In this document: piece after piece, positions 1-64,000 of the stretch
How the letters are laid out: each line of letters opens with the position of its first letter
Position numbering within the stretch: the first letter of the stretch is position 1
Source of the DNA: an uncultured Lachnospiraceae bacterium
Lineage (GTDB): Bacteria > Bacillota > Clostridia > Lachnospirales > Lachnospiraceae
Reading direction: 5' to 3'
Length of the DNA stretch: 64,000 nucleotides
NCBI GenBank assembly: GCA_949893755.1
Contig: CATLCV010000003.1
Location: 1 to 64,000 of the forward strand
Notes under the pieces: model-generated
Told to the model about the DNA's origin: nothing
Seen by the model: only the letters and a program-made list of their open reading frames with translations
Database searches by the model: none
Made by a program: the position numbers and the translations under genes

Positions 1-187
1 TGCCCACTTCCACGGAGATGAACCGGTCTTTGATATCCCCCTCCAGTGTGAACAGCATGATATTGCTGATGAAGATCAGCCAGCTGTACTCAAAATGGAT
101 CACATGGAGAAATGCATTAGCGATCAGGATCCACACAAGCAGCGAAAGCCGAAAATATAACAGGAATTTTTTCTGAGCTTCTTCCAT
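1..187 (-). CDS. Small hydrophobic membrane protein (partial, runs off window)
   Basis: Reverse-strand reading gives MEEAQKKFLLYFRLSLLVWILIANAFLHVIHFEYSWLIFISNIMLFTLEGDIKDRFISVEVG..., open to the window edge and directly downstream of the SDR genes. Confidence 0.5.
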   Translation of the reverse strand, partial: MEEAQKKFLLYFRLSLLVWILIANAFLHVIHFEYSWLIFISNIMLFTLEGDIKDRFISVEVG

Positions 188-213
188 AACTCTCTATCCT
201 TTCCTTTTTCTCA

Positions 214-1074
214 TCATTTCAAAAGCGACGGGTCGATAGGCCGCACCATATCGGCCTGGTATACGCCCTGTTCACGCAGCAGACGGTCATACTGGTCATG
301 GGTCAGGATAAAGAACTGATCGTTTTCCAGCTCTTTGAATACCTTTTCGATCGTCGGAACCAGCGGCGCCCCGTTGTCCAGGATCTGCTTGTTGTAGGCG
401 ATGAATTTCCGGTAAGCCTCGGAATTGTAGTACGGGTCTTCCGGGTCGATGGCGTAGCGTGCCGGACGGTGCCGGTCTGTCAGATGCATTTCCGTCTGCA
501 CGAATCCCGGACAGAATACAGACACGTCGATATCATCGCCTGCTGCCCTCAGAGATTTGTAAACCACCTCCGACAGCGCCACCGCCGCGTGCTTGGTGCT
601 GAAATACGCCGGCGCGGAGCCCAGTGTGATCAGCCCGGCGATGGAGCATACATTTAAGATCTGGCAGTGGGTTCCCTGTTTTCTCATCTGAGGCACAAAG
701 CGTTTCATCATATACCAGTGGGAATACACATTGACCTCGGTCACCCACTTGATATCGTCCTCCTTGATATCCCATACGTCGGCTCCTGTGCTGACGCCCG
801 CGTTATTGATCAGCATATCGCAGCGGCCGAAAGCCTCCATCGCGCGGTCAAATATTTTCTGGCATTCCTCCGGAAGAGAGACATCTGCCTGCAGCGCGAT
901 CCCCTCACGGCCCAGCGCTTTGATCTCCGCAGCCACGGCATCCGCCTCGTCCCCGTGGATATCCACCGCCAGCACGTCGGCGCCCCGCTTCGCGCAGCCC
1001 AGCGCCAGCTCCCGTCCGATCCCGTTTGCGGCACCGGTCACTACCACCTTTTTATCTTTATAATCCTTGATCAT
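214..1074 (-). CDS. Short-chain dehydrogenase/reductase (SDR)
   Basis: MIKDYKDKKVVVTGAANGIGRELA (TGxxxGIG), NNAG motif, SxxxK-type active site region. Internal Met preferred over the track start. Confidence 0.9.
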   Translation of the reverse strand: MIKDYKDKKVVVTGAANGIGRELALGCAKRGADVLAVDIHGDEADAVAAEIKALGREGIALQADVSLPEECQKIFDRAMEAFGRCDMLINNAGVSTGADVWDIKEDDIKWVTEVNVYSHWYMMKRFVPQMRKQGTHCQILNVCSIAGLITLGSAPAYFSTKHAAVALSEVVYKSLRAAGDDIDVSVFCPGFVQTEMHLTDRHRPARYAIDPEDPYYNSEAYRKFIAYNKQILDNGAPLVPTIEKVFKELENDQFFILTHDQYDRLLREQGVYQADMVRPIDPSLLK

Positions 1075-1112
1075 CGTATCAACCTCCTTTTTCGGCCCGT
1101 TTATTCTTTGGT

Positions 1113-1952
1113 TTACTGCGGATTCAGCCCATTTACCATATTCTGCACCCGCGCTCCGGCTACCACCTGGGACTCCGGATGGGTATAGATGTAGAACTTC
1201 TGATCCTCCACCGCGGTGAATACGCATTTGCCCACATAGTCAATGGGCATGCTGGAAACCACCTGGCGCTCGCTGCGGATATATCCGGACTTGAACTCCT
1301 GTCCCTGATAATAGGGATCGTCATTGATGGCATAGCGCTCCGGACGGCGGTCGTCCGACTTGTGGATCAGGGTCTGCACAAACGCCGGAACCAGACAGTG
1401 CACCTGGATCCGCTCCAGGCCCCTCTGCTTTAAGGCCAGATAGCAGCTTTCGCTTGCCGCCAGGTCCGCGTGCTTGGTGGTATGGTACATGATCGCGTTT
1501 CCGGAGGTCATCAGGCCCGCGGTGGATGCCGTATTCACGATCACAGCCTCCGTCCCCTGCCGGATCATCTGCGGGATAAAGATATGCATGCCGTAAAGGT
1601 GGCTCATCAGATTGACTTCCGTGATCCAGTGGATATCCTGCACCGGAATCTCCCAGATCGGCCCGGATACCGCAACGCCCGCGTTGTTCACCAGCATATC
1701 CACGCGCCCGAATTTTTCCATGGTCAGTTCAAACAATGCCTGTACATTTTCCAATTTGGAAATGTCGGCAAGCTGGCTCACCACCTCGGCGCCCATCGCT
1801 TTTAACTCGGCCTCCGCCGCTTCCACATGCTCCTTCGTGATCCCGTTGATCACAATCTTCATGCCGCGGAGCGCGCCCTCCCGGGCGATGGCCTTTCCAA
1901 TGCCGCTGCTCCCGCCGGTCACAACCAGAACTTTATCTTTAAAATCTTTCAT
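1113..1952 (-). CDS. Short-chain dehydrogenase/reductase (SDR)
   Basis: MKDFKDKVLVVTGGSSGIGKAIA, NNAG, YHTTK. Clearly paralogous to the preceding SDR. Confidence 0.9.
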   Translation of the reverse strand: MKDFKDKVLVVTGGSSGIGKAIAREGALRGMKIVINGITKEHVEAAEAELKAMGAEVVSQLADISKLENVQALFELTMEKFGRVDMLVNNAGVAVSGPIWEIPVQDIHWITEVNLMSHLYGMHIFIPQMIRQGTEAVIVNTASTAGLMTSGNAIMYHTTKHADLAASESCYLALKQRGLERIQVHCLVPAFVQTLIHKSDDRRPERYAINDDPYYQGQEFKSGYIRSERQVVSSMPIDYVGKCVFTAVEDQKFYIYTHPESQVVAGARVQNMVNGLNPQ

Positions 1953-1995
1953 TTTTCCATTCTCCTTTTATATGTAACCAAATTCATTTTCCGTA

Positions 1996-3936
1996 TCAAT
2001 CCAGAAATACAAATGCCTTATCATACGCCGCATGCATCGCGTCCCGGATCGTTCCGCCGGCAGATGCGTCGCCCACCAGGAGCACATGCTCAAATTCCTT
2101 CTCAAACTCCGCCGCCAGCGCCCGGTTCGGCCTGACTCCGAGAGCCAGCACCACCGCGTCGGCCTTCATACTGGTGTCAAATGCGGTCGCGGATACGCTC
2201 AGCTCGATCTCTCCGTCCCCGATCGCTTTCAGTGCATGGCCGGTCAGGATCTTTCCGCCGTTGTCCGCGATCCGTTTCAGCATCAATTTGGAAACGCTGG
2301 GATACAGCGTCGTTCCCACGGCATTTAACATTTCCACTACGGTCACCTCATTGTCCCCGCTCAGGAACTCTGCCGTCTCAAGCCCGGTCACTCCGCCGCC
2401 GATCACAGCAGCCTTTTTGCCGGAAAGAGTAACCTTGCCGGTCAGCACGTCCTCTGCGGTAACTGCCTTTTCAATACCCGGAATCTGCGGAACAATGGGA
2501 CTGCCGCCCACTGCCACAAATACGCCCGCCGCGCCGATCTCCCTGCAGGCTTCCACGGTAGCTTCGGTATTCAGACGGATTTCCACATTCAGCTCCTTCA
2601 GTTCTTCCTCCTGGGCTTTGATCAATTCGGTGATCAATTCCTTGTGGGGCGGTTTGTCCGCCAGGTTCAGGCTGCCGCCGAGGACTCCGCTCTTTTCAAA
2701 CAGGACCGGCTTAAATCCGCGTTTTGCCAATACTGCCGCCGCCTGCATCCCTGCCGGTCCGCCGCCTGCGACTGCCACCACGCGGCCTGCTCCGTTCTTC
2801 TTAAGCTGCCCGTCTCCGAAATGCAGCTCCCGGCCCAGGATGGGATTCACGGTACACTCGATGGGACGGCCCATATTCGCGATGCGGAAGCATTCCATAC
2901 AGCCGATGCATTTCCGGATGGAATCGTCTTTTCCTTCCTTCGCCTTTTTGCCCCATTCCGGATCCGCCAGGAAGCCCCGGCCGATCCCTACAAAGTCGGA
3001 TACCCCTTCTTCCAGCAGGGATTCCGCAAATGCCGGATGCTTTACGGTGTTGACCGCGATCACCGGAATCTTCACATTTGCCTTGATATTTTTTGCCAGA
3101 TGCTTCTTCCAGCCTTCCGCGTAGCAGGCCGGCTCAATGACCGTAGCGCCGGATTCATAGGTTCCGCAGCTGATGTTCAGGCAGGTGATCCCCAGGCTTT
3201 CCAGATACCGGGCGATGTGGATGCACTCCTCCTCGGTCAGCCCGTCCGGGATAAACTCATTGCCGTCCATCCGGACAGAAATCGGAAATCTGGGCCCGCA
3301 GGTAAACTGGATCCCTTTGATGATCTCGGTGATGAACCGCATGCGGTTGAAGAAATCCCCGCCGTATTTGTCGGTACGCTTATTGGTATGGGGCGATAAG
3401 AACTGGTTCACCAGGTAGCCGTGGGCCGCATGGATCTCCACCCCGTCAATGCCTGCCGCCATGGCGATGTACGCGCCTTTTACAAACTTCTGCGCCATGG
3501 CTCCCACCTCTTCCGTGGTCAGGGCGCGGGGTTTCTCGCCGATGGTCGCGCAGACCACCTCCGACGCCGACACGATCTGCTTTCCCTTCAGCAGACGGCC
3601 CGGAGTCTCATTTCCCGGATGATGGAGCTGTAAAAAAATCTTGGAATCGTAGGCGTGAACCGCTTCCGCAAGGCGCACCAGCCGCGGGATATGCTTGCTG
3701 TCCGTGGCGCAGAGCTGGTTGCTCGTCCCGATCCCGGTTTCCTCATCGATCCTGGTGATCTCCGTGATGATCAGCCCGGCGCCTCCCCTTGCCCGGTCTG
3801 CATAATAGCGGATGATCTCGTCCGAAGCCTCCCCCGTGGAGCTGGCAAATCCGGTTCCCATGGCAGGCATCACCAGCCGGTTCTTCAATTCCAGATGGCC
3901 GATCCTGCCCTTTTCAAATAATTTTGGATAACTCAT
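1996..3936 (-). CDS. NADH:flavin oxidoreductase / old yellow enzyme with Fe-S and FAD/NAD domains (BaiCD / 2,4-dienoyl-CoA reductase type)
   Basis: MSYPKLFEKGRIGHLELKNRLVMPAMGTGF, HAAHGYLVNQFLSP, CxxC cluster CIGCMECFRIANMGRPIECTVNP, C-terminal Rossmann motifs. Confidence 0.9.
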   Translation of the reverse strand: MSYPKLFEKGRIGHLELKNRLVMPAMGTGFASSTGEASDEIIRYYADRARGGAGLIITEITRIDEETGIGTSNQLCATDSKHIPRLVRLAEAVHAYDSKIFLQLHHPGNETPGRLLKGKQIVSASEVVCATIGEKPRALTTEEVGAMAQKFVKGAYIAMAAGIDGVEIHAAHGYLVNQFLSPHTNKRTDKYGGDFFNRMRFITEIIKGIQFTCGPRFPISVRMDGNEFIPDGLTEEECIHIARYLESLGITCLNISCGTYESGATVIEPACYAEGWKKHLAKNIKANVKIPVIAVNTVKHPAFAESLLEEGVSDFVGIGRGFLADPEWGKKAKEGKDDSIRKCIGCMECFRIANMGRPIECTVNPILGRELHFGDGQLKKNGAGRVVAVAGGGPAGMQAAAVLAKRGFKPVLFEKSGVLGGSLNLADKPPHKELITELIKAQEEELKELNVEIRLNTEATVEACREIGAAGVFVAVGGSPIVPQIPGIEKAVTAEDVLTGKVTLSGKKAAVIGGGVTGLETAEFLSGDNEVTVVEMLNAVGTTLYPSVSKLMLKRIADNGGKILTGHALKAIGDGEIELSVSATAFDTSMKADAVVLALGVRPNRALAAEFEKEFEHVLLVGDASAGGTIRDAMHAAYDKAFVFLD

Positions 3937-4224
3937 AACATTTTTTCTCCTTTCTTCGCCCATGCGTTCCTGCATCCGAAACGCTTCGTTTACAGTAAAT
4001 GATAATACAGGCGGCTTTGGTTTAACATGTGTGAGAGGAATGAAAAAGATTGCAATTTTTGTTCATGATGCATATATCAGAGTTGCGTTTATGTGGTATA
4101 TTAGTAATAAAGCACAAATTTGTAATCATTTAAACAAGAAAATCAGCCCGCGGAGATAAATCTGTACAGACTGATTTTTGATGCTGTTATTGGAATGAAT
4201 CACACAGATATCGGAGGAAATGCT

Positions 4225-5775
4225 ATGAATTTTTCAGATTTTTTGAGCCGGCTGTCGGAGAATTATCCTGTGCCGGATTCCCATATTGCGGAAAATACAG
4301 AGATCTTCCATGTGCAGGAGCTGCCTGCTCCGCATCCGGAGCCGAAAAGCCCGGTGCAGAATGTCCTTTATTTTGCTGATACGGATACCTGTGACGAGGC
4401 CGCATTTTCCGGGCTTTCGGAAAACGGGCTGAATCTGGTCTGGACGGGAGGCAGGAAGCCTTCTGTGTGTGAAAATACTTTTGTGAACTGGGCACAAATT
4501 GAAACTGGCGAACCTGGTGCGATCCTGCAGTGCATCCGGGATATCCTCGTGGAATCCTGTCAGGCGCAGGCTCTTTATATTTCGCTGCTGCAGGCCCTTT
4601 TGAGCGGACAGAATATTTCCAATGTGCTCAGCGACATCGCGGAAAAAGCGGAAAGCACCCTTGTGATCATCGACATGAGCGGAAAGCTTTTGGCAAATTC
4701 TGTCCCGGTCCGCCTGCAGAACAGTCTGTGGCTGGAAAGTGTGGAGCAGGGCTTCTGTCCTCCTGACTTTATCGAGCATATCCGGGATATCCGGCGCAGC
4801 AGCGGCTTTTCCAATCAGCAGGGCCCGCAGATACACCGCTGTGAGGATGAGGACCTTTACTACCTGCTGAGCCGCATCATCGTGGACAATGCCCTGTTCG
4901 GCTATGTCTTCATGATACAGGAATCCCCGAATTTTGCCCCCCAATACCGGAAATTCCTACCGCTGATCGGCCGGATCGTGGCGGATTCCGCCCTGCGCAG
5001 CCAAGACAGTCTGACACTGCGCTCCCGTCTCCAGGACAATACGCTCACCGATATCCTGGACGGCATCCCCGCGGAGCAGGCCGGCGCGCGGATCCATACC
5101 AGCGGGATCCATTTTCCGGACCATATGTGCGTGATGGTCGTGCGGCCCCTGTATTATCATGGGAAAACCTATCTGAAATCCACACTGCTGCCCATGCTCA
5201 CCCGCATTTTCCCGACCAGCCTGTATGTCCTCTACCACCACAACGCGGTGGTGGTCCTTCCCCAGGATACCGCCCTGACGCTGACCGAGGAGCTGTCCCG
5301 TTTTCAGGAGGCCTGCGGCCGGGAGCGGCTTCTGGCCGGGATCAGCAACCCGTTCACCAATCCGGCCAGGCTGCGGGAATATTATCTCCAGGCGGCGAAG
5401 GCCTGCAGCCTGTCCCAGCAGATGGATGTGAAGGGGTATATCCATTATTACAAGGATCTGGCGTTTTATGATATGATGGAGCGGCTCTCCAGGGAGCAGC
5501 GCCTGCCCCAGTTCTGCCATCCCGCGCTGGCGGTGCTGCGGGAATACGACCAGCAGAAGGGAACCCGCCTTTATGATACGCTGAGGGCCTATACGATGTG
5601 CGGGTTCAATCAGAACATCGCGTCGGAGCAGTTGTTTCTGCATCGAAATACGATGAATTACCGGAGGCAGAAGATTGAAGATCTGACCGGGCTGAACTTT
5701 GAAAATCCGGATACCAGGTTTTTGCTGCAGTACTCGTTTTTGATCGATCATTATCTGGAGCATTCGCTGGTGTAG
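4225..5775 (+). CDS. PucR/CdaR-family transcriptional regulator
   Basis: C-terminal PucR-type HTH (LYDTLRAYTMCGFNQNIASEQLFLHRNTMNYRRQKIEDLTGLNFENP). Divergent from the SDR/OYE operon. Confidence 0.85.
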   Translation: MNFSDFLSRLSENYPVPDSHIAENTEIFHVQELPAPHPEPKSPVQNVLYFADTDTCDEAAFSGLSENGLNLVWTGGRKPSVCENTFVNWAQIETGEPGAILQCIRDILVESCQAQALYISLLQALLSGQNISNVLSDIAEKAESTLVIIDMSGKLLANSVPVRLQNSLWLESVEQGFCPPDFIEHIRDIRRSSGFSNQQGPQIHRCEDEDLYYLLSRIIVDNALFGYVFMIQESPNFAPQYRKFLPLIGRIVADSALRSQDSLTLRSRLQDNTLTDILDGIPAEQAGARIHTSGIHFPDHMCVMVVRPLYYHGKTYLKSTLLPMLTRIFPTSLYVLYHHNAVVVLPQDTALTLTEELSRFQEACGRERLLAGISNPFTNPARLREYYLQAAKACSLSQQMDVKGYIHYYKDLAFYDMMERLSREQRLPQFCHPALAVLREYDQQKGTRLYDTLRAYTMCGFNQNIASEQLFLHRNTMNYRRQKIEDLTGLNFENPDTRFLLQYSFLIDHYLEHSLV

Positions 5776-5888
5776 AATAGAGAAGCATAAGAAAAGGGGG
5801 TGTCGGAAAACGGCGGTATATGAACAGCCCGCATTTCCCGGCACCCCTGCGCCTGCGGCGGTTAACGGCTCAAGAGTTTCCGTGATTT

Positions 5889-6923
5889 TTAAACACGCTC
5901 CAATGCCCGGTCCAACGCCGCCAGATCTTCCCTGGTGGTGGCCCAGCTTGTCACGAAACGAATCACGGTATGGGTCTCATCATATTTCTCCCAAAAGCTG
6001 AACATCACTTCCTTTTTCAGCTTTTCGATCCGGTCATTTTCCAGGATCACAAACTGCTGGTTGGTAGGCGATTTCAAATAGAACTCGATCTGCCTGCCCT
6101 CCAGAATCTTCTTCAATTCCTCCGCCATCTCAATGGCATGGCGGCTGATCTCAAAGTACAGGCTGTCTGTAAAGAGGGTATTGAACTGGAGCCCCAGCAG
6201 CCTGCCCTTTGCCAGCAGTGCCCCTCTCTTTTTGATGGAATTGATAAAATGAGGCGGGCGGTTCTGCTTCGTGAATACAACCGCCTCCCCGCATAACGCG
6301 CCGACCTTCGTCCCTCCGATGTAAAATACGTCGCAAAGCCGGACGATATCCTGCAGCGTCACATCTGTATGGCGGCTCATCAGGCCGTAGCCGAGACGGG
6401 CCCCGTCCAGAAACAGCGGGATATGGGAAAAACGGCAGACCTCCGCAAGGGCTTCCAGCTCTGCTTTCGTGTAGAGCGTGCCGTATTCCGTTGGATGGGA
6501 AATGTAGACCATGCCCGGAAATACCATGTGTTCATAGGTTTCATCGGCGTAGAAGCCGGCTATGTAGGAGCTTAAGGTTTCCGCAGAAAGCTTTCCGTCC
6601 CTGTGGGGCAGCGCCAGAACCTTGTGTCCGGTATATTCGATGGCCCCGGCCTCATGGACATTCACATGGCCTGTCGCCGCCGCGACCACGCCTTCGTAAT
6701 CCTTCAGCATAGTGGAAATGACCGCGGCATTGGTCTGGGTGCCTCCGACCAGAAATTCCACGTCTGCGTCCGGGCATCCGCAGGCTTCGCGGATCCTGTT
6801 CTTCGCGCTTTCGCAGTAGTGGTCCGCGCCGTAGCCGGAGAGGGGCTCCAGGTTGGTCTCCATAAGGCGCGCCAGGATACGGGGGTGGGCGCCTGTGTTG
6901 TAGTCGTTTTCAAAAGAAATCAT
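5889..6923 (-). CDS. Threonine aldolase-like PLP enzyme (beta-eliminating lyase family)
   Basis: MISFENDYNTGAHPRILARLMETN, GGTQTNAAVI, HVNVHEAGAIEYTGHKVL, LDGARLGYGL, GGTKVGALCGEAVVF. Confidence 0.88.
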   Translation of the reverse strand: MISFENDYNTGAHPRILARLMETNLEPLSGYGADHYCESAKNRIREACGCPDADVEFLVGGTQTNAAVISTMLKDYEGVVAAATGHVNVHEAGAIEYTGHKVLALPHRDGKLSAETLSSYIAGFYADETYEHMVFPGMVYISHPTEYGTLYTKAELEALAEVCRFSHIPLFLDGARLGYGLMSRHTDVTLQDIVRLCDVFYIGGTKVGALCGEAVVFTKQNRPPHFINSIKKRGALLAKGRLLGLQFNTLFTDSLYFEISRHAIEMAEELKKILEGRQIEFYLKSPTNQQFVILENDRIEKLKKEVMFSFWEKYDETHTVIRFVTSWATTREDLAALDRALERV

Positions 6924-7139
6924 GGGGGTGTCCTCCTTTGTTTTCGTATAGGGTATGTGCCTGCAGCAATACAATTTTTCTATGTATTTTACACCTTTTA
7001 CTTTTCAGTATCAATCTTTTTATCCTGGCGCGTAGTATAACTTGAACATTTCCATTCCCCATGCTAAACTGAAAGTGTAAATTTTCTGCGGCTTTTAAAA
7101 CGTGCAGTCATGTTCTGGCAGGAAGGAGCAGAATCCATC

Positions 7140-8750
7140 ATGAGTAAAAAATTCAACATTACAGGTGTATGTCTGCCGGAAAAGCATTATATGGTAGACA
7201 TATCGGAACGCCTTCGCAGGATCAGGCAATACATCGATGAAGGAAATTATTTTTCAATTAATCGTGCCAGACAATATGGCAAGACCACCATATTAAATGC
7301 ATTAATGCATTATCTTAAAAATGAATATCTTGTCATCAGCCTTGACTTCCAGGCATTAGGGAGAGCCTCTTTCCAGAATGAAAATGTATTCTCGCTTACA
7401 TTTGCCGAATATTTTCTAAGGGAACTGGAGTTAACAGATTATAAAGCGGATCCTCTTCTTTCGGAACAGCAAGATCTGCTTCGTTCCGTGATTCAAAAAG
7501 GAGAAGATACATTTGCCCTATTCCATTTATTCGGGCATATCACAGCCATCTGCCGGGCTGCGCCCAAACCAGTCATATTGATGATTGATGAAATAGACAG
7601 CGCGTCGAACAATCAGGTATTTTTAGATTTCCTGGCTCAGCTAAGATATCATTATCTTGAGAGAGAAAAGAGGGGATTACCTGCTTTTCAATCTGTAATC
7701 CTGGCAGGCGTATATGATGTCCGGAGGTTGAAAATGAAAATCCGTCCAGAAAGTGAGCATAAGATCAACAGTCCTTGGAACATTGCCGCGGATTTTAATG
7801 TAGATATGAGTTTTAGCTTTGAAGAAATTGAACAAATGCTGGCCGCCTATAAACTTGATACCCATACAGACCTGGATACACGGGCAGCGGCACGGCTGAT
7901 CTATGATTATACATCCGGGTACCCTTTTCTTGTTTCACGTATCTGCAAGCTGATAGACGAAGATATCTCTGAAAGTACAGATTTTAAAGGGAAATCTGCT
8001 GCATGGACAAAAGAAGGGATTCTACTGGCAATCCGCAGATTGATCGCGGAAAGAAATACTTTATTCGAATCTCTGGCCGAAAAGCTTGACGCTTATCCGG
8101 AACTTGACCGGATGCTTCATACATTGTTATTTGTAGGAAAAGATATCCCTTATAATGCTGACAATGAAGCAATTTCCCTTGCTTCTATGCTTGGATTTGT
8201 CAAAAATGAGGATGAGAAGGTTATAATAACAAACCGCATTTTTGAAACTCGTCTCTATAATCGGTTTCTTTCAATGGAAGAGTTGCAGGAAAACGATATT
8301 TATAATGCCTCTTTGTGGGACAAAAATCAGTTTGTCAGCAATGGGTATTTAAACATGCGTCTGATCCTGGAAAGGTTTGTCCAACATTTTAACGATATTT
8401 ATATGGACAGCAGCGAAAAGTTCATTGAAGAATCCGGGCGAAAATTATTCTTATTATATCTTCGTCCGATTATTAATGGGAGCGGGAATTATTATATAGA
8501 ATCCCGTACAAGAAGTATGGGAAGAACTGATATCATTGTTGATTATCGAGGGCATCAATATATCATCGAAGCCAAAATTTGGCGCGGACAGGAATACAAC
8601 CAACGCGGTGAAAATCAAATCATCGGTTATCTGAATGATTATCATAAAAATACAGGATACATGTTAAGCTTCTGTTTTAATAAGAAGAAAACGATTGGTG
8701 TAAAGGAAATCATAATTGGTGACAAAAAGGTAATAGAAGCAATCGTATAA
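7140..8750 (+). CDS. AAA-ATPase-like protein with C-terminal PD-(D/E)XK nuclease-like domain
   Basis: Starts MSKKFNITGVCLPEKHYMVDISERL with an ARQYGKTT Walker-like motif and VILMIDEID. C-terminus has IIVDYRGHQYIIEAKIWRG. AT-richer than its neighbours. Confidence 0.8.
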   Translation: MSKKFNITGVCLPEKHYMVDISERLRRIRQYIDEGNYFSINRARQYGKTTILNALMHYLKNEYLVISLDFQALGRASFQNENVFSLTFAEYFLRELELTDYKADPLLSEQQDLLRSVIQKGEDTFALFHLFGHITAICRAAPKPVILMIDEIDSASNNQVFLDFLAQLRYHYLEREKRGLPAFQSVILAGVYDVRRLKMKIRPESEHKINSPWNIAADFNVDMSFSFEEIEQMLAAYKLDTHTDLDTRAAARLIYDYTSGYPFLVSRICKLIDEDISESTDFKGKSAAWTKEGILLAIRRLIAERNTLFESLAEKLDAYPELDRMLHTLLFVGKDIPYNADNEAISLASMLGFVKNEDEKVIITNRIFETRLYNRFLSMEELQENDIYNASLWDKNQFVSNGYLNMRLILERFVQHFNDIYMDSSEKFIEESGRKLFLLYLRPIINGSGNYYIESRTRSMGRTDIIVDYRGHQYIIEAKIWRGQEYNQRGENQIIGYLNDYHKNTGYMLSFCFNKKKTIGVKEIIIGDKKVIEAIV

Positions 8751-8774
8751 TCAAAGCTGAAAATTTTCCACCTG

Positions 8775-8845
8775 TACGGCTGCAATACAGAATCTCAGTT
8801 TTATGCAATTTATAGCAATAAAACTGAGATTTTGAATGAGCCGTA
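8775..8845. repeat. Long palindromic intergenic element
   Basis: TACGGCT...AATCTCAGTTTTA-loop-TAAAACTGAGATT...AGCCGTA, nested inverted repeats after the AAA-ATPase stop. Confidence 0.75.
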
Positions 8846-8901
8846 TGAAGGCTCTTCAGAGCATACATCTGTACAGATGAAAAATTTATTGCTGTCTTTC
8901 T

Positions 8902-9666
8902 TTACAGAATCCCGCTCAGCTTACACCCCGCGATCACGATCGAGAACACCGCCACTCCCTTTTTCAGTATCCCCTGATTGATCCGTCCCGCATTTTTACT
9001 TCCATAGTAGACTCCCACCGCATGGGCCGCCAAAGCCGTCAGCAGTATAGGCAAAAGCTGCATCAGGTCACACTGCGCCAGATACCCCGCCACAGCCGGG
9101 AGCCCGATAAAAATGGAGTTGAACAGCGCCACGCCCACCGCTGTCCGGATGGAAATGCCGAACACCACCAACAGCGGCATGACCAGCACCGGGCCTCCCG
9201 CGCCGGACATGGAGCAGATCGCGCCGGTCAAAAAGCCCAGTACAAGGGTCACAGGCAGATTTTTTTCAATGGAAAATCCTTCCGCATTGGATTGTTTTTC
9301 TTTTCCATTGTCCTTCCGCAATAAAATGGATATTCCGGACAGCAGCACCACCAGATACAGCAGCATTTTCACCTGCTCCTCCGGAATGATCAGGTTCAGT
9401 TTTACTCCCAGGACCGCCCCTGCAAGACTCCCGGCGCTTAGTCGCAGCCCGAAAGCCAGATCCAGGTTTCCAGCTTTTTTATAATTCCAGGAGCCCAGTA
9501 CTCCCGACACGATAAATGCGGCGAAGCTGAGCGCCAGCCCTTCGGAAACATTCATCCCCAGGCTGGCCGTGTAGAACATGGGGAGCAGAAACCCCGCCAC
9601 GCCGCACAGCCCCACCAGGGCGCCGACTGCCAGATTGGCCGCCGCAGTCAACAAACAGATTACCAT
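8902..9666 (-). CDS. TSUP (TauE/SafE) family sulfite/organic anion exporter
   Basis: Multi-TM protein with the Gly-rich TSUP repeats (GLCGVAGFLLPMFY; GAICSMSGAGGPVLVMPLLVVFG). Confidence 0.88.
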   Translation of the reverse strand: MVICLLTAAANLAVGALVGLCGVAGFLLPMFYTASLGMNVSEGLALSFAAFIVSGVLGSWNYKKAGNLDLAFGLRLSAGSLAGAVLGVKLNLIIPEEQVKMLLYLVVLLSGISILLRKDNGKEKQSNAEGFSIEKNLPVTLVLGFLTGAICSMSGAGGPVLVMPLLVVFGISIRTAVGVALFNSIFIGLPAVAGYLAQCDLMQLLPILLTALAAHAVGVYYGSKNAGRINQGILKKGVAVFSIVIAGCKLSGIL

Positions 9667-9681
9667 GATAAAACTTCCTTC

Positions 9682-10986
9682 CTACATCCGCTCCATATAT
9701 TCCTTCGCCTCGAACAGAATCCGTTCTTCGTCCAGCGTCCGGACCTCCCGGTTTTCCATCAGGATCTTCCCGCCCACGATCATATCCCGCACATCTCCGG
9801 ACTCCGCGCACTCGAACATGGTATGCAGCAGATTTCCGCTGGGGATCAGTCTTCCGGCATCCAGATAAATGCTGACGAGATCCGCTTTGCAGCCTTCCGC
9901 GATCCTTCCGCACTGCCCGGCCTCGCCGATCGCGGCCGCGCCGCCTTCGAAAAGCATCCGGAACAGCAGCTCCGCCGGCATGACCTTGGGATTGCGGTTG
10001 GGAACACCGTGGTAAATGTTCATCAGGGACCGGAAAATGCGCATCTCGTTCCACAGGCTCAGTCCGCCGTGGGCCGCCCCGTCCGTTCCGAAGCCCGGAA
10101 TGATCCCCCGCTCCGCCAGGTCCGGCGTATCCGGCACGGCCTTTCCGCAGTTGCTGAACGGGCAATGACAGACCTTCACGCCCCGCTCCCGAATGATCTC
10201 CTTTTCCTCCTCAGATAAGATCAGGCTGTGTGCTCCCAAAAAACGGTCCGAAAGCACGCCCATTTTTTCCAGATATTCATAAGGCCGCATGCCTTCCCTG
10301 GCTATAATCCCGTCTACCTCTCCCTGATACTCGTTCATATGCGCCTGCAGCATGGCTCCCCGCTCCCGGGCATGGCCTGCCGCCAGCTCCGTCAGCTCAT
10401 GAGAACAGGAATTTAAGGCACGCAGGGAATAATACACCTTCAGATTGCCCTTTCCGTTCCAATTCTCATATAAACGGTCCGTTTCCTCCACCGCCTGCCC
10501 CGCGTTCATGGCGATGCTCTCCGGAAGCCCTTCCTCGTCCATCGTGGAATAGGAAATGCATCCTCTCAGGCCGCTTTCCTCATAAACTGCCGCCGCCGCG
10601 TCCATATGGTAGCTGCCTGCGTCTATACATGCCGTGGTACCGGATTTCATCATTTCCAGGGCAGCCACCTGGGCGGACAGCTTCATTTTCTCCGGGGTCA
10701 GCGTGCTCTCAAAGGGAAGCATGACCCGGGTCCAGATGATCGGCTTCGCGTCCAGCACAAGTCCTTTTAAGAGCTGCTGGCCGGTATGCATATGGCTGTC
10801 GATCAGTCCCGGCATGAACAGCTTGCCCTCCCCGGAAATGGTTTTGTCCGCCTGAAATTCCCTGGTGCCGGTTTCTGTTACTGCCATGATCCTGCCGTCC
10901 GACACCGCAATGTCCATCCCATTTTTTACCGTTTCATAGTCCGTCATAACAACTGCATTCTTTATCAGTAAATTACATTTTTCCAT
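9682..10986 (-). CDS. Amidohydrolase (SsnA/MtaD/TrzN-like cytosine deaminase superfamily)
   Basis: MEKCNLLIKNAVVMTDYE, FMPGLIDSHMHTGQQLLKG, HCPFSNCGKAVPDTPDL, GFGTDGAAHGG. Confidence 0.9.
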   Translation of the reverse strand: MEKCNLLIKNAVVMTDYETVKNGMDIAVSDGRIMAVTETGTREFQADKTISGEGKLFMPGLIDSHMHTGQQLLKGLVLDAKPIIWTRVMLPFESTLTPEKMKLSAQVAALEMMKSGTTACIDAGSYHMDAAAAVYEESGLRGCISYSTMDEEGLPESIAMNAGQAVEETDRLYENWNGKGNLKVYYSLRALNSCSHELTELAAGHARERGAMLQAHMNEYQGEVDGIIAREGMRPYEYLEKMGVLSDRFLGAHSLILSEEEKEIIRERGVKVCHCPFSNCGKAVPDTPDLAERGIIPGFGTDGAAHGGLSLWNEMRIFRSLMNIYHGVPNRNPKVMPAELLFRMLFEGGAAAIGEAGQCGRIAEGCKADLVSIYLDAGRLIPSGNLLHTMFECAESGDVRDMIVGGKILMENREVRTLDEERILFEAKEYMERM

Positions 10987-11086
10987 GTCCGTGATCTCCT
11001 TCTTCCAAATATTTATTCCGCCTTTTGCGGGCACGCCCGCACACTCCTCATCCATATGTTCCTGCCTGACTTCGGACAGCAGACCT

Positions 11087-11116
11087 CAGACCCGTCTGCT
11101 GCGCAGACTTTCCGCT
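11087..11116. repeat. Dispersed palindromic repeat, copy 1 (second copy at 13678-13707)
   Basis: cagacccgtctgctgcgcagactttccgct vs cagacacgtctgcttcgcagactatacgct. Confidence 0.7.
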
Positions 11117-11147
11117 ACTCTCGCAGCTGCTGTCCTGGACTGCTTCC

Positions 11148-11594
11148 TCAGATCGCTCCCGTCAGTTTTAAGATCAGGGAATCCCACATACAGGACCCCA
11201 GGAATGTTCCGGTCATGACCAGCAGGCCCACAACCAAGATCTTCGGTCCCTGTTTGATAAATGCTTTCAGCTGGTCGCCGATGGCCAGTCCTGCGTATGC
11301 CCCGACCATGGTAAACGGCGCCGTAAAGTTGATCTTTGCTGCCGCGTCGATCACGAAGGTCCGGATCGGGGACAGCGGGCAGGCGAGGAGCAGGCCGATG
11401 ATCGCGCAGTACGCCACGATGGGAAGCTTCAAAGGAATCAGCTTGATGCAGACAACCGCCAGCATGGAGATCGCCACGAGGACCACCAGTCCCGGAAGGG
11501 ACTCCAGGAATCCCACATCATGTCCGATAAAATTTGCCAGGCCCGTTCCGCACGCACCGATCACCAGTAAAAATAACCATTCTATGTATCTCAT
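11148..11594 (-). CDS. Small multi-TM protein, partner of the DUF3100-like protein
   Basis: MRYIEWLFLLVIGACGTGLANFIGHDVGF, about 4 hydrophobic segments, operonic position. Confidence 0.65.
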   Translation of the reverse strand: MRYIEWLFLLVIGACGTGLANFIGHDVGFLESLPGLVVLVAISMLAVVCIKLIPLKLPIVAYCAIIGLLLACPLSPIRTFVIDAAAKINFTAPFTMVGAYAGLAIGDQLKAFIKQGPKILVVGLLVMTGTFLGSCMWDSLILKLTGAI

Positions 11595-11630
11595 TCTAAG
11601 TCCTCCTTCATCATCTTCTTTCTATGTCCA

Positions 11631-12476
11631 CTATTTTGTTTCTTTTGCTTTTATAAACCTTCCCAGTTTCGGCTCCAATATACAGTACAGCCGGTCGCAG
11701 AGCGGGATTGCCAGAAACATATTGATATAGATCCCGGTGATCCCCGCCATGGTCTCTCCCACGCTTGCCAGCGTCTTGATGGTCTCCGCTGATTCCGGAT
11801 ACATGGCGCACAGCGACGCGCTGGAGCTTGCCATCATGATCCCTGCGCCCACGCCGGATGCCAGCCCCAGAGCTTCCGGATGAAACAATCCTGTCATTGC
11901 CACTGCGGAAGCCAGGATCCCAAAGTAAATGGTTCCGATCATACCGCCTACGATATAAATAGAAAGACTTCCTCTCGCCTCCGCCGAATCCGACCCGTAA
12001 ATGTTGTTGATCAATGCCATATGGTACTCGCGGTTAATGGAAAAGCAGGCTCCTACCGCTTCCCGCTTCATCCCCAGCAGGATCGCCACCGGCAGCGCCA
12101 GTATGATAGCGAATAAATTTCCAAAGCCATGAAGCAATACCGCCGGGCCAGCGCTCAGGATGGTCTCGATATTTGCCCCGGCTGTGATCCCCAGCTTAGC
12201 GATAAACGGCGCAATCCCGACTACCACCAGCTTTGACGCTGCCTTGACCTGCTCATTTTTTACGATTTTGAGCACCTCCGGCCCGCTGAGTACGCCTAAG
12301 ATAATGGCGTAAAATATCGGAAATAGGATAAACATTCCTTTTCCAACCGGAATCTGGATCTGCCCGATACTGTCCGCGATCAGAATAAATACAAACGCCA
12401 GCAGATACACCTTCCATTCCACCCTGATCCTCTGCCCCAATGATTCGTAGGCAAAGCTTTCCTTTTGTTTCTTCAT
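11631..12476 (-). CDS. DUF3100-like multi-TM putative carrier
   Basis: Hydrophobic protein (MKKQKESFAYESLGQRIRVEWKVYLLAFVFILIADSIGQIQIPVGKG...), recognised from memory as DUF3100-like. Confidence 0.7.
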   Translation of the reverse strand: MKKQKESFAYESLGQRIRVEWKVYLLAFVFILIADSIGQIQIPVGKGMFILFPIFYAIILGVLSGPEVLKIVKNEQVKAASKLVVVGIAPFIAKLGITAGANIETILSAGPAVLLHGFGNLFAIILALPVAILLGMKREAVGACFSINREYHMALINNIYGSDSAEARGSLSIYIVGGMIGTIYFGILASAVAMTGLFHPEALGLASGVGAGIMMASSSASLCAMYPESAETIKTLASVGETMAGITGIYINMFLAIPLCDRLYCILEPKLGRFIKAKETK

Positions 12477-12663
12477 CTTTGATTACCTCCCGTTCCCGTA
12501 ACCGGCTCCCCGCCGTGCTCCGGATCTCCCTGTTTCCTGCACGGCCGCGTAAGCCTGGTTTTAAATGAAATGTACGTTTTTTGTTGTTAAAATGATTCTA
12601 TCGAATTTTAAATTTTAAAAACAGGACAAATGAGGAGTTTTTGGAAATTTTTTGAAAAAACAG

Positions 12664-12690
12664 TAAACATTTTTTAAGTTTGAACGATAT
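12664..12690 (+). promoter_or_regulatory. Candidate sigma-D/sigma-28 promoter for flagellin
   Basis: TAAA (12664-12667)-N15-AACGATAT (12683-12690), versus SigD consensus TAAA-N15-GCCGATAT. Confidence 0.7.
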
Positions 12691-12694
12691 GATA

Positions 12695-12785
12695 TATATA
12701 GGAGTCACTTTCTTTAAAAGTAGTTGAATCCAGGAGCTTTTATATAGAAGTCATTTTTTTAGAATGATTGAAGCCAGAAGCTTTT
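12695..12785 (+). repeat. Imperfect ~46-bp tandem repeat in flagellin 5' leader
   Basis: tatataggagtcactttctttaaaagtagttgaatccaggagcttt / tatatagaagtcatttttttagaatgattgaagccagaagctttt. Confidence 0.75.
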
Positions 12786-12872
12786 CAAACGCTGTGGATC
12801 TTGACGATTGCAAGTCCTGCTTGACCGCAGGTCTTATCAGAATATTATCATCTTAAAAAGGAGGAATCTAAT

Positions 12873-13646
12873 ATGAGCGCAATTTCTGGAATTAGTACTA
12901 CATCCCCATATCTATATGGGCATATCGCAAGCGGAAACCGGCTGATGTCCGCGGCTGACGGTGCTGCCGAGCTGGCCATCACCGAGAAGGAGAATGCGCA
13001 GATCACCGGTATCAACACCGGAACTAAGAATCTCAGCGACGGGGTCAGTCTGTTGAAGACCTCCGATTCCGCCCTTGGCAGTATCACCAGCTCCCTGCAG
13101 AGGATGCGTGAGCTGGCGCTCCGTGCAACCAGCGGTATTTTGAACGACGCGAACCGCGCGGATATCCAGAGAGAGGTCGATCAGTTAAAGGATCAGATCA
13201 ACCTGGTTGCACAGCAGACCAACTTTAACGGACGCAGCCTGCTGGACGGCAGCCAGAAGAACGGCATTGAGCTGGTCGGAGATGCGGGCGGCAGCTCCAT
13301 CAACGTCAACAATTCCATCAATTCCACACTGGACGCACTCGGTCTCAAGGATTTTGATGTTACGAAGAATTTCAATATCCAAGATATTGACCGGGCTCTG
13401 GAAAAGGTGACCGGAGACCGCAGCACCCTGGGGGCTCAGTACAATAAGCTGGAATACGCGATTGATTATAACGGATATGCATCCGAAAACCTGACGGCAG
13501 CCAAAAGCCGCATGGGAGATACTGATGTTGCGAAGGCATTGATGCAGCTGCAGCATCAGCAGACACTGCAGAGCATCTCCATGATGCTGCAGAAGCGGAA
13601 CATGGCGCAGAAGGGACAGCAGACTATGGGGCTGCTGCAGTTCTGA
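12873..13646 (+). CDS. Short divergent flagellin (D0/D1 only)
   Basis: SLQRMRELALRATSGILNDANRADIQREVDQLKDQINLVAQQTNFNGRSLLDG and C-terminal ENLTAAKSRMGDTDVAKALMQLQ...QQTMGLLQF. Confidence 0.92.
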   Translation: MSAISGISTTSPYLYGHIASGNRLMSAADGAAELAITEKENAQITGINTGTKNLSDGVSLLKTSDSALGSITSSLQRMRELALRATSGILNDANRADIQREVDQLKDQINLVAQQTNFNGRSLLDGSQKNGIELVGDAGGSSINVNNSINSTLDALGLKDFDVTKNFNIQDIDRALEKVTGDRSTLGAQYNKLEYAIDYNGYASENLTAAKSRMGDTDVAKALMQLQHQQTLQSISMMLQKRNMAQKGQQTMGLLQF

Positions 13647-13677
13647 TTGAATTGCTTTGAACCTGAACTGCAGGCCA

Positions 13678-13707
13678 CAGACACGTCTGCTTCGCAGACT
13701 ATACGCT
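13678..13707. repeat. Dispersed palindromic repeat, copy 2
   Basis: See copy 1 at 11087-11116. Confidence 0.7.
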
Positions 13708-13797
13708 GCAAAGCAGTTCTGAATCTTTACATGATTTTCCTGGTTCTTTCTGAACATAGAACATGCTCGAAAGGGCATACGCGGGAGGTACCATTTC

Positions 13798-14514
13798 ATG
13801 ACGTTGAGTGAACTGGAAAAAGAAGTGCCGGAGTTAACAGACTATACAAAGAACATGCCTGATGAGCTCCGGCAGCTTGCCCGTGTCAAGGTGCATCCAC
13901 CGGGCGGACTGATCCATCAGAAGGACAGTGTGCTCCCGTACCTGGGGATTGTCGCCAAGGGTGAGAACCGGGTGATCAATGAATTTGAAAACGGCAAGAT
14001 CTATATGATCGAAACCAACAAAGCCATTGATTTTATCGGGGAGGTCGCGCTGCTGGCCAATAAGCCGGAGGCCTCCGTCACCATCGAAGCCCTGACCGCC
14101 AATACCGTGGTCTATATCCCGCGGAAGGACGCGGAAAGGTGGATCGATTCCGATACGCATATCCTTCGAAAAATGGCGGAACGCACTGCATTCAAGCTGT
14201 ACCGTTCCTCCTACAATAACGGTTTAAAGCTTTACTATCCGCCCATGTTCCTTGTGGCGGATTATCTTGTGCGGCTCTATGAGCAGGTATTTCCGCAGGA
14301 CTCCCCGGAAATGCTGAAAAATCCCCGTCCGGTCACGCTCCAGAAGACCCGCGAACGGCTTGGGGAAGAGCTGGGCATGAATATCAAGACGCTGGACCGG
14401 ACCATCCGCTCCATGCATAAGGATGGGTATTTTTCTCTGGTCAAGGGGAAGATTACATTTGAAATAGAAGAATATCTGCAGATGAAGGAATATCTGAGTA
14501 CGGCGAAGGGGTGA
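13798..14514 (+). CDS. Crp/Fnr-family transcriptional regulator
   Basis: Cyclic-nucleotide-binding-like fold (FIGEVALLANKPEASVTIEALT) plus HTH (TRERLGEELGMNIKTLDRTIRSMHKDGY). Confidence 0.85.
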   Translation: MTLSELEKEVPELTDYTKNMPDELRQLARVKVHPPGGLIHQKDSVLPYLGIVAKGENRVINEFENGKIYMIETNKAIDFIGEVALLANKPEASVTIEALTANTVVYIPRKDAERWIDSDTHILRKMAERTAFKLYRSSYNNGLKLYYPPMFLVADYLVRLYEQVFPQDSPEMLKNPRPVTLQKTRERLGEELGMNIKTLDRTIRSMHKDGYFSLVKGKITFEIEEYLQMKEYLSTAKG

Positions 14515-14532
14515 ACCTTCGCCGTATTTTTT
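14499..14532 (+). terminator. Intrinsic terminator overlapping the Crp/Fnr stop codon
   Basis: TACGGCGAAGG-ggtgaa-CCTTCGCCGTA followed by TTTTTT. Confidence 0.85.
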
Positions 14533-14625
14533 CCGCCTGTACGGCTGCGGTTCGGCAGCCGACAAGTATTCTGAACCGTTTGCCTGAATCACAGGACGCG
14601 CCTGGTCAGGACGCGGCCGTACAGC

Positions 14626-15354
14626 TTACATGATATTATATTTCTCAACCGTATAGCTCAATATATCCGTCAGGATATAGCTTTCATAAATTTCAAAAGG
14701 CTTTTCCTGGTTCTCGTGCAGGCAGTACGAAGTCGCGTGGATCTTAAGCAGCGGCTTTGCCTCTTTGAGCCCCAGTGTCTTTTGGATCTCTTCATTTCCC
14801 ATCGTTGCGATGATATTCTGCTTGACCCGGGAAATATTCAGCGCATAAAAGGATTTCAATACATCATATAAGGAACAGACATTGAAGTTAAAGGCTTCCA
14901 GCTTCGGAAACATCGCCGCGGGCAGGACAGCCGCATTGACACAGCACACATTTTCATCTGCCAGATACAGGCATCTCAGCCTGTAGACCTCATCCTCCGG
15001 CGCAAGCTCCAGGAGCTTTGCTTCCTCTTTCCCGGCCTTTTCTCTGGAAAAATAAAGCTGCTCTCTTCCGGGCTTTTTTCCCTCATGCACGATCGCCTCG
15101 GTAAAGCTGTGGATCCGGGACAGGCTTTCCACCGAATGCTCCCTTACAAAACAGCCTTTCCCCTTGATCTTATATAATTTATTTTCTTTCACCAATTCAT
15201 CCACCGCCCTTCGTACCGTGATGCGGCTTACCTGATACTTTTCGCAAAGTTCGCTTTCAGAAGGCAGAACCTGGTTCGGCTTGTACTCCATCGATTCGAT
15301 CTTCTGAAGCAGCTCCCTTTTGATCACTTCGTATTTTGATACATTGTTTCCCAT
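14626..15354 (-). CDS. GntR-family regulator with UTRA domain
   Basis: MGNNVSKYEVIKRELLQKIESMEYKPNQVLPSESELCEKYQVSRITVRRAVDELVKENKLYKIKGKGCFV. Confidence 0.9.
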   Translation of the reverse strand: MGNNVSKYEVIKRELLQKIESMEYKPNQVLPSESELCEKYQVSRITVRRAVDELVKENKLYKIKGKGCFVREHSVESLSRIHSFTEAIVHEGKKPGREQLYFSREKAGKEEAKLLELAPEDEVYRLRCLYLADENVCCVNAAVLPAAMFPKLEAFNFNVCSLYDVLKSFYALNISRVKQNIIATMGNEEIQKTLGLKEAKPLLKIHATSYCLHENQEKPFEIYESYILTDILSYTVEKYNIM

Positions 15355-15519
15355 ATATCCCCCTGTTCCTGCGGGGTTCTTTGTCTATACACTGCCTTTG
15401 GGCTTCTGGAAAACGCATATATTAGAACAAAGAGTTTCGCTTGCGAAACTCGCGCCTGCGGCGGTCGCACCGCGACATCTACCCTGTACGCCACAGTGCG
15501 CGGCGGCCGCATAGCTACA

Positions 15520-16215
15520 TCATTCGCTCTCTGCCCGCACCTTCTTCGCAATCTTCCTCCAGTTCCAGTATCCGTAGGAGGAATTGCACAGATTTACACA
15601 TTTCATAATAATGATCAGGATCGCGCTCTTGTCGCCGGACATAAATACCATGATCCACATTACGATAGACAGTGCATTCACAATCACCCACATGAGCCAT
15701 TGCTCTGAATAACGTAATAAGTATAACATACTTGCGATCACAGATACAACCGTTGTCAGAGAATCCATAAATGCGAAATTACCGCCAAGCCATACGAGGA
15801 CTTTTGCATAGGCAAGCGTGCTGACTATGGTTACGACAACCGTTCCAACGGCAAACTGCGGCGTCATGATACGGAATTTGACTTCTCCGCTCTCAGCGGA
15901 ATTCTTTTTCCACATGAAAATGGCGATCGCGCTGACCGGAATGGAATACAGCAGGTTGTACATGATCTCGCCATACAGCGGAATGCTGAAACAGTTGATC
16001 GCGTAAAGCGCGCTGTTAATGATCGCAAAATACAGCCCCGCAACCTTTCCCTTTGCGCCGAGGACCAGATTCAGGCTGCTGGATAAGGTCAGCACCAGCA
16101 TAAACAGATCCTGTTTGTTGATAAACCACGCCGCGGTCTGAAAGATCAGCACAAATGCCAGCCATGCTTTTTCATAGATGCTCCAGTCTTTAAAAAAGTC
16201 TTTTATCTTATTCAT
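15520..16215 (-). CDS. pnuC: PnuC-type nicotinamide riboside / nucleoside-derivative transporter
   Basis: MNKIKDFFKDWSIYEKAWLAFVLIFQTAAWF...; C-terminal SSYGYWNWRKIAKK typical of PnuC. Confidence 0.85.
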   Translation of the reverse strand: MNKIKDFFKDWSIYEKAWLAFVLIFQTAAWFINKQDLFMLVLTLSSSLNLVLGAKGKVAGLYFAIINSALYAINCFSIPLYGEIMYNLLYSIPVSAIAIFMWKKNSAESGEVKFRIMTPQFAVGTVVVTIVSTLAYAKVLVWLGGNFAFMDSLTTVVSVIASMLYLLRYSEQWLMWVIVNALSIVMWIMVFMSGDKSAILIIIMKCVNLCNSSYGYWNWRKIAKKVRAESE

Positions 16216-17113
16216 GATATTCCTCCATTTTTTCGTCAAACATTTCCTTGTTCATCACCGGGCCCTGCACGCTTACGACAGCGGCCGCCACACGGTTTGC
16301 AAGCCGGATGCTTTCTTCCGTGCCCAGCCCCATGGAAAGGCCTCCGATCACGGCGCCGATGTGGCTGTCTCCCGCCCCGATCGTATCCGCCACCGTTGTT
16401 TTTACGGAAGGTACCGTCCGAAGCTCATTTCCTTCATAACAGGCCGTTCCCTTTTCACCCAGAGTAACGATGACCAGATTGCCCGTACGGCTGTATAGCT
16501 CCCGTACCGCATCGGAAATATGTTCCGCTCCTGTATAGTCCATCGCCTCTTTTTCGTTTAGATGGAGGATGGGATGTACGGAAAAAATCTCTTCCATGAC
16601 CGCAGAGTCAATGCTGCAGATCACGGGACCGGGCGCAAAAAATATCTCCTTATCCGCATGCCGGCTGAGCCATTTGCTGACAGCATGCCCGCCCTGATTG
16701 CAGACCTGATATCCTGCCACATAAATCTTGTCATACGGATCCATGTCCAGAGCGTCCATCCATTCCGGACAAAAGGCTCCTTCAATCCCCTGGGCCGTGA
16801 TAAATGTACGTTCCCCGGATGCCTCCACCAGATCCAGACAGTATCCATTGTCCTGGCTGTCGTCCTGGATCAAGATCTCATAGCCGCATTTTTGCAACTC
16901 CGAACGGATCATATCTGCATACGGCCCTTTTCCGACAGGAACGCAGAGGCTGTGGCCGCACCCCAGGTTCCGCAGTGTATTTGCCACATTATAGGCACAG
17001 CCGCCGATCACGATCCCCGACTCACTGCACAGTACGTCCTCGCCGCTTTTCGGCAGGGCTTCTATTTTCATGAGCATATCGATCATTGCGGCTCCGACTA
17101 CCAGAGTTTTCAT
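16208..17113 (-). CDS. PfkB-family sugar/nucleoside kinase
   Basis: GGCAYNVANTLRNLG, C-terminal DTIGAGDSHIGAVIGGL (PfkB signature). Overlaps DraG stop (ATGA). Confidence 0.88.
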   Translation of the reverse strand: MKTLVVGAAMIDMLMKIEALPKSGEDVLCSESGIVIGGCAYNVANTLRNLGCGHSLCVPVGKGPYADMIRSELQKCGYEILIQDDSQDNGYCLDLVEASGERTFITAQGIEGAFCPEWMDALDMDPYDKIYVAGYQVCNQGGHAVSKWLSRHADKEIFFAPGPVICSIDSAVMEEIFSVHPILHLNEKEAMDYTGAEHISDAVRELYSRTGNLVIVTLGEKGTACYEGNELRTVPSVKTTVADTIGAGDSHIGAVIGGLSMGLGTEESIRLANRVAAAVVSVQGPVMNKEMFDEKMEEYHE

Positions 17114-18108
17114 CTCAGCTTTTCCCGTCCTTTCAAAAGAATCTCAATATACGCGTCAAAGTCTGCGTCATTCTGCTTCCGCAGGATTTCGATATATTCC
17201 GGCTTGATGGCGTCCGCCCCCCGGAACGCGCCGCAGATCGCCGTCGCCATAGCCCCGATGGTATCCGTATCGCCCCCCAGGTTGGCGCACATCAGGCACG
17301 CCTTATTGGGATCCTGTGTGTAGTATGCTACGGAAACCGCCGCCGGGACGGATTCGATGATGCATACGCCGGTCCCCACAATATCATAGAGCTTCTGCAT
17401 GAAGGCATCCTCATCATCCGCATACTCCTTCGCAAGCCAAAGCCCGATTTTTGTCCGCTCGCTCAGCCTCGGGCTGTAGCTCTCACAGCCTCTTTGGTAG
17501 CCCAGCTCTTCGATTCCCAAAATGTCTTCTATCACCTTTTCAAAATCATGGTTCACCATGGCCGAGCTGACCCCCATAGCGATCATCGCGGCCCCGGCAA
17601 TGGTCACATCACTGGTATGGGTTGCCCGGGATACTCCATATACGTAGTCCACAAGCTCCTGCTTCTGATCCGGAGTGAAAAGACAGCCGATGGGCGGGAT
17701 CCTCATGGCACTGCCGTTGGAAAGGGCTTTGTCCGTAGGCTTCGTATCCTCGATCCCATCCCGGAAATTGGCAAGCGCGATCTTTGAAGTCGGACCCAGA
17801 ATATTATTTTCCCACGCATTTTCCTTCTCGGCCCATGCGATCATCCGAAGGGCGATGTCCCTGACATCCGGCACGTAATCGGTGGATGCAATGGAATCCA
17901 GAAGGACCAGCGCCTGCCCGGTATCATCCGTAAACTGCCCGTATTCATAATTAAAGGCAACCTCATTTTCCTTCGGCCCGTCCAGAAAACGGTCGATCTT
18001 TTTTCCGAAAAATCTGCGGGCGTGCTCCTTTGCCCACAGCTCTGCCGGCATCCCCATCGCATCGCCCAGCGCCATTCCATACAGCGCTCCTGCAATCCTG
18101 TTCCTCAT
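17110..18108 (-). CDS. ADP-ribosylglycohydrolase (DraG/ARH family)
   Basis: MRNRIAGALYGMALGDAMGMPAE, QFTDDTGQALVL, NLGGDTDTIGAMATAICGAFRGADAI. Confidence 0.92.
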   Translation of the reverse strand: MRNRIAGALYGMALGDAMGMPAELWAKEHARRFFGKKIDRFLDGPKENEVAFNYEYGQFTDDTGQALVLLDSIASTDYVPDVRDIALRMIAWAEKENAWENNILGPTSKIALANFRDGIEDTKPTDKALSNGSAMRIPPIGCLFTPDQKQELVDYVYGVSRATHTSDVTIAGAAMIAMGVSSAMVNHDFEKVIEDILGIEELGYQRGCESYSPRLSERTKIGLWLAKEYADDEDAFMQKLYDIVGTGVCIIESVPAAVSVAYYTQDPNKACLMCANLGGDTDTIGAMATAICGAFRGADAIKPEYIEILRKQNDADFDAYIEILLKGREKLR

Positions 18109-18259
18109 TTTTCTCTCCTTTCATATCAACTTGTTATTACAACATGTATTATAAAATCAACACAACGTATTGTCAATATACTCTTTTACTTTCAGCATTC
18201 CGCATAAATTTTATGCCGGTTGAAGTTTATTAAAAGCTGATTTTTGTGTAACATATACA

Positions 18260-18304
18260 AAAAAATAGAACAAGCGTCTGTTATAGATTGCTTGTCCTAT
18301 TTTG
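18260..18304 (-). terminator. Intrinsic terminator downstream of FtsX permease
   Basis: AAAATAGAACAAGC-N12-GCTTGTCCTATTTT hairpin with A/T-rich flanks. Confidence 0.7.
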
Positions 18305-18360
18305 AATCAAAGATCACACAGCAAAAGCCAAATGTACATCCATTTACAATATGCAAACAG

Positions 18361-20400
18361 CTATTCCTCCTTCGCTGACAGCACCAGGATCGGCGCCGCG
18401 CGGAGATTCCTGTTTATACAGAAGAGTGCCAGAAGCCATACCAGCACCGTTTCGCAGACGGCGATCAGGCCGGCTGTCAGCCATTTATTTTCACTGTTGT
18501 CAGTCTGCAGAAGATCATGTTCCGTACCGCTTCGATCCTGCCGGATCTCTTTTTCTGTACTGCTTCCATCCGCCGGGTTCTCTTTTTCCATACCGCTTCC
18601 ATCCGACTCGCCCGCCGGGTTCTCTTTTTTCGCGATGCCCTCGCCCGGCGAAGACGTTCCTTCCCCTGCGCGTTCCTCTTCCGCCAAGATCCCCTTGGTA
18701 TAAGCCGTACTGAACTCCTCTTCCCCGCTGACGGCTGCCTTCTGCACCGCACGGTCCATCTGCATCCCGATGGCCGCGCCGGCGGTTCCGCAGACGGCCG
18801 TCAGCAGCACAATCCCGCTCAGCAGAGACACGGCACACTGTCTGTTTGTCATGCCAAGGGCGCGTTCCACAGCGGTGCGCCGTCTCTGTTTTAATATCAT
18901 AAAATACATGAGAAACGCGATCGTCGCAAGCAGCAGCGCAAATCCGGCAAAAAACAGCACCGCCGCCACGATCCGGGTATTTTTCATTTTGGAGGCAAAG
19001 GCTTCGTATCCCCCGTCGTCAAATTCGATCTCCAGGAGACTGCTTTCCGGCAGTCTGGAAAATTCCTCCAGAAATCTTGCGGCGGAGCCGTTTTTGATAC
19101 GGAAGGAGGTATTGTATGCCTGCATCGGCCCGCGTCCCACCACATGGTCCTGAAAATCCTCTGTAATGGAATTTTCCGGGACGAAAATCTGATTATTTAC
19201 GAACGCATGAGGATCACTGGTAAGGGCAACCGGATACGAGTAGATGCCGATGATCTCGTATTCGCTCTCCTGGAAGGGCTCCAGCACATTTCCATCGGCG
19301 TCCAGCGCCTCCATATCCAGGCCGCCATTTCCAAGGCCCACCTGGCAAAGAGGATATTGATAGTCCGCGAAATAAAATTGCAGAGGAAAATGATCCCCCA
19401 CCCGGAGGTCATTCTGCTTCGCAAATTTCTGCGGGATCAGGCACACCTTCGCGCCGCTTTCATACTCTGACGGATCGATCTCACGGCCTTCCTCAATCAC
19501 CGCGTCGCCGTCATGAAACGGACGGAGAAGCTGCAGATCGCTGACCGGCGTTACCGGAAGCATGCTTTCATAACATAGTTTCAGCATGCCCGCAATTTTT
19601 TCCCACCGTATGCCTTCTTCCGTCCCGTAAAAGTCTTCGGTCACTTCATACCAGAGCCGGGCCTGATTTTCGTAAAGCCGAAGCGGCATGTATTCCGTTC
19701 CTTCAAAGTCCTCATGCTTATCCGCATTGACCGGATTCATGCTGAGAAATGTGAGATATGTTTTTCCGGCTTCCATGGGTTCCGGCTGCTCTGTCCTGTG
19801 ATCGCAGAAGTAAATCTTTTTTCCTGAAAATGATCCGGATCCCCAGAGCACACGGGTCACTTCCACAGGAATCGGATGATCCGGCACGCAGACACCGGGT
19901 ACATTCGACTCTGGTACATCCGACTCCGGCACATCTGTCCCCGGTGCATCTGCTTTCGCCGCAAACTCTGATACTGCATCCTCCAGTACACGGATTTCCG
20001 CCAGGAAAATGCCGGTGAAGCTTTCATCCGTCAATTCGCCTCCGGTCCGAAGCCCCTCGGAATATGCGCCGAAATACGGGCGCTGCCGGGGTGCGGTGAT
20101 AAAATCAATATCCAGTTTTTCCAGAAGACCCGTTGTCAGGAAATCTCCGTATGTCTCTGTTTCCTGATAAATGTAATCCTGCAGGCCGGCATCCCACCAC
20201 TGCTCCATCACAGTGCTCTGCTCTTTTTGCTCCACCGTGCCGATAGTAACGAAGGTTTCGTCGGCTGCTTTTATTTTTTCCGATATCTCGATCCACAGAT
20301 TCAGCCCTTCCGTAAAAAGCATTGTGCCAAAGAGAAATATCAGACAAAAAAGTCCTGTTTTTACAGGCGTTCGAAAAATTTGTTTCAGACTGTTTTTCAT
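18361..20400 (-). CDS. FtsX/MacB-like ABC transporter permease
   Basis: N-terminal TM, large extracytoplasmic domain, C-terminal TMs (FFAGFALLLATIAFLMYFMILKQRRRTAVERALGMTNRQ). Confidence 0.85.
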   Translation of the reverse strand: MKNSLKQIFRTPVKTGLFCLIFLFGTMLFTEGLNLWIEISEKIKAADETFVTIGTVEQKEQSTVMEQWWDAGLQDYIYQETETYGDFLTTGLLEKLDIDFITAPRQRPYFGAYSEGLRTGGELTDESFTGIFLAEIRVLEDAVSEFAAKADAPGTDVPESDVPESNVPGVCVPDHPIPVEVTRVLWGSGSFSGKKIYFCDHRTEQPEPMEAGKTYLTFLSMNPVNADKHEDFEGTEYMPLRLYENQARLWYEVTEDFYGTEEGIRWEKIAGMLKLCYESMLPVTPVSDLQLLRPFHDGDAVIEEGREIDPSEYESGAKVCLIPQKFAKQNDLRVGDHFPLQFYFADYQYPLCQVGLGNGGLDMEALDADGNVLEPFQESEYEIIGIYSYPVALTSDPHAFVNNQIFVPENSITEDFQDHVVGRGPMQAYNTSFRIKNGSAARFLEEFSRLPESSLLEIEFDDGGYEAFASKMKNTRIVAAVLFFAGFALLLATIAFLMYFMILKQRRRTAVERALGMTNRQCAVSLLSGIVLLTAVCGTAGAAIGMQMDRAVQKAAVSGEEEFSTAYTKGILAEEERAGEGTSSPGEGIAKKENPAGESDGSGMEKENPADGSSTEKEIRQDRSGTEHDLLQTDNSENKWLTAGLIAVCETVLVWLLALFCINRNLRAAPILVLSAKEE

Positions 20401-20439
20401 ATAAGCTCCACCAGCCTTTCTGCATACGTTGGTATCAAA

Positions 20440-20476
20440 TTATACTGAGCGGCAGATTTATCTGGTGCTCAGTATA
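20440..20476. repeat. Palindromic repeat family A, copy 1 (overlaps the 3' end of the ABC ATPase gene)
   Basis: ttATACTGAGCggcagatttatctggtGCTCAGTATat. Confidence 0.75.
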
Positions 20477-21156
20477 TCTTCGGGACTGCTGAGGATCTGC
20501 CCATCCTGAACCTGATATACGACATCCGCCTGCTCTGCGGTTCCCCTGTCATGGGTGACAAGAATTACACAGTAATTTTCCTTTTCCACAAGATTTTTTA
20601 AAATGCGGATGATATTTTCTCCGTTTTCAAAATCCAGGTTTCCGGTGGGCTCATCCGCAAGAATTATCCTTGGAGCGGAAGCAAGAGCCCTTGCGATGGC
20701 CACGCGCTGCTGCTCTCCGCCGCTCAGCATGGCGGGATATTTTTTCCGAAGCTCCTTCGGCAGGCCCACCGCCTCCAGGAGTTCCACGGCCCGCTCCCGG
20801 GCCTGCGCTGTTTTTACCTTGGAAAGCTCCATGGGGTATGTGATATTTTCCTCAATGGTCAGCAGCGGGAAGAGCTGAAAATTCTGGAAAACGATGGACA
20901 GCTTTTCCCGCCGGAGCTTTGCGGTGTCCAGCTCTGCATAAGGCGTTCCGTCATAGAAAATCTCCCCCTGAGTGGGGCGGTCGAGGCCTGCCAGCAGGGA
21001 AAGCAGGGTGGTTTTCCCGCTTCCGGAACGGCCGGTCACCGCGTAAAATCTTCCGGGGGCAAATGTACAGCTGACGTCCCGCAGCGCATGAACCTTCTGA
21101 TATTTTCCCTGATATGTGTAGCTTACATGATCTGCTTTTAAAATATCACTCATCAT
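20458..21156 (-). CDS. LolD/MacB-type ABC transporter ATP-binding protein
   Basis: Walker [18 protein letters not shown], signature [15 protein letters not shown], Walker [12 protein letters not shown]. Confidence 0.95.
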
Positions 21157-21183
21157 TTTTCCTCGCTTTTAAAAGTTTTCTAA

Positions 21184-21263
21184 CTGTACGGTTGCTGATT
21201 CGACAGGTCATTTTCATTGCAATAAATTGCATGAAAATGGCCTGTCGAATCACAACCGCACAG
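21184..21263. repeat. 80-bp near-perfect palindrome between two ABC genes
   Basis: CTGTACGGTTGcTGATTCGACAGGtCATTTTCATtGCAATaaATTGCATGAAAATGgCCTGTCGAATCACAACCGCACAG. Confidence 0.9.
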
Positions 21264-22634
21264 CTAGAAGATTTTCATTGGATTTTCCCGGCTGATCCAG
21301 ATTGCCGGTGCCAGTGTTGTCACGATCCGGATTCCCAGAAATGCCGCCAAAATAAGCAGCCTGTAGTCCCCGCCATGCAAAAAGCCTGTCGCCGGCAGCG
21401 TTTCTGTATACGATGGTATAAACAGCAGAGCCGCCGCGCCGCCCAGCAGGGACAGCACCGTATTTTCGCCAACCAGCTCCGCCGCAATCTGCGATTTCTT
21501 CCTGCCCATGCAGCGCTCCAGGTAGATTTCCTGTTTCCGGTGGCACATGGCGAAAAAAGAGGCCATGGCCGAAATCCCTGTGATCAGCACGAGCAGCGGC
21601 ACCATAAACAGTTTCAGCAGATGGATACTGCTTTTCAGCTGAGAGGCTGTCTGTATAAAAAATCGGTCGTCGATCACCAGTGCATTTCCCGGACGGCCTC
21701 CTATGGACTGCAAATCCGTCTGCGGAAATTTTGCTTTTTCTGCTTTGATTTTCAGGTCATTGAGTGCCATAGGATCCGCTACGGCTCCTTTGGCCGATGA
21801 ATAAAGCAGCTCGGAGCCTGCCTGACGGTATTGTTCGGCCAGCCAGGACAGGGGACACACCAGGTCCGCCGCTTCCAGCGCACTCTCTGGCGCAGTCTGA
21901 TAAAAGCCCGCAATCTCCAGTTCTGCAGATGTGATCTCCACGAATCCGGCGACTCCGTCAAATTCATCGTACAGGGCACGATATAGATTGATATCAATCA
22001 CATCTCCCACCTGCCAGGAAAGCCCCCGCTCCTGAACGTAGCTTTCATTCAGCAGGCACCGCCCGGTACGTTTCACATCCCGGCCGGATGTGCTCCCCGC
22101 CGCTGCGTTAGATAGCTTCCCCGGGGCGGATCCGCACTCCAACAGCGGCCCCTGGCCTGCCTCCTCCGAAAGGATTTCCTCCACCTGCGCCCGTTCCAGA
22201 GAAAATTCCGGCTTCCAGGCATCCATGGACGCCGCCGTATTGGTTCCTGTCAAATGGATGCTGGCCCTTTGTTCCGTATTTTCCGGGCCGAATCCAATAT
22301 TTCCATAACTCTCCGCAGTGACCGTGTAATCCTCCAGCCCCAGCTCCAGAAATAATTCCAGCCGTTTTTCTGTAATGTCAAGCCCTGTCAGCCGGTCCCC
22401 GGTGGAATTGGCAATGGAGGCGGACACAGGGATCTTTTCCCCGAGCGCGGACAGCAGACCTTCATTCTGTTCCAGATTTCCAAAATAGATTCCCACGAAA
22501 AATACCGTCAGAAAGGAAAAGACTGCCAGAATCGCGCTTCTTCCCCGGTTCCTTATCATGTTTAAGAACATCTTTTTTGCTGTGAACATGACGGGCCTTC
22601 CTTTCTGCTGATATCTACTTATATATTTAAGCAA
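21264..22634 (-). CDS. FtsX-like ABC transporter permease
   Basis: MFTAKKMFLNMIRNRGRSAILAVFSFLTVFFVGIYFGNL; C-terminal FtsX TM bundle. Confidence 0.85.
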   Translation of the reverse strand: MLKYISRYQQKGRPVMFTAKKMFLNMIRNRGRSAILAVFSFLTVFFVGIYFGNLEQNEGLLSALGEKIPVSASIANSTGDRLTGLDITEKRLELFLELGLEDYTVTAESYGNIGFGPENTEQRASIHLTGTNTAASMDAWKPEFSLERAQVEEILSEEAGQGPLLECGSAPGKLSNAAAGSTSGRDVKRTGRCLLNESYVQERGLSWQVGDVIDINLYRALYDEFDGVAGFVEITSAELEIAGFYQTAPESALEAADLVCPLSWLAEQYRQAGSELLYSSAKGAVADPMALNDLKIKAEKAKFPQTDLQSIGGRPGNALVIDDRFFIQTASQLKSSIHLLKLFMVPLLVLITGISAMASFFAMCHRKQEIYLERCMGRKKSQIAAELVGENTVLSLLGGAAALLFIPSYTETLPATGFLHGGDYRLLILAAFLGIRIVTTLAPAIWISRENPMKIF

Positions 22635-22641
22635 ACTGCAA

Positions 22642-22670
22642 TTGACATATTTTCAGTTTCCCCGTATAAT
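22642..22670 (+). promoter_or_regulatory. Perfect-consensus sigma-70/sigma-A promoter
   Basis: TTGACA (22642-22647)-N17-TATAAT (22665-22670). Confidence 0.85.
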
Positions 22671-22676
22671 AATAAT

Positions 22677-22850
22677 GAAATACAGGCAACGGCGTGTGTC
22701 TGTAAAAGTGTTGAAGTAGGGGAGTGCGCCGGTAAGCATTGCCTTACGGAGCCTGCAAGAGGGGTTATGCAGTGAAACCTCAAACCGGCTTAGGCTGAAA
22801 GGCTGAAGGAAAATGCTTCTAAAAGCTCTGCCAATTGGCAGGGCTTTTGT
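22677..22850 (+). ncRNA. Candidate structured small RNA (~174 nt)
   Basis: Own promoter, three consistent helices (GCCGGT/ACCGGC, GTAAG/CTTAC, GAGGGGTT/AACCTC) and a terminal hairpin. No + strand gene follows. Confidence 0.6.
22821..22848 (+). terminator. Intrinsic terminator of the candidate RNA (possibly bidirectional)
   Basis: AAAAGCTCTGCCAATTGGCAGGGCTTTT. Confidence 0.75.
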
Positions 22851-23152
22851 TGTCCCACACGCAGAAAGATCTATTGTCGTTTGTAGTGATATTATACGCC
22901 AGATAAATTTGCCGCAAAATATCATATAATGAGCCGTATAAAAAATCTGCCGCTTCGTTGCTGCGACTGGCTCCAGATTCCAGAAGAGGGCAGATGCAAT
23001 ACACTCTCCTGAAAAAGGAAAAAATTAGTTTGAATACAAAGCAAACTCTGATACAATATGACCGGCTTTCTCCGAAAAAATAATTCCCCGCTAAAGCCGG
23101 CCATTTATTTCCAAAAACAGCAGCCCTGTTCCTACTGTGTATTTCACAGTCT

Positions 23153-26100
23153 TTATTCCTCATCAAACAATTTCTGCATTTCCTTCTTCGTGATCTCCCT
23201 TAGTTCGGTCACACGGTCTTTTTTATCCCGCACGACTTCCAGATACACAGCTTTCTTTTCCGGGATCGTGTCGTTGGCGTAGACCCAGTGGTCCTTATCG
23301 TAAATGACGGCGACTCCTTTGCCTTGATACGTCCACTCGCTATTTTTCTCGTTGGAAATCTTTACGCCGAGCTTTTCATACTCCTTAGGCAGGCTGGTCT
23401 TTTCGGCATTTGGGTTCCCCTCGGAATATGCGGTTTTGCCTGACGCAGCTCCGGTTTTTGAACCATCCTCAGAGGAAACGGCTGTGCCTGACGCGGCTTC
23501 GGCTTCATCCACATTTCCCTGCTCCGCGGCATAGGCTTCCAGGCTGCCCCGCTCCTTGGCAGGAAATGAGACGATGCTGACGATATCTCCGGAATCATCC
23601 CACCTGATGATACCGGAGCCTTCTTTTACCGCGGCGTCTTCGCTTACAGAGGAATCCGGCAGGCTGCTTTCATTGAACGGGAATACGGAAAAGTCCCTGA
23701 TCTTTCCGGATTTGTCCCGGTTCACGGTGATTCCCAGATCCCCGGATCCCTCTACCAGCCTGGTGTATACGCCTGGTTTTGTCTCGTCTTTAAAATATCC
23801 TACGGTCTGGTCCTTATACATCAGAAAATCCGATTTTTTGTCATAGGACAGGCCGAATTTTTCGTATTCCTCAAATTCCTCACCGATAGAGATCATATAA
23901 GCGGCGCTGTGGTATGGATTGTCTGTGGTGTACTCCGTACCGCTTCCGGCGACGATCTCAGCGCTGTTCTCCTTGCTTCCGCCGGCGGCAGATTTTGATG
24001 CGCCTGCTTCTCCCGCTTCCTTTTCAGTCGCTTCGGCTGCTTTTTCTGCCTGTCTCAAGGCTTCCGCTTCGGCTTCCACCTGTGCAATTGCTTTCTCTAC
24101 GTCTTCCGCAGCCGCTTTCGCCGCTTCTTCCGCAGTATTCACAGCCGTTTCTTCCTGAGCCTCCGCAGTATGCGCCTCAGCATTACCATCTTCCACTTTT
24201 CTCGCAGATACCCCGTTGATCTTTCCTTCCTTATCATAGACAACCTGAATCACAACCTCGCCTTCGTTATCGGCCCACAATGCTCCGCCTTCCTTTTCAT
24301 CGATAAAGAGACGGATCGGAGTTTTGCCCTTGTAGAGCCTGCCCTCAGACGGATCATAGCGGATGCCGTATCTTCCATAATGCTCCTCAAAAAATGTCTC
24401 CCGCTCCAGTTCAGATTCCATAAACCGCAGGCGTTCCTGTTCTTCCTGCATCTGCTCAATCTCCTGGTAAAAGGCGTCTAAATTGTCATAGAACGGTACC
24501 ACTTCCTTTTCTTTTTCCTTGATCTTTTTCTCCCATACAGCGATCTGTTTTTCATTCTCTTCCCACTCCTGGATCGCATCCTCCCGGCCCGCCGCGGCCT
24601 CGATATCCAAATCATAATTCTGATTTATGAGCACATCCATTTCATTTTCAAAGCGCTGGATTTCCAAATATAGACTTTCCATACGCCCCAGCTCGTTATC
24701 TTTTTCTTCTAAAATTCTGTCCAGCTCAGCAATCCGATCCGCAAGCTGTTTCCTGCTGTATCCGGCTATGCTTACATCCGCCGCAGAAACCTCCTGAGAC
24801 CGCAGGGTCGGACTGTACTGTCCTGACTCCTTCAGCGCAGCGGACAGTGATTTTGTTTCCACGCTGCTGTTTGTCTTTGCTTCCTCCGCATCCACGGCCT
24901 CTGCCCGTGGGCCGGCTTCCATAGTCTTTTCCGCTTCCCCATATGATCCGCAGGAGGTGGCGAACAGCAGGGTAATGCCGCACACCAGAGCCGCCGACAG
25001 CCCGTGGACCAGCGGGGAGATCTTCTTTATTTTCATGATCGCACCAATCCTTTCCTCAATCGCATTTTTACTGAAACTATTGCCAAGCGGGAGCAGGCCG
25101 CTCTTCTCCTCTTCCATCTCGATCAGCGCCATGGCGTATGCGGACTTTTCCTCTTCACCGAATCGGCGCACCACCGCTTCGTCGCAGGCCAGTTCCAGAT
25201 CCCGGTTGAAGAAAATGTACATCAGATACACACAGGGGTTAAACCAATGTATGCACAGAGCCGCCGCCATCAGCAGCTTCACCGCCGCGTCAAAATACCG
25301 GATATGCACATATTCGTGCTCCAGAACATATCGGAGTTGAAATCTGTCCCCGCATTTTGTGGATTTTGGCAGTAAAATGACCGGGCGCCAGAATCCGTAT
25401 GACAATGGGGACAGGATCTGGTCCGACTGGCGGATAGACAGTCTTCTCCGCAAAGGATGTGTGCGCTGCCAGTTCTCCAGGAAGCAGTCCTCCATAGGCA
25501 GCGACATCTGAAATTCCCGGCAGCACCGGAAGTAAATCCATGCAAAGGCGATCGTGCAGAGCAGGAAGCCTGCTGCCCAGATTCCCCTTAAAATAGGAAG
25601 CAGCTCTGCGAAACGTTTCGCAAACGATAGTTTTTCCTCTGATACGGAATCCAAAGCTATGGAGGAAGCCTGCTGCCTTCCTGACTGTATGCCAGATGTG
25701 GAATCCGGCTGTGATTCCTCCCCGGACTTTGACTGCGGATCCTGAGCAGCGTTCATCTGTGCTCCGCTTCCTGCACCGGATCTTGACTGCGGTTTCCAGG
25801 CAGGATCCATCTGCGCTCCGGTTCCCGATCCGAACTGCATTCCGGTTCCCTCCCCGAATCCATCCTCCCGGCCCGGCAGGTCCCCGGCACCTCCGGCTAT
25901 ATCTGTACCGTACAGCCAAGATGCGCTGCCAAAACGTGCCGCTCCGCCGGACGGATTTCCTGCGATCATATCTGTAAAATAGCGTACCTGCTCCGTTTCA
26001 GGAACCGCGTTTTGAAGCAGGGTGTATGCGCTCCACGAAGAAGGCACGGAAAATGGGATCAGCAGACGGATCAGGGCGACCGTCCACAGCACCGCAAATG

Positions 26101-26203
26101 TTCTTTTCGGCAGCCGGCCCTTCAAGCCTGCCCGCACTGCAAGGATCACCAGGATCAATACCGCGCCGGATATACTCATTGCCATCAGACTCATATCTCT
26201 CAC
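23153..26203 (-). CDS. BlaR1/MecR1-like M56-family sensor protein with atypical C-terminal repeat domain
   Basis: Zn motif VLEHEYVHIRYFD, DLELACDEAVVRRFGEEEKSAYAMALIEME (M56). 1016 aa, with Ala/Glu-rich linker and three similar C-terminal modules. Confidence 0.85.
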   Translation of the reverse strand: MRDMSLMAMSISGAVLILVILAVRAGLKGRLPKRTFAVLWTVALIRLLIPFSVPSSWSAYTLLQNAVPETEQVRYFTDMIAGNPSGGAARFGSASWLYGTDIAGGAGDLPGREDGFGEGTGMQFGSGTGAQMDPAWKPQSRSGAGSGAQMNAAQDPQSKSGEESQPDSTSGIQSGRQQASSIALDSVSEEKLSFAKRFAELLPILRGIWAAGFLLCTIAFAWIYFRCCREFQMSLPMEDCFLENWQRTHPLRRRLSIRQSDQILSPLSYGFWRPVILLPKSTKCGDRFQLRYVLEHEYVHIRYFDAAVKLLMAAALCIHWFNPCVYLMYIFFNRDLELACDEAVVRRFGEEEKSAYAMALIEMEEEKSGLLPLGNSFSKNAIEERIGAIMKIKKISPLVHGLSAALVCGITLLFATSCGSYGEAEKTMEAGPRAEAVDAEEAKTNSSVETKSLSAALKESGQYSPTLRSQEVSAADVSIAGYSRKQLADRIAELDRILEEKDNELGRMESLYLEIQRFENEMDVLINQNYDLDIEAAAGREDAIQEWEENEKQIAVWEKKIKEKEKEVVPFYDNLDAFYQEIEQMQEEQERLRFMESELERETFFEEHYGRYGIRYDPSEGRLYKGKTPIRLFIDEKEGGALWADNEGEVVIQVVYDKEGKINGVSARKVEDGNAEAHTAEAQEETAVNTAEEAAKAAAEDVEKAIAQVEAEAEALRQAEKAAEATEKEAGEAGASKSAAGGSKENSAEIVAGSGTEYTTDNPYHSAAYMISIGEEFEEYEKFGLSYDKKSDFLMYKDQTVGYFKDETKPGVYTRLVEGSGDLGITVNRDKSGKIRDFSVFPFNESSLPDSSVSEDAAVKEGSGIIRWDDSGDIVSIVSFPAKERGSLEAYAAEQGNVDEAEAASGTAVSSEDGSKTGAASGKTAYSEGNPNAEKTSLPKEYEKLGVKISNEKNSEWTYQGKGVAVIYDKDHWVYANDTIPEKKAVYLEVVRDKKDRVTELREITKKEMQKLFDEE

Positions 26204-26204
26204 C

Positions 26205-26582
26205 TCACTCCAGTTCGCCTACGATCTGTTTCAGCTGCGCGATCTGCTCGGGGGAGAGCTTCTTCCTTCCCAGCAGGGCCGCAAACAGCTTATCCGCCGA
26301 GCCGTCATAAATCTTGTTGATCAGCTCATTGGTCTCCGCCTCCTGCACCTCCTCCTTTGGGATCAGCGCATGGCACATAAAATTTGGCTCCGAACGCCGG
26401 ATCGCGCCTTTCTTGATGCAGCGCTTGATCAGCGTGTAGGTGGTGTTCATATTCCAGCCGACTTCTTCCTTTAATACATCGGAAATGTGCTTGGCTGTGG
26501 AGTCCCCCTCCCGCCACAGCACGTCCATTACCTTCAATTCCGAATCAAATAATTTTACAGTCATATCCGCGGCTCCTTTCAC
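26205..26582 (-). CDS. BlaI/MecI/CopY-family repressor
   Basis: KLFDSELKVMDVLWREGDSTAKHISDVLKEEVGWNMNTTYTLIKRCIKKGAIRR. Confidence 0.93.
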   Translation of the reverse strand: MKGAADMTVKLFDSELKVMDVLWREGDSTAKHISDVLKEEVGWNMNTTYTLIKRCIKKGAIRRSEPNFMCHALIPKEEVQEAETNELINKIYDGSADKLFAALLGRKKLSPEQIAQLKQIVGELE

Positions 26583-26634
26583 ACTACTGCAGTAGTTTTT
26601 CTTTTATACTACCACAGTAGTGTGTATATGTCAA
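26583..26634 (-). promoter_or_regulatory. BlaI-controlled promoter with two operator palindromes
   Basis: Palindromes ACTACTGCAGTAGT (26583-26596) and ACTACCACAGTAGT (26608-26621). Reverse strand TTGACA (26629-26634)-N17-TAGTAT (26606-26611). Confidence 0.8.
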
Positions 26635-26665
26635 GAAAAAAGGACGGCTCCGGCCATCCTTTTTG
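26635..26665 (-). terminator. Terminator hairpin between Rpn-like gene and the blaI promoter
   Basis: AAAAAAGGACGGCtccGGCCATCCTTTTT. Confidence 0.6.
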
Positions 26666-26723
26666 ATACCATCGTATGCAGAAAGGCTGCCAGTGGCAGG
26701 CTTTCTGTATTTCCACTGTTCAT

Positions 26724-27779
26724 TCACCCCATTTTCCCCGCAAGTTCTTTTTTCAAACGTTCTATCTCCTGGAGCTGTTGTCTATGCTGCTGAGACAACA
26801 ATTCATTTTCCTGAAATAACCGCTCAATTCGTTTATCCTTCTGGGTCAACTGCTCATCCTTCTGAGACAATTGCTTCTTCTGCCCGTCAATCTCATCCTG
26901 CATCTCATCGATCATCAGCTGCACTGTATTTTTGTCCAGTATTTTTAACTCCTCCGAATACAATCCCATCACCCTTTCCGTATTCCTGCAAATCTCGTAT
27001 ATCTGCTGATACATGGGCTTGAACTGCGGATATTTTTTTATAAGCTGTTCCATTATCTCCGGTTCATCCACGCTCAAAAATGTCAGCCATGCATCCAGTT
27101 CGTTATTGATACCTTTATTGTGGAGGTTTGCACGGAAAATGTCAAGCGGAATTAATAGCTGTTCCTGCAGCCACTCCAATTTAAGTCCGGTATTGGACTT
27201 CGGGCGGATCCAGTGAAGATAATCGTTTGGAAATTTATGAAATTCCCTGCTGCTCTTTTCATACAATATAAGAGTATATACCTTTTGAATATCTTTGTAG
27301 CTGAATGCCTCCCCTTTTTCTCCGCGCACCCGCTTATATTGCCGAAGAAGCAGATCAGCGGAATAACAATCTACTCGCTGCCCCGGGAACATGTAACCCA
27401 CCTTCTGCGCCTCAAGATTCGCAAGACTCCCATTCTCCAGTTCGATCAGAATGTCCATGATCAAAAGACTGCTCTCATCCGCGATCCTGCTGTTGTCCGT
27501 TGGTAGGACACACTTGATCTTCACATGCTCTCCCAGCATAAGTGAGAGAAATTGTTCCAGCCGTTCCGGCACAGTTTCCGGATTCATGATTTCTTTGAAA
27601 AAGGCATCGTATAAAACCTTTACCCCCTTTGCGCCTGTGACGTAATCTAAAAATTCTTTCTGCTGCTCTTTTTTCCAATTTCGAAAGGTTGCGGACAGCT
27701 TCGGCTGGCTCTTTATCTCTGCTAATACCTCTGCCCGTGTCCGGATCATTGGAAAATACTTCTGTAATCCTGTGTTCAA
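26724..27779 (-). CDS. Rpn/PD-(D/E)XK nuclease-transposase family protein with C-terminal coiled coil
   Basis: YDAFFKEIMNPE, LIMDILIELENGSLANLEAQKV (D...ExQ core), repeat-like QKKQLSQKDEQLTQKDKRIERL. Confidence 0.8.
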   Translation of the reverse strand: MNTGLQKYFPMIRTRAEVLAEIKSQPKLSATFRNWKKEQQKEFLDYVTGAKGVKVLYDAFFKEIMNPETVPERLEQFLSLMLGEHVKIKCVLPTDNSRIADESSLLIMDILIELENGSLANLEAQKVGYMFPGQRVDCYSADLLLRQYKRVRGEKGEAFSYKDIQKVYTLILYEKSSREFHKFPNDYLHWIRPKSNTGLKLEWLQEQLLIPLDIFRANLHNKGINNELDAWLTFLSVDEPEIMEQLIKKYPQFKPMYQQIYEICRNTERVMGLYSEELKILDKNTVQLMIDEMQDEIDGQKKQLSQKDEQLTQKDKRIERLFQENELLSQQHRQQLQEIERLKKELAGKMG

Positions 27780-28129
27780 TCTACACTACCTCCTATTCTG
27801 TTTTTGTATGCTGCTTTTCATCATCGGATTTTTGTTTGAATACAGAAAACCTGCCAGGCAGAACCCTCCCGTATCATAGAGACATCAAAATAGCCGAAAA
27901 TGAACGCCTTACGGCAAGAATTGTCTAACAGCAAGAACGCTGTTGTTCAGACTGGTTAAAGGATAACAGAATTTCGGTAAAAAGGCAAGAAAAATTTTTC
28001 CAGCCGTACAGTTAGAAATTTTTCACTGCGATACTCGGATTTGTAATAGATAAACAGAAAAACAAACAAAGGAACAACAAGCCCGCCGAAAAAAAACGAA
28101 GTTCAGCCGACTGCTGTTCCCGCTATGAA

Positions 28130-28167
28130 TTATACCCACGGCAGATTGATCTGGCGCGCAGTATATA
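28130..28167. repeat. Palindromic repeat family A, copy 2
   Basis: ttatacccacggcagattgatctggcgcgcagtatata. Confidence 0.65.
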
Positions 28168-28169
28168 AC

Positions 28170-29156
28170 CTATTCCGCTTCCTTCAGCAGCTTCTTGACC
28201 ATGGCCACATGCCTTGTAGTCTGCTCCACCGCATCGTATCCGCCTTCATCCTCGTATTCCGTCACGATGAAGCCGTCATAATCCGTAGCTGCAATCACCG
28301 GGATGATCTCCTCATAAGGGATCGCGGGTTCATGCAGATTTTCATCTACATAATGACATTTTCCATGCATTTCAAAGCAATAGGGCATGATCCGCTTTAA
28401 GCCTTCCAGCTCTGCCTTGCAGCTTTTCCGGAACTGTACGAATCCGTACATACTGTTGAGGGTGGCGCCCAGGGCAGGACATTTCGCCATATCGGGGCCC
28501 ATGATCTTCATGGCTTCCTCCATGGGAACCTCATCGTACCGGAGCTGCGCGCATTTCTCAAGCTGTTCTACGGTGGCTCCTGCTGCCAGCGCACGGTCCC
28601 AGTACGGCTTGTTCGGTTTTGTGGCAAAGCATCCGAAGTCCGGGACGAACCCGATATACTTGCTTCCGGTCTTTTCGATCACTTCCAGATAATCCAGTAT
28701 GGGCTGTGTGATGGGGCTGTCCGGATTGTGGATCTCGATTCCTACGTGTACATTGTACGCCTCCGCATAGGGCGCGATCCTTGCCAGCCCATTAGGCGAC
28801 AGCAGGTACTGCTCCCGCATAACCGTACATCCCAGCTTGTTTGCCGAGACAATATCTGTGATCGCGCGCGCCACCATTTCGTCCTCGGTCAGATCCCGGT
28901 CCTTCAACATGCCCCGGTCCATATTCGCCGCATAGCAGATGGGGCCGATCCCATACTTTTCCGTGCATTTATGGATAAACTCCACAAATTCATCTGTGAC
29001 ATACGGGTAGGACGGGATCATCTGTGCCGCCACGATCTCATACCCCTGTGCCCCAAGTTCCGCGGCCGTGCGGATGACGCCCTCCAGATCCAGTTCTCCT
29101 TTCAGATAAGGAGTTCCCAGTGAAAAAAGTGTGATACCTGTTTTTACGTTTGCCAT
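28170..29156 (-). CDS. Sugar phosphate isomerase/epimerase-like TIM barrel (C-glycoside deglycosidase alpha-like, DgpC/DfgA type)
   Basis: MANVKTGITLFSLGTPYLKGELDLEGVIRTAAELGAQGYEIV; adjacent DUF6379-like gene supports the specific call. Confidence 0.8.
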   Translation of the reverse strand: MANVKTGITLFSLGTPYLKGELDLEGVIRTAAELGAQGYEIVAAQMIPSYPYVTDEFVEFIHKCTEKYGIGPICYAANMDRGMLKDRDLTEDEMVARAITDIVSANKLGCTVMREQYLLSPNGLARIAPYAEAYNVHVGIEIHNPDSPITQPILDYLEVIEKTGSKYIGFVPDFGCFATKPNKPYWDRALAAGATVEQLEKCAQLRYDEVPMEEAMKIMGPDMAKCPALGATLNSMYGFVQFRKSCKAELEGLKRIMPYCFEMHGKCHYVDENLHEPAIPYEEIIPVIAATDYDGFIVTEYEDEGGYDAVEQTTRHVAMVKKLLKEAE

Positions 29157-29170
29157 AATGTCTTCCCTCC

Positions 29171-29602
29171 TTAATCCGTGATTGCCATTGTTTTTGTTCC
29201 GCAGCTGTCCACCGGCATGTACATATGATCCGGCCCGATCGGCATGTACGGGGAACGGAAGAATAATGTCACATCGATCTTATGCTCTCCCTCCGGAAGC
29301 CCGCCCGGACAGAATACCCGGATTGTTGCCGGTTCCCTGATCTGCCAGAATTCGGTATAACACTTGTCAAACTCCACGGGGCTGAATTCCTTCCCGTTGA
29401 TACAGAATTTGATCCGCTCGGCAGGTACTTCAAGATCATCTACCTTTACCCCAAACTCATCGATCACGGACAGGAAATGCCCTCTGTAGTAGCTGAGCCG
29501 GATGTCAAACTGATACCCCATTTTTTTCCCGTTCAAATAGTAATTCTTAAAGCTGTCATCCACGATGACATCCACAAAATTCATCCGCATTGCAAATCCC
29601 AT
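29171..29602 (-). CDS. DUF6379-like protein (C-glycoside deglycosidase beta-like, DgpB/DfgB type)
   Basis: MGFAMRMNFVDVIVDDSFKNYYLNGKKMGYQFDIRLSYYRGHFLSVIDEFGVKVDD...GPDHMYMPVDSCGTKTM; 143 aa. Confidence 0.8.
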   Translation of the reverse strand: MGFAMRMNFVDVIVDDSFKNYYLNGKKMGYQFDIRLSYYRGHFLSVIDEFGVKVDDLEVPAERIKFCINGKEFSPVEFDKCYTEFWQIREPATIRVFCPGGLPEGEHKIDVTLFFRSPYMPIGPDHMYMPVDSCGTKTMAITD

Positions 29603-29628
29603 TTTTGCGCCTCCTTTTTTAAACAAGT

Positions 29629-30732
29629 CTAAAACTTGATCTCTCTGTTCTCCGCGGCGGATCTGTAGATCGCGTCCAGAACCTTCGTAACTGCCAGTGC
29701 TTCTTCCGGCTTCACAAGGGGCTGCGTCCCATTCTGTACCGCCTCCAGCCACTGCCTGCAGTCGATAGTGCCTTCCTCACCGCCGCCTCCGCCGAAGTAA
29801 GCGACTCCGCCTACCGGAGATATGGTTTCTTCCATGAGCTGTCCGTTTCTTCCGCGGTTATAGATCAGTTCATTTTTTCCATAGCTCATGCCGGAATGGA
29901 TCTCCGCGCCGGCCAATGTTCCGCAAAGTGTGGTGGAAGCCTCTCTTGACTCCAGCATATTCAGCGCCCAGCTTGCTTCCAGCGCGATGGTCGCTCCGTT
30001 TTTCATTTTCACAAAACCGACTGCGGAGTCTTCCACCTCGTAGGTCTTGGGATCCCATGGCCCGAATAAATTTCCTTCCGTTGCCTGCTCCAGCCCGCCG
30101 AGTTTGTAGAACACGGAGCCGGACACGCTCTCGATCTCATAGTTGTCCATGCACCACAGCGTGATATCCAACGCATGTGTGCCGATATCGATCAGCGGAC
30201 CGCCGCCCTGGGCTTCCTTGTCCATAAATACGCCCCACGTGGGAACGCCCCTTCTCCTTACCGCATGGGCCTTGGCATAGTAGATGTCGCCCAGGTCGCC
30301 CTTCCTGCATGCGCTGTGCAGATTCTGCACCTCTGCCCGGAAACGGTTCTGATAACCTACCGTAAACTGCATTCCGGACTTCTTCCACGCATCCACCATC
30401 TTCTGCGCCTCTTCCGTGCTGTGGGACATGGGTTTCTCGCAGTATACGTGCTTCTTCGCCTCGAATGCCGCGATTGCGATCTCACTGTGGGAGACATTCG
30501 GCGTGCAGATATGTACAACCTCTACATCCGGATTGGCAAGCACCTCTTTATAATCCGCGGTCACCTGCGCCCCTTGCGCGCCGTATTCCTTTGCCGCTGC
30601 CTCCGCGCGCTCGATCCTGATATCACAGAATGAAACGATCTCACCCAGATCCGCATTGTTCTTTAATGCCGGAAAATGTTTCTGGTTTGCGATACCGCCG
30701 CATCCGATCACTGCAATTTTTAATTTACTCAT
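29629..30732 (-). CDS. Gfo/Idh/MocA family oxidoreductase (DgpA-like)
   Basis: MSKLKIAVIGCGGIANQKHFPAL, VYCEKPMSHSTEEAQKMVDAWKKSG, GGGPLIDIGTHALDITLWCMDN. Confidence 0.9.
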   Translation of the reverse strand: MSKLKIAVIGCGGIANQKHFPALKNNADLGEIVSFCDIRIERAEAAAKEYGAQGAQVTADYKEVLANPDVEVVHICTPNVSHSEIAIAAFEAKKHVYCEKPMSHSTEEAQKMVDAWKKSGMQFTVGYQNRFRAEVQNLHSACRKGDLGDIYYAKAHAVRRRGVPTWGVFMDKEAQGGGPLIDIGTHALDITLWCMDNYEIESVSGSVFYKLGGLEQATEGNLFGPWDPKTYEVEDSAVGFVKMKNGATIALEASWALNMLESREASTTLCGTLAGAEIHSGMSYGKNELIYNRGRNGQLMEETISPVGGVAYFGGGGGEEGTIDCRQWLEAVQNGTQPLVKPEEALAVTKVLDAIYRSAAENREIKF

Positions 30733-30871
30733 GTTTGATTCCTCCAATTTCTATTGTTTTTTGATGAGTTTAGTTTACCAGAAGCTGCATAAAGCCGCTT
30801 CCTCCCCCGCAACTTTTTCAGCGTACGATTTTGACTTCGGATGCTGACATACACTTTTCCTTATTTTAAAA

Positions 30872-30903
30872 AAGGTCAAAAATCCGATATTGTTTTTGAC
30901 CTT
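30872..30903. promoter_or_regulatory. Inverted repeat upstream of C-deglycosidase-like operon
   Basis: AAGGTCAAAAA-N10-TTTTTGACCTT (operator or terminator). Confidence 0.5.
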
Positions 30904-31153
30904 CTATATTTGCACCTCCCTGAAAAGTTACTTTTCACGGGATGGGGAAAATCGATTAAAATGAATACAAAAGACGCCTCTGAACTGCAAAAGAAGAGAT
31001 GAACTAAAAAAATAAAATCTCTGAAACTTTTCCCCAGTTTTTTTTATCTAATAAGTATCAATCGATTGAAGAGGAAGATGAAATACCATTTTCAAATTCT
31101 GTTAGAATGAATTGCACAGATATGCATAATGAAATACGAAAGGACGTGGGGAC

Positions 31154-31678
31154 GTGGCAGATATGGCAGGGCTTGTGAGAAAGGCGCAGGCAGGGGATAA
31201 AGAGGCTTTTGTAGATTTGATCGATAGCTGCAAGCAGGGATTATATAAAACAGCGATCGCGATGCTGCGCAATGACGCGGACGCGGCGGATGCGATCCAG
31301 GATGCAGTCCTGAACAGCTATGAAAATTTACAATCCTTAAAGAAACCGCAGTTTTTCAAGACATGGATCACAAGAATATTGATCAATCAGTGCAACCGCA
31401 TCTTAAAGAGGCGCGGAAACATCGTTCCGATCCATGAGCATCCGGAACTGGAATACACCGCTCCGGACACATCCGGAAGGGCGTTTATAGAATTGCTGAA
31501 CAAATTGGAGGAGCAGTACCGTATCGTATTATATCTGTTCTACGTAGAAGAATTCAGCATCAAGGAGATCAGTTCGATCCTGGAAATGAATGAAAATACG
31601 GTAAAAACCAGGTTATCCAGAGGGCGCGGCAATTTCAGGAAGCTCTATATGAGAGAAAATCAGATCTCCTGCTGCTGA
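31154..31678 (+). CDS. ECF-type RNA polymerase sigma factor
   Basis: DAADAIQDAVLNSYENLQSLKKPQFFKTWITRILINQCNRILKRR; sigma-4 FYVEEFSIKEISSILEMNENTVKTRLSRGR; GTG start. Confidence 0.92.
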   Translation: MADMAGLVRKAQAGDKEAFVDLIDSCKQGLYKTAIAMLRNDADAADAIQDAVLNSYENLQSLKKPQFFKTWITRILINQCNRILKRRGNIVPIHEHPELEYTAPDTSGRAFIELLNKLEEQYRIVLYLFYVEEFSIKEISSILEMNENTVKTRLSRGRGNFRKLYMRENQISCC

Positions 31679-31766
31679 GCAAAACGAAGGTTCAGCGAAA
31701 GGCTGGAATCCGACGGAAGTATGCTGCTCTGGAACAGAAATTGATTTGGAAAGAAGAGGTGTAAGG

Positions 31767-32909
31767 ATGGGCAATTATGAACAAGATTTTATTGAAAAAA
31801 TGAGAGAAGAGATCCAGATTCCGGATCTGGTAAATGATAAACTGAACGAAAGCTATGAAAAAATACGTCAGGATGAGGTGAAAATGAAGATGAAACAGAC
31901 CGGTTTATTTAAAAACAGAAACAGATTTTACAGAAGCCTTACAGCGGCGGCGGCAGCTGCGTGCACCATCGCTGCATTATCCGGAATATTTTATATGAAT
32001 CCGGCATTGGCGCAGGATATCCCGATCCTGGGAAATGTGTTCGGACGTCTGCAGGAAGTGAGGGAGAACAGCGAATATCCGGACAAGGACAAAACTGCGT
32101 ATGAAAATATCAGCGAACACTCCGAGCCGGTTCAGGAGGCCGGAAATACTGCTGAAAACGAAATCGGGACGATGACCGTCTCCGACGCCTACTGCGACGG
32201 ATATGATATGTATTTTACACTTTCCCTCCGGGTAGAGGATGAAGAGCTGAAAACAGCCGGATATGTTTCGGCCATGCATCAGGAGGGAGAGGATGATGCC
32301 CTTTATGAGCTTGGAAAGTTTACGATCAACCAGAAACAGGTATGGCCGACAGAAGCCACAGTGCTTCGGAAGGCAGAAGACGGAGTTTATGTCGGATTAT
32401 GCCGGATTAACGCATCGTCGAATCGAGACGTATCTTTTGAAGGACAGATGACAGTGAATGTAGACATTAACGGCCTGACTGCGTATCGGGAATCCAATCT
32501 TGGTTATATGGAGACCTTCCAGGAGATAAAAGGAGACTGGAGCATGCAGTTTGGCGTTGAAACAGATACCTCCTCTAACCGCACGGCCGAGCCCAATGCG
32601 CAGAGCAATGGAATCATCGTGCAGAAGGCAGTCCAGACCCCCAGCAATATGCATGTGACCTGTTATCTTCCTGCGGAGCTGGCAGAAAAGAATCCGGCAT
32701 TTGTCCTGCTGGAAGAGAACGGAAACCGTGTGCAAAATGAAAGCGCAATGTACAATACGCAGGACGACGGCAGCCAGATCCAGGAAATGGTATTCAACAC
32801 ATCCCAGGCAGACCAGTTTGTGATGCAGGTATTCGACAAGAATGCAGGAACCGATGGAAACGGCGGAGTTCCGTTGATCGCAGAAATTCCATTTTCCATG
32901 GGTGAATAA
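31767..32909 (+). CDS. DUF4179-like membrane-anchored anti-sigma factor
   Basis: N-terminal cytoplasmic segment, one TM (LTAAAAAACTIAALSGIFYMNPALA), downstream of ECF sigma. Confidence 0.75.
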   Translation: MGNYEQDFIEKMREEIQIPDLVNDKLNESYEKIRQDEVKMKMKQTGLFKNRNRFYRSLTAAAAAACTIAALSGIFYMNPALAQDIPILGNVFGRLQEVRENSEYPDKDKTAYENISEHSEPVQEAGNTAENEIGTMTVSDAYCDGYDMYFTLSLRVEDEELKTAGYVSAMHQEGEDDALYELGKFTINQKQVWPTEATVLRKAEDGVYVGLCRINASSNRDVSFEGQMTVNVDINGLTAYRESNLGYMETFQEIKGDWSMQFGVETDTSSNRTAEPNAQSNGIIVQKAVQTPSNMHVTCYLPAELAEKNPAFVLLEENGNRVQNESAMYNTQDDGSQIQEMVFNTSQADQFVMQVFDKNAGTDGNGGVPLIAEIPFSMGE

Positions 32910-32930
32910 ATTTCTAACTGTGCGGCTGCG

Positions 32931-32979
32931 TTAGCAGACGCAAGAGTGGGTCAGCACGGTTTTTGCGGATGGATAAATG
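32931..32979. repeat. 49-bp dispersed repeat, copy 1 (copy 2 at 44745-44793)
   Basis: Ungapped alignment, 40/49 identical by my count. Confidence 0.75.
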
Positions 32980-33011
32980 TCAGCCCGGCGGAGAACTCCC
33001 GCCGGGCTGAC
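32979..33011. terminator. Strong hairpin between convergent genes
   Basis: GTCAGCCCGGCG-gagaactcc-CGCCGGGCTGAC; perfect 12-bp stem but no clear U tract. Confidence 0.6.
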
Positions 33012-34307
33012 TTATCCGGCAGCCTCATGCCTCTGAAATCCACCCCTCGCAAGCAGCAGCATGACCGCCGTGAATACCGCGTACAATATTGCCCTTGCCG
33101 AAAATGCATCCAAGACCAGGCCGCCTGCCTGATAGGAAATATATTTTCCAAATTCCGGCATGACCGCCTGATACGGCAGCAAGAACAGCATCAGGTTATA
33201 CGCCCCTGCCGTTCCGTTCGGCGAGAGAAGCATGGGAATGAAAAGGACCGGAACCAGTACGATCAGCACAAGATAGGGGCTTTTCATCCTGGAGGACAGA
33301 AAGAGTGTCAGCCCGATCATGCCCAGCAGTACCAGATAAAGGATCCCGATATTGAGCATGGTCCCCCGCAGAAATGTCAGCGGATACGGGATTGCCGTGT
33401 TTGCGATCTGCATCGGCAGATTCCAGCCCGACACGCCGAACGCCGCAAGCGGTATTGCGCAGGCAGCCACCATATGAAGGGCAAATGCAATGGTTCCAAA
33501 CAGCAGGGATGCCGCAAGCTTTGCCGTGATCAATTTTGTCCTGCCGTATTTTGCGGATAAGATCACCGCATCGGTTCCCGCCTGATATTCGCCTGAAAAA
33601 ACCGGCGCAATCACAATGCAGATCGCCAGTACCGCAAACAGCAGCAGATCGAAGCTGCTTATGATGACCTCCCAGCCTTCGTAATAACCATATTGCAGGG
33701 GCGTATCGATTTTTCCCGCCATGCCGTTCCAATAGGCCTTCTGCTCATCGGATAATGCGCGGCCCGGTTCGTTCAATATGGCTTCCCTTTTGGCCTGGAC
33801 CGCCTGATAAAAATTTGCGCCGTCCGAAGCATCCAGGTCCGGAAAGCTATTGTAGCCCTTGCTCTCATTTGGTGCGGCATAGGTCCTTGCGATCAGATTC
33901 AAAAAATTTTCCCGGGGCGCGATCTCATTCCAATACGCATCCCCGATCAAAAACCGTTCATTTCCGTCGTATCCCACATTTGCGGGATCTTCAAAGAGCC
34001 CCTGCACTTCCCGGATGGTCTTCGTAATATATTCCTCCGACAGCGGAACCGACAGATCCGCAGATTGCTCCCTGTCATACGCAATCCCCTTTGTCCCTTT
34101 TATGACTCCGTTCTGGTCATAGATCTGATATTGTATCACCGGCAGTCCGAAAAGAAATGCCGTTAAGAGCAGGCTGACCGCCATGATCGTGAGCGTTGAT
34201 CTTTTCCGGACGATTTTCAAAAATTCATATCTGATCAGTGAAAGTCTGTCTGCCCCGCGCGGGCGTGTACGATGGGGCGTTCTCTGATTTTGTTTTGCTG
34301 ACATCAT
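33012..34307 (-). CDS. ABC-2 type transporter permease
   Basis: N-terminal TM, large loop, then 5 TMs (FDLLLFAVLAICIVIAPVFSGEYQAGTDAVILSAKYGRTKLI). Confidence 0.85.
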   Translation of the reverse strand: MMSAKQNQRTPHRTRPRGADRLSLIRYEFLKIVRKRSTLTIMAVSLLLTAFLFGLPVIQYQIYDQNGVIKGTKGIAYDREQSADLSVPLSEEYITKTIREVQGLFEDPANVGYDGNERFLIGDAYWNEIAPRENFLNLIARTYAAPNESKGYNSFPDLDASDGANFYQAVQAKREAILNEPGRALSDEQKAYWNGMAGKIDTPLQYGYYEGWEVIISSFDLLLFAVLAICIVIAPVFSGEYQAGTDAVILSAKYGRTKLITAKLAASLLFGTIAFALHMVAACAIPLAAFGVSGWNLPMQIANTAIPYPLTFLRGTMLNIGILYLVLLGMIGLTLFLSSRMKSPYLVLIVLVPVLFIPMLLSPNGTAGAYNLMLFLLPYQAVMPEFGKYISYQAGGLVLDAFSARAILYAVFTAVMLLLARGGFQRHEAAG

Positions 34308-35284
34308 CTTTTTCCTCCTCTGCTTTTTTTGCTGTTATTGATAGAAACATGATTCTTCCGCTTTTTTCGATCTGTGCTTGACGGATCCGGCTGCGGATTT
34401 TCATGCGGATCGTAATCATTTTCTCCGAAATGGTACAAAAACAGATCCTCCAGGCTCGGTTCCGCTGCTTCCGCCTCCTCTGCCGGCCGGGCTTCGTCTA
34501 CGATCCGCAGCCTGACCTGATTTCCCTCGTGATGCAGATTCACGACAGAAAATTTCCTGCTGTATCGGTCGGCGTCCCGCTCATCCACCAGCATTTCCCA
34601 CACCTTGCCCTTCATGCTGTCGGTAACCGCGGCCATCGGTTCCTGCAGCAGGAAGCTGCCGTTTTTCATCAATAAAATGGTATCTGCAATGTAGGAAACA
34701 TCCGAAACGATATGGGTGGAAAGGATCACGATTTTTTCCTTTGCAAAATCGGAGATCAGGTTTCGGAAGCGCACACGCTCTTTGGGGTCGAGCCCTGCGG
34801 TCGGTTCATCCAGGATCAGGATGGCCGGGCTGTTCAGCTCCGCCTGCGCAATGCCAAGACGCTGTTTCATGCCGCCGGAAAAGGATTTGATCTTTTTGTC
34901 CGCCGCATCCTGCAGATTGACCATTTGAAGCAGGTTTTCCGTCCTGGTTTCCGCCCGTTTTTTATTCAGTCCCTTGACGGCTGCCATATACAGCATAAAC
35001 TCACGAGCCGTAAAGTCGGGATAAAATCCGAAGTCCTGCGGCATATAGCCTAAATGGGTGTAATACCGCTCGCCAAGCTCTCCGATCGTTTTTCCGTTGA
35101 ACCGGATGCTGCCTGCGGTGGGCTTCAAGACACCGCTGATCATCCGCATCAGCGTTGTCTTTCCCGCGCCGTTCGCGCCAAGCAGCCCGTAAACGCCCGG
35201 CACCAATGTGGCGTTTACATGACTGACCGCGTAATTGGTTCCATATTGCCTGCTCAGGTCCTGCAGCTGTAATTCCATATTCAA
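34304..35284 (-). CDS. ABC transporter ATP-binding protein
   Basis: LLGANGAGKTTLMRM, FSGGMKQRLGIAQAELNSPAILILDEPTAGLDPKER. Confidence 0.95.
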   Translation of the reverse strand: MNMELQLQDLSRQYGTNYAVSHVNATLVPGVYGLLGANGAGKTTLMRMISGVLKPTAGSIRFNGKTIGELGERYYTHLGYMPQDFGFYPDFTAREFMLYMAAVKGLNKKRAETRTENLLQMVNLQDAADKKIKSFSGGMKQRLGIAQAELNSPAILILDEPTAGLDPKERVRFRNLISDFAKEKIVILSTHIVSDVSYIADTILLMKNGSFLLQEPMAAVTDSMKGKVWEMLVDERDADRYSRKFSVVNLHHEGNQVRLRIVDEARPAEEAEAAEPSLEDLFLYHFGENDYDPHENPQPDPSSTDRKKRKNHVSINNSKKSRGGKR

Positions 35285-35366
35285 AACCCTCCCTATTAAA
35301 AAAAGATGACCTATGCTTTACAGCATAAATCATCCGTCTTAGGGTGGTCTTTATTGCATCTTAAGT

Positions 35367-36779
35367 TCATCTTAATTCAGGTATCGAAACCCGAAACTCC
35401 GTCCCTTCATTCCGCTTACTTTTTACCGTAATCTCACCGCCGTGGAGTACGACGATCTGCTTTGCGATCGCCAGGCCGAGGCCGCTGCCCTCCGGCTTTT
35501 CTTTCGTATTTGTCCCTCTGTAATACCGTTCGAACAGCTCTGCCTGCTCCTCCTCGTCCATCCCTGTTCCGTTATCCCGCAAAAGGATCGATACCCGGCC
35601 CTGTCCGCTTCTTTCGATACGGATAAATACCTTTGTTTCCGGCGGATTATGGGTGAGCGCGTTGATGATCAGATTTCCGACCGCGCGGCGGAACAGCCTG
35701 CTGTCGATCCGGACTACGACCTCATCTTCCGCGCTTTCAAACTCGATCTCACGTTTTGAAAAAGCGGGATCGTTGATCAGGTCTATGACCAGCTCTCTGA
35801 TATAGCGCACAAGATGTATTTCCTGCAAAGACAGGGGGATCACGCCCGCTTCGAACTGATAGGTCAGTTTCAGGTCATTGATCAGATTTTCCGTATAGAC
35901 CGCATTTTTCAAAATGATCTTTCCGTATTCCTGCACCTCGCTGCTTTCCGAAATCTGATTTTCCGCAAGCAGCTCCGCATATCCCTTGATGGGAGACAAA
36001 GGTGTTTTTACATCATGTGTAATATTCGTGATCCATTCTCTGCGGACTCTCTCCGTATCCATCCGTAGCTGGTCGCTGCGGCGGAGTTCCGTGTCCATTT
36101 CTCTCAGAGCCGCATAGACCTCGCCGAACACGCCTCCCGTTGAGCATGGCGTATAGGCGCGCCGGCTGACATCCCGGATGCCCTTTGTGATCTTTCCCAG
36201 ATGCCTGGAAAGCCAGAATACATAAGCGAACGTAAACAGAAATACGGCGCAGGAAATGCATGCGATCCCTGTGCGGATCACGGGGGACAGCCGGCTGATA
36301 TGTTCTCCGTTGTAGTAGAGCATATGCTTTCCGACCGCATAGGGAAAACCGATAAAGTAACCGTAGGTTTGCCCGGAGCCTCTATAATTTCCCGCAAAAA
36401 CCCTGCTATCATTATCGTAAACGTTCGTACCGAATGCCAGAAGCTCGGAGGCCGTATAGCTGTTGGGACAGTTCTCCGGCTTATGGTGTGAAAAAACCTC
36501 CTGCCCGTTTTCATCAATCACCTGCAGCCATAAGCCATACCGGTCCAGATCTTCAATCCCAAATTCTTTTACTTTAAGCTCTCCCTGTTCTTCTTCAAGC
36601 TGAAGGGAAAAATTGTCTGTATACATGTCTGGCCATGAGGCCAGGCTGAGTCCTTTCGGCTCCGGAATCGCGAACACATAATAAAACAGGCCGATCCCCC
36701 CGGCAATGGCCGAGAAGATCACAATCATGACAATGCCGAACGAACGAAAAAACAGATTGAGATCGCTTTTATTCTTCAT
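35367..36779 (-). CDS. Sensor histidine kinase
   Basis: H-box ITNITHDVKTPLSPIKGYAELL, N/G boxes (DNGTGMDEEEQAELFERYYRG, GSGLGLAIAKQIV). Confidence 0.94.
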   Translation of the reverse strand: MKNKSDLNLFFRSFGIVMIVIFSAIAGGIGLFYYVFAIPEPKGLSLASWPDMYTDNFSLQLEEEQGELKVKEFGIEDLDRYGLWLQVIDENGQEVFSHHKPENCPNSYTASELLAFGTNVYDNDSRVFAGNYRGSGQTYGYFIGFPYAVGKHMLYYNGEHISRLSPVIRTGIACISCAVFLFTFAYVFWLSRHLGKITKGIRDVSRRAYTPCSTGGVFGEVYAALREMDTELRRSDQLRMDTERVRREWITNITHDVKTPLSPIKGYAELLAENQISESSEVQEYGKIILKNAVYTENLINDLKLTYQFEAGVIPLSLQEIHLVRYIRELVIDLINDPAFSKREIEFESAEDEVVVRIDSRLFRRAVGNLIINALTHNPPETKVFIRIERSGQGRVSILLRDNGTGMDEEEQAELFERYYRGTNTKEKPEGSGLGLAIAKQIVVLHGGEITVKSKRNEGTEFRVSIPELR

Positions 36780-37494
36780 AAGGGTCCACCAGCTTATAGC
36801 CTAATCCTTTCATTGTGATGATGTATCGGGGCGCCGCGGGATCGTCCTCTATTTTTTCACGCAGATGCCGGATATGCACCATGACCGTATTGTCGCACCC
36901 GAAGCTGTCCTCGCCCCAGATGGTTTCATATAAGCGTTCGCGGCTGATCACCCGGCCTTGATTTTCCGCCAGATACCGCAGGATTTCAAATTCCCGCGCG
37001 GTCAGTTCTATGGGGCTGCCGCCTTTTGTGACCCTGCAGCCCTCCGTGTCAATTTCCAATTCCCCTGTTTTTATGAGCTCCTTCTCCGACGGGTCCTGCT
37101 GATACGCGGCCCGCCGGAGCTGCGCCTTGACCCGGTATGCGATCTCTTTCGGGCTGAACGGCTTTGCCACGTAATCGTCTCCGCCCACCGAAAGGCCCAG
37201 GATCTTGTCCAGCTCGTCATTTCTGGAAGATAAAAATAAGATCGGGCAATGGGAAAACGCGCGGATCTGTCTGCAGACCTCATATCCGTCCAGATCGGGA
37301 AGCATCACGTCTAAAATGATGATGTCCGGGGAGGTCCTGCGGTAGAGCTGGACCGCAGTCTGTCCGTCTTCTGTTTTGATAATGTTGTAGTAGCCTTCTA
37401 TGTTGAGAGCCTTCTCGAGCAGATCCAGGATGTCGGGCTCATCATCCACAAGCAGGATTTTGTAATCTGTTTTTTGTGCGGGGATCGGGTTCAT
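36769..37494 (-). CDS. OmpR-family response regulator
   Basis: YKILLVDDEPDILDLLEKAL, DIIILDVMLPDLDG, C-terminal winged helix (YETIWGEDSFGCDNTVMVHIRHLREKIE). Confidence 0.95.
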   Translation of the reverse strand: MNPIPAQKTDYKILLVDDEPDILDLLEKALNIEGYYNIIKTEDGQTAVQLYRRTSPDIIILDVMLPDLDGYEVCRQIRAFSHCPILFLSSRNDELDKILGLSVGGDDYVAKPFSPKEIAYRVKAQLRRAAYQQDPSEKELIKTGELEIDTEGCRVTKGGSPIELTAREFEILRYLAENQGRVISRERLYETIWGEDSFGCDNTVMVHIRHLREKIEDDPAAPRYIITMKGLGYKLVDPYEE

Positions 37495-37699
37495 TTTACA
37501 CCTCCGTATCTCTATGAGCATTCCCAAAAACTCCTTGCACCAGATTTTTGAGATGGGTGCAGGGGAAATTTCCAATCTATATTATATTTCTTACAGAAAG
37601 AGGATACAAGCGGGGGCGAGCTTAATTTTAGCTTAAGTTTACATTTTGGGGCCAGGCCGTAAATTTTTACGATCCGCTGAACATGCCGGCAAAAAAGAG

Positions 37700-37843
37700 G
37701 TTACAGTTCACTGGCCAGCCAGCGAACTGTAACGAATCCGGCCTATTTAAAGTTGCCTTACGGCAAGAGGCCGGATTCCAGCCCCAGTACATACTGGCCT
37801 GTGACCGTGCAGCGTGGTGCACGGCCCAGGAGTGAACTGTAAC
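37700..37843. repeat. Composite inverted-repeat region upstream of Hsp70 gene
   Basis: GTTACAGTTCactggccagccagcGAACTGTAAC; GAATCCGGCCT...AGGCCGGATTC; CCGTGCAgcgtggTGCACGG; extra AGTGAACTGTAAC. Confidence 0.7.
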
Positions 37844-38000
37844 AAAAAGAGACCTTCATTGTTTTCGTATTCGGTTTATGCTATGATTAAGGCAATCTAT
37901 ATTTTTATAAACCAGAAAAGCACGATACGAGAACTTTGCCATTTTGCGCAAGAAATTGTTGTTACGTGCCTAAAGAAAACATAAGGACAGAGGTATCGCT

Positions 38001-39848
38001 ATGGAAAGGATCATTGGGATCGATCTCGGTACTACCAACAGCCTGGTTTCCGTCTGGCAGGATGGACGGAGCCGGCTGATCCCGAATTCATTGGGGGAAT
38101 ATCTGACACCGAGTATCGTAAGTATTGATGAGGAAGGGCATGTATACGTCGGGAAGATCGCGAAGGAACGGCTGACCTCCCATCCGGAGCACACGGCCGC
38201 GTTGTTTAAACGGTTTATGGGGACGGAAAAGACCTATGCTCTCGGCGGCAGGGAGTATCGTCCGGAAGAGCTCTCGGCATTGGTGCTTCGCAGGCTGAAG
38301 GAGGACGCGGAGCGGTATCTGGGTACGGAGATCAAAGAAGCGGTCATCAGCGTGCCGGCATATTTTAATGATATGGCGAGAAAGGCCACCAAGGATGCGG
38401 GGGCCCTGGCGGGGCTTCATGTAGAAAGGATCGTAAATGAACCCTCCGCCGCCGCGCTGGCATGCCGGAGCACCGGAGGAAAGGGGCAGGCTGAGGAGGA
38501 TGAGACTCTGCTGGTCTTCGATTTCGGCGGCGGAACCCTGGATGTATCGCTGGTGGACTGCTTTGACAATGTGGTCGAGATCGTGTCGGTGAGCGGCGAT
38601 AACCGCCTTGGGGGAAGTGATTTTGACCGTGCCGTCGCAGAGCAGTTCTGCAAGGAACATGGCCTCTGCTTTGATGCGCTGTCCCCCCAGAGACAGAATG
38701 TGATCTTAAGGTGCGCGGCCCAGGCAAAGTGCATGCTGTCCGAGACCGAGCAGACGGTCATGACCGTTACGGACGGGGAGTTCCAGGGGCAGATGGAACT
38801 GACGAACCAGAAGCTGATCCAGATCTCCATGCCTCTGTTCCACAGAATGCTTGTCCCCGTAAGAGCCGTGCTGAATGACGGACAGAAGGAACGGCTGGAG
38901 ATCTCCAAGGTCGTACTGGCCGGCGGCTCCTGCAAGATGCCGACGGTCCAGCAATACCTGCGGCATTTCTTACCCTACGGGCAGATGACGGTGATGGACC
39001 CGGATCATATGATCGCCGCGGGAGTGGGCGTGTATGCCGGGATCAAAGAACGGAAGGAGGAGGTAAAGGACCTGCTCCTGACCGATATCTGTCCCTTTAC
39101 CCTGGGCACCGGAGTCTATAATGAGGCTGATGCCCGGCGCTCCATCATGGCGCCTATCATCGACCGCAACAGTGTGCTGCCCTGCAGAAAGGAACAGCGT
39201 TTTCAGACTGCAAAGGATTTTCAGAAGTCTGTGAAGATCGACGTGTATCAGGGAGAAGCCTATTATACAGACGAAAATATTTATCTGGGGGAGCTTTCTG
39301 TGGATGTTCCCATGGCCCTGAAAGGACAGGAATCCATAGCGGTATGCTATACCTATGATATCAATGGAATCCTGGTCGTAGATGTGAAGGTGGATTCCAC
39401 CGGAAAGCAGGCGAGGCAGGTGATCACCACCGGAAAATATACTCTTGACCCGGCAGAGCTGGAACAGTATCTGAGGGATCTGGAGCAGCTCCATTCTCTT
39501 CCTGCAAATGAGGAGGAGAACCAGATGCTGATTGCCTGGGGAGAACGGCTTTTTGCCCAGACTACCGGGGAGCTGCGGGAAGAGGTCGGAAGGCGGATCC
39601 AGTATTTTCAATATCTGGTGAACCAGGAGCAGGATCCGTATAAGATCCGGAAGCAGCGAAAGTATATCGCGGATTTTTTTGAACGCGCGGACCGGTATCT
39701 GGATACATTTGCGGATGCATGGCAGTGCCTGGAGAATGACAGTTCCTGGTATGAGCCGGATTCAGGAGCAGATCCGTGTGGGGACGGAGCAGAGTCTATG
39801 GCTGAGGAGGAAGATCTGAAATGGTACGACGGGCATTTGACATCTTAG
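38001..39848 (+). CDS. Hsp70-family chaperone (HscC-like)
   Basis: MERIIGIDLGTTNSLVSVW, VISVPAYFNDMARKATKDAGALAGL, VFDFGGGTLDVSLVD, VVLAGGSCKMPTVQ; 615 aa with short divergent C-terminus. Confidence 0.92.
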   Translation: MERIIGIDLGTTNSLVSVWQDGRSRLIPNSLGEYLTPSIVSIDEEGHVYVGKIAKERLTSHPEHTAALFKRFMGTEKTYALGGREYRPEELSALVLRRLKEDAERYLGTEIKEAVISVPAYFNDMARKATKDAGALAGLHVERIVNEPSAAALACRSTGGKGQAEEDETLLVFDFGGGTLDVSLVDCFDNVVEIVSVSGDNRLGGSDFDRAVAEQFCKEHGLCFDALSPQRQNVILRCAAQAKCMLSETEQTVMTVTDGEFQGQMELTNQKLIQISMPLFHRMLVPVRAVLNDGQKERLEISKVVLAGGSCKMPTVQQYLRHFLPYGQMTVMDPDHMIAAGVGVYAGIKERKEEVKDLLLTDICPFTLGTGVYNEADARRSIMAPIIDRNSVLPCRKEQRFQTAKDFQKSVKIDVYQGEAYYTDENIYLGELSVDVPMALKGQESIAVCYTYDINGILVVDVKVDSTGKQARQVITTGKYTLDPAELEQYLRDLEQLHSLPANEEENQMLIAWGERLFAQTTGELREEVGRRIQYFQYLVNQEQDPYKIRKQRKYIADFFERADRYLDTFADAWQCLENDSSWYEPDSGADPCGDGAESMAEEEDLKWYDGHLTS

Positions 39849-41917
39849 GAATCGAAGCGACAAAGGACACGAGGGCAATCAAGAAAGCCTATGCCCTGAT
39901 GGCGAAGCAGTACCACCCGGAGGAGCATCCGGCGGAATGGGAGAAACTCTACGGGGCATACCAGGCGGCCCTGGAGTATGCGCAGACGGCAGGAGAACTT
40001 CCGGAAAATGAATACGGCAGCGGCAGATCTGGTAAAGGAGGAGCCGCTATGGGAGCGGCAGGAGATGGCCTTGCGGGCGGATCAGCTGGTGATGGTTTCC
40101 CCGGCGAAGGCGGAGACGCATCCGGGGCGGCGGAAACAGAGACGGCGGCAGGCGAACCAGTCTCTGTATCCTCCAACGCTGCATACGGTACATTTTTTCA
40201 GGAAGCGCAGGAGCAATGGCTGCGAAAGAAGCATCTGCGTGAACAGTTCATGCGCCAAAAGCTCCGGGAGCTTGTCAGCCTGCGGTGGCCAAAGGCGGTA
40301 AAGGCGTGGCAGCAGTTTTTTAACACAGATCTCACGATGAACGAGGATGAGGAAATTCTGCTGATCCTGCTGGAAACGATCCGGGAGAACGCGCTTTCCG
40401 AAAAAGTATTCTATCTGATCATGACGAACATGAACTCCCGGTTAAGATTCTATGCCGAGATGGGGGACAGCGACCGGGCGCTGGCGGCTATGGAGATCAT
40501 AAAATATTGTTCCGGGCAGATTCCCCTGTTGCACAGAAAAGCCGAGAGGCGGAGAAAATGGATCGGCATTCCGGCGGCACTGGCGGCGGTATTTTTTCTC
40601 CTGGCGATGACGGGCCTGCATCAGGAATCTGTAACAGAAGGCGACGTCTCTGTGCTTGCGGCAGAATATCTGAATGAAAAATACGGTGTTTCGGATTATG
40701 CGGCGGCAGAGCTTGAAACGGAAAAGATACAGCTTATCGGCAGCAATGAGGACCGGATTGATTCCTTTGAGATCCGTGAACCGGAATCCGGAAATATCAT
40801 TGCCTATGCCATGCGGGATATCGAAGAGACAGAAGGCACATTTTCCTGCTTTGACAATCTCCAGGAATCGGAGATCAAGGACGCGTTTGAAAAAAGGCTG
40901 AATGCCCTGACCGGCCATGAGGAGGGACGGCTGTTCTGGGATTCCGCATTTTCCGACAGCCTGTCAGGCGGATTGGAGGACGGTTTTTTCCATACAAAAT
41001 ATGAAGGCGATTTTGACACATTTATTCGGCAGGAGACCAGGGAGCGCACCAACGCGCCGGGAGTCATGACCTCGTTTCTTATATCCGACTACTGCTCTCT
41101 GAACGGGCTCTGTGACTATTATCTTCCCGATCCGGAAGTGGAGACCATGCGCGAACGGTTTGCGCTTACGGATTATACGGAAGATCCGGATTTACAGGCG
41201 GCGCTCCGGCAGGGTGCCGCTGATTATCAGCTCCAGATTCGCGGAGTCATACTGCCGAAAAAATTTTTTCAGGAAAAAACAGAGCGGTCGGAGGGAAAAC
41301 GGAGCGGGATCTATGTGTTGAGGGATGTACATGGGACTCTTGGAATGGAACCGCTGATGTCCTTTTTGATGCTCACGGGGTGGTATGTGAATCTTCCCCC
41401 GGAGGATGAAAAAATCCTGAATATTTCCAGCGGCATGTATATGCAGCCGGTCATTTCCATGGGAGAAGGGATCTACGGAGCGGAAAGCACCCTCAGAGGG
41501 CAGGCATTTGAGACGGACCCGGCGTGGGTCACCGGGAGCATGGTAAAGACAGAAAATCCCGATTCTCTCGGCCTCACCGAAGAGGAAAAGGAAAAGGCGG
41601 TCAGCTTCCGGCTCGGGGACGGATATGTCCTGAAAAATGATTACTGTCTGGCCATCGATAAGGACCTCTACGGGATCGCGGACGCGGATTACCGTGTGAT
41701 GGTCACGAAGCAGAACGGTTTCTCGATGGATCTGGCCGGCCAGCATCTGGAGGCCGAGGACGGAACCGCGCTGGAAAGATACGTGAGCAGCTATGCAGAG
41801 CCCGACGCTGTGCTGAGGATGGGATATGCTCTGGACGGGGAGGGCTATCTTTTTATAGAATATAGAGCAGCGGATATGGCGGAAGAGGCGGATATCATAA
41901 CGGTGATCAATCCATAA
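39821..41917 (+). CDS. Membrane-anchored J-domain-like protein
   Basis: N-terminus MVRRAFDILGIEATKDTRAIKKAYALMAKQYHPEEHPAEWEKLYGAYQAAL, central TM IGIPAALAAVFFLLAMTGL; overlaps the Hsp70 ORF. Confidence 0.85.
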   Translation: MVRRAFDILGIEATKDTRAIKKAYALMAKQYHPEEHPAEWEKLYGAYQAALEYAQTAGELPENEYGSGRSGKGGAAMGAAGDGLAGGSAGDGFPGEGGDASGAAETETAAGEPVSVSSNAAYGTFFQEAQEQWLRKKHLREQFMRQKLRELVSLRWPKAVKAWQQFFNTDLTMNEDEEILLILLETIRENALSEKVFYLIMTNMNSRLRFYAEMGDSDRALAAMEIIKYCSGQIPLLHRKAERRRKWIGIPAALAAVFFLLAMTGLHQESVTEGDVSVLAAEYLNEKYGVSDYAAAELETEKIQLIGSNEDRIDSFEIREPESGNIIAYAMRDIEETEGTFSCFDNLQESEIKDAFEKRLNALTGHEEGRLFWDSAFSDSLSGGLEDGFFHTKYEGDFDTFIRQETRERTNAPGVMTSFLISDYCSLNGLCDYYLPDPEVETMRERFALTDYTEDPDLQAALRQGAADYQLQIRGVILPKKFFQEKTERSEGKRSGIYVLRDVHGTLGMEPLMSFLMLTGWYVNLPPEDEKILNISSGMYMQPVISMGEGIYGAESTLRGQAFETDPAWVTGSMVKTENPDSLGLTEEEKEKAVSFRLGDGYVLKNDYCLAIDKDLYGIADADYRVMVTKQNGFSMDLAGQHLEAEDGTALERYVSSYAEPDAVLRMGYALDGEGYLFIEYRAADMAEEADIITVINP

Positions 41918-41938
41918 CAGGCTATGAAATCCCTCACA

Positions 41939-41955
41939 CATTACGTTATGTAATG
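41939..41955. promoter_or_regulatory. Candidate MerR operator (autoregulatory)
   Basis: CATTAC-gttat-GTAATG palindrome just upstream of merR. Confidence 0.65.
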
Positions 41956-41983
41956 TGGTATGATAAAGCCGGAGGTGAAAATC

Positions 41984-42745
41984 ATGAGCGAAAAGCAAAT
42001 CAGCACAGGTGAAGCAGCAAAGATTTCCGGGCTTACGATACGGACGTTACAGCATTATGATAATATCGGAGTGCTTCCGGCATCAGGGCGTACAGAGGGT
42101 GGACGGCGCTTTTACACGGAAAGCGATATGATTCAGTTAGAACATATTATCTTTTATCGTGGTTTGGGCTTTTCATTGAATCAAATTAAAGAAATACTCA
42201 TTGAAACGAAAACAGATAAGAATGCCGACGAATTATTATCTGCACAAAAGGTTATGTTGTACAATCAAATATACAATATTCAAAACAGCATTGCCGCCAT
42301 TGAAGCAAGCCAGGAGATTATCAGTGCAGGAAAAATGCCGCCCTGGACGCTGCTGGCAGCTTTTATGCAGTCACTCGGCACAGTTGACCTTTCTATTTGG
42401 GAAAATTACGAATTTTCAGACGAACAGACAGAAGTCTTTCAAGAACATTTTCAAACACTGAATGATGTAATGGACTTTTACAATACATGGAAACGCCTTT
42501 CCATAAAATCGGCAGCATTCAATGAAGCCGGAATAAAACCCGACGAAGCAATCGCCCAGACATTAGCAATGGAGTGGACGGAAATGACGCAAAAAGCCAC
42601 AGGGGGAAATCCCGAACATGAGCAGGCATTTTTAGCAGTTGATCATCAAAGAGATGTGTGGAATCCTGCTGAACGGGAACTGATTGAAAAAGCAGAGCCA
42701 TTTTTGGAGGAAGCCTTAAACATTTACAATCAAAAACAGGAATAA
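41984..42745 (+). CDS. MerR-family regulator with C-terminal effector domain (possibly TipAS-like)
   Basis: STGEAAKISGLTIRTLQHYDNIGVLPASGRTEGGRRFYTESDMIQLEHIIFYRGLGFSLNQIKEIL. Confidence 0.9.
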   Translation: MSEKQISTGEAAKISGLTIRTLQHYDNIGVLPASGRTEGGRRFYTESDMIQLEHIIFYRGLGFSLNQIKEILIETKTDKNADELLSAQKVMLYNQIYNIQNSIAAIEASQEIISAGKMPPWTLLAAFMQSLGTVDLSIWENYEFSDEQTEVFQEHFQTLNDVMDFYNTWKRLSIKSAAFNEAGIKPDEAIAQTLAMEWTEMTQKATGGNPEHEQAFLAVDHQRDVWNPAERELIEKAEPFLEEALNIYNQKQE

Positions 42746-42753
42746 GGAGTAAA

Positions 42754-42797
42754 GCAGGGTATCATTCCGGAGTATCAGTCCTGGAATGATACCCTGC
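42754..42797 (+). terminator. Strong hairpin after merR
   Basis: GCAGGGTATCATTCC-N14-GGAATGATACCCTGC, followed by a GCGGTTGCTCCttGGAGCATctAACCGC palindrome at 42801-42828. Confidence 0.7.
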
Positions 42798-42855
42798 TTT
42801 GCGGTTGCTCCTTGGAGCATCTAACCGCACAGCTGGAATTTTTTTGAAAAAACAC

Positions 42856-42886
42856 TTGCTAATAACGTAACGTAATGTATTAAGAT
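42856..42886 (+). promoter_or_regulatory. MerR-type promoter with 19-bp spacer for the ABC operon
   Basis: TTGCTA (42856-42861)-N19-TAAGAT (42881-42886); spacer contains ACGTAACGTAATG resembling the merR upstream palindrome. Confidence 0.75.
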
Positions 42887-42910
42887 ATGGAAAGAAAGGT
42901 TGGTGACAAA

Positions 42911-43825
42911 ATGAAAAATATCATAGAGATTAAAAATTTGTGCAGACAGTTTGATAAGTTTGTCGCTGTAAATAATATCAGCTTTACGGTAAAACAAGGG
43001 GAATTGTTTGCGTTTCTCGGAACGAACGGCGCAGGAAAGTCCACAACAATCAGTATGATCTGCACGCTGCTTGCGAAAACTTCCGGCAGCATAATTGTAG
43101 ACGGGTTTGACACAGAGAAAGAAGCCGCAAAGGTGAGAAGCCGTCTGGGTGTCGTTTTTCAGACCAATGTTTTAGACGATTTATTGACAGTTGGGGATAA
43201 CCTGAATATACGGGCACGTTTTCAGGGACTGTCTGGCAATGAACTGCATTGCAGGATAAAAGAGCTGCGAGATGTGTTTGGGCTTTCCGATATTTGGAAA
43301 CGCCCTTTTGGGAAATTATCCGGAGGACAGAAGCGAAAATGCGAAATCGCCCGTGCAATCTTAAACAAACCGGAAATCCTTATATTGGACGAACCGACGA
43401 CGGGGTTGGACCCGCAGACACGCACAGCCATTTGGAAGCTGATACGGGATATGCAGATCCAACAGGGAATGACCGTCTTTCTCACAACACATTACATGGA
43501 AGAAGCGGCAGCGGCAGACAATGTATTGATATTGGAAAAGGGCAGAATTTGTGCCGAGGGAACACCAGACACATTGAAGAGTAAATACGGAAAAGATACG
43601 CTAAAGCTGCGCTTCCATAATTCAGAGAAAGGCATGAAGCAACTGCGGGCATTGGGGTACAGCCCAACGCAAAAAACGGATTATGTTTCAATTTCGATTG
43701 AGGACAGCCATGAAGCGTTAAAAATAGTAAACAGTTTGGATGACTTCTTTGATTTTGAATTGATAAAAGGAAATATGGACGACGTTTTTTTAACTGTAAC
43801 AGGTCATACGGAGGTGCCGAAATGA
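42911..43825 (+). CDS. ABC transporter ATP-binding protein (multidrug/DrrA type)
   Basis: FLGTNGAGKSTTISMICTLL, LSGGQKRKCEIARAILNKPEILILDEPTTGLDPQTR. Confidence 0.95.
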   Translation: MKNIIEIKNLCRQFDKFVAVNNISFTVKQGELFAFLGTNGAGKSTTISMICTLLAKTSGSIIVDGFDTEKEAAKVRSRLGVVFQTNVLDDLLTVGDNLNIRARFQGLSGNELHCRIKELRDVFGLSDIWKRPFGKLSGGQKRKCEIARAILNKPEILILDEPTTGLDPQTRTAIWKLIRDMQIQQGMTVFLTTHYMEEAAAADNVLILEKGRICAEGTPDTLKSKYGKDTLKLRFHNSEKGMKQLRALGYSPTQKTDYVSISIEDSHEALKIVNSLDDFFDFELIKGNMDDVFLTVTGHTEVPK

Positions 43826-44748
43826 GAGAAATAAAAGTATTAACTGGCAGGACAATGAAGCTTTATCTGAAAAACCCATTATCCATTTTATTTTCTTTTG
43901 TTTACATGCTGTTATTTATCGTTCTTATCAGCCTGTTTCTCGGTGACTATATGGCAAAAGGAATGATGGACGTATACGCCGAAGTGGAGGGAATGGATTT
44001 TACTCATATACGCTGGCTGGTTGACACAACATCAATGGCGGGCGTATTGATGATTAACTGTATCTTAGTTCCCCTCAATGTACTTACAATCATGGTTCAG
44101 GACAGCAGCGATCATCGGTTAGACAGTTTCCTTGTCAGTGCGGCAGCCCGCAATAAGTTAGTTGTTGGTTATTGGTTAGCCCCGTTTCTTGTGGGTATTG
44201 TGATGAATGTACTCTGTCTGTTCCTGTCAGAGGGATTTATCGTAATAAATGGCGGCGAATGGTTAAGTATACAGAGCAATATAGAAATGGCAGGCTTAAT
44301 GATTGCGAACACATTTTCAGCAGCAAGTATACTTTTTGCAGCAGCTATGTTGACAAAAAGTGTAAGCCTGTACAGCACATTTACAGGGATTATGTCTGCG
44401 CTGGTTGGATTCCTTACAGGAGCATTTTTGCCAATAGGCATGTTCCCCGCAAATATCCAAAAAATATTTGCACTTATCCCGGCTCATCATGGCGCAACGC
44501 TCATGCGCAAGGTAATGACAAGAGAACCTCTTATGGCAACTTTTGGCAATGTGACAGACCAGATAGTAAAAGGTACTTTTATGACAGCGGAAGAAATTAT
44601 AGATATCTATGCGTCCGAAAATGGAATCACTTATATGTTCGGAGATATGCAGTTTCCTTTTTCTGCAATGCTTATCATAGTGGTTGGTTCGGGGCTGCTG
44701 TTTATGGCATTTAGCATGATCTGGATGGAGCATTACAAAAAGCATTAG
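43822..44748 (+). CDS. ABC-2 type transporter permease
   Basis: Six predicted hydrophobic segments; start overlaps ATPase stop. Confidence 0.9.
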   Translation: MREIKVLTGRTMKLYLKNPLSILFSFVYMLLFIVLISLFLGDYMAKGMMDVYAEVEGMDFTHIRWLVDTTSMAGVLMINCILVPLNVLTIMVQDSSDHRLDSFLVSAAARNKLVVGYWLAPFLVGIVMNVLCLFLSEGFIVINGGEWLSIQSNIEMAGLMIANTFSAASILFAAAMLTKSVSLYSTFTGIMSALVGFLTGAFLPIGMFPANIQKIFALIPAHHGATLMRKVMTREPLMATFGNVTDQIVKGTFMTAEEIIDIYASENGITYMFGDMQFPFSAMLIIVVGSGLLFMAFSMIWMEHYKKH

Positions 44749-44793
44749 CAGACGTATAAGTGCGTCGGTACGGTTTTTGCGAATGGATACGTG
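44745..44793. repeat. 49-bp dispersed repeat, copy 2 (includes permease stop codon)
   Basis: ttagcagacgtataagtgcgtcggtacggtttttgcgaatggatacgtg vs copy at 32931. Confidence 0.75.
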
Positions 44794-44821
44794 GGTTGGA
44801 TGCTCCTTGGAGCATCCAACC
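44794..44821. repeat. 28-bp perfect palindrome
   Basis: GGTTGGATGCTCCTTGGAGCATCCAACC. Confidence 0.85.
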
Positions 44822-44858
44822 GAACAGCAGGAAATTTTTCCGGCTGTATGTCATACTG

Positions 44859-45617
44859 TCAGACTGCAGTCCACCCTCCGTCAATATAGATCGTCTGTCC
44901 GGTGGTGTAGGCGCAGTTCTCCGACGCGAACAGCAGCAGCTGTCCGCACAGCTCTTCGATCTTTCCGGGCCTGCCGAGCGGGCATCTTTTTTTCAGCTCT
45001 TCCAGCGCCGCCTCGTCGAACTGCATCATTTCCGACGGAAATTCTCCCGGGCCGATGGCATTTACGGTAATGTTGTACTTTGCCCATTCCTGCGCCAGTG
45101 ACCTTGTGAAGTTCGGCACTGCTCCCTTTGTGGCGTTATAGGCAAGGATGGGGTGGTTCATCGCCGCGATGTGTCCGTACATGGACGCGGTGTTGATGAT
45201 GCGGCCGTACTGGTTTTGGATCATATTTTTCGCGCATTCCCTTGCCATGAGGAAATACCCTGTCAGGCTGACGTCCACCACCTTCTGCCACTGGTCCAGG
45301 GAAAGGTCCACCGTCGGGCAGTACGCCATCATTCCGGCATTGTTCACCAGAATATCTACTTTTCCAAATGTATCAATGACAGACTGCACCCCTGCCACGA
45401 CCTGGGCCTCGTCTCCCACGTCGCACGGAACCGGCAGGCATTCCCCGCCCATGGCTTCTATTTCCCCTTTGAGCGTTTCCAGCTTCTCTTTTCGCCTTGC
45501 AAATGCAGCCACCTTCGCGCCGTTTTCCGCAAAGGCTTTGCAATACTCGTAGCCAAGTCCAGAGGATGCCCCCGTTACGACCGCAACTCTTCCTGTCAGA
45601 TCCATGTAATTTTTCAT
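44859..45617 (-). CDS. SDR family oxidoreductase
   Basis: GRVAVVTGASSGLGYEYCKAFAENG, NNAGMMAY, YNATKGAV, C-terminal TGQTIYIDGGWTAV. Confidence 0.93.
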   Translation of the reverse strand: MKNYMDLTGRVAVVTGASSGLGYEYCKAFAENGAKVAAFARRKEKLETLKGEIEAMGGECLPVPCDVGDEAQVVAGVQSVIDTFGKVDILVNNAGMMAYCPTVDLSLDQWQKVVDVSLTGYFLMARECAKNMIQNQYGRIINTASMYGHIAAMNHPILAYNATKGAVPNFTRSLAQEWAKYNITVNAIGPGEFPSEMMQFDEAALEELKKRCPLGRPGKIEELCGQLLLFASENCAYTTGQTIYIDGGWTAV

Positions 45618-45650
45618 GATGATTTCTCCTTGCTTTCTTGTTATTTTTAG

Positions 45651-45688
45651 TTATACTCACGGCCGATGAAATCTGGCGCGCAGTATAC
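45651..45688. repeat. Palindromic repeat family A, copy 3
   Basis: ttatactcacggccgatgaaatctggcgcgcagtatac. Confidence 0.65.
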
Positions 45689-45973
45689 AGGGTACGCCTG
45701 GTCAAGGTGTGACCTTTCACTATTTTTACAGTTTACCGGCCAGCCAGCAAAGTGTAATCTTGTTTTCAGCTTCCGATTATGTTAAGGTATAGCTAGCTGT
45801 TCCGAATGATTATGTTCATCATATAACAACTGGATTTTCCAGACAATCAACAATCCTGTTCTATTGTCGATTAATCGACACTTTTGCCTGAATTGTCGAT
45901 AAATCTGCCACGAAGTATGACATGATGCGCACAGCCGCATGAGGAATTATGCCGCCTGCGAAACGGCGGCGGA

Positions 45974-46579
45974 ATGGAGATCGAGATGAAAAACCCGGAC
46001 CGCCGGACGAGAAAAACGAAGCATACGATCAAACAGATTTTTCTCGGCCTGCTGAAACAAAAAGCAATTGAAAAGATTTCTGTGACGGAGCTGTGCAGCC
46101 TGGCGGATATCAACCGGTCTACGTTTTATCTGCATTATTGTGATATCTACGCTCTGCTCGAAGAGATCGAACTGGACTGCCTGACAGAATTTGACCGGCT
46201 GGCGGAAGAGATCTCCCGGCAGTCGATCGCGCCCAGGCAGGTGACACGGATGATCCTGGAATATATTTATGGCCAGAAGGAGCTGCTGTCCCTTCTCCTG
46301 TTAAAAAATAACCGGCATGATTTCTGGCAGAAGATCAACCGGAAGGTCCTGCAGCTTTTCAAGATCAAGACTCTGCAGAATTATCAGCTTCCGGAGCACA
46401 TGAGTGAAAATGAATTTGACGATATGCTTCTTTTTTATGCCTCGGGATTTTATGCGGTTTTTGAGAAATGGTTATCGGAGCAATGTACGGAGGATATTGA
46501 AAAAGTTGCGGAAAAAACGACTCTGTTTTCTCAGATCTGCTTTGACCATCTGCTGATCAGGGGGAGAGCCGGGACGTGA
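45974..46579 (+). CDS. TetR/AcrR-family regulator
   Basis: RRTRKTKHTIKQIFLGLLKQKAIEKISVTELCSLADINRSTFYLHYCDIYALLEEIE. Confidence 0.9.
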   Translation: MEIEMKNPDRRTRKTKHTIKQIFLGLLKQKAIEKISVTELCSLADINRSTFYLHYCDIYALLEEIELDCLTEFDRLAEEISRQSIAPRQVTRMILEYIYGQKELLSLLLLKNNRHDFWQKINRKVLQLFKIKTLQNYQLPEHMSENEFDDMLLFYASGFYAVFEKWLSEQCTEDIEKVAEKTTLFSQICFDHLLIRGRAGT

Positions 46580-46595
46580 CCAAACAGCTTTTGAT

Positions 46596-46642
46596 AAAAA
46601 ACTCCCTGCGCAGAGATTTTCTGTTCCGCGCGGGGAGTTTTT
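46596..46642 (+). terminator. Intrinsic terminator after TetR gene
   Basis: AAAAACTCCCtGCGC...GCGCGGGGAGTTTTT. Confidence 0.8.
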
Positions 46643-46717
46643 GTTAACACGCCTGGTCAAGATGTGACCTGTATTGATTTTTCCCGCCTGCATGGCCGCA
46701 ATGTAATGCTGCGGCTT

Positions 46718-48847
46718 TCACTGCCTCCAGCGTTTTCCTGCTGCCAATCCTGCTGCGGAAACGGCCGCAAGGGTGAGCAGCCACACGACCGGCGTATTGT
46801 CGCCGGTTTTGGGAGAGTTCTCCAAATTTCCCTGGCTCTGAGAAGGCTTTTGCGCCGGTTTCTGTGTCTGGTTCTGGGATGGATCCTTAGGCGGTTCTTG
46901 TCCGGTTCCATCTGACGGATCATCTGGTTTTTCAGACGGGTTATCCGGTTTTTCAGACGGGTCATCCGGTTTTTCGGATGGATTTCCTGATCCTTCCTCC
47001 TGAATCGTCAATGTCGTCTGGGCCAGCCCGTCCGTAAAATGGATTGCCACCGTATGCTCTCCGGCTGTCAGTGTTTTCAGGTATTCCGGCTTTAGAGTGA
47101 TGATCGTGGAGCCGGCCGCAGCCGTGTAATGTTCTTTCGCGATCTCAGTTCCATCCACCGACACACTGACAAATTTACTGAAATCACCATTTGCCTTGAT
47201 GGTAACGCCTTTATTTTTACCGATCACGAACGTCTGGTCCGCACCCTCAATGATCGATACGGCGGGCAGAGGTTTTAATCCGGCAATCGCCGCTTCGATC
47301 GCCGCCGCATATCCATCCACAACGTCCTGCTCCCGGACATCCTTTCCCCGGACAACCGCATTGACCGCAGCCTCTACCGCATCAAAATTGATATAATCCG
47401 CCTTGTTCAGCGCTTTTGCCTTCGCGACCGCCTCGTCCACCGCACTGTAATCCGCGTCTAAAAAGGTAACCTGTCCATTTGTATTATTGCTCGATATATT
47501 TTCATAGGACGGCACCCCGTTGGAGGTGATGATGCCGCCGATGTGAATATTATTTCCGGAGGAAATGCTTCCTGCTCCGATCTCTGTCGTTCCGCCGGTG
47601 ATGGTGATATCGCCACTGACGTCGATTCCGGATGCACCGGAGCCGCCTGGAGAAATCACATTCGAATCCTTCATTGTCAGGTTTCCGTTTACAAAGATTC
47701 CTCCCCTGTTACTCTGATTTGATGTTGACTTCACTTCGGAACCTTCAATTTCAAGGTTTCCTTTTTCACAGTACATTCCCACTTTATTTTCCGATTCTGC
47801 CTCTATGACAGAATCCTTAATCACGGTATCATTAACCACATAAAAAGCCGGGAGGTAACCTTTTGCAGTCACCTTTGAGGAATCTGTAACTGTAAGCCCA
47901 TTGCATATAATACTGTTAAGCTCCGTAGATTCCGCATGAACCGTAGAATTGGAAATGGTGATATTTGCATCTGCCCCCACTGCCAGTCCTCTGTTTGCAA
48001 TTGCTGTTATGTCCGAACCGTTCAAAATCTCCAGATTTCCACCGCAGGATATCACAAAATTATCCGCTCTGGGTACTGCAAGCCTGCTGCCTGAAATCTT
48101 TAAATTTCCGGAAACACCAATTCCTCCATCCGCACTGTTCATAGTAATACTTGAATTGTCTGATATCGTAAGCGAAGCCGGATTGGGGTCTCCATACTTG
48201 CTGATTGCATTAATTCCTGTGCTTTGAATATCTGAACCGGAACTGATCGGCATATCAATCACTATATTGGAATTACGAATCAAGTTTTCGCCGCCGCCAA
48301 TATACAGTCCATAACCGCTGACTGCCTGATCTTTTACACCTGAATTGTTTGGATCCTCAAACAGTTGGTCTAAATTACTGACCGTAATCTGCAAGTTGGC
48401 GTCCTGCACAGTCAGCCCACCTTCTTCTATGCGGATTCCACAGCTTGGATTTGAACCGAACTGATTCTTCTCTGCGAGGATCGTAAGTCTGCCTCCGCCG
48501 ATTCCTTTTAGAAGAAACGGATTGCTGCTTCCAATCCCCCAATAGGCTTCGATCAAGTTCTGCCCCGCCAATTCCACGGTGACTCCCTCTTCTTCAATTT
48601 GAATCCCATACATAAGGGCACTTCCGGCATTTCCCCCGGTGATCTCCGCATGATTCAGCGTCAACGTTTTTGTAGCCGGATCATACTTTGCCGTACCGCT
48701 TCCGCACTGTATTGTATGATCCGCCGCTTGAAGAATATCGGTTCCGTTTACCCGGATCCCGCCGTCTGCAGATACCGTTTCCGGCTGAACGATCCACATA
48801 AAGCAAACTGCCAGAAACAAATAGAGTATTTTTTTCTTTGCGCCCAT
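46718..48847 (-). CDS. Secreted cell-wall-anchored beta-helix-like surface protein
   Basis: Signal peptide (MGAKKKILYLFLAVCFMWIVQPETVSA), repetitive parallel-beta-like body, PSEKPDD repeats, C-terminal SPKTGDNTPVVWLLTLAAVSAAGLAAGKRWRQ sortase-type signal. Confidence 0.85.
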   Translation of the reverse strand: MGAKKKILYLFLAVCFMWIVQPETVSADGGIRVNGTDILQAADHTIQCGSGTAKYDPATKTLTLNHAEITGGNAGSALMYGIQIEEEGVTVELAGQNLIEAYWGIGSSNPFLLKGIGGGRLTILAEKNQFGSNPSCGIRIEEGGLTVQDANLQITVSNLDQLFEDPNNSGVKDQAVSGYGLYIGGGENLIRNSNIVIDMPISSGSDIQSTGINAISKYGDPNPASLTISDNSSITMNSADGGIGVSGNLKISGSRLAVPRADNFVISCGGNLEILNGSDITAIANRGLAVGADANITISNSTVHAESTELNSIICNGLTVTDSSKVTAKGYLPAFYVVNDTVIKDSVIEAESENKVGMYCEKGNLEIEGSEVKSTSNQSNRGGIFVNGNLTMKDSNVISPGGSGASGIDVSGDITITGGTTEIGAGSISSGNNIHIGGIITSNGVPSYENISSNNTNGQVTFLDADYSAVDEAVAKAKALNKADYINFDAVEAAVNAVVRGKDVREQDVVDGYAAAIEAAIAGLKPLPAVSIIEGADQTFVIGKNKGVTIKANGDFSKFVSVSVDGTEIAKEHYTAAAGSTIITLKPEYLKTLTAGEHTVAIHFTDGLAQTTLTIQEEGSGNPSEKPDDPSEKPDNPSEKPDDPSDGTGQEPPKDPSQNQTQKPAQKPSQSQGNLENSPKTGDNTPVVWLLTLAAVSAAGLAAGKRWRQ

Positions 48848-49218
48848 TTTTGTATTCCTTTCCTGTGTAATCCTGTGTTTCTCTTCTGGGTGACATTGAT
48901 ACAATATCCGCAGTCCTTTCATCTGTTTTTTACGCCGTATAGTGAAAATCGCCCGCAAAAAAATCCACTTCCCATGCTGAGATGATCTTTAAAGATTCGT
49001 GCTGCAATAAGTTGCATCGTTGACATATATTATGGCACGAAGGTTCGTAAAATCAGCCAGCTAAGGAAGTAAAACCTTTTGACGGGCGAATCATAATATC
49101 GGGTCAGTAAAATATAAAATTTGCTGCTTAAGGATAGTTTACTATATCTTTTGAAAATATACAACAAAAATTTTTCCGGCTGTGCGGCTGCACCGCTTCT
49201 GCTAAGTTTAATTCACAT

Positions 49219-49350
49219 AAAATCATGATTTGTGTAGAAAATCTATTTTATAAAATCGTGATTTGTGCTATAATTCGCCTTAAAGAAATCATGATTTGTG
49301 TTATAATTCACTTTAAGAAAATCACGATTTATGTTATGATTCAACTTAAG
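49219..49350 (+). repeat. Four 33-bp tandem repeats, each with a palindrome and TATAAT-like element
   Basis: Copies at 49219, 49252, 49285, 49318 (exact 33-bp period), e.g. gaaatcatgatttgtgttataattcactttaag. Confidence 0.9.
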
Positions 49351-49456
49351 GAAACCATTTTATAAGCATTCTCGGTCCTTATATCCGGATTTGTGCACTT
49401 CTGACGGAAAATCATCTGAAAAAATGGGTACAAAGGAGTTTCCGGGAGTGCCCTCT

Positions 49457-50830
49457 ATGAACAGGAGGTGTAATCTCATGCGCAGAAAAATATATGACCG
49501 TCTGCTGCAGTGGAAAGAAAAAAGCTGCGGAAAAAGCGCGCTTTTAGTGCAGGGCGCCCGCCGTGTCGGGAAAAGCTACATTGCGGAAGAATTTGCCAAA
49601 GCGGAATACCGTTCCTATATCCTGATCGATTTCAACCTGGTTGATTCCCAGATTCGGGACATATTTCTCCATGATCTGGGAGATATGGACACATTTTTCC
49701 TGAAGCTTACGACATTTTTTAACACAAAGCTGTATGACCGTGAGTCTGTGATCATCCTGGATGAGATCCAGCTTTTCCCCAGAGCCAGAAGCGCCGTCAA
49801 ATATCTGGTTGCCGACGGGCGTTATGATTATATTGAAACCGGATCCCTCATTTCCATCCGGGAAAATGTGAAGGATATCCTGATTCCGTCCGAAGAAGAT
49901 CACATCAATCTATATCCCATGGATTTTGAAGAATTTCTCTGGGCCGCGGGCCATGGAACCATGATGGATCTCATTCAGAACTGCTATGAGAAAAAAAAGC
50001 CGCTTGGCCAGGCATTGCACCGGAAGGCCATGGATCTGTTCCGCCAATATCTGATCGTCGGCGGAATGCCGCAGGCTGTGGATGCATTTATTTCCAGCCG
50101 TAATTTTGACCAGGTAGACCAGGTGAAGCGCAGGATTCTGAGCCTTTACCGGGATGACATCCGCAAGCATGCAGGGGGAGAGGAGTTGAAGGTAGAAGCG
50201 ATCTATGATGAACTGCCCTCCCAGCTGAAAAATCAAAACCGGCATTTTAAGCTGTCTTCACTGAAGCACGGGGCACGGTTTGATGAATATAAGGACGCGC
50301 TTTTCTGGCTGTCCGATGCCATGATCGTGAATAACTGCTATAATTCCACCGAGCCGAATATCGGCCTGAATCTGAACCGCGACCGCACACTCCTGAAATG
50401 CTATATGGGGGATACCGGACTGCTGGTCAGCCATGCCTTTGATGAAAATGGGATTGTAAGCGGAGAGATCTACAAAAAATTATTATTGGATAAATTGGAA
50501 GTGAACATGGGCATGATCCTGGAAAATGCAGTCGCACAGATGCTGACTGCCGGCGGGCATAAGCTGTACTTTTATGCGAATTCCTCCCGCAGCGACGCGG
50601 CATCCCGAATGGAGATTGATTTTTTGACTGCGAAGAGCAAGATCAGCAGCCGCCATAACATTTCCCCCATCGAGGTCAAGTCCGGGAAAAATTATACCCT
50701 GTCTTCCATAAAGAAATTCCGGGAGAAGTATGGAGAGCAGCTGCATATTCCTTATGTACTGCATACGGGGGATCTGAAGGAAGAGGACCGGATTCTGTAT
50801 CTGCCGGTTTATATGACGCCTTTTCTCTAA
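49457..50830 (+). CDS. AAA_14/DUF4143-type ATP-binding protein
   Basis: SALLVQGARRVGKSYIAEEFAKAEY, ESVIILDEIQLFPRARSAVKYL, C-terminal EIDFLTAKSKISSRHNISPIEVKSGKNYTLSSI (PD-(D/E)XK-like). Confidence 0.88.
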   Translation: MNRRCNLMRRKIYDRLLQWKEKSCGKSALLVQGARRVGKSYIAEEFAKAEYRSYILIDFNLVDSQIRDIFLHDLGDMDTFFLKLTTFFNTKLYDRESVIILDEIQLFPRARSAVKYLVADGRYDYIETGSLISIRENVKDILIPSEEDHINLYPMDFEEFLWAAGHGTMMDLIQNCYEKKKPLGQALHRKAMDLFRQYLIVGGMPQAVDAFISSRNFDQVDQVKRRILSLYRDDIRKHAGGEELKVEAIYDELPSQLKNQNRHFKLSSLKHGARFDEYKDALFWLSDAMIVNNCYNSTEPNIGLNLNRDRTLLKCYMGDTGLLVSHAFDENGIVSGEIYKKLLLDKLEVNMGMILENAVAQMLTAGGHKLYFYANSSRSDAASRMEIDFLTAKSKISSRHNISPIEVKSGKNYTLSSIKKFREKYGEQLHIPYVLHTGDLKEEDRILYLPVYMTPFL

Positions 50831-51720
50831 ACAACTCCAATCCTCCCTTCTTCTATCTCCCGCAGGCGCTCAAACGGCTCTCTGCCGTCGGTCGTTCCAT
50901 CCAGCGCTTCCATGATCCGCCGTACCCGATCCAGCAGCTCCCGGGACGCCTCGCTTCCGGCGTCCTGTCCGGACAAGTAGTTCTCCAGCCTGCCTCCCGG
51001 CCGGTATTCTTCCTCCGTGATCCCCAGGAACAGCCGCGCCAGGCGCAGGTCATAGGTTCCGAAAGCGGCAGTCAGGCCGATGCAGTCGGCCACCACCTCA
51101 TCCCGGATGGTTTCCCGGTTGTCCGGGTAGAGGCGTCCGCTGACCACATGGGCCAGTTCATGCCAGGTCCGGATGATCCGGGAGTACCGGATCCATTCCT
51201 CCTCTGAAAACCCTGCTTCTCCGGGCGGCACCGCACTGTAGTAACCGTTGGACAGCAAAATGATCGTATCCTTGTACTTTAACGGATGGATTCCGCTGTC
51301 CGCATTCCTTGTAATGCGCCGGAACTCCGCGTTCCAGTCCGTATTTCCTGCCGCCAGATACCGGGCCTTATATGCATGGATCGTTCTCCAGTTGTTCAGC
51401 CCGCGGATCGTCACCGCCCCCATGGAAGCCGGCAGCGGCCGGGGCTCTCCCCGGTATGCCAGCATCTGCACCGCACGCTCAAAATCTGTTCGGCAGTATA
51501 AAAAATAGACATCCACATTTCCTGCAGGCGTTTCCATCTCCTGGAACGAATCCTGTTCCGACATCGTAAAAGGGCAGTCACATTCCCCGGGCAGATTTCC
51601 CCGCAGGACAATCTCTTTGTATTTTTGAGTCTCCTTTAAGCCTTCCTCCGGTTCCAGAACCAGCTGCGGATAATTCCACACAAGCCGCTCCCCCGGAAGC
51701 ATTTTCGTTTCTATTGACAT
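50827..51720 (-). CDS. Putative zincin-like metallopeptidase of unknown family
   Basis: HExxH: TWHELAHVVSGRLYPDNRETIRDEVVADCIGLTAAFG. Confidence 0.6.
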   Translation of the reverse strand: MSIETKMLPGERLVWNYPQLVLEPEEGLKETQKYKEIVLRGNLPGECDCPFTMSEQDSFQEMETPAGNVDVYFLYCRTDFERAVQMLAYRGEPRPLPASMGAVTIRGLNNWRTIHAYKARYLAAGNTDWNAEFRRITRNADSGIHPLKYKDTIILLSNGYYSAVPPGEAGFSEEEWIRYSRIIRTWHELAHVVSGRLYPDNRETIRDEVVADCIGLTAAFGTYDLRLARLFLGITEEEYRPGGRLENYLSGQDAGSEASRELLDRVRRIMEALDGTTDGREPFERLREIEEGRIGVV

Positions 51721-51831
51721 TCTCTGTATTCTCCTGATCCTGATTGATGTACTGATAAAGAACTGACAAAAGCCCTCCATCTGTTTTTTTGCTCTGATAA
51801 AATGACTGTGTACCGCATTCGCCTGGCAGAA

Positions 51832-51913
51832 CCTGCATTTCACACCCGAAAACATACATTTTACGAAATCACGGATGATTTCCTTTGTCCCCCAACCAGA
51901 TATTTGGTATACT
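51832..51913 (+). promoter_or_regulatory. Operator-promoter module B upstream of the LytTR regulator
   Basis: cctgcatttcacacccgaaaacatacattttacgaaatc (51832-51870), TTGTCC (51885-51890)-N17-TATACT (51908-51913). Confidence 0.8.
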
Positions 51914-51921
51914 TATAAAAT

Positions 51922-52013
51922 GGCCGCATGTCCAGAATGGGATACCCTTGGATATACCTTATGAATCGGCCGCATAGCCAGAATGGGATGCCCCCTTAGG
52001 GATGCCTTAGTGA
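51922..52013 (+). repeat. 46-bp tandem repeat in the leader of the response regulator
   Basis: ggccgcatgtccagaatgggatacccttggatataccttatgaatc / ggccgcatagccagaatgggatgcccccttagggatgccttagtga. Confidence 0.8.
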
Positions 52014-52017
52014 AACC

Positions 52018-52771
52018 GTGAAAGGAGCTGATGATGTGTATCTGAATATTGCCATATGCGAGGACGACGAAAATGACCTTCGTTTTCTCGAAACCTGCCT
52101 GCATTCTGCGTGCGGCGAACTGGAACTGACCGCAAGGATCACCCGATTCTTTTCCGGAGAGGATTTCCTTACTACTCTTCGTAAAAAAAATACCCCCCCC
52201 CGATATTATTTTCATGGATATCTACATGAACGGGATCAGCGGGATCAAGGCCGCAAGGGACGCCGGTCTGACAGGACAAACCCGGTTCATCTTCACAACA
52301 AACAGCCGGGAGCATGCTCTGGAGGCTTTTGCACTGAACGCCGCTCATTATCTTCTGAAGCCTTTGACAAAGGAGGCGGTCCAGGAAGCGCTCCGGCGCT
52401 GCCTCCCCCGGCCTGGAGAGGCGGAATCGAAGCTTTTGAAGATAAAAACCAGTCTGGGAACTGTTCCCATACCAATGGAAAATATCCTGTATATTGAAGT
52501 ATTCAATAAAGTCTGTACCATTCATACAGAAAAAAACAATTTTCAGACCTATACATCCCTGGACGCACTGTTTGAACTTCTGGACGGGGTTTCCTTCATG
52601 AAGGCGCAGAGAAGCTACATTGTAAATATGAAATACATAGAGTCCTTTTATTTTGACCATGTGGTCCTGCAGAACGGGAAAGAGATCGTCCTCTCCAGAA
52701 ACAGCCGCGGGGAACTGAAAAATCAGTACCAGCAATTTTTATTCCATCTGGCAAGGAAGGGCGCAATATAA
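52018..52771 (+). pseudogene. LytTR-family response regulator interrupted by +1 frameshift (possible phase-variable gene)
   Basis: ORF 52018-52497 begins VYLNIAICEDDENDLRFLETCL...TTLRKKNTPP. The remainder (DIIF)MDIYMNGISGIKAARDAG...LytTR is in another frame. Junction is A8 (52183-52190) TA C9 (52193-52201). Confidence 0.85.
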
Positions 52772-52849
52772 GGAACTGCAGGGAGATCCTTTCCATACAG
52801 TTCCTAAGCCCATCCTGCCTGTCTGCACAGGGCGCTGGCATGCCCGGCG

Positions 52850-53272
52850 CTACGCCGCCCTCCACTTTTTCTCGAAGGAGATCCGGTTATACCCTTCCTT
52901 CCATTCATACCGGATGGAATCCAGAAATTTTTTTGCCATAAAGACGCCCAGTCCGCCGACCTTCCGCTCTTTGGCGCTCAGAGTGATGTCCGGGTCCGCC
53001 TTGCTGAGCGGGTTGTACGGAGTCCCGCAATCCTCCAGGCTGATATTCAGGGAACGCTGCACCCCGTCCTTTTCAATTTCATAGGATACGCGCACATTTC
53101 CCTTGCCGTCCTGATAGGCATAGTTCACAATATTAACAAAAAGCTCCTCAAACGCGATGTCGAACTGCATCTGCATTTTCGCAGGGCATCCGTGCTCCTG
53201 CAGTACCATTTCAAACAGTTCTGTCAGCTCCATCAATGACTGCTTCGTTGCTTCCACCTCTAATGTTTTCAT
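52850..53272 (-). CDS. Anti-sigma factor-type histidine-kinase-like ATPase (RsbW/SpoIIAB-like)
   Basis: FDIAFEELFVNIVNYAYQDGKGNVRVSYE, EDCGTPYNP, RKVGGLGVFMAKKFLDSIRYEW. Confidence 0.88.
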   Translation of the reverse strand: MKTLEVEATKQSLMELTELFEMVLQEHGCPAKMQMQFDIAFEELFVNIVNYAYQDGKGNVRVSYEIEKDGVQRSLNISLEDCGTPYNPLSKADPDITLSAKERKVGGLGVFMAKKFLDSIRYEWKEGYNRISFEKKWRAA

Positions 53273-53280
53273 AGCCGCTC

Positions 53281-53580
53281 CTATTCTACCGTAAGAATGT
53301 CAATAAATCCCGTGGATTCAAATACTTCCTCTACCATGCTGTTTACGTTGCACAGGATCATTTCCTTGTCCTCACTGTTGACCTTTTTCTGTCCGTTCAA
53401 GAGTGCCCGGAGGCCGGCGCTGGAAACGTACTGCACCTGTTCAAAATCCAGCCGGACGCAGTCCGCCCTTCCGATTCCCGACAGAAGTTCTTTTTCAAAA
53501 TCCTCCGCCGTGTAGGTATCGATCCTTCCTTCCGTGTGCAGCACCAGTTCGTCTTCTCTCTGTTCAAATGTCACCTTCAT
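53281..53580 (-). CDS. STAS-domain anti-sigma factor antagonist
   Basis: MKVTFEQREDELVLHTEGRIDTYTAEDFEKELL...RLDFEQVQYVSSAGLRALLNGQKKV. Confidence 0.9.
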   Translation of the reverse strand: MKVTFEQREDELVLHTEGRIDTYTAEDFEKELLSGIGRADCVRLDFEQVQYVSSAGLRALLNGQKKVNSEDKEMILCNVNSMVEEVFESTGFIDILTVE

Positions 53581-53663
53581 GATATTCTTCCATCCTTTCA
53601 TCATCTTTTCGTATATACATATCCCGCGCAATCTGCACAGATTATCCTCGCAGCCGCTTCTTA

Positions 53664-56213
53664 TCATGCCAATTGCCGGCTTGCCAGCTGGTAAAACAAT
53701 CCTCCCTGCTCCATCAATTCTTCATAATTCCCTTCCTCCGCCAGCCTCCCCTGATCCATCACAAAGATCCGGTCGCAGTCCATCACCGTGCTGAGCCGGT
53801 GGGCGATGACGATCCGGGTAGCCTTTAATTTTGCCAGGCTTTCGCAGACCATGTTCTGGGTCACGTTGTCCAGGGCCGATGTGGCCTCGTCAAAAAACAG
53901 AATCTTCGGATTGCTGACGATGGCCCGTGCGATCAGGATCCTCTGCTGCTGCCCGCCGGAGATGGTGCCGCTGTTCTCAGACAGCACCGTGTGCAGCCCC
54001 ATGGGCATCTGCGCGATATCGTCCTTCAGGCCCACCTCTTCGATCACCTTTTCCACCTGCTTCATGGTCGTGCCCGGAGCCGTGATGGTGATATTATCGA
54101 AAATGCTTCCCGCGATCAGGTCGCCGTCCTGGAGCACCACGCCGAACTTCTTGCGCAGCTCCCGCTTGTCCATGCTGTCAATGTCCTTGCCGTCGTAGAA
54201 GATCTTTCCCTTCTGGGGGCGCTCAAAGCCCAGCAGCATTTTCATCAGCGTGGATTTTCCTCCGCCCGAAGCGCCTACCACGCCGATATACTCCCCGGGT
54301 CGGATATGAAAGGACAGGTCATTCAGCACATTTCCACTTTCCGCATTGTAGGCAAAGGTCACGTTGCTGACTTCAATATCTCCGGTCAGCGTGCCGGGGA
54401 GGATCGTTTCCTCCTCCATCTCGGGCAGCGCCGAGAGGATCGGCTTACACCGCCGGTATGCCGGGATTGCCGAGTTCACGTCCATGAAGGAGGACACGAT
54501 CCCCAGCATCGCCCCGGAAAAGGAACCGAAAGCGGACATGAACGCGGAAAACGCGCCCACGCTTAAGGACACGCTTTTGCGCATCATCCAGAAGTACAGC
54601 GCCATGGAAAATGCCACATTCAGCGCCCCCACCAGCACGTCTGCCCCGGCGCTCATCTTCTCCTTCCGGATGTTGATATTGCGGATCCTGGAATAGACTT
54701 TCAGGTATTCGTACTGGACCCGGTTCTCCACGCCGGCGATCCGGATCTTGGAAATGCCCGCTAAAAACTGGAACATCAGCGAGGACAGCTTCCCGTCCAG
54801 CTCCATTTTTTCACTCTCATATTTCAGCTGCCGCCAGCCGATCAGGCCGATGACCAGCATCGCCCCCAGCACCATGATGACGGACGGCTTTGCCAGGGGC
54901 TTCGCGTACCGGAACATCTGCCAGAGATACATCAGGGAGAGCACCGCCGTGATCACCGTTTTCACGATCACATCCGCAAAGACCTGGTAAATGCTTGTGA
55001 TGCCCATGACTCTCTGGGCCAGGTCGGCGGAATCGTATTCCCGGAAAAAGCTTTCCGGCAGGTTGAACAGCCGGTCGTAGGCCGCGCTCTGCACCGCGTA
55101 TTCCATCGTATTCATGCTCCGGAAGGTGGCCAGATTTTTCACAATGGTAAAGCTTAAGTTTCCCAGGGAGCAGGCCAGCACCAGGAGGCAGATCTGCACC
55201 AGCCCGCTCTGGTCCGCCATGGGGATGAATTTGTCATACACCTGCTGGTTGATCACCGGGAGCAGCAGCCCCGCCAGTGTCCCCAAAAACGCCAGAAACC
55301 CGATCTTCACAATGTCCCGGATATACACGCATTTGAAACCGAATGCGAGAAGATCCTTCCACTTCATGGCTTTGGCCGGGAAGGGGCGGTACACCATATC
55401 CGCCTTGACCGACAGGGCGGCCGCGTATCTGGCGTCGATCACCACGCCCTCGCTTTCCGGCGACTCGTAGGCAATGTATTTCTGAGGGCCTTTCGGCAGG
55501 CAGACTACCGGGGCGCGGCCCTTTTCCTTGTAGGCCAGGATGGGGCCCGAATCCTTCTGATACCATTTTTCCTCCAGCACGATCTCCCGGCTGGTAAAAT
55601 GGGAGAGACGGCCGATGTCCCGGATATCGAACTTCCGCCTGCAGCTTTCCTTTACCGTGGAAAACGGGGCGATACGGATGTCCATATAGTCGCAGATCCG
55701 GGCCGCCGCGTCGTAGACCTTATTCCCGCTTACAGGCGTCTTGTTTTTCCGGTTCTTTTTCCGGAACATGTCGTAGATCAGAAACAGGCCCCGCTCATAG
55801 GTCTGCTCCTGTTCCAGAGATGTGGCGTAGATGCCGCCCTCCTCCTTGATGATATTGATGTTGTACTGCTCCGCCATCTGCTCTTCAAATTCTTCCGGAT
55901 CAAAGAGCCGGATTCCCAGGGTGGACGCAAAATCCATTTTCACCTGCTCCGGGTTCTTGGGACGGATTGCCCGAAGCTGTGCCTGTTCCAGGGCGATCAG
56001 GGCGAAACGCCAGGAGCCCAGCTTTTCGTTGTCCCAGCACAGAGAAGGGATCCATTCCCCTTCCGTCATCTCGCCGATCAGGAAGCGCCTGCCGGGATTT
56101 CCGTCTTCCAGGGGGAGCACGTAGACCAGGACATGGCCCTCCAGAACCTGGAAGGCCCGCCGGGGATCCTCCGTGATCAGCTTCTGGCCGCCTTTTAATC
56201 TGATATTCTCCAT
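53664..56213 (-). CDS. NHLM/NHLP bacteriocin-system ABC transporter permease/ATP-binding protein
   Basis: Long non-peptidase N-terminus, 6-TM ABC exporter core, GVVGASGGGKSTLMKMLLGF, ISGGQQQRILIARAIVSNPKILFFDEATSALD. Confidence 0.88.
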   Translation of the reverse strand: MENIRLKGGQKLITEDPRRAFQVLEGHVLVYVLPLEDGNPGRRFLIGEMTEGEWIPSLCWDNEKLGSWRFALIALEQAQLRAIRPKNPEQVKMDFASTLGIRLFDPEEFEEQMAEQYNINIIKEEGGIYATSLEQEQTYERGLFLIYDMFRKKNRKNKTPVSGNKVYDAAARICDYMDIRIAPFSTVKESCRRKFDIRDIGRLSHFTSREIVLEEKWYQKDSGPILAYKEKGRAPVVCLPKGPQKYIAYESPESEGVVIDARYAAALSVKADMVYRPFPAKAMKWKDLLAFGFKCVYIRDIVKIGFLAFLGTLAGLLLPVINQQVYDKFIPMADQSGLVQICLLVLACSLGNLSFTIVKNLATFRSMNTMEYAVQSAAYDRLFNLPESFFREYDSADLAQRVMGITSIYQVFADVIVKTVITAVLSLMYLWQMFRYAKPLAKPSVIMVLGAMLVIGLIGWRQLKYESEKMELDGKLSSLMFQFLAGISKIRIAGVENRVQYEYLKVYSRIRNINIRKEKMSAGADVLVGALNVAFSMALYFWMMRKSVSLSVGAFSAFMSAFGSFSGAMLGIVSSFMDVNSAIPAYRRCKPILSALPEMEEETILPGTLTGDIEVSNVTFAYNAESGNVLNDLSFHIRPGEYIGVVGASGGGKSTLMKMLLGFERPQKGKIFYDGKDIDSMDKRELRKKFGVVLQDGDLIAGSIFDNITITAPGTTMKQVEKVIEEVGLKDDIAQMPMGLHTVLSENSGTISGGQQQRILIARAIVSNPKILFFDEATSALDNVTQNMVCESLAKLKATRIVIAHRLSTVMDCDRIFVMDQGRLAEEGNYEELMEQGGLFYQLASRQLA

Positions 56214-56227
56214 GTCGTATCCCTTCC

Positions 56228-58375
56228 TTATATGGTCTGCACCAGCGCCTGGTAGTGTCCCGGCTGGCTCATGAGTTCGTCATGGCTGCCTCTCTGGACG
56301 ATCCTGCCGTGTTCCATGACAATGATCTCGTCGCAGTCCCGGATGGCCGACAGCCGGTGGGCCACGATCACGCAGGTACACCCCCTGCGCTTGATATTGT
56401 CCATGATCTCCTTTTCCACGAGGGGATCCAGTGCGCTGGTGGCCTCGTCCATGATCAGGACCGTCGGATTCGTGACCAGCGCGCGGGCGATTTCCAGGCG
56501 CTGGCGCTGCCCGCCGGACAGGTTGTGGCCGCCCTCGGTCAGGACGTACTCATAGGCCCCCGGCTTATTCGTAATGATATCATGGATGCAGGCGTCCTTT
56601 GCCGCCTGGATCATATCCTCTTCCAGAATGCTCTTATTCCACATGGTCAGGTTGTCCCGGATGGTGCCGGAAAAGAGGGTAATGCTCTGGCTCACCGTAG
56701 ATACGCTGGAGCTTAAGATCTCCTTCGGAATGTCCCGCACCGGCATATTGTCCATATAGATCTCCCCGGACCAGGGGATGTACAGCCCGCTGACGATCTT
56801 GGACACCGTGGATTTTCCGCAGCCCGAAGCGCCCACGAAGGCGATGGAGCTGCCGCTGGGCAGATGAAAATGAAAATCCTCCACCAGCGGTTTTTCCAGA
56901 ATGCTGTACCCGAAGGAGATCCCTTCCAGCCTCACATCCCCGCTGAGCTTGGCGGTCATGGCCGTCTTCTGCCCCTTTGCCCGGAACTTCTCGTCCTCCT
57001 CATAGCGCATGATGTCCTCCACCCGGTTCATGTCCGCTTTTAAGGTCTGGATCTTCTGGATAAATTCCACCAGCTTGTTTACCGGCGCCACAAAGGAACC
57101 CAAAAGGCTGGTGTAGGCGATCAGCATCCCGGCGGTCATATTTCCCTGGATGACCAGGATGCCGCCCATCATCAGCACCAGGATATCCGCGATCCCGTTA
57201 AAGACCTCGGGAATGGCGTTCAGGTACTGCTGGACGCTCCCCAGCTTCTGTTCCATCCGGATGGTCTTCGCGTAATATCCCAGGATCCGGCTTGTGTATT
57301 CATTCTCCGCGCCTGCCGCCTTCAGTGTGCTGGTAATGTTCAGCCCGGCAAATACCGCGCCCACCAGCTTTCCCTGATCCTGCTGCAGCTTCATGGTGGA
57401 GTTGGCGATCACTCTGGATGAGGCCTTCATCAGTGTCATGTTGATGGCAATCCCCGCAATACCGATCAGGGTCAGCAGCGGACTGTAGGACAGCATCAGT
57501 ATCAGATAAAAACAGGCCACAAAAATATTCAGCATGGTTTCCGCCAGGTCCCCGGCCAGAAAATTGCTGACGCTGTTGTTATTTTCCACACGCTCCGCCA
57601 GGTCCCCGGCATACCTCTGGTCGAAAAAATTCATGGGCAGCCGGAACAAATGGTACAGAAACCTGTGGGCCGAGATCATGGACATCTTATTCTGCAGCTT
57701 TAGCAGCAGAAAGCTCCGGTACAGCGTCAGGACCGCCTGGAACAGCATGGTAAATGCCATGACCGCCAGAAATGCCGTCATCCAGCCGGTATTGCCTCCC
57801 AGCAGGATCTCGTCGATGAACACCTGGGAAAATACGGGGATGACCATGCCCGGAAATACCAGCAGAAGCCCGATCCCGATCAGCGCCGTGATGGACGAAT
57901 ACTGCCCTTTTAAGCGTGACTTGATAAAGGAAAAAAGGTTCCTCTCTTTTTTGGATTTTTTAAACTCTTTTTTCTTTTCAAAGGTCAGCACGATCCCGGT
58001 AAACGAGTCGTCCAGCTCTTCGTAGGTCAGCTTCCGCCTGCCCATGGCCGGGTCGTTGATGTAATAATTTTTTCCTTTACGCCCTTCGTAGACCACAAAA
58101 TGGTTAAAATTCCAGTGGATGATGCAGGGCGGCCTGATCTCCAGCAGGTTGTCCAGGGATTTCCGGAAGCCCTTCACCTCGAAGCCGTATTTTTTCCCCG
58201 CCCGCATGATATTTTTCGCGTTGCACCCGTCCCGGGAAACCCCGGTCTCGATCCGCATTTTTTCCAGGGGCATATGCTTCCCGTAATAGGCAAATATCAT
58301 GCAAAGGGATGCCGCCCCGCACTCGGTGGCCTCCATCTGATAGATGCTGGGTGTTTTTGCATAGCTGTACTTCAT
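56228..58375 (-). CDS. Peptidase-containing ABC transporter (PCAT; NHLM-type C39 peptidase/permease/ATPase)
   Basis: C39 peptidase (YQMEATECGAASLCMIFAYYGKHMPLEKMR; HWNFNHFVVYEGRKGKNYYINDPAMG), ABC exporter core, LSGGQRQRLEIARALVTNPTVLIMDEATSALD. Confidence 0.93.
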   Translation of the reverse strand: MKYSYAKTPSIYQMEATECGAASLCMIFAYYGKHMPLEKMRIETGVSRDGCNAKNIMRAGKKYGFEVKGFRKSLDNLLEIRPPCIIHWNFNHFVVYEGRKGKNYYINDPAMGRRKLTYEELDDSFTGIVLTFEKKKEFKKSKKERNLFSFIKSRLKGQYSSITALIGIGLLLVFPGMVIPVFSQVFIDEILLGGNTGWMTAFLAVMAFTMLFQAVLTLYRSFLLLKLQNKMSMISAHRFLYHLFRLPMNFFDQRYAGDLAERVENNNSVSNFLAGDLAETMLNIFVACFYLILMLSYSPLLTLIGIAGIAINMTLMKASSRVIANSTMKLQQDQGKLVGAVFAGLNITSTLKAAGAENEYTSRILGYYAKTIRMEQKLGSVQQYLNAIPEVFNGIADILVLMMGGILVIQGNMTAGMLIAYTSLLGSFVAPVNKLVEFIQKIQTLKADMNRVEDIMRYEEDEKFRAKGQKTAMTAKLSGDVRLEGISFGYSILEKPLVEDFHFHLPSGSSIAFVGASGCGKSTVSKIVSGLYIPWSGEIYMDNMPVRDIPKEILSSSVSTVSQSITLFSGTIRDNLTMWNKSILEEDMIQAAKDACIHDIITNKPGAYEYVLTEGGHNLSGGQRQRLEIARALVTNPTVLIMDEATSALDPLVEKEIMDNIKRRGCTCVIVAHRLSAIRDCDEIIVMEHGRIVQRGSHDELMSQPGHYQALVQTI

Positions 58376-58376
58376 C

Positions 58377-60299
58377 TTACTCCCCCGTCTGTTCTGTCTG
58401 CATCACCTGATTTTGATTCTCCGTCACAGTGAGCTTTTCCTTCAAATAAGGGATCAGCATGGTGATGGGCGCTTTCCTTTCCGTGACCACGCTGGCCGTC
58501 AGCATGGTGCCCTCCGTCAGCGTGACATCCTTTCCCTTTTTACTGGACCAGTAATACCCGCTGGCCGTGCTGTTGTCCGTCTCGATCGAGCAGACCACCT
58601 CCACCACCGGCCCGTTTGCGAGAAATGCCTCCACCAGATTGTCATTTCCCAGGGTCTTCTGCATGTCCGCGGCGGAGGTCACATAGGACGCCACCGAACG
58701 GACATTTCCCTTCATGTGGCCGTATTCCTGCTTGTTCACCGTGGTCGGGTAGATCATGACGTCCATCCCCGGAAGGACCTTCTTGCCGTCGCCCACCGGA
58801 ATATAGCAGATCGCGTCGATGGTATCCGTCTCCTGGCCCTTGACCTTGACGACCTCGCCGCCCTGGCTCACGACAGAGCCCACGTCCGCGACAACCTCCT
58901 GCACCACGCCGTCCGCCGAAGCCGTGATCTGGTACTTTTCCATGTTGGCCGTGTATTTTGCCAGCTCCATTTTCAGGGAATCCAGTACCGACGCCTTGGC
59001 CGCGGAAAATGCGGTATCAATGCTCTGCTTCTTCACATCCATCTGCTGCTTCGCCTGATCCGCCTGAGTCTGGAGGGACTCCACCTCCTGGGTCAGGGAC
59101 TGCACCAGGCTGTGCTCCACGCTGTAATCCGATACGGCCTGGCTGTATTCATTGCTGAGGATGTTCTCATTTCTGGACTGGTTGGACTGCTGCCGGGTCA
59201 CCGACTCATAGGCCGCCTTCGCGTTTTCAAATTCCACTCTCGCGGACTCCGCTTCACTCTGACAGCGGGACACATTTTCACCGGCCCGGGAAGCAGCGGA
59301 CTGGGCGCTGTCCAGAGCGCTCTTGGCCTGGGCCTGGTTCTGCTGCTGCGCGTAGAGCTGCTCCTGCGCTCCGCCCAGAGAGGTTTCCGCGGTCTGGATC
59401 TGGGCCGCGGTCTGGTTCAATTCTGCCTCTGCCTGGCTGATGGCATCCGCATTTGTTATCGGATCAAGCTTCAGTTCCTCCAGCCTGGCCTGCTGTTCCC
59501 CATATACTGCCTGGAGCTGGCCGAGCTGCGCGGAGAGCTGATTCACACTGCTCTGTATGGAATCCACTGCCTGGCATGCCTGGCTGTAGACCGCCGACGC
59601 CTGGTCACGGGCCGCCTGTGCCTCCTGGCTCTGTGCCCGGGCCTCCTCGTAGTACTGCTGCCTGGCGGAATACAATGCCTGGGCTTCCGTATAATCCAGC
59701 TGCTCCGGCAGTCCGGTAAGGCTGCTGATGGTATCGTAGTAGTCGGACTTCAATCCGTCCCTGGCGGACTTTGCCGCATTCATCCGGCCCGTCGCGCCTG
59801 CCAGCTCCGACTGCCTCCTGGCCAGCGTTTTCTGTGCCATCTCATAATCGCCGGTGAGGGCGATCAGCTCCGCCTTGATATCAACGATAGACTTATTATC
59901 GGAAGTCACCACATCCCCGGTGCTGTCCAGCGTCACCTTCTGCACCGCCTCCATCCTGTTTTTCAGGTTCGTGACCTCCTGGGAGACGTCGTCGTCCGCA
60001 ACACAGGCAACCACCTGCCCCCGTTTCACCTGGTCGCCCACGGACACCTCCACGTCGGTGATCATCCCTGCCACCTCCGAGTATACCCCTCCGGTGCGGT
60101 CCCCCCGCATATAGATCCCGTTGGCGTCCACATTCACCGGAAGCCGCCCGAACACGCCCCAGAGCAATGCCCCGGCCACGATCAGGGCCCCTCCGGAGAG
60201 GGCCACCCAGAGGGACGACGGCGCAATGACGATGGCCCGGTCCAGCTGCTCCGGCGAGGACAATTTGTCCAACGCTGATTTTCTGAATAAGTCTGCCAT
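58377..60299 (-). CDS. NHLM-type HlyD-like secretion/membrane fusion protein
   Basis: N-terminal TM, lipoyl-like VSVGDQVKRGQVVACV, long coiled coil (Gln/Ala rich), C-terminal QITASADGVVQEVVADVGSVVSQGGEVV. Confidence 0.9.
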   Translation of the reverse strand: MADLFRKSALDKLSSPEQLDRAIVIAPSSLWVALSGGALIVAGALLWGVFGRLPVNVDANGIYMRGDRTGGVYSEVAGMITDVEVSVGDQVKRGQVVACVADDDVSQEVTNLKNRMEAVQKVTLDSTGDVVTSDNKSIVDIKAELIALTGDYEMAQKTLARRQSELAGATGRMNAAKSARDGLKSDYYDTISSLTGLPEQLDYTEAQALYSARQQYYEEARAQSQEAQAARDQASAVYSQACQAVDSIQSSVNQLSAQLGQLQAVYGEQQARLEELKLDPITNADAISQAEAELNQTAAQIQTAETSLGGAQEQLYAQQQNQAQAKSALDSAQSAASRAGENVSRCQSEAESARVEFENAKAAYESVTRQQSNQSRNENILSNEYSQAVSDYSVEHSLVQSLTQEVESLQTQADQAKQQMDVKKQSIDTAFSAAKASVLDSLKMELAKYTANMEKYQITASADGVVQEVVADVGSVVSQGGEVVKVKGQETDTIDAICYIPVGDGKKVLPGMDVMIYPTTVNKQEYGHMKGNVRSVASYVTSAADMQKTLGNDNLVEAFLANGPVVEVVCSIETDNSTASGYYWSSKKGKDVTLTEGTMLTASVVTERKAPITMLIPYLKEKLTVTENQNQVMQTEQTGE

Positions 60300-60318
60300 C
60301 CCTTACCTCCTTTATTTC

Positions 60319-61899
60319 TTAAGGCACTGCGGGAAATGTTTTCGCTCCCGCCGCGGCATTTTCCGCGCCCGGATTCCATTTCAAGATCACCATGGTGATA
60401 TCGTCCGCCTGCTCCGCGCCGTCCACAAACGCGTCAATGGATCTGCTGACTGCGTGTACGGTCTGCTCCACGTCCGCATCCGCACTCTTTTCCAGAACCT
60501 CTGTCAGCCGTTTTTCCTCATACATGTCATAGGCCGCATTCGTGGCTTCCGTCACGCCGTCCGTATACAGCACCAGCTTGTCCCCCGGAAGCAGATCCAT
60601 CTCCTGCCTGCGGTATCGGATGTTCTTCATCCCCGCCAGCACAAAACCGTGATGGACCGGAACCTGCCGGACCGTTCCGTCCGCCTGGCAGAGGAAGGGA
60701 ACGTTATGCCCCGCGTTGCTGTAGGAAAAATGTCCGCTTTTCACATCCAGGATCCCCAGAAATGCCGTGATGAACATGCCTTCTTTATTGTTTTCCGCCA
60801 GCTCGTTATTGGAGCGTTTCAGGATCTCCGACGGGTCAAGTCCCAGCAGGAGCTGGTTCCGGATCATGGCCCTTCCCCCCATCATGAACAGCGCGGCGGG
60901 AACCCCTTTTCCGGACACGTCCGCGATCAGCACCGCCAGATGGTCCTCGTCCACAAAAAAGAAATCGTAGAAGTCTCCCCCCACCTCCTTGGCGGGATGC
61001 ATATTTGCATAGATATCCACGCCCTTTTCTTTTCCGATGTCAAAGGATGTGGGCAAAGCGGAGAGCTGGATCTTGCTCGCCACATCCAGCTCCGCCTTGA
61101 CCTTCGCGGAGCTCGCGGACGCCAGGATCGCCCGGAAAATGGACCAGAACATGAGCAGATAGATGGCCAGCAGGCAGATGCTGATGATCAGCGCCATCAA
61201 AAAGGACCCCGGATCCATGGACAAAAGCGTGATTCCGTAGGTGTCCAGTGTGTATCTCGCCGCCAGGAACAGGACATAAGACAGCACCGGCACCAGCACG
61301 ATCTGGCAGATCTGTTCCTCGGCAAGCTCCAGGATATGTACCAGCTTCTCCCTGAAAAAATACCTGTATATGACAAACAGCACCGCCAGCCCGGCGCAGT
61401 CGATGAGAAACCTGATTCCGTAATCCGGCAGGATCCGCGACAATGTAACTTCATCGGTCCCCGGTGAAAAAAGGCTGTACATGATCTGTTTGAATACATA
61501 AAATACGGAGGAAAAGAGGAGCATAAAAAGAACGGACACAAAGATCTTGATGTTCCGTTTTCCCTCATAGATCCGGACAGCCGCCGTACAGAGGATCACT
61601 GCCGGCACGCTTCCCTCCAGAACGTTCATAACAGAGATCAGGGAGTAGAACATCTGCAGCCTCCACATCTCTTCGATCCCGTAGGATGCCTCCATGATCA
61701 GGCCGCCTGCCTGTGATACGGCAAACCTGGACAGGGCGCCTGCCAGAAACGCGCAGACCGCAACAAAAGCCCATAGCAGGATGCTCCTCTTCCTGCCCTT
61801 TCGGGCTTTCAGCGTCAATGAAAGCATGACGGCTCCCAGGACAGTGCTCTGCACATACCCGATGCCGTTGTATAGATTTTCCCATTCAAATATTTCCAT
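60319..61899 (-). CDS. Membrane-anchored SpoIIE/RsbU-type PP2C phosphatase
   Basis: Multi-TM N-terminus; DVASKIQLSALPTSF, EVGGDFYDFFFVDEDHLAVLIADVSGKGVPAALFM, YSNAGHNVPFL, LVLYTDGVTEATN. Confidence 0.93.
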   Translation of the reverse strand: MEIFEWENLYNGIGYVQSTVLGAVMLSLTLKARKGRKRSILLWAFVAVCAFLAGALSRFAVSQAGGLIMEASYGIEEMWRLQMFYSLISVMNVLEGSVPAVILCTAAVRIYEGKRNIKIFVSVLFMLLFSSVFYVFKQIMYSLFSPGTDEVTLSRILPDYGIRFLIDCAGLAVLFVIYRYFFREKLVHILELAEEQICQIVLVPVLSYVLFLAARYTLDTYGITLLSMDPGSFLMALIISICLLAIYLLMFWSIFRAILASASSAKVKAELDVASKIQLSALPTSFDIGKEKGVDIYANMHPAKEVGGDFYDFFFVDEDHLAVLIADVSGKGVPAALFMMGGRAMIRNQLLLGLDPSEILKRSNNELAENNKEGMFITAFLGILDVKSGHFSYSNAGHNVPFLCQADGTVRQVPVHHGFVLAGMKNIRYRRQEMDLLPGDKLVLYTDGVTEATNAAYDMYEEKRLTEVLEKSADADVEQTVHAVSRSIDAFVDGAEQADDITMVILKWNPGAENAAAGAKTFPAVP

Positions 61900-61995
61900 C
61901 TTGATCTTCCTGAAACCTTTCTATCTGTTCCTCAGATACTTACCGTACCATATTGGGGGCCGGTCAGCCCTGTGCTCCCGGCCCCGCTGTTTCTT

Positions 61996-62142
61996 TTAGA
62001 CCCTCGGCTTTCTTACCTGAGCCGGCATGCGGTACGCAACACCGCCGGTCACTTCTTCCATTTCTTTGGAAGAAATCTCACGGTTTACGGTCTTTTCCGC
62101 TTCCTTTTTGGAAATCTTCTTTTCCATGTCCTTGTTATTCAT
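61996..62142 (-). CDS. Double-glycine leader precursor peptide (48 aa), not in the ORF track
   Basis: MNNKDMEKKISKKEAEKTVNREISSKEMEEVTGG|VAYRMPAQVRKPRV*. Shine-Dalgarno AAAGGAGGTG upstream; first gene of the export operon. Confidence 0.85.
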   Translation of the reverse strand: MNNKDMEKKISKKEAEKTVNREISSKEMEEVTGGVAYRMPAQVRKPRV

Positions 62143-62231
62143 CTGATTCACCTCCTTTCTGAATATGTGGCCGCCCGCGCAGCCCCTTTCCTCTCATTTT
62201 TTCATTGTAGCACATACCGTTCCGCGGCTGA

Positions 62232-62313
62232 CCTGCACTTCGCACCCGAAAGCATACACTTCACGAAATCCGTCGGATTTTACTTTGTCCGGGACGCTGC
62301 TTTTTGTTATACT
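62232..62313 (+). promoter_or_regulatory. Operator-promoter module A upstream of the histidine kinase
   Basis: cctgcacttcgcacccgaaagcatacacttcacgaaatc (62232-62270), TTGTCC (62285-62290)-N17-TATACT (62308-62313). Confidence 0.8.
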
Positions 62314-62355
62314 GATCATAGCTGTTAAAAACGCTGTACAAGGAGGGCATGCCAT

Positions 62356-63717
62356 ATGATGATCTTTTTACGTTTGTTTTTCGGATGTCTGGAACAGCTT
62401 GTTCCCTATGCATTTTTATGCCTGTATCCGTTCAACAGGCATTTCCGCTTTTCCCATCGGAAAACCCTCCTGAGTACAGTGGCCCTGGTTGCCGCTGTCT
62501 CATCCCTGTTTGCCCTGTCCGGGCTCTTTCTGACCTTTATCCTGCCCAGAGACCCATTCCTTCTGTGGTCAGTGAACGCGCTTTTCCTGTTGTTTCTGAT
62601 ACCGTGCTTTCTCTGGTTTCAGTACTGCGTGAAGGATATCTGGCAGAAAAAGCTGTTTATCTTTTCCTTTACGGTGACAGTCGCCCTGTTTATTACATCT
62701 ATTTATAACTGCACGGTCTACGCTGTCTCGAGCAATGTCTGGCTTCCCTACGGCGGGGACTTCTACCAGACTTATCTGTTTGCAGTGCTGTTCTCCCTGC
62801 TGCCCGGCTGGATTATTTTAAAATATTATTATCTGCCCATTGAGGATGTGCTGAGCGCGAAGGAAAGCGGATATCTGTCCCTCCTGTCCCTGTTCCTGTG
62901 CGTCCTGATCATCCCCGGGCTTACCCTGGCGCCCGAGTACGTGCATTCCGATCCGATCATACTCTATTTGTTTTTCGCCCTCCTGGTGTCCGTATTTGTC
63001 GTGTATGTGCTTGTTTTCAAGATGTACGCCCTGACCCGGGAAAAAATGCTGTCGCAACAGGAGACCATGCAGTTTCAGCATCAAAATGAGCTGTCTGCCG
63101 AGCAATACCAGAGGATCCATGGCCAGATCGAATATAACCGCAGGATGCGGCATGACCTGATCCACCATCTGCTGGTAATGCGGAGTTTTTTGAAGGAAGG
63201 AAAGGAAGGAGCGGCCGAAGAATATCTGGATCAATATCTGAAAGAGACAGAAAAATACACGCTCCTCCACTTTTGCGGCAATCCTGTGGCCAACATGCTC
63301 ATCAGCCATTACAACGCTCTGGCCAGAGAACAGGGAATTGATTTTACTGTCCGCGTCAGCATCCCCGACACACTGCCGATCCAGGATATCGATTTCTCCG
63401 TCCTGCTCGGGAATCTGCTGGATAATGCGGTAGCGGCGGCAGGAGCTGCCCCGGAAGCAGCCCGTTTTGTACGGCTGAATATGATCTGCTCCGGAAAAAT
63501 GCTTGCCATTGCGGTGGATAATGGATTTGACGGGCATATACAGCAGGACGGGGAGCGCTATCTGTCTACCAGGCCGGACCATCAGGGAATGGGCCTGAAA
63601 AGCATTGACATGATTTCTAAAAAGTATCAGGGCGGAGTGGAGTTTACGCATAGCGGAACAGAGTTTCACTCTTCGGTAATGGTGGGGCTGGAACCGGTCC
63701 GCGAGTTGAGCTTATGA
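62356..63717 (+). CDS. GHKL-domain sensor histidine kinase (AgrC-like)
   Basis: Six N-terminal TMs, RRMRHDLIHHLLVMRSFLKEGKEGAAEEYLDQYL, LLGNLLDNAVAAA, GMGLKSIDMISKKYQGGVEF. Confidence 0.92.
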   Translation: MMIFLRLFFGCLEQLVPYAFLCLYPFNRHFRFSHRKTLLSTVALVAAVSSLFALSGLFLTFILPRDPFLLWSVNALFLLFLIPCFLWFQYCVKDIWQKKLFIFSFTVTVALFITSIYNCTVYAVSSNVWLPYGGDFYQTYLFAVLFSLLPGWIILKYYYLPIEDVLSAKESGYLSLLSLFLCVLIIPGLTLAPEYVHSDPIILYLFFALLVSVFVVYVLVFKMYALTREKMLSQQETMQFQHQNELSAEQYQRIHGQIEYNRRMRHDLIHHLLVMRSFLKEGKEGAAEEYLDQYLKETEKYTLLHFCGNPVANMLISHYNALAREQGIDFTVRVSIPDTLPIQDIDFSVLLGNLLDNAVAAAGAAPEAARFVRLNMICSGKMLAIAVDNGFDGHIQQDGERYLSTRPDHQGMGLKSIDMISKKYQGGVEFTHSGTEFHSSVMVGLEPVRELSL

Positions 63718-63733
63718 CTCGGCCCCGGACCTC

Positions 63734-64000
63734 TCACAGCGGAATATTCCCATGCTTCTTCCGGATCCGGAGGACGCTCCGCTTTCTCTTTAAAAGCTGC
63801 AGATCCGCAAGGATCCTGGCCCTCGTTTCCTCGGGTTCTATGACGGCATCCACGTATCCCCTGGAGAGGGCTTTGTCCAGGTTCATGACTTCCTTCCGGT
63901 AGTCCTCCACGATCTGCCGGAAGCGCAGGGCCCGGGCTTCGCCGTCCAGGGATGCCAGTTCTCTCCGGAACAGGATTTCCACAGCCGGCTCCTCTCCCAT
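63734..64000 (-). CDS. Acyl-CoA carboxylase/decarboxylase carboxyltransferase subunit, C-terminal part (partial)
   Basis: ALSRGYVDAVIEPEETRARILADLQLLKRKRSVLRIRKKHGNIPL, the typical carboxyltransferase C-terminus; open at window edge. Confidence 0.8.
   Translation of the reverse strand: MGEEPAVEILFRRELASLDGEARALRFRQIVEDYRKEVMNLDKALSRGYVDAVIEPEETRARILADLQLLKRKRSVLRIRKKHGNIPL

Follow-up and report, generated by a model that had tools for sequence, protein, structure and literature searches.

A LytTR response regulator gene in this stretch of DNA is broken at a run of nine C residues within its receiver-coding part and reads intact on either side, and we give an even chance to the reading that this run is a reversible on/off slippage switch belonging to a wider set of contingency tracts. 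The source bacterium appears to be a mouse-gut member of the Lachnospiraceae, genus Schaedlerella; the window (the whole stretch analysed) covers the first 64 kb of a contig of 86 kb from a draft genome of 384 contigs. In the proposed mechanism, replication slippage would add or remove one C in a slip-prone coding run that immediately precedes the phospho-acceptor strand of the receiver. The C8 allele (or C5 or C11) would encode the full regulator, a slip from C8 to C9, the assembled allele, would truncate it inside the receiver, and the reverse slip would restore it. Truncation by C9 would therefore leave an intact GHKL kinase without its likely partner. The tract would be one of the poly-C/G contingency tracts of the genus, which lie mainly in surface-glycan genes and also in two-component genes. 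If it switches, a gut commensal population would split into cells with and without the whole signalling pathway, with no external signal, although reversible switching within a living population is what we infer rather than observe.

The regulator gene contains, in order, A8, TA and C9. Its upstream frame begins at a GTG (52036) preceded by AAAGGAG (52020-52026), is lost at the tract and meets a stop near 52497, while the downstream frame reads DIIFMDIYMNGISG... and is open as far as the stop at 52771. The initial annotation had the receiver going out of frame at C9 (52193-52201) after TTLRKKNTPP, which proved exact when the sequence and frames were read. It had also claimed that eight C residues restore the frame through the receiver and LytTR domains to 52771; in agreement, the computed C8 version is one ORF with both Pfam domains above cutoff. 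Over tract lengths from 4 to 12, a single full-length ORF results with C5, C8 and C11 (243, 244 and 245 aa, respectively), whereas C4, C6, C7, C9, C10 and C12 give truncated ones, so that a one-unit change in length toggles between full-length and truncated regulator. The two halves are one gene, because the read-through protein matches Response_reg (PF00072; profile 1-110/111, 42.4 bits, cutoff 30.2) and LytTR (PF04397; 67.5 bits, above cutoff) and homologues in other genomes align over the junction (query residues 3-240). By itself, the downstream part scores just 22 bits for Response_reg. The product thus has the layout of a LytTR response regulator, a receiver followed by a LytTR DNA-binding domain. 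The C9 run is the sole C/G run of at least 7 in the 64-kb window. Upstream of the gene lies a two-copy direct repeat, also present at the copy in a sister genome, and its units are possible binding sites. Features of the region are listed in the table.

Table. Regulator gene, tract and neighbouring features (positions within the window)
Feature	Position	Strand	Remarks
Direct repeat, 36 nt, two copies	51912..51993	+	51912-51947 and 51958-51993; 83% alike, spacing 46; upstream of regulator
Regulator 5′ part	52036..52192	+	GTG, first ~52 receiver codons, ends in A8-TA; start aligns with ATG of paralogue L005
A8 run	52183..52190	+	In frame as written; A8 in G007 copy, A5 in L030 and L005
C9 run, frame break	52193..52201	+	C5/C8/C11 in frame; C6 in G007; C9 and four further bases in L030
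Regulator 3′ part	52202..52771	+	Remaining receiver with phospho-acceptor motif DIIFMDIYM, LytTR DNA-binding domain; intact to stop
Anti-sigma-factor-like kinase and anti-sigma factor antagonist	52850..53580	-	Kinase 52850-53272; antagonist 53281-53580
NHLP bacteriocin export genes	53664..60299	-	All intact; TIGR03797, TIGR03796, TIGR03794 above cutoff
NHLM ABC2	53664-56213	-	
NHLM ABC1 peptidase/ATPase	56228-58375	-	
HlyD-like secretion protein	58377-60299	-	
SpoIIE-like membrane protein phosphatase	60319..61899	-	
GHKL sensor histidine kinase	62356..63717	+	Intact; Pfam HATPase_c_5 (PF14501)

The genome of the window (G000) was compared with its sister, the mouse-catalogue Lachnospiraceae genome MGBC000187 (G007), with the near-closed genome of Schaedlerella arabinosiphila DSM 106076 (G002) and with further relatives. 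The window and G007 copies differ by 4 nonsynonymous and 6 synonymous changes (dN/dS 0.19; P = 0.013 against the neutral share of sites), and against the L030 copy the downstream part gives a dN/dS of 0.11. The comparisons indicate that purifying selection acts on the regulator gene, which is intact apart from the tract, and that the regulator worked for most of its history, its break being recent or reversible.

Tract length varies between close relatives. The G007 copy is 98% identical, yet has A8-TA-C6 in place of A8-TA-C9, which shifts its frame the same way as in the window copy; downstream of the tract it has a second frameshift (a C lost in AAAAAAACAA), and its neighbouring gene is deleted. 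A paralogue in G007 (L005), with C5 then T, keeps its frame through the tract but is cut off at 146 aa, next to transposase-like ORFs. The L030 copy (75% identical) reads A5-TA-C9 with four further bases and loses its frame at the same point; it is otherwise intact, with a stop that overlaps the kinase start and a 5′ end cut by the contig. In S. arabinosiphila, the last 49 codons alone remain, downstream of a transposase-like gene. A DNA search of 397 genomes of the family returned no further copies. All five known copies are thus inactive, three being broken at the tract and two cut short next to mobile elements, and the tract region is the sole visible lesion in two of them (window and L030). 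Comparison of strains, which the initial annotation had proposed, therefore bore out a difference in tract length (C9 here, C6 in G007, C9 in L030), but the long-tract alleles are all out of frame; the one in-frame copy at this site, L005, has a short C5.

Since none of the five copies is active, ordinary decay is a serious rival: the regulator would be dispensable in the mouse gut and repeatedly lost, with the C run as the easiest place to break and the break effectively one-way. We regard this as possible, if doubtful. The lesions differ from copy to copy (C9; C6 with a frameshift and the neighbour deletion; C9 with four bases; two truncations), as would fit repeated loss, and slippage in the short flgR and flgS tracts of Campylobacter jejuni has been described as non-reversible (PMC8355987). 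Decay accounts less well for two copies whose only lesion is the tract, for the strong selection on both halves of the gene and for the many other genes of the genus that show the same slippage pattern.

The purifying selection in both halves would also fit a C9 gene that is functional as it stands, with programmed +1 ribosomal slippage at CCC-C, or transcriptional slippage, restoring the frame. All three copies broken at the tract (C9, C6 and C9 with four bases) are indeed shifted in the same +1 direction, but a shared direction in three copies could easily be due to chance. Moreover, no conserved signal follows the tract, L030 having a different sequence there; the G007 copy retains its second frameshift uncorrected, and L005 is in frame without any shift. 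Recoding at the tract is therefore very unlikely.

Homopolymers are the usual site of assembly and sequencing errors, and in this draft three genes carry C9 where C8 would be in frame; the true tract could then be C8 and the gene intact. To place the regulator tract among others we surveyed the C/G runs of the 5.87-Mb genome, which has 26 of exactly 7, 11 of 8, 10 of 9 and one of 10, the regulator C9 being one of the 11 that reach at least 9. By a simple estimate, long C runs are no commoner than base composition predicts; the signal lies in frame status and length variation. The clearly intragenic C7 and C8 runs (six C8 and seven examined C7) are all in frame (0/13 broken), whereas 4/6 intragenic C9 runs are broken (Fisher P = 0.004, with the frame status of C7-C9 runs classified by hand and after the fact). 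The four broken C9 genes are the LytTR regulator, an SBP_bac_1 protein, an SBP_bac_5 lipoprotein (just past the lipobox) and one of two paralogues on contig C203. Both substrate-binding protein genes lose their frame at C9/G9 here (L065, G000:C23:32900; L071, G000:C64:2291), and their orthologues in G007, G002 and G010 have C8 and are in frame. The C203 paralogues are neighbours, each with a G9 near its start, one out of frame and the other in frame (L124; G000:C203:1475 and 2078); neither has a Pfam or NCBIfam match. Loss of mutS as the source of the C9 alleles gained no support, an open MutS frame of 895 aa with no internal stop being present.

Two other C8 tracts of this genome, at G000:C9:53874 and G000:C19:37457, match G007 and G002 exactly, which disfavours a general C8-to-C9 artefact and favours real slippage. 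The remaining genes in the window also read as long intact ORFs, the intragenic C7 and C8 runs are in frame as described, and two other assemblies are broken at the same site in the regulator gene. We consequently consider an assembly or sequencing error unlikely.

The slippage reading draws further on the genus, where C/G runs of at least 9 occur in 10 of the 12 genomes searched. Runs of 9-10 mark the exact break point in at least 14 genes of G007 and S. arabinosiphila, most of them glycan-modifying, and several of these genes have a Pfam domain cut at the run. Genes with such runs encode methyltransferases, acyltransferases (Acyl_transf_3, MBOAT), a UbiA prenyltransferase, a family 2 glycosyltransferase, hexapeptide transferases, a TylF-type methyltransferase and a formyltransferase. 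Runs also cluster within single loci (G007:C9:123421-126798, in L117 121500-129500; G002:C1:1647291-1658179, L118-L121). In these clusters, G9-G10 runs sit within methyltransferase, acyltransferase, prenyltransferase and glycosyltransferase genes and are mostly out of frame; the loci are candidate phase-variable glycan loci in Schaedlerella.

Two-component genes are affected as well. A NarL-type response regulator of S. arabinosiphila is split in its receiver by a G9 (L133, G002:C1:2432741); the run is absent from the orthologues in five other genomes, and the gene gave no allele series. A second tract, with near-identical flanks, occupies the 3′ end of a histidine kinase gene, where the ATG of the following response regulator is 15 bases away, and measures G7 here (L178, G000:C152, around 10670), G12 in G007 (L122, G007:C3:86671) and G9 in S. 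arabinosiphila (L137, G002:C1:3687978). Its length sets where the kinase ends, and with G7 the kinase stop overlaps the ATG of the regulator; tract length may thus vary the coupling of kinase and regulator. Frame-splitting runs of variable length, as read from these genomes, are typical of slipped-strand phase variation. We put about half our confidence in the proposal that Schaedlerella has a genome-wide, Campylobacter-like set of phase-variable poly-G/C genes, covering surface-glycan enzymes, substrate-binding proteins and two-component regulators, in which one switch turns off the LytTR regulator and so varies its regulon. A tract set of this breadth would make S. arabinosiphila, which appears in papers on defined mouse microbiotas, convenient for studying phase variation of glycans and regulators in the Lachnospiraceae.

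The slipped-strand switch first suggested for the regulator is thus upheld in part. The frame is in with C8 and out with C9, the tract is the only lesion in the window copy, dN/dS is low in both comparisons, tract lengths differ between relatives (C9 against C6) and many runs in the genus are broken. Weighing against a switch are the inactivity of every known copy, two of them truncated; the lack of an in-frame long-tract allele among the five; and the sister copy, in which C6 is short for a fast switch and a further frameshift is present. The regulator is also poly-C on its coding strand, as opposed to the poly-G of most tract genes in the genus.

The probable partner of the regulator is the GHKL kinase of the window, because such a kinase directly adjoins the regulator in relatives, although the two are 10 kb apart here. 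The regulator precedes the kinase in L030 and S. arabinosiphila, and the kinase precedes the regulator at the G007 paralogue L005. Between the two genes in the window lie the NHLP export genes, and the initial annotation had the tract switching a whole peptide system. This part gained no support: the listed neighbours of the regulator/kinase pair in S. arabinosiphila and L030 include no NHLP genes, so that control of the exporter by the regulator would be a guess, and we dropped it as relatives keep the pair without that operon alongside. A second set of NHLP-type exporter ORFs, adjoining fatty-acid-synthesis-like genes, lies just past the window (L007 10080-15957; G000:C3, about 70079-75956).

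Slippage inside regulatory genes has precedents. In Staphylococcus aureus, homonucleotide tracts within the ORF are a source of variation in the LytTR regulator AgrA (reviewed in PMC7911514), and the likeness is close: a LytTR regulator acting with a GHKL-type kinase, switched by a change in tract length inside the ORF. In contrast to agrA, the tract here consists of C residues in the receiver part, the allele in the assembly is the OFF form and reversible switching is proposed from sequence; in addition, no genes for an autoinducing peptide system (AgrB/AgrD) were noticed among the ORFs read, a reading that small peptide genes fall outside. In Bordetella pertussis, bvgS switches between C6 and C7 (PMC1891110), and there too one extra C in the poly-C of a two-component gene truncates the protein and turns the regulon off. 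However, bvgS encodes a sensor kinase, has a shorter tract and demonstrated allele mixtures, and belongs to a different phylum. C. jejuni, also of a different phylum, uses G/C tracts to vary its surface structures, and slippage in short A/T tracts costs it flgR/flgS (PMC8355987). Like Schaedlerella, it has numerous G/C runs inside genes, for the most part those for surface glycans, and its slippage extends to a response regulator and the partner kinase. Its flgR/flgS tracts differ in being short A/T runs, and their non-reversible changes may serve as a fair warning for this regulator. The literature searched holds no report of a phase-variable tract set that includes regulators in Schaedlerella, which does not prove absence. 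A switch of this kind is already known from agrA and bvgS; the host group appears to be new.
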